A DNA stretch of 27,334 bases from a virus, in IMG/VR virus record IMGVR_UViG_3300042355_000499, positions 1 through 27,334 of that record. One strand, written 5' to 3'. This document shows, one piece after another, positions 1 through 27,334 of the stretch. A program made the position numbers and the translations under genes. The notes beneath the pieces are model-generated. The model was not told the origin of the DNA. It worked only from the letters and a program-made list of their open reading frames with translations, and ran no database searches. How positions within the stretch are numbered: position 1 is the first letter of the stretch; the number at the start of each line of letters is the position of its first letter.

Positions 1-207
1 GCGATAAGGCTCCACCACGCCCGCTGGCGGTCGAAGGCCCGGGTAAAGGCCAATCGATGGATCCTGGTAAGTGAACTGCGCCGGCCCGCGATGCTCCAGC
101 GTTTGGGCGCAGTTGCACAGAGCCTGCACCAGATCCTGCGCAGATCCCTGAGACTCAAAGGAGCTGCGGAGGGCAGTCTGAATTTGGTTTGCTTGGCGAG
201 TGAACAC
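1..207 (-). CDS. Hypothetical small tail-region protein, C-terminus beyond left edge
   Basis: The frame is open for 69 codons from a GTG at 207-205 to the left edge. It begins VFTRQANQIQ and is rich in Gln and Ala, with no recognised motif. The GTG follows directly after the TAA stop (210-208) of the nozzle-like gene, so it continues the same tightly packed tail operon. A GGAGG sits about 13 nt upstream of the GTG, which is a long spacing, so translation may depend on coupling to the upstream gene. Function is unknown. It could be a minor tail protein or an assembly factor. The start and the full length are uncertain because the gene is cut by the window edge. Confidence 0.6.
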   Translation of the reverse strand, partial: MFTRQANQIQTALRSSFESQGSAQDLVQALCNCAQTLEHRGPAQFTYQDPSIGLYPGLRPPAGVVEPYR

Positions 208-2655
208 TTACTGGCTGACTCCTCCGACCGACAGGCCGTACAAGGTCATCTGGTCGCTCGCCCCCCTGGTGGCCGAAAGGTCCAAGGCAACGTGCCTGTC
301 AGCGCCAGCGGACTTGTCGTCCACGCGGCCGGCGTACGACGCCGCGGCGTACCCTGTGGCGTCACCAAGCGGCGAACGGCCGAGCTTCATGTTGAGGACT
401 GCGGCCGAGCCGGCGTCCGTTGCGAACCCTGTCCCCCGGTCGGTCTTGACTGCCGATGGCCTGGCAGTGGCCGAGTTGTTGTAGTGCATCGCCAGCGACA
501 GATTGCAGTCATTGGTCGTTGGTTTGTACAGAACGCGGACGCTGCGGTCATTGTCCTTTTGGTCAAACGGCAGGTTTCCAGAGCGATATCGACAGGTGAT
601 ACCAGCCGCAGCGCCGCTGGATGCGATGTCCTGGTTCCCCGTATCAAACAGGTACAGCGATCCCGTCTGCCCGCCCGCCAGAACACGCGAGCGATTGCCA
701 ATGATCGCACACTCCGCCGCCGCGAACGTCTGGGAGTACACCTCCACCCACCACGCCTTGGTCATGGGGTGATAGCACAGAGCGCGGTCAGGCATGCCAG
801 CGGACACCGAATGGAAGAACCGGACGATTCTGGTCAGCGGATCCACGCGGACGAAAAACCACTTGGAGGACGCGAAGTGGATGATGCCGTCAGTCCAGAA
901 GCTGTCCACTGCATCAGACAGTGGAACGGCGTTGTTGCCGTCGAATGCGTACATGCCGGACGCATCTACAACGTATGCCACACCGTCCTGTGTGTCCCAG
1001 CATCGCTGGTTGAGGCAGCCGCGTTGAGCAATGAGGATCATGGACGCATCGACCACAGGCTGCGCGGCGTACGACAGGCGATATGCGTGCCTGGTCTGGA
1101 AGACGATCATCGCCGCCCCGAACGGCATGAGGGCCGACACGCGGTCGCTGCCCTTGACGTTCTCCTGGACCACCAGTTCGTTGGTGTCGGGAACGGATTC
1201 CGGCTCATCCACCTCGGAGAAGTACAGGCTGTTCGGCTCGGATCCGGATGTGTCCACGCCGTACCACGCCCGGTCCTGGAACATGACGATGGAGGACTTG
1301 TCTGTCGGCGGGGGCTGGAATCGGCGGGCGTTCGGCTGGCCGTTTGGCAGGACAATCGGCAAGGCGCCAAAGGCTGTGATCACGCCACCAGATCCAGTTG
1401 CTGGTCGATTGGGGTTGATCAGGTCAGCGTCCGACACCGTGTCCGCAAACGTCGTCGGAAAGTTCCCGCTGCCGTCGCGAGGCAGCGAGGCCACGCGGTA
1501 CAACACCAGCGCCTGGTCGGCCGTTGTTCTCCACAGTTCCAGGCGGCTGGCTCTCGCCTCCACTCCGCTGTTGCTCCAAGACCAGTTCAGCGTTTCCGCA
1601 GGCGAGGTCAGTTCGATCTCGGCCAGATCGGTGATGGGGCTGGCAGTCGGCCCACCGAGAGCCTCCGAAGTGTCATCCACATAGCGGAGGGCGCCCCAGT
1701 ATTTCCCGACGAGACATGGCTGCGCAATGGCCATGAGCTTCGCCTCGCGCGGCCGAAGCGCAGGCGGCGTTTCGATGGTCGCGGTCGGGATGACGCGATA
1801 CGAACCACCAGCCCGGATGGAGACTCCAGTGATCTGGCCAGATGTGGCTCCAGTCCCAACGGTGCATTCGGCAAAAGCGCCGCCACCGTCCGCAGACGAA
1901 AACGTGAGCCGCGGCGTCCCGGAGTAGCCACTTCCGCCGGCAGTGACGGCTACCGAATCCACCTTGTATTCGATAACCACAACCCCAGTGGCGGTGGTTC
2001 CGCCTGGCAGGGTGGGGGAAGAGAACGAAATTGTCGGGGCGGAGGTGTACCCGCTGCCAGGGTTCAGGATGACAACGGACGCAACGGAACCCTCGCTGTC
2101 AATCTCGGCACGCAGCACCGCCCCCGAGCCCCCACCGCCGGACACGGAAATGGTCGGCGGCGTCTCATACCCTGATCCCCGTAACGTGGGATAGACATCT
2201 GAGATCCGCCCCGTGGCCGTGACCGTGAACGTCGCCCCCGAACCGGCAGGCGAAGTCCCATCCGGCGCACCGACCGACACATCCGGGGCCGATGTGTACC
2301 CGCTGCCGTAGTCCTGCATCACAATGCGGTGGACTCGCCCGTTCAGCACCTCCGCCTTGGCCGCTGCCCCAGATCCGGCACCGCCCGTGAATGTGACCGG
2401 CGGGACTTTCTTGTAGCAAAAGCCACCGTCAATGACATCGATGCTGCGGACGAAATACTTTGGCGCCGTGGACGAGGCCGCAATCGTCGGCTTGGCCGCA
2501 GGGGCAGTAATCCCGATCTGCTCCACATTGGCCGTCACGCCATCCCACCGGAATCCACGGCCAAGGCCGTTGACACCATAGATGTCCCCATACCTTCCGC
2601 GAGCAAAGGTCATCGGGGCCGCAGTGGAGAATGGCGAAGACGAGATCTGCGTCAA
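208..2655 (-). CDS. Tail nozzle/hub-like protein (main part) with GSGY repeat insertion
   Basis: This is a probable short-tail nozzle or hub protein of the P22 gp10 type. The 815-residue product starts with a segment containing RYGDIYGVNGLGRGFRWDG (residues 21-39). Residues 70-295 hold about six repeats of roughly 40 residues built around GSGY or GGSY followed by a TF/SV strand (GSGY at 117, 160, 200 and 241). The remainder is beta-rich with Trp/Tyr/Gly spacing that suggests a propeller-like fold. The preceding 89-residue ORF looks like the true N-terminus of the same ancestral protein. This frame starts at a TTG (2655-2653) that overlaps the upstream TGA as TTGA, with AAGGGG just upstream. 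Either translation is coupled or the gene is interrupted by a frameshift. The assignment rests on remembered family resemblance and on its place after the adaptor; a tail fibre is the alternative. Confidence 0.65.
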   Translation of the reverse strand: MTQISSSPFSTAAPMTFARGRYGDIYGVNGLGRGFRWDGVTANVEQIGITAPAAKPTIAASSTAPKYFVRSIDVIDGGFCYKKVPPVTFTGGAGSGAAAKAEVLNGRVHRIVMQDYGSGYTSAPDVSVGAPDGTSPAGSGATFTVTATGRISDVYPTLRGSGYETPPTISVSGGGGSGAVLRAEIDSEGSVASVVILNPGSGYTSAPTISFSSPTLPGGTTATGVVVIEYKVDSVAVTAGGSGYSGTPRLTFSSADGGGAFAECTVGTGATSGQITGVSIRAGGSYRVIPTATIETPPALRPREAKLMAIAQPCLVGKYWGALRYVDDTSEALGGPTASPITDLAEIELTSPAETLNWSWSNSGVEARASRLELWRTTADQALVLYRVASLPRDGSGNFPTTFADTVSDADLINPNRPATGSGGVITAFGALPIVLPNGQPNARRFQPPPTDKSSIVMFQDRAWYGVDTSGSEPNSLYFSEVDEPESVPDTNELVVQENVKGSDRVSALMPFGAAMIVFQTRHAYRLSYAAQPVVDASMILIAQRGCLNQRCWDTQDGVAYVVDASGMYAFDGNNAVPLSDAVDSFWTDGIIHFASSKWFFVRVDPLTRIVRFFHSVSAGMPDRALCYHPMTKAWWVEVYSQTFAAAECAIIGNRSRVLAGGQTGSLYLFDTGNQDIASSGAAAGITCRYRSGNLPFDQKDNDRSVRVLYKPTTNDCNLSLAMHYNNSATARPSAVKTDRGTGFATDAGSAAVLNMKLGRSPLGDATGYAAASYAGRVDDKSAGADRHVALDLSATRGASDQMTLYGLSVGGVSQ

Positions 2656-2921
2656 CTGATCCCCTTGGCTACGAAGATGTGCCCGGAGGCGTTTTGGTAG
2701 ACCACAGACTCCACGCCGGACAGGGGGGCTCGGAACATCTCAACGATGGGGACCGTCGTTCCTGCGTGAGTGGCAATCGACACGGAGGTCTGTCCGTTGC
2801 GGGCCGACAGCTCCCCAGGCTTGCGGCACTGGAAGTTCGACTGCGTGACAGCCGCGCCAATCGGAAGAGCGTACGGGCTGGCGTTCGTCACCAGCCCACG
2901 CCAGGTGTCAATGACGATCAT
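2652..2921 (-). CDS. N-terminal segment of the nozzle-like protein as a separate ORF
   Basis: This 89-residue ORF starts MIVIDTWRGLVTNASPYALP. Together with the following segment around CRKPGELSARNG (residues 32-43), this is the kind of opening expected at the N-terminus of phage nozzle/stabilisation proteins, which wrap onto the adaptor ring. It ends VVYQNASGHIFVAKGIS, and the downstream 815-residue ORF then continues with what looks like the next part of the same fold. The ATG overlaps the adaptor stop as ATGA (2921-2918), and its TGA overlaps the next start as TTGA. I infer one ancestral gene now read as two frames, with the second frame at -1 relative to this one. No canonical slippery heptamer is seen at the junction, so coupled re-initiation or a sequencing indel are the simpler explanations. 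Confidence 0.7.
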   Translation of the reverse strand: MIVIDTWRGLVTNASPYALPIGAAVTQSNFQCRKPGELSARNGQTSVSIATHAGTTVPIVEMFRAPLSGVESVVYQNASGHIFVAKGIS

Positions 2922-4057
2922 CCCTGATCTGGCCGCAGCGGAGCGCGCCAGCCTCCATCATGGTAGATGTTCCGGCTGCGGCCCGAGAGCGGCGCGAGCT
3001 GGTCCTGCTCCATCGCCATCCGCAGGTCACGCTGGTACATCTGGAATGCCTTGTCTTCACCCTGGCCACGGATGCGAGCCAGCCAGTAGTCGCAACAGGA
3101 CTCCACGGCCGACTGCATGTGCGGGGCAACGTCGATGGGATCTGTGATCAGATACTTAGCGGATGTAGCAAGTGCCCCGGCGTCCTCGGTGACCATGGCC
3201 GTGGAAGAACTGACAGCCTCAATCCGGCTCTCGGAAGTCCATGGGGTGAGCGATTCAATCGGGCCTGGAGAGTTTATGGCATCGCCAACCCGGAGAATGG
3301 ATCCCACCATGGCCGGAGAGAAAGCCGTGCCAGAACCAGCAGCAGAACTGCCAATCTGCGAAACCGTCCCCTGTCGTAAAGCCGCCTCATGCCCTGAATA
3401 GCGAATCGGCCTGGCAGTGCGACGATAGGTGAAGTCCAGTGTTTCTTTAGCGGTCGGCCAGCCCACCAGTTTGATGGCCCAATTGGCACCGTGCGGGTCT
3501 TTGATCAGCGTCCAGTGGTACGGCTCGCCGGACGAGTTGCTGACCCGTTCGATCTTCATCGCCTCATCGGGAGTCACATACAGGCCAGACCACCAGTTGA
3601 ACTCGTCGCTCGGCTCGTCCATGTTCCGGAAGTCGGACGGCAGCGGGTAGACGGTGCGGAACAGCGTGTACGGCGAGCCCGCTGCGACATCGATGCCCGA
3701 GAAGGCTGACTCCAGCGTCACGGCCGTGGCACTGGAATACGATCCAATCGGATACGAACGGTCGCCCGTGCGGAGGGTCCAGTATTTGGCGTTATCCGCC
3801 GTCACGCCGGCCGTGGCAAATGAGCCCCCAGTGAGAGCCACGGAGCCAGAAGTGATAGCGACCGTCCCGGTTGAATAGGCCGGGCTGGTGACGATCCGGC
3901 CATGGACATGGTAGTAGGCCCAGTCACGGATGGTCGTTAGCTCGTTGTACGCCTTGTGGATGGCGGAGCGAATGTCACGCTGCTCGGCATCCTGCGGCCC
4001 ACCGTAGGAGGAGACGATCAGGGATTCGACTAGGTCAAAGTAGGTCAGGTAGCTCAT
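2918..4057 (-). CDS. Head-to-tail adaptor-like protein
   Basis: This 379-residue protein has an N-terminal helical segment (FDLVESLIVSSYGG, then RSAIHKAYNEL and WAYYHVHGR) typical of head-completion or adaptor proteins such as P22 gp4. A Thr/Ser/Gly-rich beta insertion follows, then a core with YPLPSDFRNMDEP and LDFTYRRTARPI. The C-terminus is helical again (MQSAVESCCDYWLARI, then QMYQRDLRMAMEQD). It lies directly upstream of the nozzle-like ORFs with a 4-nt ATGA overlap at both ends, which matches the order of assembly on the portal. GGAGGTGAG lies 13 nt before the ATG. It is longer than P22 gp4, probably because of the beta insertion. Assignment is by architecture and position; a tail tubular A-like protein is an alternative name for the same role. 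Confidence 0.65.
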   Translation of the reverse strand: MSYLTYFDLVESLIVSSYGGPQDAEQRDIRSAIHKAYNELTTIRDWAYYHVHGRIVTSPAYSTGTVAITSGSVALTGGSFATAGVTADNAKYWTLRTGDRSYPIGSYSSATAVTLESAFSGIDVAAGSPYTLFRTVYPLPSDFRNMDEPSDEFNWWSGLYVTPDEAMKIERVSNSSGEPYHWTLIKDPHGANWAIKLVGWPTAKETLDFTYRRTARPIRYSGHEAALRQGTVSQIGSSAAGSGTAFSPAMVGSILRVGDAINSPGPIESLTPWTSESRIEAVSSSTAMVTEDAGALATSAKYLITDPIDVAPHMQSAVESCCDYWLARIRGQGEDKAFQMYQRDLRMAMEQDQLAPLSGRSRNIYHDGGWRAPLRPDQG

Positions 4058-4182
4058 ATAAGGCTATTGCTCACCTCCGTCGCCCCCGCCACCCACCTCG
4101 GCGTATACGGGCACAGCGTGCATCGCCGTCCGCAGCAGCGGCCGTTGGCCAGGAGCACGGCGGCAGGGGTGGGGGGCGTCAT
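4054..4182 (-). CDS. 42-residue Cys-rich mini-protein (CCGxxCxxCPY motif)
   Basis: This tiny gene encodes 42 residues beginning MTPPTPAAVLLANGRCCG. Cysteines at 16, 17, 21 and 24 form CCGRRCTLCPYTP, which resembles the CCGxxCxxCPY signature I associate with the small DUF5522-type family; it could bind a metal or iron-sulfur cluster. It is held in place by two overlaps: its ATG overlaps the stop of the upstream chaperone-like gene (ATGA, 4182-4179), and its own TGA overlaps the adaptor start (ATGA, 4057-4054). That precise fit and the motif argue that it is real despite its size. A longer ORF in the same frame runs up to 4671 but lies on top of two better-supported genes. What it does in a tail operon is unknown. 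Confidence 0.6.
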   Translation of the reverse strand: MTPPTPAAVLLANGRCCGRRCTLCPYTPRWVAGATEVSNSLI

Positions 4183-4526
4183 GGGGCAGTCGGCCACGGG
4201 ATCGGGCCTGCGCCGCTGTAGACGCCGGGGAGATCGCGGAGGGCCTGGCGATACGCGGCCCATGCTGCCTGCTGCCCTTCGGTGAGCGGCGCGTCGGCGG
4301 CCTGCGTCCAGTCGGTCAGGCCCATGAGCAGGTCGCGGACGTGCCGCAGATAGGCGATGCGGTCGCCTTCCGGCGGTGGCGATGCCATCGCGGCGACCAG
4401 CACCTTGCGGACGAACTTCGGCACCTCTGGCCCGCAGCGGAGCGCGGAGCCTTCGCAGCCGAGAGGGGCATCGGCGGGCAGGCCGAGAGCGATCAGGTCG
4501 GCGTAGTCGATGGGGGGGAATATCAT
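4179..4526 (-). CDS. Tail assembly chaperone-like protein
   Basis: The product is 115 residues. Residues 65-100 carry the signature DLLMGLTDWTQAADAPL followed by QQAAWAAYRQALRDLP, which closely matches the C-terminal motif of the Phage_tail_APC family (a DWTQ...D.PL...W..YRQ.LRD.P pattern). Proteins with this motif usually sit beside tail fibres and are thought to help their assembly. The frame is open further upstream to 4724, but the ATG at 4526-4524 is chosen because it overlaps the fibre stop as ATGA and leaves the motif intact. It is followed by a 4-nt overlap with the 42-residue Cys-rich protein. A position directly after a tail fibre gene fits a fibre-specific chaperone. Confidence 0.75.
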   Translation of the reverse strand: MIFPPIDYADLIALGLPADAPLGCEGSALRCGPEVPKFVRKVLVAAMASPPPEGDRIAYLRHVRDLLMGLTDWTQAADAPLTEGQQAAWAAYRQALRDLPGVYSGAGPIPWPTAP

Positions 4527-5713
4527 TGGATCGACACCAGATGCGGAGAGAAAAAAAACCACGCGGCACTTGCCGTCGCGCCGTTGTTGACGCCAGCCCA
4601 TGCTGAAGCGGCGGTTCCGCTGGTAGCCACAGAAGGCCCGCCAGTAGTCGTAAAACTGACGGCAGCGCCACCGTTGAGCGACCGCGTAAGCGTCACGTTT
4701 CCGGCTCCATCCGAGCGAATCCACACATCAATAATTTCTTGTGCGAAGTCGCCTGTAAAAGTGTCGATTCCGCTGTCAACGGTTGATAGCGTCGTTCCGT
4801 TGTGAACGATTACCCAGATGCGTGACTGACGGATTTCAAATCCGAATCCGCGACCGTCAAGCGAAGTCCACTGAAAGGCGTTTGACAGGCAGCCGAACAA
4901 TGCCCGCATAATCCCAGTAGCCGGGCAAGTCTGGCGAGTAATTACCATGTTGAAGGCAGTTGGAAGCGACCAATCAAACCCCTGCCGCACCCTTCCGCTG
5001 AAACTATTTGAAGAGTGGTATGCGGCGGCGGTTCCATTGGCGCTAGAACCGCCATTCAGTTGGTGCGAAAGAACATCGCGCACCGCACTTCCGCTTCCAC
5101 CATTAGCCGTAAAGTTGATGGTATACGGCACGCGAACAAACGACCGAATCGCCGTCCGCACGTTCGCGGGGTTCATCGCCACCGCCGTCGCGGTGAGGTC
5201 TTGCGCCTGTGCCGTCGTGGCGTAGGTAACGCTCGCGGATGGCGCGGACCATGCCCCGTCGCCCCGCAGGAACGTAGTCGCATCAGCCGTCCCGCTGCCG
5301 AGCCTCGCCGTGGCGACGGTGCCGGATGTGATGTCGGCTGCGGAGTGGTTGTGCGAGGCCGCCGCCGCGTCGGTGATTCCGTAGCCGGCCAGCGTCGTCG
5401 GCTTCCCAGTGAGCTGCGACCAGTCCGCCACTCCCGCTGTCGCGCTGGCCACAGCGGCCAGGTACGCGGCCTGGTCCAACTCCTCCATTGCATCGCTGTC
5501 CAGGAGCGGCTGGATGGCAGACGCAATCGTCGCGTACCCCGCCAGGTCCGTATCAACGGCCAGCAGGACGCGGCGAAACGAGTCTCGCGGCGCCTGGAGG
5601 GAGGTCTGAAACACGCTCTTCCCAAGCGCATTCGGATATTGCAGCTGCGTGTTGAGCGAAACTCGCAGATCTTCGTACGTGGATTCCGCAGTCAGGAAGT
5701 ACCGCTGGCTCAC
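4523..5713 (-). CDS. Tail fibre / receptor-binding protein
   Basis: The protein is about 396 residues. It opens with a short conserved-looking head (SQRYFLTAESTYEDLRVSL). Around residues 100-160 it carries the low-complexity fibre motif WSQLTGKPTTLAGYGITDAA, then SHNHSAADITSGTVATARLG and FLRGDGAWSAP, which is widespread in collar and tail-fibre repeats. The last 200 residues are a Ser/Thr/Gly-rich beta domain, a likely receptor-binding tip. The GTG at 5713-5711 overlaps the preceding TGA as GTGA, like most junctions in this operon; a GTG at 5722 is also open in frame and would add three residues. It is followed by the chaperone-like gene with an ATGA overlap. Fibre identity is well supported; the ligand is unknown. 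Confidence 0.8.
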   Translation of the reverse strand: MSQRYFLTAESTYEDLRVSLNTQLQYPNALGKSVFQTSLQAPRDSFRRVLLAVDTDLAGYATIASAIQPLLDSDAMEELDQAAYLAAVASATAGVADWSQLTGKPTTLAGYGITDAAAASHNHSAADITSGTVATARLGSGTADATTFLRGDGAWSAPSASVTYATTAQAQDLTATAVAMNPANVRTAIRSFVRVPYTINFTANGGSGSAVRDVLSHQLNGGSSANGTAAAYHSSNSFSGRVRQGFDWSLPTAFNMVITRQTCPATGIMRALFGCLSNAFQWTSLDGRGFGFEIRQSRIWVIVHNGTTLSTVDSGIDTFTGDFAQEIIDVWIRSDGAGNVTLTRSLNGGAAVSFTTTGGPSVATSGTAASAWAGVNNGATASAAWFFFSPHLVSIQ

Positions 5714-6255
5714 AACGCCCACTTTCTAGCCAGGTAGCGAGCGACGGCGTTTGTCTGTGCCGCAGACAATTGCGACGGGTATACGAGGATCTCCCCGATG
5801 TATCCGTTGTAAAAGTCCTTGAGCGCGCCAGCATCCCACCTGGCCCCAATGCGAGAGTCGGAGCCGTACAGCGCCGACACGGTCGTAGCGGCTCCGGTGG
5901 CAGTGACGACAGCGGCAGTGGAGCCTGAAGCCAGCGTCAGGACCGAGGTGGCGCTGGCGGTGATGTGAATAGCCGTACCGGCGGTGACAGGCGAGACGGC
6001 GGCAAAGGCCGTCCACGCCGACAGCGGAATCGCCACCAGCGATAGGCAGTCGTTGATTCCATCGAAGAACAGCGCCGGCCGATTACCCATGGCGTTCGCC
6101 GTGAGGACGGGCTGGTTATTGGTGGCCAACTGCACCGCATTCCGTGCGTTGCCGGACTTGTCCAGCCAGCCGCCTGTTGCCGGGGCGTCGGCCGCATCCA
6201 GCCACAGCGATACCGCGCCGATAGACCGCGGATCGAAGTGCTGTCGGAGAATCAC
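5710..6255 (-). CDS. LamG/concanavalin-like tail protein
   Basis: This 181-residue protein has the layout of a single laminin-G or concanavalin A-like lectin domain. SLWLDAADAP and WLDKSGNARNAVQ stand near the N-terminus, NRPALFFDGIND in the first third, and GYIGEILVYPSQLSAAQ followed by VARYLARKWAL at the C-terminus. This set is common in phage receptor-binding proteins and in planctomycete or marine surface proteins. An ATG at 6267 is open, but the GTG at 6255 is preferred: GGAG lies 6 nt ahead and it overlaps the upstream stop as GTGA. It sits between two fibre genes, suggesting a sugar-binding component of the same adhesion apparatus. Carbohydrate binding is inferred from the fold only. 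Confidence 0.7.
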   Translation of the reverse strand: MILRQHFDPRSIGAVSLWLDAADAPATGGWLDKSGNARNAVQLATNNQPVLTANAMGNRPALFFDGINDCLSLVAIPLSAWTAFAAVSPVTAGTAIHITASATSVLTLASGSTAAVVTATGAATTVSALYGSDSRIGARWDAGALKDFYNGYIGEILVYPSQLSAAQTNAVARYLARKWAL

Positions 6256-7073
6256 AGAATTCTCCATCGCGACGACGCGGCGTGATACACCAGCGTGGCC
6301 GACCCACCCCCGCCGTACAGGATGACGTTGGACCCGAACGGGGAGGTGAAGCGATTCGCCGCCGCACTGCTGCTGGACTCATGGGCCAGCGTGACCGTGC
6401 TTCCGCCGGCCGCGTTGGTGTTGATGATCGTCACCGAAAACCCGTTGTGCGCGCTGGCGGCCAGGCCAGTGATGTTCACGTTGTCAGTCGTAGTGACGAA
6501 ATACACATCCGCCACGCCTGGCGACCAGTCGTTCTGGCTGGATGTCAGCGACGGCGACACAACAACGGGAGCCACATAGTCGGCCCCCGTGGAGCGGTGC
6601 GTCGTTGCATGCGAACTTGGCGAGCGGCTGTTGGTCAGCCTCGTATCGCTGCCAAGGACAACCTCCGCGGATGCGGCGTCACCAGATGACGGCACATTCC
6701 GGCTGGCTGCTGTGCCAGCGTCCGATACGGCCAAGAGCGTGTGCGTGTGCGCGGCACTTGCGGCTCCGATGGACGCCGGGGTGATCGGGTCTGCTCCGGC
6801 AGAGGCATGCGAGCTGGCATGGCTGGTTGGCGTTCTCGCATTAGTGAGCCTGCTGTCGCTCGTCGCCACGGCCCCAATCGACGCTGGCGTGATAGGATCC
6901 GACCCGGCCGAGGCATGGGAGCTGGCGTGGCTGGCCGGCGGGCCGCCACCGAGGGCCGCAATCGAACCTAACGTAACCTTGGAGGTGACGGCGCCATCTG
7001 CACTGTCGGCCGGGACCACGGAATCAAACGTGGCCGACGCGGAAGGCAGGGCGGAAATGGTGGTGTCGGGCAT
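6252..7073 (-). CDS. Tail fibre with HASSHASAG/DPITPASIGA repeats
   Basis: This 273-residue Ala/Ser/Gly-rich fibre-type protein contains near-identical blocks SHASSHASAGSDPITPASIG (from residue 48) and SHASSHASAGADPITPASIG (from residue 84). They are separated by 36 residues that include TSDSRLTNARTPT. A degenerate third block (TRLTNSRSPSSHATTHRSTG, from residue 144) precedes a beta-rich C-terminus containing NITGLAASAHNGFSV and VILYGGGGSATLVY. Such repeats form trimeric fibre shafts in known phages. It starts with an ATG overlapping the previous TAA (TAATG) with GAGG upstream, and ends with a GTGA overlap to the LamG-like gene. The tip domain resembles fibre ends that fold over a triple-stranded shaft, but no catalytic motif is seen. 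Confidence 0.75.
   Translation of the reverse strand: MPDTTISALPSASATFDSVVPADSADGAVTSKVTLGSIAALGGGPPASHASSHASAGSDPITPASIGAVATSDSRLTNARTPTSHASSHASAGADPITPASIGAASAAHTHTLLAVSDAGTAASRNVPSSGDAASAEVVLGSDTRLTNSRSPSSHATTHRSTGADYVAPVVVSPSLTSSQNDWSPGVADVYFVTTTDNVNITGLAASAHNGFSVTIINTNAAGGSTVTLAHESSSSAAANRFTSPFGSNVILYGGGGSATLVYHAASSRWRIL
6567..6932 (-). repeat. Intragenic fibre-shaft repeats
   Basis: Within the 273-residue fibre, two copies of a 21-residue unit (residues 48-68 and 84-104) repeat with a 108-nt period, and a diverged third copy lies at residues 154-169. On the plus strand the first two read as repeats around gaggcatg(g/c)gagctggc. They could recombine and change shaft length. Confidence 0.7.
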
Positions 7074-7201
7074 TAGTACCTCGCCGTGATTGAATTAGAC
7101 GCCTGGTCTTTGATGGCATTGCCGGACGCCGTCTTCAGTGCGTACGTCACACGCACCACAGGCGCCGGCCTCTTCTTCGGTGTTAGCGTTCCGCCGTTCA
7201 T
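7073..7201 (-). CDS. 42-residue tail-operon mini-protein
   Basis: A 42-residue ORF starts MNGGTLTPKKRPAPVVRVTY and ends NAIKDQASNSITARY. It is basic at the N-terminus and has no recognised motif. Its ATG overlaps the upstream TGA as ATGA (7201-7198), and its TAA overlaps the fibre ATG as TAATG, so it fits exactly into the overlap chain of the tail operon. A longer upstream extension in this frame covers the preceding gene and is unlikely to be used. It could be a small virion or fibre-assembly protein; no function can be assigned. Confidence 0.5.
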   Translation of the reverse strand: MNGGTLTPKKRPAPVVRVTYALKTASGNAIKDQASNSITARY

Positions 7202-7524
7202 CCCTTGAGCGACACCGTCATGGGCATGGTCGCGGCCCCGACAACAATCGGGGCTACATGAGCAAGACCGTAGCAAGCGTCCGGTATGGGGTGGGCGCCA
7301 ACCGTCACGGCCGTGGTCACGGCAGCGCCGTCCGCATACACGGGAACCGGCGTGGCCTCGGGACCAGACGCACCGTACCACCGCATCTGCGTTGCGCCGT
7401 TAGTGTTCGCCACAATTACAACGCCGCCGCCGAACATCCCGTACGGGAATCGCGGGGTGGTAGTCCCGGCCGTCGATCCAGCGACGAACAGCACATTGGA
7501 AAAATGGCGACTGATCTGGTTCAT
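7198..7524 (-). CDS. Hypothetical structural-operon protein, 108 aa
   Basis: A 108-residue, beta-prone, Gly/Val/Ala-rich protein beginning MNQISRHFSNVLFVAGSTAG and including FPYGMFGGGVVIVANTNGAT and VYADGAAVTTAVTVGAHP. No catalytic or metal motif is visible. It begins with an ATGA overlap on the upstream gene and ends with an ATGA overlap on the next one. Its position between the portal-proximal genes and the fibres, together with its composition, suggests a small virion component such as a decoration or fibre-base protein. This is inference from context only. Confidence 0.6.
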   Translation of the reverse strand: MNQISRHFSNVLFVAGSTAGTTTPRFPYGMFGGGVVIVANTNGATQMRWYGASGPEATPVPVYADGAAVTTAVTVGAHPIPDACYGLAHVAPIVVGAATMPMTVSLKG

Positions 7525-8051
7525 ACTCCTCGTCCTTTCACTCGGTACGCATGCTTCTCAATGACTTTGGCCCGCAGGTCGCTCGCCTTGGCGGATGGGT
7601 TCTTTCGCTTCTCTTTGCGGACCTCATCCTGAATGATGGATTCAGCCAACAGTTTGCGCTGCGGCGGGGCCGGGCCGGGGTCGTAGTTCACGCTCCCCGA
7701 GACGGTCATCCGGCGGGCCTTGGCCACCTTCAGTACATCGTCGTTGCTGCTGACCCAGGCGGCCGGATCTCGCCAGCCACGGCCGTCTGCGATCCCCGCA
7801 CAGTAATACTTTCCAGATGGATTGATCCCGGCCTGCTTGGCCTCGCGGATCATGTACTTGGCCTGGCGCTTGGGCAGGCTGTCGAACTGCTGATTGTTCT
7901 GCCGGCCCTCCAGGAACGCCCGTTCTGAGCCCTTGGTTCCAGGAGGGCACTTCAGGGCCACCATTTCTGCCCAGCGTTCACCGTAGGGCAGGGCGGCCTT
8001 GTAAGCGTCGATAGCCTCAGAGCCACGGTCTGTAACTGTTTTGGGGATCAT
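7521..8051 (-). CDS. Hypothetical protein downstream of portal, 176 aa
   Basis: A 176-residue basic, mostly helical and soluble protein. The central stretch around GSERAFLEGRQNNQQFD, then QAKYMIREAKQAGINPSG and YYCAGIADGRGWRDPAAWV, looks like a conserved phage domain, but I cannot name a family. The C-terminus (QRKLLAESIIQDEVRKEKR onward) is highly charged and likely an extended helix. It starts 6 nt after the portal stop and ends with an ATGA overlap. The start region shares a 16-nt element with that of the adaptor gene. A role in head completion or as a virion-associated DNA-binding protein is possible but unproven. Confidence 0.65.
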   Translation of the reverse strand: MIPKTVTDRGSEAIDAYKAALPYGERWAEMVALKCPPGTKGSERAFLEGRQNNQQFDSLPKRQAKYMIREAKQAGINPSGKYYCAGIADGRGWRDPAAWVSSNDDVLKVAKARRMTVSGSVNYDPGPAPPQRKLLAESIIQDEVRKEKRKNPSAKASDLRAKVIEKHAYRVKGRGV

Positions 8052-8057
8052 ATAAGA

Positions 8058-10073
8058 CTATTGGGCCGGAGGCCCCTCTGGGGGTGCTTGCTGGCCTTCT
8101 GGGCCTGGAGGTGGGCCGGGCGGCGGCATTGGAGGCGGAGGCGGCGGTGGCGGGACCAGGAACTCGGAAACGTCCATCTGGTTGACCTTGCCCCAGGTGG
8201 CGAGCATGGCGTTGAAGACTTCCGGCTGGCCAGCCTGCATCATGCCCTGGGCCACGGGGCCGATGATCTGCATGAAGTTGTTCAGGTTCTCGGTCTTGGT
8301 GGCGATGTTCGGCTTGCGGGCCGAGCCTGCTTCCACGCGGTAAGAATACTCCCGGACGATGTTGTCCGGGGCCTCGTTCTGAACGTGCATGCCCCAGGCT
8401 TGCGCAGCCAAAGGACCAAGGAGCGGTTCGACATCCTGCGGGTAGATCAGCCACCGGGCCATGAGGGCCTCTTTGCGGGCGACCTCCGACAGGCGGTCCT
8501 CCAACGTGTTTGCGTAATCGTCGGGCCGCACCGAAATCTGCTCGCTCTTCACGGCGGCTTCTGCCGCACTCCTAAAGGCTGACCGGGTCATGCCGTAAAT
8601 CAGCTCGGTCAACCCTACTCGGCGGTCGAACATCTCCGTGACGGCCTGGATGATGTTGTACATGTCCTGGGTCACCCCAGGCATCTGAAAGACCGAGATC
8701 ACATCGTTCACCGACCGGCCTACGGCCTCGGAGATTTCAACGATGTTGAACCCGCCTTCGCTCTTCTCCAGGATCTTCGACTTGATGTCCGGGTCCGCAG
8801 CCTTGGCCACGCCAATCAGCGTCTGGGACGAGGTGGCAATGCGGGTCGCCAGGAAGGACATCGCCCAGTTGATGAAGCGAAGCTCCCCGATGCCGGGCTT
8901 GATCAGGCTCACCGGCCAGGAGTATCCGGGCTGACGGTGCCAATCCAGGAGCGTGAACGGCCAGCCATTCGGTTCTGCCCAGAAGGGGATCGGCCACTGG
9001 CAGGACATGAACATGGACTGCGGGATGCCCGACTCGTCCACCTCCTCCTGCAACATGGCCGGCGGGGCGTTGAGCGGGAAGTCCACGCCCTCGGCAACGA
9101 CGATGTAGCAGTTCGGCCCAAGAGCGTCGAACTTGCCACGCAAGTCCTGGTCGGCGTCCTTGAGACGGTCCCCGAAGCCTGTCTTGGAGTAGATCTCCCA
9201 GTAGCAGATCAGGTCGTTCGTCTTGCCGGTACGCTTCTTGTGTTCGTAGCCCCGTTCCCCCTGCTCGGCCCGGGTGGAATAGGATTCGATGTGTCCCTTC
9301 AGATCATCGCGGGACAGGCCGAACTTGGCTGCCACTTCATCGATAGGCTGCACACGCTTCCGGGCCGCCCAGCGGATGTCATCGAACTCGTCGGCGTCCG
9401 GATCCCAGACGATGTTGTCGATGGAGTCGTAGAATGACCCGGCCAACTTCACCGCCGAGCCGGGCGGCTGGTACAGCTCATGCCACCACACTCCCGCCCC
9501 CTTGATGAACGCCTCATCGACCACCTTGCGAGTGTGCCGCTTGAGGTCTAGTTCATTGGGCGTGTAGTTGAGGTAGTCCTCCAGCAACTTGGCAATCAGC
9601 TTCCGCCGTTCGTACAGGAAGCCCTGCTGCTCCACGGCCTGCTGGTAGGCCATCAACATCGGGTCTGGCATCATCACCGGCTGGCCGTCCGGCCCGATGA
9701 TTGGCTGGCCATTGGGGCCCATCTGCGGGATCGGCGGCTGCGGCTGGACCCCCAGGAGCGCCGGCCCGATGACCGGGTACTCCTTGGGCGTCACCGTCCG
9801 CTGCGGGTTCCGGTGGTGGATCACCGAGCCGAAGAGGGTTACAGCCTCAAAGACGCGGTTCACCACCATCCGGAAGGCCGGCGGATCGATGCCCTTGTTG
9901 TAGCCCCGCTCGCCACGCGCATGCTCGTTGGCCCACATGGCGTTCGGGTCCGACGAGTAGAAGCCCATGGCCTCCTTGGCGTCGTCCGCGAACACCTTCT
10001 TGTGTTTCTCAGCCTGTTTTAAGCACTCCATCCACCGCTTAACGATGGGGCGCAGCGGATTTTCGTCGGGCAT
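8058..10073 (-). CDS. Portal protein
   Basis: The 671-residue product has the features of a portal protein: a long helical N-terminus (RPIVKRWMECLKQAEKH, then FADDAKEAMGFYSSDPNAMW), a conserved block with FRMVVNRVFEAVTLFGSVIHHRNP, a core with DSIDNIVWDPDADEFDDIRW, and a helical crown region (YNIIQAVTEMFDRRVGLTELIYG). The last 35 residues are almost entirely Pro with Gly and Gln, including eight prolines in a row, likely a disordered tail. It would form the dodecameric ring at the capsid vertex through which DNA enters and leaves. It lies 24 nt after a small coiled-coil gene, close to the large terminase. AGGAG precedes the ATG by five bases. Length is consistent with podovirus-type portals. 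Confidence 0.85.
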   Translation of the reverse strand: MPDENPLRPIVKRWMECLKQAEKHKKVFADDAKEAMGFYSSDPNAMWANEHARGERGYNKGIDPPAFRMVVNRVFEAVTLFGSVIHHRNPQRTVTPKEYPVIGPALLGVQPQPPIPQMGPNGQPIIGPDGQPVMMPDPMLMAYQQAVEQQGFLYERRKLIAKLLEDYLNYTPNELDLKRHTRKVVDEAFIKGAGVWWHELYQPPGSAVKLAGSFYDSIDNIVWDPDADEFDDIRWAARKRVQPIDEVAAKFGLSRDDLKGHIESYSTRAEQGERGYEHKKRTGKTNDLICYWEIYSKTGFGDRLKDADQDLRGKFDALGPNCYIVVAEGVDFPLNAPPAMLQEEVDESGIPQSMFMSCQWPIPFWAEPNGWPFTLLDWHRQPGYSWPVSLIKPGIGELRFINWAMSFLATRIATSSQTLIGVAKAADPDIKSKILEKSEGGFNIVEISEAVGRSVNDVISVFQMPGVTQDMYNIIQAVTEMFDRRVGLTELIYGMTRSAFRSAAEAAVKSEQISVRPDDYANTLEDRLSEVARKEALMARWLIYPQDVEPLLGPLAAQAWGMHVQNEAPDNIVREYSYRVEAGSARKPNIATKTENLNNFMQIIGPVAQGMMQAGQPEVFNAMLATWGKVNQMDVSEFLVPPPPPPPPMPPPGPPPGPEGQQAPPEGPPAQ

Positions 10074-10097
10074 GGCGTCTCCTACTGACTAATGCCC

Positions 10098-10418
10098 TTA
10101 CTTGGCCTTCTTCGGATCTAGGGCCTCCAGCTTCTTCTCCAGGAGTGCGATCCGCTCGGAAAGCAGGGAAATACGCGGATCCTTGGGGCGATGCTCCCAA
10201 AACCCGTACTTCTTCCACTCGGGGAACTCGTTCACCCCCTCGTCGGTCACATGGTGGACCGAGGGCTTGATGGTCACCCCAGACTCCCCAGACATGGCAT
10301 ACAGGGTCAGGGTGCGGGCCGACGCCTTGCAGACAATAGCCGGCACATGCGGGGAACCTTCATGGGTCTGGAACAGGACGATCTCACCAACTTCCGCCTT
10401 CGGCATCTCGTAACTCAT
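10098..10418 (-). CDS. Small protein with SH3-like N-terminus and coiled-coil C-terminus
   Basis: The product has 106 residues. The first half (KAEVGEIVLFQTHEGSPHVP, then AIVCKASARTLTLYAM) looks like a small beta barrel of the KOW/SH3 kind. The end (ISLLSERIALLEKKLEAL) has clear leucine heptads of a short coiled coil, so it probably forms oligomers. It sits between large terminase and portal, with an ATGA overlap to the terminase stop (10418-10415). Genes of this shape are common at this place in environmental phage genomes, but I know no proven role. Packaging accessory factor or portal-associated protein are reasonable guesses from position. Confidence 0.6.
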   Translation of the reverse strand: MSYEMPKAEVGEIVLFQTHEGSPHVPAIVCKASARTLTLYAMSGESGVTIKPSVHHVTDEGVNEFPEWKKYGFWEHRPKDPRISLLSERIALLEKKLEALDPKKAK

Positions 10419-12103
10419 CTCTTAATACTCCCATTGGGGGCAAGGAAAACGCACGGGTCTTCGGACTTCCGCTGTCTCTTCAGTCGATTGGCATGCCACT
10501 TCACCCACCAGGGCTCGGGCCCAACCTGGGATGGTGGCCTGTGGTACTTGGGCTCGTAGGCGCAGAGGTATTCAGCCGTCTGACAGGCGTGGACCTCACC
10601 GCGCGTCTGCGGCTCGTCGGTCACGTACACCTGGCCGTTGACGGTGGTGGTCTTCTTGCGATACCGCTTCAGCTCACGGACGAGGTTCGGGCAGCCACCT
10701 TCCAGGATCCTGAACTTCGTCGTCCCGTCCCCGCGGATGTGCATCATCTGACGCACCATGGCCGTGCGGGCCGGGATGTCATCGGAGCCCGGGAGGAACT
10801 GGTGCCCCGTGACGGCGAAGCGGAAGTTCCGCTTCTTCAGTTCTTCGGAGTACAGCTCATGCGGCAGCCGGCCCGAGCCCAGGTCACGCAGGGCGCCGCC
10901 GTGCATGTCCATGATCGCGGCGTAGATGTACTGGTTCTGGGCCTTGGCGAAGAACTGCTCACCCCAGATCAGGGCGTTGCAGTTGCGAATATACAGCTCG
11001 TCATAAAACAGGATAAACCGCTCATCCGGCGGCACTGCGGCGAACAGCGTGGCCATCACGGCATGGCCGGGGTCAATCGCCACATACCGCGTCCACTCGG
11101 CGGGCACCTGCCCGTCTGGAAGTTCCGAGCGGCTCATCATGTGGACCGACGCATTGAACGTCGGGTACATGAGCGTGGACTGAGTGGTGAACTCGCCCTC
11201 GGCCCGCATCTTCAGTTCGTCCTGGCCGAGGGCAGCCCACCGCTCTAGGTTCTTCTGCTTCTCTTCGTCATCAATGGCCTTGTTGTCCAGGAATCTCAGG
11301 ACGAACTTCTTGATGATCGGATTGGGCTCGCCGCTCTCCTCCGCCTTCTCGGCACGCTCACACAGGCCAATGAGCGCATCGTTCTTGGAGTGCGGCATAG
11401 CAGACCAGATGAACCGGCCCTTGCGGTCTGCCAGGCGGGCCTGCATTTCGCCCACCCATGCCTCGTTGTTTAAGTCCTCGTCTAGCCAGCAAAGATCGGT
11501 TTTGAATCCCTGCGGCGGCTCGCCTTCAGACGAGAAGCAGTAGATAGTCCAGCCATTGGTTAACTCCGCCTTGTTGAGGTAGTGGGCGTTCTTCTGCACC
11601 CAGGACAGTTCCTTGACCATGCGGGGCGGGATCAGAGGCGGCGCCGGCTTGGCGAGGTGCTTACGCGCGTCGTCCACCCCGTAGCGGAAGGCTCTCCAGG
11701 CACCAGTCTGTTCATCGCGGATGATCTTAAACGCATCGGGGCGGAACAGGATCTTGTAAATCACCATGCCGATGTGCTGCCAGTTCCTGCCAACAATCAC
11801 CAGCGTGCCGTCCTCCTTGGGGTATTTCCCGTACGGATCCTGGCCCGTCACGGCCCGCGCTGCCTCCACCGCCACGCACAACGATTTGCCGGCTCTGTTG
11901 CCTCCGATTACGATCCGCTCGCTCGCCATGCACGCATGGATCTCGTCCTGCTTCGGCATGGGCTCATACAGACGCAGGGCCTCCAGACGGCGCTCGGTGA
12001 GCGCAGCCTGAACGTCCTTCATCTGCGTGAGGGCGTGTTGAGTCAGCCCGCCTATCGGCCCTTCAGCCTTCGGCGGTTGTGGGATCTTCGGATGCTTTCG
12101 CAC
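10415..12103 (-). CDS. terL: Terminase large subunit
   Basis: The 562-residue ATPase-nuclease drives DNA into the procapsid. Residues 67-74 are GGNRAGKS, a Walker A-type loop. Residues 204-210 (LCWLDED) form the Walker B strand with the catalytic acid. The C-terminal RNase H-like nuclease begins near YVAIDPGH, giving a candidate first catalytic Asp at 344; IMDMHGG near 399 and EVHACQTAEY further on are candidates for later nuclease positions. Length is normal for the family. The GTG at 12103 is the first in-frame start and lies inside the upstream four-Cys gene, giving a 41-nt overlap. Its ribosome binding site is weak, so a later start such as the ATG at residue 28 cannot be excluded. Confidence 0.93.
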   Translation of the reverse strand: MRKHPKIPQPPKAEGPIGGLTQHALTQMKDVQAALTERRLEALRLYEPMPKQDEIHACMASERIVIGGNRAGKSLCVAVEAARAVTGQDPYGKYPKEDGTLVIVGRNWQHIGMVIYKILFRPDAFKIIRDEQTGAWRAFRYGVDDARKHLAKPAPPLIPPRMVKELSWVQKNAHYLNKAELTNGWTIYCFSSEGEPPQGFKTDLCWLDEDLNNEAWVGEMQARLADRKGRFIWSAMPHSKNDALIGLCERAEKAEESGEPNPIIKKFVLRFLDNKAIDDEEKQKNLERWAALGQDELKMRAEGEFTTQSTLMYPTFNASVHMMSRSELPDGQVPAEWTRYVAIDPGHAVMATLFAAVPPDERFILFYDELYIRNCNALIWGEQFFAKAQNQYIYAAIMDMHGGALRDLGSGRLPHELYSEELKKRNFRFAVTGHQFLPGSDDIPARTAMVRQMMHIRGDGTTKFRILEGGCPNLVRELKRYRKKTTTVNGQVYVTDEPQTRGEVHACQTAEYLCAYEPKYHRPPSQVGPEPWWVKWHANRLKRQRKSEDPCVFLAPNGSIKR

Positions 12104-12278
12104 GCTCGTTCATCTGGGAAATCGCCCGATGCGACCACTCGCCGCACCAATCATTCGGCTCCGTTACCGGGTGCGAGTCCCCCTCCGCCAACACGGTCGG
12201 CGGGTAACGGTGACACTGCCCGAGCTGGGTCTTCGGCTGGTAGTTCCACCAGCGGCAGGTTTGGCACACTAACTTCAT
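12063..12278 (-). CDS. Four-cysteine small protein overlapping its neighbours
   Basis: A 71-residue protein with cysteines at 5, 8, 22 and 45 (CQTC, GQCHRYPP, PNDWCGEW). The spacing CxxC...GxC...P...DWCGEF/W is familiar from many small phage ORFs and suggests a metal-bound or redox-active mini-domain. The ATG has a good GAGGTG four bases upstream. It overlaps the end of the preceding 207-residue gene by 128 nt in another frame, and the start of the terminase by 41 nt. Both the motif and the RBS argue that it is real. Function is unknown; a link to packaging is suggested only by position. Confidence 0.65.
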   Translation of the reverse strand: MKLVCQTCRWWNYQPKTQLGQCHRYPPTVLAEGDSHPVTEPNDWCGEWSHRAISQMNERAKASEDPTTAEG

Positions 12279-12774
12279 CGATCACCTCAACCTTCTTAAT
12301 GGTCATGGCGGCCTCCAAGACCTGTCGCCTCAACTCGGCCTCCAGCTCCTCTTCGCTCATCAGCTCCAAGGGCTTCTTTGATCCGCCCATGGCAGTGTTG
12401 TCCTTCACCAGCCGGACAACGGTATCCAGCATCTTGGTGCGAAACGCCCCGCCCACTGGCGAGTCGTAAAATTGTTTCATAAATGCGTTAGCGAACCCGC
12501 GGACCCCACCGAAGTATTCCATGAGAACTTCGGTCAGTTCCGACGAGTGCGGGATGTTGGCCCCGCCAAGGCGAGAGGCTTTGATGAAAGAGTCGATGGC
12601 CGACTTCTCAATCTTTGCCAGCCGCTTGTTGCGAACCTGCCTCCGCTCGCCCTTCATCTTGTCGTTGCGACAACGACGGCACCGAGCGTGCAGTCCATCC
12701 TTGGACTTGTGAAAGTTCTCGGCGGTGGCGGGATACGATGTCCCGCACTGGATGCAGGTCTTATACGTTGACAT
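12151..12774 (-). CDS. Zinc-ribbon protein, candidate small terminase subunit
   Basis: The 207-residue product opens with a treble-clef or zinc-ribbon pattern: C7xxC10, then C32xxC35 within RCRRCRNDKMKGERRQ. It continues with a basic helix and a helical middle (SELTEVLMEYFGGVRGFANAF), then the stretch from AFRTKMLDTVVRLVKDNTAM to ELMSEEELEAELRRQVLEA. The last part recalls C-terminal regions of putative small terminase proteins. It is two genes upstream of large terminase, where the DNA-recognition subunit usually lies. The N-terminal zinc ribbon could equally belong to an HNH-associated protein, but no HNH catalytic residues are seen. It overlaps the glycosyltransferase gene by 14 nt. Assignment as TerS is inference from position and helix content. 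Confidence 0.6.
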   Translation of the reverse strand: MSTYKTCIQCGTSYPATAENFHKSKDGLHARCRRCRNDKMKGERRQVRNKRLAKIEKSAIDSFIKASRLGGANIPHSSELTEVLMEYFGGVRGFANAFMKQFYDSPVGGAFRTKMLDTVVRLVKDNTAMGGSKKPLELMSEEELEAELRRQVLEAAMTIKKVEVIDEVSVPNLPLVELPAEDPARAVSPLPADRVGGGGLAPGNGAE

Positions 12775-13630
12775 TCAGCCAGTTCGGCTTGGCGAGTTCG
12801 ACCAGTTTCACGCCGGGATCGACGTTCGCCTCCCAGCACTGCTTCATTTTGTTACTGATGTCCTTGGCCGCCAGGACTTGCGGCTTGCCGACGCACTTCG
12901 GTTTCCAGTGACCAGCCCAGGCGTCCCAGTTGCAGTACACCGGGCTGTAGCCCAGCTTCTGCGTGCCGACCATGGATAGATCGCGGGTCTGCGTAACGTC
13001 CTCAGTGGAAGCCTTCGCGGCGCAATACTTGTCCGCCCACTCATAATAAAACCACGGCTTGTCGCTATCGCACCGCGGCTCCGTGAGGTCGAAGCACCGC
13101 ATGTCGTACATGATCAGACCTGTCGGAAGTGCGGCACACTCCTGGATGCCGGCCATCTTCACGGCTGTGTGACGGTCGTACATCCCCAGCTGGAAGTCGG
13201 GGTTCGGGTTTTCAGAAGCCCAGTTGTTCCACCGGAAGACATACACGCACTCCTGCGGAGGCGGCCCACAGTAGGGGGCCCCAATGCAGCACGGGCCCTT
13301 GTGGTAGTGGTTGACCAGGAAGTCGAAGCTGCTCTGGATGAACGGCTTTGCATCCGGCTGCCCGGCGTACTTGTCTGGCTTCATGTCGCTGTCCACCATG
13401 ACCAGAACGTCCACGCCGTACTCGCGGGCCATCAAGACCGCCTGATTGCGGGTCATGGTGATCGGCGTGTCAGACAGGTTCCAGACGCGGATGCCGGACA
13501 CGCGGTCGTCCTTGGACAACTCCAGGACAGCGGGAATCATCCACTCCCGGATGTCCGGATGTTCCGATGCTATGCCGCCGTTACCGCCGTATGAGAACGT
13601 AACAATGCCAACCTGGAACTTCTGCTGCAT
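12761..13630 (-). CDS. Glycosyltransferase family 2-like (GT-A fold)
   Basis: The 289-residue product has an N-terminal Rossmann-like half: QVGIVTFSYGG, a helix with IPAVLELSK, TMTRNQAVLMAREYG, and then VDVLVMVDSDM, whose D80-S-D82 is a typical metal- and nucleotide-sugar-binding DxD. Further on, IQECAALPTGLIMYDMRCFD and WFYYEWADKYC resemble the acceptor side of phage GT2 proteins. No membrane segment is seen, so it should act in the cytoplasm. Embedded in the structural operon, it may glycosylate virion proteins or, less likely, DNA bases. An intergenic A/T-rich stretch lies upstream, and GAGGTG precedes the ATG. Donor and target are unknown. Confidence 0.75.
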   Translation of the reverse strand: MQQKFQVGIVTFSYGGNGGIASEHPDIREWMIPAVLELSKDDRVSGIRVWNLSDTPITMTRNQAVLMAREYGVDVLVMVDSDMKPDKYAGQPDAKPFIQSSFDFLVNHYHKGPCCIGAPYCGPPPQECVYVFRWNNWASENPNPDFQLGMYDRHTAVKMAGIQECAALPTGLIMYDMRCFDLTEPRCDSDKPWFYYEWADKYCAAKASTEDVTQTRDLSMVGTQKLGYSPVYCNWDAWAGHWKPKCVGKPQVLAAKDISNKMKQCWEANVDPGVKLVELAKPNWLNVNV

Positions 13631-13687
13631 CTGTCACCTCGGGGGTAGGTAGACAAGTTTACACTATTACAAAGACTGACGCAACTG
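13631..13687 (-). promoter_or_regulatory. A/T-rich spacer before the glycosyltransferase gene
   Basis: This 57-nt gap is one of the few untranslated stretches inside the structural block and is A/T-rich in its middle (TTTGTAATAGTGTAAAC read on the minus strand). It could hold a promoter for the packaging genes, but no clear -35/-10 pair with proper spacing is visible. Confidence 0.2.
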
Positions 13688-14446
13688 CTAGTACAGACCC
13701 TGCAACAGCGAATAGACCTGGCGATTGGCGGGCGTCATGCTGCCGAGCCATCGCTGATTGGCGGGCGATGCCACTGCCTGCTGGTGCTGCTGCTGCCAGG
13801 CACGCTGTCCACCACCGGGCGAGGCCGGCTGCCACCCGGGAGGTACGTTTGGCCGGCTAGGAGGAGGAGCCCAGCTTCCACCAAACCCGCCGCCGGACAT
13901 GCCGCCACCGAACCCGCCACCAAAGGACGGGACGGGGTTATTGTTCTGCGGGGAAGGGAAGCCGCCCCATGGCGACTGTCCGCCCGCCGGAGAGGGCTGC
14001 TGTTGAGGGACAGGGAGAATCGGCGCGTGGTTGAACATTCCGCCTGGCTGATAGCCAGGCCCGCTCGGGTTCGACGGATCGCCCCACGCCCGAAGCCCAC
14101 CGCCAGCTTGCGGCCCGGGCGACGACTTCATCTGTGATTGCGAAGGCGGCCCTCCGTATGGCGTGCCCTGCGACTGCGGAGGGATGGGCTGCGCAGACCC
14201 CATGCCCCAGCGGGATCGACCGGCCTGGAGTTCGGGCTCGGTTAGCGGAACCCGGTCGCCATCACCAGAGCCACCTCGCTCGCCGCCGCCAGCCCTGCCT
14301 CGCTCACCGCCCTGGCCGGCACCGCGCTCGCCTCCAGCCGCCGGCATGCCAAACAGCTGCCTGGGAGGCCTGCCCTGTTGCGGCGGCGCCCAATTCGTTG
14401 TGTAGCCGCCGTACATCGGACTGCCCGGCCTGAACTGAAGGCTCAT
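13688..14446 (-). CDS. Gly/Pro/Gln-rich disordered protein
   Basis: A 252-residue low-complexity protein dominated by Gly, Pro, Gln and Ser. It has GGERG-type repeats around residues 38-62 (GGERGAGQGGERGRAGGG), PQQQPSPAGGQ, and a GGGFGGGMSGGGFGGSW tract before a Pro/Gln-rich end. Only the last 25 residues (SPANQRWLGSMTPANRQVYS and onward) look like a short ordered tail. There is no catalytic motif. It starts one base into the stop of the preceding 48-residue gene (TGATG) with GGAGG upstream. Its position between capsid and packaging genes suggests a virion or assembly protein. The composition recalls condensate-forming or capsid-decorating polymers, but this is speculation. Confidence 0.7.
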   Translation of the reverse strand: MSLQFRPGSPMYGGYTTNWAPPQQGRPPRQLFGMPAAGGERGAGQGGERGRAGGGERGGSGDGDRVPLTEPELQAGRSRWGMGSAQPIPPQSQGTPYGGPPSQSQMKSSPGPQAGGGLRAWGDPSNPSGPGYQPGGMFNHAPILPVPQQQPSPAGGQSPWGGFPSPQNNNPVPSFGGGFGGGMSGGGFGGSWAPPPSRPNVPPGWQPASPGGGQRAWQQQHQQAVASPANQRWLGSMTPANRQVYSLLQGLY

Positions 14447-14592
14447 CAGCTTTCCTCCACTATCTGGTCAACGCCCATCCCGGTGTCCTGCATCATCCGC
14501 AGCTTCAGCATGTCCATATACGGGTTGTCGCCACGCACCTCTGCAATGAGCTGTCGGAGGTACTCAAGGTTCTGGATGGCGGATTCGTTCAT
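14446..14592 (-). CDS. 48-residue helical mini-protein
   Basis: A short ORF gives MNESAIQNLEYLRQLIAEVR followed by GDNPYMDMLKLRMMQDTGMG and VDQIVEES. It is acidic and helical, probably a small helical hairpin. It lies between the terminator after the decoration gene and the Gly/Pro-rich gene; its TGA overlaps the next ATG by one base. It has no strong ribosome binding site, and its ATG is only about 20 nt downstream of the terminator hairpin, so transcription would come from read-through or a local start. Function is unknown. Confidence 0.55.
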   Translation of the reverse strand: MNESAIQNLEYLRQLIAEVRGDNPYMDMLKLRMMQDTGMGVDQIVEES

Positions 14593-14613
14593 TTTCTAGA
14601 TTCCAGAAAGTGG

Positions 14614-14648
14614 AAAAGCCTCTGACCCGGTTGCCCAGATCAGAGGCT
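14614..14648 (-). terminator. Intrinsic terminator after capsid/decoration genes
   Basis: On the minus strand a perfect 9-bp stem (AGCCTCTGA / TCAGAGGCT, plus-strand 14640-14648 and 14617-14625) with a 14-nt loop is followed by TTTTCC. It lies 28 nt after the decoration gene stop and would partly insulate the abundant capsid transcript from the packaging genes. Confidence 0.7.
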
Positions 14649-14675
14649 CCCCCCTAGCCCCAAACAGGGCATGTC

Positions 14676-15266
14676 TCAATACCGGGTCTGGAGGATCGCC
14701 AGGACGTTCGTCCCGGTCGTCGCCCCTGCACTGCAAGCCCGGCCCAGCACGCCGATGCCGTTGTCATTGGCACCAGCGGTCGAAGCCGACAGCGGCGACG
14801 GGGTCACCCGGCCGGCAGTGGAGCTGGTGCTAGCCGCAGCCGTGATGGCCGACAGGCGATTCCCAACAGCCACATCCGTGCCCGAGAGCGCCACGGCGAC
14901 CTCAGTCGGACCCGACACCGTCACCCAGAACACATCGTTCACCGCCACGCCACCGGCCGGCAGGAACTCATCCACCACGCCGACACGCTCCTCGTTCGTC
15001 ACGTTGGCGTAGCCGTCAACGGCCGAGAAGACTGCCGGCCCGGCGGTGCCGACCGCAAACCGAACCAGACGCTTCGGGGCCAGGGCAACGCTGGAGACGT
15101 TGCGCACGGCCACGCAGGTCTTCACCCGGTTCGACCGCACGCGGCCGGTAGTCGGGTCAACGTCAGGAAACTGCTTCACTACCCCAACCCAGTTCTGGCC
15201 ATCAGCAGTGGAGCTGACGCCCAGCGTCTGACCAAGGGCGAACGGCGGATCAATCAACAGACTCAT
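14676..15266 (-). CDS. Probable capsid decoration/head protein
   Basis: A 196-residue Ala/Val/Gly/Thr-rich beta protein (TADGQNWVGVVKQFPDVDP, VAVRNVSSVALAPKRLVRF, GVAVNDVFWVTVSGPTEVAV) without catalytic motifs. It follows directly after the major capsid gene in the same transcript and has AAGGAG upstream of the ATG. Small beta proteins in this position usually decorate or cement the capsid. The sequence resembles DUF2190-like head proteins in composition, but I cannot confirm the family. A transcription terminator follows, which fits a highly expressed capsid pair. Confidence 0.65.
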   Translation of the reverse strand: MSLLIDPPFALGQTLGVSSTADGQNWVGVVKQFPDVDPTTGRVRSNRVKTCVAVRNVSSVALAPKRLVRFAVGTAGPAVFSAVDGYANVTNEERVGVVDEFLPAGGVAVNDVFWVTVSGPTEVAVALSGTDVAVGNRLSAITAAASTSSTAGRVTPSPLSASTAGANDNGIGVLGRACSAGATTGTNVLAILQTRY

Positions 15267-15286
15267 GTTTCACTTTCTCCTTGGCT

Positions 15287-16399
15287 TCAGACAACGAGCT
15301 TAAAAAAGTTACGCGGACTTTTAAATTTGAGGTTTCCGAGTGTGGACACCACGTAACGATACTGCTGCGTGATCTCGTCGTAGAACGGACCCTCGCTGGT
15401 CATCAGCTGACCTTCCATGCAGAGGAGTTCAATGTTGCCCGTGGCCAGACCGTAGCCGGTGTTGGCGGGAACACTCACCTCGCTGCCGACTTCCACGCCG
15501 TCGAACTCAAACACATCCGTGAAGCCGTAGCTCCGCAGACCGTTGGTCCGGCTGACGATCACACGCTCCTTGGCGTCCAGCGTGTTGAGGAAGTCGATGA
15601 ACAGACGCCGGTCCAGAAGTACCATGTCGATCTGGTCTTCCTTCGTATCGTTCCGGCGGGTCTGGTGGATCGCCTCACGCAGAGCCTTGGAGCAGTTGCT
15701 CGCCCAGGTCGAAGCACCGAAGTACGAGCTGTCGGCGTTCACAATCACCGGGCTGAAGAAGTCAAACTCAGGATCGACCTCACCGTCAGGCCAGGTGGAG
15801 GTCGCATCGCCCGAGCCACCGTACGCACCCAGGACGGTCGAAAGACCGGCGTAGGTGTCGTTCGGATAGAAGAAGCGATCCGCCGCGTTGGCCGAGCGGG
15901 CCGTGGCACCAGCAGCACCTTCCTGAATCGTCTGGGTCGCACCCATGAACGATTCGATGCCGTGGAACCGCAGCTCATTGCCAGCCTGGTAACCATCCTG
16001 AATCCACTCCTTGGCCAGGTACTGTTCCATGGAGGTGAGCAGACGGCTCGCCATCTTACCTGCGACGTTAACAAGAGCCTGGGCGCTCCTATTCTCTAAC
16101 ATTTCTTTTTTGTAAATAGCATCCGTAACTTGGGCACCCCGGTACTCAAGCTCCAGCTTCTTCCAGAGGTTCTCACGCGCGAACGAACGAGGCGTTTCGC
16201 CGTTGTTGCCAGAAGGATTGTGGTTCCTGTACTGGATCTCCCAGTCGAAGCCACGGCCGCTCATGTTGGTGCGGATACGGCCCGCACCCTCAAGGGCAGC
16301 GAAGAACTTAAACTTCCGCAACGACGCAATCTCTTCCTCACGGAGATGATTGACAATCGTCGTTGCAATGGAACGAGCCCAGTCGGTCGAACTGCTCAT
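15287..16399 (-). CDS. Major capsid protein
   Basis: The 370-residue product, with an acidic/helical N-arm (WARSIATTIVNHLREEEIAS), is consistent with an HK97-fold major capsid protein. The next part contains FDWEIQYRNHNPSGNNGET and a region with DAIYKKEMLENRSAQALVNV, matching E-loop and spine-helix positions. Further on FHGIESFMGATQTIQEG and IDMVLLDRRLFIDFLNTL are typical of capsid P-domains in environmental podoviruses, and the C-terminus returns to beta (QYRYVVSTLGNLKFKSPRNF). It is preceded by the scaffold-like gene (TGATG overlap) and followed by the decoration gene. Length and order fit. Fold assignment is by resemblance, not by search. Confidence 0.85.
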   Translation of the reverse strand: MSSSTDWARSIATTIVNHLREEEIASLRKFKFFAALEGAGRIRTNMSGRGFDWEIQYRNHNPSGNNGETPRSFARENLWKKLELEYRGAQVTDAIYKKEMLENRSAQALVNVAGKMASRLLTSMEQYLAKEWIQDGYQAGNELRFHGIESFMGATQTIQEGAAGATARSANAADRFFYPNDTYAGLSTVLGAYGGSGDATSTWPDGEVDPEFDFFSPVIVNADSSYFGASTWASNCSKALREAIHQTRRNDTKEDQIDMVLLDRRLFIDFLNTLDAKERVIVSRTNGLRSYGFTDVFEFDGVEVGSEVSVPANTGYGLATGNIELLCMEGQLMTSEGPFYDEITQQYRYVVSTLGNLKFKSPRNFFKLVV

Positions 16400-17409
16400 C
16401 AGATCACTCCATCGTTAACGAGTTGGCCGCGAAGCCTCTCTTCAAAAGACATCCGCTGGCGAGGTGCCCGCGGCTCAGTGGTTCCTGCACTGCGATTGGG
16501 GGTTCGGGTAGCACGTTCCCGGAGGAACTGCATGTTGCTCTCAGCCACCGGGTCCGCCGGGGGCGGCTCCGGGGCGGCAGGGTAACCCTGCCCCATTTGC
16601 GGCGGCACTTGCATGGGCATCTGCTGCATCTGCTGGTAGCGGATGTTCAGCAGGTCACGCTGGAGCATGCCGGTCGCAAACTTCCAGCGAGCGTCCGGCG
16701 AACCGATCCCAAGCTCCGCAGCCTGCTGGATGTACGCCTGGATCGCCTGACCCTCACGGGAGACAGACCCATCCTGGTTGTAGAGCCAGTCTGAGTTCTG
16801 CCGCTCCAGATCCTGGACATAGTTCGTCGCCTGATACTGGCCGAGGTGCTGTTCGACCAGCTCCTTGGCCTTCTGCATCGCAACGTCTTCGATGAACGGC
16901 TTCAGCGTGTTCTCGGGATCCGTGACGAACTTGCGAGCGAAGTTGGCCGTGTAGTCCTGGTACTTCCGCAGGGCCTGCTGGGCCTCATACGGGGCGTTGG
17001 GGTCGATGACCTCCTTGCCCGTCTGCGGATCACGGATGATGTAGGACTTGTACGATTCCTCAACGCTGGGCGGCGACCACCATTTCGGCTTCTCGGCCGG
17101 CTTGGGCTGGGACGCCTCACGCTGGGCGGCTTGCCACCGCTCATACTCCGCCTTGTTGCGAAGGTACTCGTTGGCCTGCGGGATCAGGTTCTGGTACTGG
17201 GAGAGAACCCGCTGGCTTTCCAGGTAGCCCTGCTTGGAGCGGTACAGATCCTGGGCAATGGCCAGGTCGTCGGAACCCTGGTATTCGGGGAGATGGCGGA
17301 ACGCTTCGTAGGGCGTGGAGAAGCCCTGCGACTGCTGTTCAACGGGAGCGGACGCCTCGGGGGCGGGTGCTTCTGCTACCGGCGCGTCGTTAACAATTTC
17401 GTCAGCCAT
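16399..17409 (-). CDS. Scaffolding-like protein
   Basis: A 336-residue, highly charged and Gln-rich protein without predicted beta core. It has an Ala/Pro-rich N-terminus (DAPVAEAPAPEASAPVEQQ), long helical stretches (LVEQHLGQYQATNYVQDLER, and QAALRKYQDY-like helices before it), a Pro/Met/Gln-rich linker and a short basic C-terminus (RQRMSFEERLRGQLV). Scaffolds of this style lie directly before the capsid gene, are mostly helical and use a basic C-terminal helix to bind capsid subunits. Its TGA overlaps the capsid ATG by one base. A short A/G-rich site (AGAGG) precedes the ATG. Assignment comes from composition and order; sequence identity to known scaffolds was not tested. Confidence 0.75.
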   Translation of the reverse strand: MADEIVNDAPVAEAPAPEASAPVEQQSQGFSTPYEAFRHLPEYQGSDDLAIAQDLYRSKQGYLESQRVLSQYQNLIPQANEYLRNKAEYERWQAAQREASQPKPAEKPKWWSPPSVEESYKSYIIRDPQTGKEVIDPNAPYEAQQALRKYQDYTANFARKFVTDPENTLKPFIEDVAMQKAKELVEQHLGQYQATNYVQDLERQNSDWLYNQDGSVSREGQAIQAYIQQAAELGIGSPDARWKFATGMLQRDLLNIRYQQMQQMPMQVPPQMGQGYPAAPEPPPADPVAESNMQFLRERATRTPNRSAGTTEPRAPRQRMSFEERLRGQLVNDGVI

Positions 17410-17489
17410 AAACCTCTGTGCCTCGGGGGGAAGGGCTACAGAAGGTTTATTGCACTGCGGGACTGACTTTTGTTACGGGCGGCGTTACG

Positions 17490-17523
17490 AAACCTCGGTC
17501 GTTGCGCACAAGTGCCGAGGTTT
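17490..17523 (-). terminator. Hairpin after the 72-aa gene
   Basis: A 9-bp stem (17490-17498 with 17515-17523; AAACCTCGG / CCGAGGTTT) with a 16-nt loop begins three bases after the stop of the 72-residue gene. The T tract is short on either strand, so termination may be partial. The 80 nt between it and the scaffold start could hold a promoter, but none is clear. Confidence 0.55.
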
Positions 17524-17525
17524 TG

Positions 17526-17744
17526 TCACTCCACCTCAACCGGCGACTCGGTTTCTATCCACACCCTGGCCCCGCATGACAGCGGGTGGTCTGGCTCATA
17601 CCGTAAGATGCACGGCCCGTTAATTCTTACCGAATGGCCGTACTGGTTGTCTTTGTAGGTCTTGACCGTCAGCACGGGATTCCGCTCGCCAGTCTTCTGG
17701 TTTTTGCGGATGACATGCTGGTTAACGTGGATGATGTGCTTCAT
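17526..17744 (-). CDS. Small conserved phage protein (72 aa)
   Basis: The product starts MKHIIHVNQHVIRKNQKTGE and contains LTVKTYKDNQYGHSVRING, RYEPDHPLSCGARVWIET. This IHVNQHVI...TYK...LSCGARVWIET pattern looks like a small conserved protein I have met in phages and some bacteria, always single-domain, probably a compact beta fold; I do not know its function. It is translationally joined to the ADP-ribosyltransferase-like gene (ATGA overlap, 17744-17741), and a hairpin follows the stop. A role linked to the preceding effector, or a nucleic-acid-binding function, would be guesses. Confidence 0.6.
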   Translation of the reverse strand: MKHIIHVNQHVIRKNQKTGERNPVLTVKTYKDNQYGHSVRINGPCILRYEPDHPLSCGARVWIETESPVEVE

Positions 17745-18559
17745 TCTTCCATTGTAGCGCCAGCCGCGCCGGCCGCCATGGGAATTGGAGCCATCACACC
17801 GTACTTGCGAAGAATGCGGATGGAGTCTTCGGTGCCGGGGTAGAACACGTAGTTGTCAGCGTTGCCGCGATACGCATGTCCGGGAATTCCGGCGTCAAAC
17901 AGCATTTGCGAAGCTCGCCTCTGGCCACGCAGAGTGGGCGAATCAATCACATTTCCGCCGGCCAAGATGTGATAGAACAAGGCGCCGTCTGCCCGGTCGG
18001 CGCCCCCCAGGCCAGGCACTGGGTTTGTTGCGTCCAGGCCCGCGGCCACAAGGTCGTCCGTGAGCTGCGGGTTAACGCTCCGCATTTTTTCCAGAACCTC
18101 GGGCTGCTGCGCGTAGACGGGAACGTCGTACTCCATCAGCGAGTCTCGCGGAAAGGCAATCTCTAACTCGTAGGTGCGGCCTCGCGGAAACTCTCGCTGG
18201 AGCGACCCGCGCTGCCGTCGCACCTCTGGCGCCAACTTTACGGCGCTGTGGTACTTGGCATGCCACTGCGGGTCATTCGGCTCCGCCCGCAGGCCGTCTC
18301 GGACCTGGCGCAGTTGGTCTGCCAGTATCTTGCGGCGTAGGTAGGAGGTGCGCTCGCGATACCAGTTTCCAACACCCTCGGAAGCCGAGGCATAGAACCC
18401 AAACCCTTCATCCAGCGGCCCCTCGCCCTTGGTGACCATGGACATGTCCACCTTGTCCCAGTCATACGGGCTGCCATGATACGCCCGGATGTACTTCGAT
18501 TCTGGCGCCTGGCCAGCGATACCACGGAGAAGAGCGTCTAGCTTGGATGGGTTTGGCAT
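17741..18559 (-). CDS. ADP-ribosyltransferase-like protein (probable virion cargo)
   Basis: The 272-residue product carries YHGSPYDWDKVDMS (H28) and, after GEGPLDEG, GFGFYASASEGVGNWYR (Y56). This HGS...GxGxY arrangement is the hallmark of the H-Y-E class of ART-fold domains found in phage polyvalent proteins. Near the C-terminus, AGIPGHAYRGNADNYVFYPG and TEDSIRILRKYG provide the remaining core strand and a candidate third catalytic acid in TED. ART enzymes modify host proteins or nucleic acids with ADP-ribose from NAD. It lies upstream of scaffold and capsid with other large cargo-like genes, suggesting it is packed into the capsid and delivered at infection. It follows the 363-residue gene without a gap. 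Whether the active site is intact needs structure modelling. Confidence 0.65.
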   Translation of the reverse strand: MPNPSKLDALLRGIAGQAPESKYIRAYHGSPYDWDKVDMSMVTKGEGPLDEGFGFYASASEGVGNWYRERTSYLRRKILADQLRQVRDGLRAEPNDPQWHAKYHSAVKLAPEVRRQRGSLQREFPRGRTYELEIAFPRDSLMEYDVPVYAQQPEVLEKMRSVNPQLTDDLVAAGLDATNPVPGLGGADRADGALFYHILAGGNVIDSPTLRGQRRASQMLFDAGIPGHAYRGNADNYVFYPGTEDSIRILRKYGVMAPIPMAAGAAGATMEE

Positions 18560-19651
18560 CTAGCGCCCCAGCCTTTCGATCAGCATGTCTTCCTTCGTTG
18601 CCTTGCGAGGATTGCCGCTGGCGTCGTAGACGATGTAGCCCTCGGGGTTCGCCTGCCGCTCCGCCAATGAGGCAAGGCCAGTCAGTCCGACCGGGACGCC
18701 GTAGTCCATGCCAACCGTTGCTGCGGCAGAGGCAGCCTTGCCCGCGCGGGCCGCGCGGATCGCTGGAATGTGTCCCGTGAATGGGTCTAGCGTGGCGTCC
18801 ATGACTGCCCCGCCCCACTTCGCCACCTGCGGACTGGCGCCAGCGTCCGTAAGAAACTCTTCGCCGGTCTTGGGATTGCCGACCGCAGACTCAATCGCCC
18901 GGCCAAACGCCCTCGTCTCTGCACCCATGTCTTGCCAGCGGTCTAGGTCGGACTGGGCTGCCATGTTGCGGACGGCCGCCTTCTTGCTCCAGGCCGACTG
19001 ATCGTCACTGGTGGCCGCATACGGAGACACGGGGCCCACAAACGTACTGACCGCACGGCCAAAGTCCTGGCCTGCCGTTGGGTACGCTCCCGCCTTGATC
19101 GGCTCGCCACCAGTGGCATTCGCCACGGCGTAGTCAGCCGCATTCGCCAGCGACCCCGCGGTAGCATAGGCGGCAGCCGGGGCAGATTGAGCCCAGGTCA
19201 TAAAGTTGCTCAAGCCGGACCCGGGCCCAAGCACACCTGTCGCCTCGTATGGGGAGGTGATGTTTGTTCGCATGCCCCTGCGGCCAAGGACGGTATCCCT
19301 CAGATCACCCGTCATGCCATCCGAAGCATCTCCGGCATAGAGGGCCATGTCCCTCTGAACTTCGCCCGGAATGCCTTCCCAGGAATTCGGCCTGGCCCGG
19401 GATGGGGAAGGGTACTTGTTCAGCAGCTCATCCATGACGAACTGCCGCCGGGTGTCGGCCAGCCGTTGATCCGGAGTTTTGGCACGGCTCTCCAGCAGCC
19501 CCGGGTTGCTGTAGATCCACTCCCAAGTGCTGACCGGGCGGGGCTCATCAATCTTCCCAGCCTCGGCAATCAACGCTCGGATGTAGTCCTCCGGGGCCTT
19601 GTCGCCGTGGACGATGCGAAACGTGGCTGCTCGGTCATTGATGTCAGCCAT
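18560..19651 (-). CDS. Unknown Ala/Gly-rich probable virion-internal protein
   Basis: A 363-residue protein without a recognised enzyme motif. The N-terminal third is charged (TFRIVHGDKAPEDYIRALIA, TPDQRLADTRRQFVMDELL). The middle is Ala/Gly/Ser-rich with mildly hydrophobic helices (SAPAAAYATAGSLANAADYA, PAIRAARAGKAASAAATVGM), which could become membrane-active. The C-terminus ends KEDMLIERLGR, matching the end of the upstream 506-residue protein (QDDLIERLNQ). It sits between two enzyme-like cargo candidates and is joined by TAATG to the gene before. Context suggests an internal or ejected virion protein. Function is not known. Confidence 0.6.
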   Translation of the reverse strand: MADINDRAATFRIVHGDKAPEDYIRALIAEAGKIDEPRPVSTWEWIYSNPGLLESRAKTPDQRLADTRRQFVMDELLNKYPSPSRARPNSWEGIPGEVQRDMALYAGDASDGMTGDLRDTVLGRRGMRTNITSPYEATGVLGPGSGLSNFMTWAQSAPAAAYATAGSLANAADYAVANATGGEPIKAGAYPTAGQDFGRAVSTFVGPVSPYAATSDDQSAWSKKAAVRNMAAQSDLDRWQDMGAETRAFGRAIESAVGNPKTGEEFLTDAGASPQVAKWGGAVMDATLDPFTGHIPAIRAARAGKAASAAATVGMDYGVPVGLTGLASLAERQANPEGYIVYDASGNPRKATKEDMLIERLGR

Positions 19652-21171
19652 TACTGATTCAGCCTTTCGATGAGATCGTCTTGGGACATGACGCCGGCGC
19701 CAATGGATGCGCCTACGCCTTCCAGGATGAGACGGCGGCGCATTTCGTCGGACATGATGTAGCGCTTTGACACTTGCGAAGTCGTACTTGGCGGCGGCGC
19801 GTGCGGCGTTATCTGGGCGCCCACAAAACTTCTATTTCTCGCTGCCTGCTCTTCAGCAAGCCGCATAAGCCGCGGCATTGCCGTTGCGGCCTGCTGGGAG
19901 GCGACGGCTGGCTCTATGCCGCGGGACACCAAGTCGTCCACAATCGCCTTGTGCAGGTCATCGGCGTTATGCTGCACAAACAGATTGCGACCCTCAAAGT
20001 CTAGGTCAATAACCCCAGCCCGCTGCACTCCCATCCCCGCTTGGTACGCATTCGAAAGATTTTCAAATCTGTCTCCCGGCGTGAGCTGAAATGCCGGCTG
20101 CGCAGTCCACGCTGGACGCCGTTGACGCAGGTCGGTTAACACCTGATAGGCGTCCATCCCCGGCTCATTGTACGAGCGCCTAAGTGCCTCTAGGTTTTCT
20201 TCGTACGCATTGGACGCTGGCAGGGGCGCATCCTCCACCAGCCCACCCATCTTCCTCCCCAGCCGCTCTAGCGCCCCCGGCACCACCTTCCCGTAGAAGT
20301 GTTCGTAGTTCTCAATGTTGCCGCCGACCTTGTCGGCTATCGCCCTAGGAGAGGCGACTTCGATTGCCCGATGGCCTTTGCGTGCGGCGTCTAGGGCGAG
20401 GCGTTTGATGAGGAGGTCGGACCAGGAGTCTTCTAGCGGGAAGGGGAGCGTCTGTAGTTCAGGGAGCCATCCGCTCGCGGGGGGGCCGCCGGCCGATTTC
20501 AGGTATTCGCCCTGCGTCTCCCTCTGCTTCCGGTTATGAATTCCAAGGTCCGACTGGAGTTCATTGATGCGAAGGGCATCTCCGTGCGTGTCGAATCGGG
20601 CGTGTGCAACGATGTTATTGCGTGCGTAGTTGCGCGCCTCTGGACCTGACGCCATCATCCCGCTGCCCCAGTGCGAACCGTATTCCCCGGGAGCCTCTGG
20701 CTGTCCTAGCAGAAGTTCTGTGTAGTCCTTGCCGCCCTGTCCGTAGTCTTCATATTTCGACTTGTCATGCGGCCTTCCATGGCCAAGAGGCGCCGGGTCG
20801 GTGCTCAGATCGGGAGTCCAGTAGGGCTCGGTGTCGCTTGCCCAGACCCCGGGGTGGTACTGGCGATCTGGGGTTCCACCAAGGATCAGTTCCTTGTGCG
20901 TATACACCGGGCTGCGTTCTTTGACAGCCTGAAGCAGCTCTTCCCGAGACACGGCTGGGCGTTGACCGATCACTGAGTCCAGATCGACAGCCTTCAACTC
21001 CCACCCCGGAACACCGTCCTTGTACCGCTTGAGCAGGCCCGGGAGTTCCTGCGTGCGGACGTTCTCAGGCATGGCCTGGATGGCACGCTCCAGGCGGGAG
21101 TAGATGCCTGGGCCGGGGTTGTAGGTCAGGAGGCCGGCGATGACACGGCCGGCTGCGTCAGGGTTTGGCAT
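19651..21171 (-). CDS. Polyvalent-protein-domain cargo protein
   Basis: The 506-residue product begins SRLERAIQAMPENVRTQELP then GLLKRYKDGVPGWELKAVDL (residues 25-64). This is the opening I associate with large polyvalent protein domains, in which a modular protein is delivered with phage DNA. Residues 200-310 hold ALRINELQSDLGIHNRKQ, then DSWSDLLIKRLALDAARKGH, AIEVASPRAI and YEHFYGKVVPGALERLGRKMG. They follow the ELQSD...W..L.(I/L)KR....A...G...(I/V)...Y...Vp..L.K...KxG scheme of a domain common in polyvalent proteins. The C-terminus ends MSQDDLIERLNQ. It is followed by a 363-residue unknown and the ART-like protein, so three cargo candidates lie in a row. The domain's biochemical activity is not established. 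Confidence 0.65.
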   Translation of the reverse strand: MPNPDAAGRVIAGLLTYNPGPGIYSRLERAIQAMPENVRTQELPGLLKRYKDGVPGWELKAVDLDSVIGQRPAVSREELLQAVKERSPVYTHKELILGGTPDRQYHPGVWASDTEPYWTPDLSTDPAPLGHGRPHDKSKYEDYGQGGKDYTELLLGQPEAPGEYGSHWGSGMMASGPEARNYARNNIVAHARFDTHGDALRINELQSDLGIHNRKQRETQGEYLKSAGGPPASGWLPELQTLPFPLEDSWSDLLIKRLALDAARKGHRAIEVASPRAIADKVGGNIENYEHFYGKVVPGALERLGRKMGGLVEDAPLPASNAYEENLEALRRSYNEPGMDAYQVLTDLRQRRPAWTAQPAFQLTPGDRFENLSNAYQAGMGVQRAGVIDLDFEGRNLFVQHNADDLHKAIVDDLVSRGIEPAVASQQAATAMPRLMRLAEEQAARNRSFVGAQITPHAPPPSTTSQVSKRYIMSDEMRRRLILEGVGASIGAGVMSQDDLIERLNQ

Positions 21172-21447
21172 TCAGCAGTTCCACGCGCGCAAGGATTTGT
21201 TGATGCGGCTGTTGGGGTCGCTGGCCGTGTCCTTGCTGGTCAGCTTGTCCTTCATGCCCTGCATCCTGGCACAGAAGGAGTCCCGCCTTGGGCCGCCTTC
21301 CGGCTGCGGAGGCTTCAGGTTCGCACCATGCTCGCGGTTGTAGGCCGCCCGACCGCGGGCATTCAGGCCGCCATCGGGATCTTGGCCTTCCTTGCGAGTC
21401 CAAGCATCGGCTCTCAGCCTGCGGATCTTGTCGCCTTCAGCGTCCAT
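21172..21447 (-). CDS. DUF6321-like small protein
   Basis: The 91-residue product has the pattern GGLNARGRAAYNREHGANLK, RRDSFCARMQGMKDKL and DPNSRINKSLRAWNC, which I recognise from the small phage/viral family labelled DUF6321. The family is conserved in many phages, and its function is unknown to me. The strongly basic, Arg/Lys-rich sequence with one central and one terminal Cys suggests nucleic-acid binding. The ATG overlaps the TGA of a 13-codon ORF (TGATG), and the stop directly abuts the ATG of the polyvalent-domain gene. The family call is by motif; a search would confirm it. Confidence 0.75.
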   Translation of the reverse strand: MDAEGDKIRRLRADAWTRKEGQDPDGGLNARGRAAYNREHGANLKPPQPEGGPRRDSFCARMQGMKDKLTSKDTASDPNSRINKSLRAWNC

Positions 21448-21488
21448 CAGTCCTCGTCATAGTCCCACAGGAACCAGAAGGGGTTCAC
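21447..21488 (-). CDS. 13-codon overlapped micro-ORF
   Basis: A 42-nt ORF (GTG start) encodes MNPFWFLWDYDED. Its GTG overlaps the stop of the upstream 69-residue gene (GTGA) and its TGA overlaps the ATG of the next gene (TGATG), bridging an otherwise untranslated gap exactly. The peptide is extreme: four Trp/Phe residues, then an acidic tail. There is no ribosome binding site, so it would depend on coupling. It could be a micro-protein, a leader that couples translation of its neighbours, or a -1 frameshift extension of the upstream protein. Confidence 0.4.
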   Translation of the reverse strand: MNPFWFLWDYDED

Positions 21489-21694
21489 ATGCTGGCCAGA
21501 ATTTGGCGGATCATGTCACCCTCTTGCTCTTTGCGACGGGCCTCAACCTGCATCCGCATCAGCTCCTTCTCATGCTCCATGCGGCGCATCTCTCGCATCT
21601 GGGCCACCCGGGAGTCGTTCTCCCGCTGGATCATGCCCGTGGCGTCGTTCATCGCCCCCTGGAGGTGCTGGAACTGTTGGCCTGGCGAAAACAT
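21485..21694 (-). CDS. Coiled-coil small protein (69 aa)
   Basis: A 69-residue Met/Glu/Arg/Gln-rich protein, MFSPGQQFQHLQGAMNDATG followed by SRVAQMREMRRMEHEKELMR and onward, with nearly continuous helical and coiled-coil propensity in the last 45 residues. It is likely a helical oligomer or assembly factor. It begins 42 nt after the stop of the zinc-ribbon-like gene, with GGAG upstream of the ATG, and ends in a GTGA overlap with the micro-ORF. No family is recognised. Confidence 0.6.
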   Translation of the reverse strand: MFSPGQQFQHLQGAMNDATGMIQRENDSRVAQMREMRRMEHEKELMRMQVEARRKEQEGDMIRQILASM

Positions 21695-21718
21695 GACTCG
21701 TACTCCCTGCTGCCAATT

Positions 21719-21734
21719 GGGGCGCCACCGCCCC
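21719..21734. other. Short GC hairpin between genes
   Basis: GGGGCG (21719-21724) and CGCCCC (21729-21734) can pair around a 4-nt loop in the 42-nt gap before the 69-residue gene. There is no T tract in the direction of transcription, so a terminator role is weak; it may attenuate or protect the transcript. Confidence 0.3.
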
Positions 21735-21736
21735 CC

Positions 21737-22222
21737 CTAACTATCAGTGTCCGCTTTGTTGGCCGGAAGTGCCTTGCCCCATTTGCCGATGGGACACGCC
21801 TGATCCGCCCATGAGAGCTTGGACACATACTCCTTGGCACGCTTCACGGGACAGCCGCACTTGGTGCAGGCGTTGTCCTTCATAAACTCGCACCCCATGC
21901 AGATGTCATGGCGGCGGATGATCTCCTCATCCGAGGCCATTGGCATGCCGGCGGCGACGTGCTTGGCAGAGGCGACGGCGAAGTTGCGGACCTTCTGGAG
22001 GAATGAAGGCGCGTCGGTGCGGGTGAGGTCGGGTGGCGGTTCAGCGGGCTTCGGTTTCGGCGGAACGAACCCAGGCTTCGGCACACGCGGATACGCCGGA
22101 TGGTCAACGTCTACGGCGATCTGGTCGCCGTCTTCGCTGACGATGCAGGGCCGCACTTCGTCCAGCGTGTAGCCGCGTTGGAGGCAGCGGGCGGCGAGGT
22201 GTACGCGGTGGCAAGTAATCAT
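21737..22222 (-). CDS. Zinc-ribbon-like protein with N-terminal RGYTLDEV module
   Basis: The 161-residue product has two parts. Residues 8-45 read HLAARCLQRGYTLDEVRPCI then VSEDGDQIAVDVDHPAYPR, a small module I recognise in environmental phage proteins. After a Pro-rich linker (48-65), residues 105-150 hold C108xxC111, C119xxC122xC124 and C143 in HDICMGCEFM, CTKCGCPVK and ADQACPIGKWG, a ribbon-like metal site. An upstream extension to 22282 is open, but the ATG at 22222 is chosen because it overlaps the TGA of the large Cys-rich gene as ATGA. No enzyme motif is seen. Nucleic acid or protein binding through the zinc ribbon is plausible. Confidence 0.7.
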   Translation of the reverse strand: MITCHRVHLAARCLQRGYTLDEVRPCIVSEDGDQIAVDVDHPAYPRVPKPGFVPPKPKPAEPPPDLTRTDAPSFLQKVRNFAVASAKHVAAGMPMASDEEIIRRHDICMGCEFMKDNACTKCGCPVKRAKEYVSKLSWADQACPIGKWGKALPANKADTDS

Positions 22223-23610
22223 GGTAGCGGGTTCTCCTGATTGTCTTCCTTGTAGTATCTGCCAGACCCGCCTCCGATGCACGACTCCACTATGACGGAG
22301 CCGAGCCGATCAGTCAGCGATCCCTCAAATGCCCCGCCGGAGTCAATCGAAACGGCGGTAATAGAGCCGTTTGCATCAACTGCTGAGACTGAAGCATAGA
22401 CGCCATCGACAGCCAGTCCGTCGTTACTGCTCGCAATTTCGATCTCCACGCCGTCGCCTACTGAATAGCCAGAGCCGCCATTGGACACAGAGAACCCAGA
22501 GACTCCGTAAACGAGTCGCTGGCCCTTGCCGCAAAAAGGCGGCAAGACAGATCCAGGCTGTCCTCCGTACCCAAGCCCGGCGAGTTCTACCCATGACGCA
22601 CTAATCTGCGCGCCAGTACCAGAGCCGTGAACGATTACCGTGGCGTTCCTTGGCTCTTCAACTGCGACCCACGCATACGCTTTCGCGTGATACTCCGCCG
22701 TGCCGCCATCGGACACCGAAAAGGAAACAACGGCACGCGGAGAATACCCACTGCCCCCATTCGTTACGGACACGCTTTCAACGATCCAGTAAGGAGCCTC
22801 AATGCAAAAGTAGCCCCCCGGGGCTTCAGTTTGTTGCGACAGCGTTACCGAGAGCGCGGCCCCCGTTCCGCCGGATGCCGTCGCCGTCACGGTTGGGGCA
22901 ACCCTGCCTTTCCTCGTAATCTCTGGCGCACCATGGTTCTCCTGCTCTCCGTCTGGGTCGATGCAGATTGTGATGTCGATACTTGCGCCAAACCCCACAG
23001 TGTCACGGCAAGCAACGGTGAACTCTCGCTCGTTCCAAGGAAACGTAATTCCGCCATTGGTTGCGTCCTGATATGGGCCTTCAACGGAGCCGATGGTGTG
23101 CGCACCTACGCAGCACGGGGCGGGCTCGTTTGGGATTGGACTGCTGTAGCCAAGACACCCCAAGGTGTCGGGGTACGGTCGTATCTCACCTGCGAGCGGG
23201 CCAAAGGCTATCTCTGTCAGCCCTGGATCAAGTTCCAAATCCGTCGTGACGCTCTGTCCGTTGATTAGCAGATCGTCGTTGACCACCCCGCTGATATTCA
23301 GCATGACTGGAAGCGAGTAGCCGTCCGGGATGCGGACGGTGTGCGTGAAGTTTCCAGCCGCCGAGCAATCGCCGACATACCCCGTTTCCCTACTGCAACG
23401 GATCGCCGCACAAGGATCACACGGCTCCGCCTGACAGACTCCAGAGCAGCAGTACTCCCCAGCCTGACAACAAGCCCCAGTGGGCCCGCCGCAGCAGCAC
23501 TTACCCTCCTGGCCCTCGGTGCAGCTAACGCCGCCACAACAACACTTACAGCAAGCCACAGGATCACTCCAGAAGGCCGTTGACACTAGACAAGTGTCCA
23601 CGGGCGTCAC
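22219..23610 (-). CDS. Cys-rich N-terminal surface/adhesin-like protein with GSGY repeats
   Basis: The product is 463 residues. Residues 20-82 contain 18 cysteines in clusters (CCKCCCGGVSC, KCCCGGPTGACC, EYCCSGVCQAEPCDPC), suggesting a disulfide- or metal-stabilised knob. The rest is beta-rich with GSGY repeats (NGGSGYSPRAVVSFSVSDGG near 285, NGGSGYSVGDGVEIEIASS near 378), the same module that is inserted in the nozzle-like protein. No enzyme motif is seen. It is the first leftward gene after the GC-rich hairpins. The GTG at 23610 lacks a clear RBS; other GTG codons are open at 23601 and about 23559, the last with GGAG ahead, so the start is uncertain. A receptor-binding or virion-surface role is likely but unproven. 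Confidence 0.65.
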   Translation of the reverse strand: MTPVDTCLVSTAFWSDPVACCKCCCGGVSCTEGQEGKCCCGGPTGACCQAGEYCCSGVCQAEPCDPCAAIRCSRETGYVGDCSAAGNFTHTVRIPDGYSLPVMLNISGVVNDDLLINGQSVTTDLELDPGLTEIAFGPLAGEIRPYPDTLGCLGYSSPIPNEPAPCCVGAHTIGSVEGPYQDATNGGITFPWNEREFTVACRDTVGFGASIDITICIDPDGEQENHGAPEITRKGRVAPTVTATASGGTGAALSVTLSQQTEAPGGYFCIEAPYWIVESVSVTNGGSGYSPRAVVSFSVSDGGTAEYHAKAYAWVAVEEPRNATVIVHGSGTGAQISASWVELAGLGYGGQPGSVLPPFCGKGQRLVYGVSGFSVSNGGSGYSVGDGVEIEIASSNDGLAVDGVYASVSAVDANGSITAVSIDSGGAFEGSLTDRLGSVIVESCIGGGSGRYYKEDNQENPLP

Positions 23611-23778
23611 GGGAGGCTATCGGCCGTTAAAACGCAAGCCAGAGGCCCTGGCGACACACGGCGTCAGAGGGGCGGTGGGAGAGTGGGAAAGTGGGTTTTA
23701 GGCCGCGGAAACATATGGGGGCCAGGAGGGTGAAAAAAGTCAGGAGGGGAATTGACATGATCCTGAGAGCCGCAGGGG

Positions 23779-23825
23779 GGGGCCCGGGGGGGTGCCTTTC
23801 GTCAAGGCTATCCCCCTCGGGCCCC
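23779..23825. other. Long compound GC-rich hairpin
   Basis: GGGGCCCGGGGGG (from 23779) pairs with CCCCCTCGGGCCCC (23812-23825) over 14 positions including one G-T wobble, and the enclosed sequence forms a second 5-bp stem GCCTT/AAGGC around TCGTC. No T tract follows, so it is not a classical terminator. It may be a structured RNA element or a transcription pause. Confidence 0.6.
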
Positions 23826-23899
23826 GGTCGCAAGTCTAGCATTGGCAAGGGTTTATGGTTTGCCGTGAGTCTACCTAATCGGCTTTCGTTTTCGTAAGG

Positions 23900-23942
23900 T
23901 TGCCAACCGGGGCCGGTTTCAATCCCGGGCCCCGGTTGGCAA
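23900..23942 (-). terminator. Perfect 15-bp hairpin after the 270-aa gene
   Basis: TTGCCAACCGGGGCC (23900-23914) pairs perfectly with GGCCCCGGTTGGCAA (23928-23942) around a 13-nt loop. It begins three bases after the stop of the leftward gene at 23946, where a terminator is expected. There is no U tract after it, so it may need a factor or act by blocking RNA decay. Confidence 0.55.
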
Positions 23943-23945
23943 GCA

Positions 23946-24758
23946 TCAGCCCACAATCTCCCTACAGTCACCCGCCGACACCCCCTGCGGGAGGGCCTTC
24001 CGGCTTTTAGCCGTGGCCGGATTAGGTATTGAGCGTACAACCCGCCCGATGCCCAACGTCGGCCGATAGTGGCCGTTTGATTCGATCCGGTGGGGAACGC
24101 TCCCCACCCGTTCGAATCGGTAATCCCTCGCTTCTCGTATGTCGATGGCCGTGTGGGTTTCATACCTTCCAACAACATCGACGGTGTACACCTTCCGGCC
24201 CCTACGCCGCATGATCCGGAAGGGGCGCGGGGCGTCGGCCGGAGTGAACGCCACACCCCCCCGATACTTCAATGGGAGCCCCTTGCGGGATCGGTAGCGC
24301 TGCGCCGCTGGGGACAACACTAGTTCCCCCGTGGCCGATTCAACGGCCGACACTATCCGGGCCGGGTCGGATGCCCGGGATGCCGATCCGGCTCCCGTAA
24401 ACTCTTCCGGCTCCCGGCGACGGTCGGCCACCCGGCGGGTCGCCCCCTCCGACCGCCAACCGCGTTTCCGCGCCCGTCCGGCATGGAAGAGGACCGCCCG
24501 CAAATGCCGGCCCATGTCCGACAGTGTGGGCGGGAATAGCGTCCGGCCGTGGCGGGCGAGAGATTCAATCTCCCTGGCCGTCCAATCGTCCCCAAGCCAA
24601 TCCGCGACGATGGATTGGCGAACATCTTCCCGCTGATCCTCCCGCAAGGGAGTTTCCCCGAACGTCGATCCGTGGCGGTTCAAGTATCGGTCTACCCTTG
24701 CGACGATAGCCTCAATATCGGCGGCTGAAATGGTCGCGGGATCATACATATCACTCAT
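23946..24758 (-). CDS. Unknown basic protein, candidate regulator of the divergent region
   Basis: The 270-residue product has an acidic N-terminal helical part (ADIEAIVARVDRYLNRHGS, then LREDQREDVRQSIVADWLGDDW) that vaguely recalls sigma-region-2-like or helical DNA-binding folds. A very basic middle follows (RARKRGWRSEGATRRVADRR), then a beta-rich end (FRIMRRRGRKVYTVDVVGRY). It is Arg-rich throughout and probably binds nucleic acid. The ATG has an excellent AGGAGGT seven bases upstream, and that RBS lies inside a 15-nt element repeated in the adjoining spacer, which suggests autoregulation. It is transcribed leftward, away from the accessory cluster, and ends at a strong hairpin. No family is recognised. 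Confidence 0.6.
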   Translation of the reverse strand: MSDMYDPATISAADIEAIVARVDRYLNRHGSTFGETPLREDQREDVRQSIVADWLGDDWTAREIESLARHGRTLFPPTLSDMGRHLRAVLFHAGRARKRGWRSEGATRRVADRRREPEEFTGAGSASRASDPARIVSAVESATGELVLSPAAQRYRSRKGLPLKYRGGVAFTPADAPRPFRIMRRRGRKVYTVDVVGRYETHTAIDIREARDYRFERVGSVPHRIESNGHYRPTLGIGRVVRSIPNPATAKSRKALPQGVSAGDCREIVG

Positions 24759-24858
24759 GGCAGATACCTCCTAAGGTTATCCCGGGAAACTATCGTCCCC
24801 GGCGATGAATGAACTAGACCATATATCGACCGGGGCGTCAAGAATAATTTCGGAATAT

Positions 24859-24907
24859 CCCCCGGGGGTATCTGCCATATATCAACGGCCACCAACGGCC
24901 GACACCG
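24859..24907 (+). repeat. Copy A of 48-nt imperfect direct repeat
   Basis: It runs from the CCCCCGGGGG palindrome through TATCTGCCATATATCAACGG to GGCCGACACCG. By eye it matches copy B at 25030-25078 in about 41 of 48 positions after one single-base gap. Confidence 0.65.
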
Positions 24908-25029
24908 ATATACAATCGGCCACGGCCGAACGTATAACATTGTCGGCCACGGCCCGACGGACGCTGCCTGCCTGATACTATCGGCCGGGCAGCCAACGTC
25001 GAAAACGGCCGAAAACTTTCCGGGTTTTT

Positions 25030-25079
25030 CCCCGGGGGGTATCGGCCATATGTAACCGGCCGACAACGGCCGACAACGC
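25030..25079 (+). repeat. Copy B of 48-nt imperfect direct repeat
   Basis: It runs from CCCCGGGGGG through TATCGGCCATATGTAACCGG to GGCCGACAACG. It lies 171 nt after copy A and about 50 nt before the first rightward gene, a good place for an operator. Confidence 0.65.
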
Positions 25080-25082
25080 GGG

Positions 25083-25098
25083 AAGTAACGTATTACTT
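25083..25098. promoter_or_regulatory. AAGTAA-CGTA-TTACTT dyad
   Basis: A 6-bp inverted repeat with a 4-nt centre lies 33 nt before the ATG of the first rightward gene, outside the CGGCC array. It has the size of a repressor half-site pair and may set early transcription to the right. Confidence 0.35.
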
Positions 25099-25131
25099 TC
25101 TGCGCATGCGGGCAGTTAAAGGAGTCTTTCC

Positions 25132-25626
25132 ATGTACCAGCCCGAACGGCTGGAGCGCTGGAAGATGCCCGAGAGTTACTTCGGTGCCGAATGGCCGGAG
25201 TATTACTCCTCGGGTGTCGGGCGTTCCAGGGATTCGGACTGCCTGGAGGAATCCAACTTCCATTCGATGCTGGCAGCCCTTGGTGGTGAATCGGACACCG
25301 TTCGCGTTGTCCGTGAATCACACTGGGCGGTCGGCTGGGTGGAGTGGATTGCTATCCATGAGTCCGATGAGAAGTCACTGCGGGCAGCCGATGGGCTGCG
25401 GCAGAACCTGGACGATTACCCTGTCTTGGATGAGGACGATTGGTCCAGACGGGAAGACGAGGAGTGCGAGCGCGTCTGGTCGGACTGCTATACGGCCAGG
25501 GAGCGTGTTCGCTACCTCCGCGAGCGCGGCTGCACTGCTGGGTTCCGTGATCTACGGGCAGCGGTGAGCGGTGATTGGGGATCGGCGTGCAGTCTGCTGC
25601 CATGCCCAAGTGACCTGATTAGTTGA
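25132..25626 (+). CDS. Conserved acidic phage protein, 164 aa
   Basis: The 164-residue product is acidic and Trp/Tyr-rich. The core VVRESHWAVGWVEWIAIHES, followed by AADGLRQNLDDYPVLDEDDW, matches a pattern I recognise in many hypothetical proteins of phages and their hosts (SHW..GW.EWIAI...DYPVLDE.D). No enzyme motif is visible, and the name and function of the family are unknown to me. AAAGGAG precedes the ATG by seven bases. It is the first gene of the rightward cluster, downstream of the CGGCC array, and is followed by a hairpin. The position suggests early expression. The C-terminus is probably flexible and holds two Cys. Confidence 0.75.
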   Translation: MYQPERLERWKMPESYFGAEWPEYYSSGVGRSRDSDCLEESNFHSMLAALGGESDTVRVVRESHWAVGWVEWIAIHESDEKSLRAADGLRQNLDDYPVLDEDDWSRREDEECERVWSDCYTARERVRYLRERGCTAGFRDLRAAVSGDWGSACSLLPCPSDLIS

Positions 25627-25637
25627 CGGGATTCGAT

Positions 25638-25673
25638 CCCGGGCAGGTGGGCGGGGATTCCTGCCTGCCCGGG
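25638..25673 (+). terminator. Hairpin after the 164-aa gene
   Basis: CCCGGGCAGG (25638-25647) pairs with CCTGCCCGGG (25664-25673) in a perfect 10-bp stem with a 16-nt loop, eleven bases after the stop at 25626. A short TT follows but no long T tract, so termination may be partial. Confidence 0.55.
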
Positions 25674-25714
25674 TTCGGCTGCCGTTCGGTAGTCGATTCT
25701 TCATGGAGGTGCGT

Positions 25715-26527
25715 ATGGTCGCAAGATCACGCACCGCCAAGCCGCTCGGTGTCATTCTGCACCGAGGTACGTCTGCTTTCGACGGCTCGCCGTATGTGGT
25801 GATCATGCCACTCGGCAGGCCGTCAAAGAATGGCAAGACGGGCAAGATGCTCCAGACCTACATCATTAGGTCACATGTGCATCCGGTTCAGGCGGTGCGC
25901 ACAGGTGGGGACGTTGCAATCTGCAACGATTGCCCCATGCGTGGGCTGGTTGCTACGAAGAAACGCAGGGGGAAGGGTAAGAACTTCCGGGCCTGCTATG
26001 TCAACGTCGGGCAGGGGCCTGCCATGGTGTACGGTGCGTTCAAGCGTGGCCGTTACGTGGATTATGTGCCTGCCCTACATGATCAGTACATTCGGGGCCG
26101 GAAGGTGCGATTCGGCACCTACGGCGAGCCGGTGCTGATCCCCCTGGAATTGGTGCAGCATCTGGCCAGGCTTTCGGCTGGCTGGACAGGCTACACCCAC
26201 CAGTGGTCGAATGTTCAGTATACTGGCTACAGGCAGTTTCTCATGGCGTCCGTCCATGGGAAGACCGGCCCGTGGTCCAGGGAGCATGCCAAGTCTCTCG
26301 GCTGGCGGACGTTCCGCACCATGCGGGATGGCGAGCCGGACGACGGCGAGGCGTTGTGTCCAGCCAGCAAAGAGGCAGGGCATCGACTGTCCTGCCTGAC
26401 ATGCAATCTGTGCGATGGCGCAGGCCGCCGCAAGATCGGGCTGGAACTGGTGGACATCTACATCCCCGGGCATGGTGGCAAGGCGATTATGTCGGCCGTT
26501 GCCAACCTGCCCATTCTTCAAGCGTGA
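25715..26527 (+). CDS. Cys-rich conserved phage protein (DUF7227-like), 270 aa
   Basis: The product has an N-terminal Cys site, C70xxC73 with C94 (ICNDCPMRG, FRACYVNVGQGP), then FKRGRYVDYVPALH, VRFGTYGEPVLIPL, GWTGYTHQWSNVQY and FLMASVHGK. A second cluster holds C215, C227, C230 and C233 (ALCPASKEAG, SCLTCNLCDG). This order matches a protein common in actinobacteriophage and other phage genomes that I believe is named DUF7227. Its activity is unknown, but two Cys sites suggest metal or iron-sulfur binding. The ATG at 25703 is also open, but GGAGGT lies four bases before the ATG at 25715. It stands second in the rightward cluster. Confidence 0.75.
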   Translation: MVARSRTAKPLGVILHRGTSAFDGSPYVVIMPLGRPSKNGKTGKMLQTYIIRSHVHPVQAVRTGGDVAICNDCPMRGLVATKKRRGKGKNFRACYVNVGQGPAMVYGAFKRGRYVDYVPALHDQYIRGRKVRFGTYGEPVLIPLELVQHLARLSAGWTGYTHQWSNVQYTGYRQFLMASVHGKTGPWSREHAKSLGWRTFRTMRDGEPDDGEALCPASKEAGHRLSCLTCNLCDGAGRRKIGLELVDIYIPGHGGKAIMSAVANLPILQA

Positions 26528-26536
26528 AGGTGTGAC

Positions 26537-26689
26537 ATGTACCGAGTGGTGGTCTGGCACAGCCAGGGTCGCGGCTACGACGGCCCGGCCATGACGCTGG
26601 AGCAGGCGCTGGCCCATGCGAGCGACCTGCGGCGTCGATTCTGCATCCCGGGCGGCGGGCTGCATTCCGTTGGCATAGAGGAGGTGTGA
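26537..26689 (+). CDS. Small protein, 50 aa
   Basis: A 50-residue ORF reads MYRVVVWHSQGRGYDGPAMT and then LEQALAHASDLRRRFCIPGG onward. The start (RVVVW.....YDGPAMTLEQALAHA) looks like a beta strand plus helix, as in very small phage domains that modify a host protein or nucleotide, but there is no catalytic motif. It follows the previous stop by nine bases with GAAGGTGTG before the ATG, and ends in GAGGAGGTGTGACATG, the junction shared with its neighbours. It is too short for most callers but has good coding character. Confidence 0.6.
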   Translation: MYRVVVWHSQGRGYDGPAMTLEQALAHASDLRRRFCIPGGGLHSVGIEEV

Positions 26690-26690
26690 C

Positions 26691-26918
26691 ATGCCGCGAA
26701 CTGTGATCGCCCGCTGGGAATCCCGGCGTGGCAAGGACTGGGTGCAGGTATACGAACAATCGTTCTCGGATGGCGTGGCCGGCTACGGCTACGACACCAG
26801 CAACGGCGGCGGATGGATGGGCCCAATCCCACGGGAACTGGCCCTGGAGCGAGTGCAGCACAAGGTGGAGCAGGGGTGTTACTGCTCCCAGAAATCCCCT
26901 ATGCGAAAGGTGGTGTGA
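26691..26918 (+). CDS. Small protein, 75 aa
   Basis: A 75-residue basic protein (IARWESRRGKDWVQVYEQSF, GYGYDTSNGGGWMGPIPREL) with a predicted strand-turn-strand and a C-terminal helix that carries two Cys (EQGCYCSQK). No family is recognised. The GAGGTG before its ATG is the end of the previous coding sequence, whose TGA lies one base before the ATG. Part of the rightward cluster of small accessory genes. Confidence 0.6.
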   Translation: MPRTVIARWESRRGKDWVQVYEQSFSDGVAGYGYDTSNGGGWMGPIPRELALERVQHKVEQGCYCSQKSPMRKVV

Positions 26919-26919
26919 C

Positions 26920-27222
26920 ATGGCCTACAACGGCTGGACTAACTACGAAACGTGGTGCATGGCGCTCCACATGGGCAGCGACGAGTCTCTCCAGCGGTGC
27001 TTTGAACGGGCAGCGGTGGAGGCTGTGCAGGATGTCGGTGTCGGGGATGCGGTCCCTGTGCTGGCCGACCGCCTGGAGGAGTGGCACAAGGACGCCATGC
27101 CGGAAGTTGCTGGCGTGTTCGCGGACCTGCTGAATGCCGCCATGTCTGAAGTGAACTGGTACGAGATCGCCCGGCACTACATCGAAGCCGTGCAGGAGGA
27201 ATCCAATGCTGCGAGTGAGTGA
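26920..27222 (+). CDS. NGWTNYETW-motif protein, 100 aa
   Basis: The product starts MAYNGWTNYETWCMALHMG. The NGWTNYETW start is a hallmark of a small phage family present in many siphoviruses and podoviruses, whose function I do not know. The rest is helical and acidic (DRLEEWHKDAMPEVAGVFAD, LLNAAMSEVNWYEIARHYIE). A longer upstream frame from 26728 is open, but the ATG at 26920 is preferred because the family motif stands at residues 4-12 and GGTGGTGTGAC precedes it. It overlaps the next gene by 17 nt. Confidence 0.75.
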   Translation: MAYNGWTNYETWCMALHMGSDESLQRCFERAAVEAVQDVGVGDAVPVLADRLEEWHKDAMPEVAGVFADLLNAAMSEVNWYEIARHYIEAVQEESNAASE

Positions 27223-27334
27223 GGCCAATCGGCCAGGCGTAACCGAGGATTTCATTGAGTGGTTCTTGGACGGCTGCGAGGACCACCGGGTGTTGTATGC
27301 CCTGGCTGCCATGGGCATGCGGTCCCGACTGAAA
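27206..27334 (+). CDS. Start of a further small gene, cut by right edge
   Basis: An open frame of 43 codons starts at the ATG 27206 (LRVSEANRPGVTEDFIEWFL, DGCEDHRVLYALAAMGMRSR) and runs off the edge. GGAGGA stands five bases before the ATG. It overlaps the preceding gene by 17 nt. The visible part is helical and acidic; nothing can be said about function. Confidence 0.55.
   Translation, partial: MLRVSEANRPGVTEDFIEWFLDGCEDHRVLYALAAMGMRSRLK

Follow-up and report, generated by a model that had tools for sequence, protein, structure and literature searches.

In lambdoid phages the immunity region pairs the regulators CI/Cro with the operators OR/OL. Cluster A mycobacteriophages carry as many as about 30 operator/stoperator sites per genome, which are dispersed and mostly not promoter-associated (PMC6550527). 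Repressor and binding-site motif diverge together in these phages, and heteroimmune types have a distinct site consensus (PMC6550527). The HK022 put RNA is about 70 nt long and comprises two stem-loops with shared sequence (PMC9378689). A literature search found no paper on the early switch of phages that infect Planctomycetes, and such switches seem little studied.

The locus considered here lies in an IMG/VR virus fragment of 27.3 kb in which a phage portal was matched; the window is the whole of this stretch, 27,334 nucleotides. Likely genes left of 24758, including structural genes, run leftward and those right of 25132 run rightward. The spacer between the divergent genes is a fast-changing control region that separates a regulator-like gene from early genes. 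It is interpreted, with moderate confidence, as an early control region of the lysis-lysogeny or immunity type from a temperate genus that probably infects planctomycetes, in which a candidate regulator is paired with its own cores.

The spacer is built of a two-copy unit, at 24858-24907 and 25029-25078, with 84% identity over 50 nt and a spacing of 171 nt. Each copy displays, in order, an AT-rich dyad with a C/G block, a TATNTA-like block and CGGCC words. The initial annotation had drawn attention to the words but had not described the two-copy structure, the role of the repeats as hairpin arms, the likely leftward promoter or the strongly folding rightward leader (Table 1).

Table 1. Positions of features in and around the spacer; positions refer to the window except in the last row
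Feature	Position	Strand	Remarks
Leftward gene, candidate regulator, 270 aa	23946..24758	-	hypervariable in relatives; RBS AGGAGG before ATG
L copy of core (GGAGGTATCTGCCAT...)	24757..24784	-	inverted repeat with R1; overlaps RBS and start codon of leftward gene
Putative promoter PL, TTGACG-17-TCTAGT, sigma70-like	24813..24841	-	best leftward site; would serve leftward gene
R1 core (TCCCCCGGGGGTATCTGCCATATATCAACGGCCACCAAC), putative early promoter/operator	24858..24896	+	repeat analysis, comparison with relatives
Folding leader of putative rightward transcript from R1	24885..25115	+	contains all eleven CGGCC; z -7.6
CGGCC starts	24886, 24896, 24917, 24923, 24944, 24950, 24982, 25006, 25043, 25057, 25067		
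Hairpin GGCCGACA..(TCGGCC ACGG CCGA)..TGTCGGCC	24897..24948	+	inverted repeat and fold
Hairpin CGACG..GCTGCCTGCC..CCGGGCAGC..CGTCG	24955..25001	+	fold
R2 core (TCCCCGGGGGGTATCGGCCATATGTAACCGGCCGACAAC), second copy	25029..25067	+	repeat analysis, comparison with relatives
Hairpin CGGCCG-ACAA-CGGCCG	25057..25072	+	directly 3' of R2
Leader hairpin CGCGGGAAGTAA-CGTA-TTACTTTCTGCG	25077..25104	+	in most relatives
Conserved leader decamer ATGCGGGCAG	25106..25115	+	followed by RBS AAGGAG, 25119-25124
First rightward (early) gene, 164 aa	25132..25626	+	conserved, independent of array type
Genuine sigma factor of a relative	L113:9444-10076	-	equivalents in G005, G009, G010, G013, G014, G018

Eleven CGGCC cores in about 190 nt had been reported, and the spacer does contain 11 within 186 nt (24886-25071). 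Dinucleotide shuffles of the 203-nt segment averaged 1.17 and peaked at 6, none of 2000 reaching 11, and in 100 shuffles of the whole contig the densest 190-nt stretch held at most 6. When CGGCC and GGCCG are counted together, the array has 17 per 190 nt and the runner-up site of the contig 9. Both words are frequent in the contig (120 copies of CGGCC, 125 of GGCCG), as would be expected if the array arose by chance or from the composition bias of a CGGCC-rich genome. That explanation is already refuted, by the shuffles and by the presence of the array in every relative of type A, the CGGCC type; its probability is practically nil. Among type-A phages the number of CGGCC words outside the cores differs. 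The tandem 10-nt spacing is correct at 24886/24896 and 25057/25067. The TCGGCC-AC-GGCCGA dyads originally described, two in number, are unequal: the one at 24916-24929 is perfect and the one at 24943-24956 (TCGGCCACGGCCCG) imperfect. As CGGCCG is its own reverse complement, many of the tandem repeats double as hairpin arms. The words are not the whole story, and that notion was rejected: relatives bear other words at the same place, and what holds more generally is the duplicated core.

The position of the putative PL converges in 14 of 20 relatives, where the best leftward promoter-like site ends 47-60 nt upstream of the leftward start codon. In the window alone PL is no stronger than expected by chance (equalled by 23 of 200 shuffles), and a strict match for it was not found there. 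R1 and R2 would also be promoters; they display the TATNTA-like block but no TTGACA-type -35, and perhaps are not promoters of the host enzyme for that reason. Several types have a third core at the start of the leftward gene. This L copy is clear in 6 of 18 phages tested, and across the 18 the L copies resemble the R cores of the same phage (permutation 14/20000).

The arrangement is reminiscent of the lambdoid region in that a regulator gene and an early operon diverge with duplicated sites between them, specificity is swapped as a cassette and an integrase is found in the genome. Duplicated cores and divergent genes are observed here; as counterparts of the divergent lambdoid promoters, PL is assigned by consensus and the R promoters are putative. 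Unlike the lambdoid sites, the cores are 35-40 nt long and oriented, and the leader folds strongly. A further difference is that no HTH_3 (PF01381) CI-like repressor scored above cut-off in the seven near-complete relatives, with 14 of 14 controls positive.

A divergent spacer that has repeats, palindromes and AT-rich patches and adjoins the gene of a basic protein might also be an iteron-type replication origin with the leftward protein as initiator, and the initial annotation had considered this. Cumulative GC skew argues against it: in a 59-kb relative (G003) the extremes are at 33 and 59 kb and the array is at 22 kb. Genes for replication and recombination (SSB, ERF, helicase) are located elsewhere, the repeat letters of R1 and R2 differ in some phages, and the cores have an orientation, with a leader and an RBS after them. 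An origin is thus a very improbable reading. In the window, the change of skew coincides with divergent transcription.

Relatives were gathered with the leader ending ATGCGGGCAG as the pattern, and two later scans added a second batch; as the decamer was the search handle, the set is biased toward carriers of the exact decamer. Approximately 30 relatives have a common layout, consisting of a leftward sigma70-like PL, R1 and R2 cores and the leader with this ending. All leader-bearing relatives display the same spacer layout with type-specific letters: CGGCC in the window's type, CGTCCG/CGGACG in another and others elsewhere. Conservation of the spacer, which the initial annotation had proposed to compare among related phages, thus extends to layout and duplication, with letters conserved within a type only. 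In IMG/VR, 64 relatives of the right-hand 164-aa protein were found, and those nearest to the window have in common a leader that ends in ATGCGGGCAG. Terminases are 72-97% identical wherever measured, which places the phages in roughly one genus. In a cultured-phage database the leftward protein has no relative, and the portal and the 164-aa gene have one weak partial match each. Close homologue searches with type-B and type-E leftward proteins yielded no contigs beyond those already known.

Terminase relatives are found on a 55-kb contig in a Pirellulaceae MAG and also in another genome from that order. Planctomycetota are therefore the probable hosts, although the binning of a phage contig with a MAG is weak host evidence. 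The contig (L128/L146-L148, JAGYIQ010000016.1, 55 kb) is a near-complete relative with a type-E array and regulator candidate. PF00589 integrase-family matches at E <= 0.001 are present in six of seven relatives of at least 57 kb, two of them above the curated cut-off and four below, and a serine recombinase (Resolvase) is found in two genomes. These matches, which come from relatives as the window is a fragment, indicate that the phage group is temperate. The early and middle regions of two relatives, G003 and G010, show matches to a Subtilase-family protease, a PDDEXK nuclease, an ERF recombinase, SSB, a DEAD helicase, a C5-methylase and a HATPase.

Comparisons across types support a link between the cores and the leftward protein. 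R1 matches R2 of the same phage far better than R2 of other phages (mean 45 versus 17 for other types), a likeness reached in 0/20000 permutations, likewise in 0/20000 when type labels are permuted, and repeated in 10 relatives fetched afterwards (0/20000). Core similarity tracks leftward-protein similarity among 29 phages (Mantel rho 0.515, 0/5000), and the core of the protein-nearest phage ranks in the top 3 in 23 of the 29, where 3.1 are expected by chance. At the same time, the right-hand 164-aa protein is 65-90% identical across array types. In the pair L004 and L005, the right-hand gene is 90% and the left-hand gene 33% identical, and the spacers are unrelated. The terminase of L072 is 97% identical to that of the window, with a different protein type and array. 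As the right-hand gene and terminase are conserved where protein and array differ, gene and spacer change as a unit.

This suggests a matched regulator-and-target pair, whereby each phage type has its own motif and its own neighbouring protein. The correlation supports a functional pair but is short of proof, because linkage alone could make an adjacent gene and spacer correlate. The operator-like control region with the 270-residue neighbour as partner, as first proposed, is in this way supported indirectly, by co-variation of cores and protein and by their joint change between conserved sides. A motif that diverges with the candidate regulator recalls Cluster A. Unlike the dispersed Cluster A sites, the cores are confined to the R1/R2 (and L) locus in four near-complete genomes (G003, G009, G010, G014), and scans of the family libraries assigned the candidate regulator to no repressor family.

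The leftward protein has a confidently predicted four-helix N-domain and a poorly predicted, Arg-rich remainder. The Arg-rich character noted initially is confined to the C-terminal part (pI 11.2; 6.4 in the N-domain). No Pfam, NCBIfam or PHROG family match and no PDB sequence match was found; the candidate appears to represent an unnamed protein family, in no family of the libraries searched. Three features lie to the left of the array. Immediately 3' of the stop codon of the leftward gene is an inverted repeat, TTGCCAACCGGGGCC/GGCCCCGGTTGGCAA (23900-23942), possibly a terminator, and a hairpin with a T run is found at the equivalent place in the Pirellulaceae MAG contig. A possible late-promoter element, CATGTCAATTCCCCTCCTGACTTTTTTCACCCTCCTGGCCCCCATATG at 23712-23759 (-), separates the leftward gene from the structural genes and is seen again in relatives. 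At 22219-23610 (-) is encoded a cysteine-rich protein with CCC/CC-G repeats (VACCKCCCGG...), which has Cys-rich relatives of variable length in other phages.

The predicted N-domain offers a lead. With the model of L072, a type-E phage, the top seven VIA-align rows (Z 5.3-6.6) are without exception sigma factors or initiation complexes that contain sigma, and unrelated rows begin at Z 4.7; the window model gives several weaker sigma rows (Z 3.3-4.8), and the absence of other folds from these lists is no evidence. An ED/DD-x-x-Q/S pattern, as in sigma region 2.2, is seen by eye. The N-domain may thus resemble sigma region 2, in predicted fold only, and family membership is not claimed. The predicted arrangement is like that of region 2 in the ECF sigma factors AlgU, ShbA and BldN; unlike these, the protein has no sequence-family match and no recognised region 4, and Z is below 8. 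One reading is that the leftward protein is a much-diverged sigma-like factor that activates the early operon, with R1 and R2 (and L) as its promoters and the type-specific letters beside the TATNTA block as its recognition sequence. The fold rows, the pattern and the contrast between a sigma70-like PL and R cores that lack a sigma70 -35 are consistent with it. On the other hand, Foldseek against the PDB found nothing significant, and Z values below 8 in a helical bundle may reflect just a common arrangement. Sigma70_r2 is not matched by sequence in any of 18 members of the family, nor does the leftward protein match a sigma family of Pfam, NCBIfam or PHROG. An Hhalign profile comparison with the phages' own sigma leaves region 2 unaligned, and region 4 is not seen in the C-terminal part, which is predicted with low confidence. 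In addition, a sigma factor has no need of extra CGGCC copies and hairpins, and the type-A L copy cannot be the promoter of the gene because it overlaps the start codon. Such a sigma-type pairing is considered unlikely, although it is one of the two main alternatives to the favoured reading.

The phages do have a genuine sigma factor. In each near-complete relative the early region has a gene for a Sigma70_r2 protein at its far end, in G003 and G010 close to a serine recombinase; the window fragment ends before it. The possibility that the cores are promoters of this sigma was rejected. In two pairs of relatives the sigma is 98% identical and the cores are unlike (in G010 and G014, for example, the arrays differ), so the cores are not its promoters.

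The rightward leader displays strong folding. From R1 to the leader, the rightward strand has z values of -3 to -12 in 20 phages (-7.6 in the window) and a mean of -6.0 in 10 further phages; in the window, 24881-25111 has z -8.1 against a contig background of -0.57 +/- 1.33. Folding is strong at the start of the 164-aa coding region as well (25121-25411, +; z about -4 to -6). Better folding of the rightward strand than of its complement was evident in the first set (mean z difference -2.28, p 6e-5, the related phages being non-independent; G-U 198 against 104), whereas in the second the difference is small (-0.8, p 0.06). The hairpin after R2 keeps its position with swapped letters in type A, in type B (CGTCCGA-TTCAT-TCGGACG or CGTCCG-ATCCAA-CGGACG) and in L078 (GGGGCGA-CAAC-TCGCCCC). 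The leader hairpin, with stems counted sequence by sequence, exceeds the 95% background level in 13 of 19 relatives.

A functional leader RNA is therefore plausible from these sequence comparisons, and it might be argued that the words matter solely as hairpins of a structured early leader, either put-like in antitermination or acting on mRNA stability, with the protein co-variation due to linkage. Folding strength, the strand difference of the first set and the retained hairpin position speak for it. The fold, however, is not conserved in detail, as pairs are often broken between close relatives: changed pairs are still paired in 38% (+) versus 29% (-), and RNAalifold shows many broken pairs in types A and B. 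The strand difference weakens in the new set, R2 of several type-E phages has no hairpin, and an Rfam match at the gathering threshold was absent from the four sources searched, window included. The core itself, beyond the hairpin, is also duplicated and type-specific. This RNA-only reading, the other main alternative, is improbable. As with HK022 put, hairpins would form in newly made early RNA, 3' of early promoters that are putative here. It differs in that the region spans about 200-280 nt, its letters are type-specific and its fold is unconserved in detail.

According to the favoured reading of the spacer as an early control region, PL, a host-type promoter, would express the leftward protein, a hypervariable DNA-binding regulator. 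This protein would bind the phage's own core at R1 and R2, which precede the early operon, and in certain types at a further copy where its own gene begins, thereby setting early transcription and its own level. We infer that it represses rather than activates. The CGGCC words would supply the self-complementary letters that differ by type, both in the cores and in the hairpins that directly follow them, and might act as DNA binding half-sites, as hairpins of the early leader or as both. The early transcript would carry the strongly folded leader, which may have a function as RNA. The system would work like a phage immunity region, yet a CI-type repressor above cut-off was not found in seven near-complete relatives, nor were dispersed sites in four.

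A bolder proposal is that of an immunity module in which a hypervariable regulator derived from sigma region 2 acts on tandem promoter cores and the same letters recur in a structured leader, such that specificity lies on DNA and RNA at once. This is speculative and rather unlikely; if true, it would represent a new kind of phage immunity module. If the pairing of regulator and cores holds, these phages provide, at a single locus whose flanks are conserved, about 30 natural pairs of regulator and target, from which it could be read how specificity is encoded and predicted which phages exclude each other. The regulator may also be a case of a sigma-like fold that serves another purpose.
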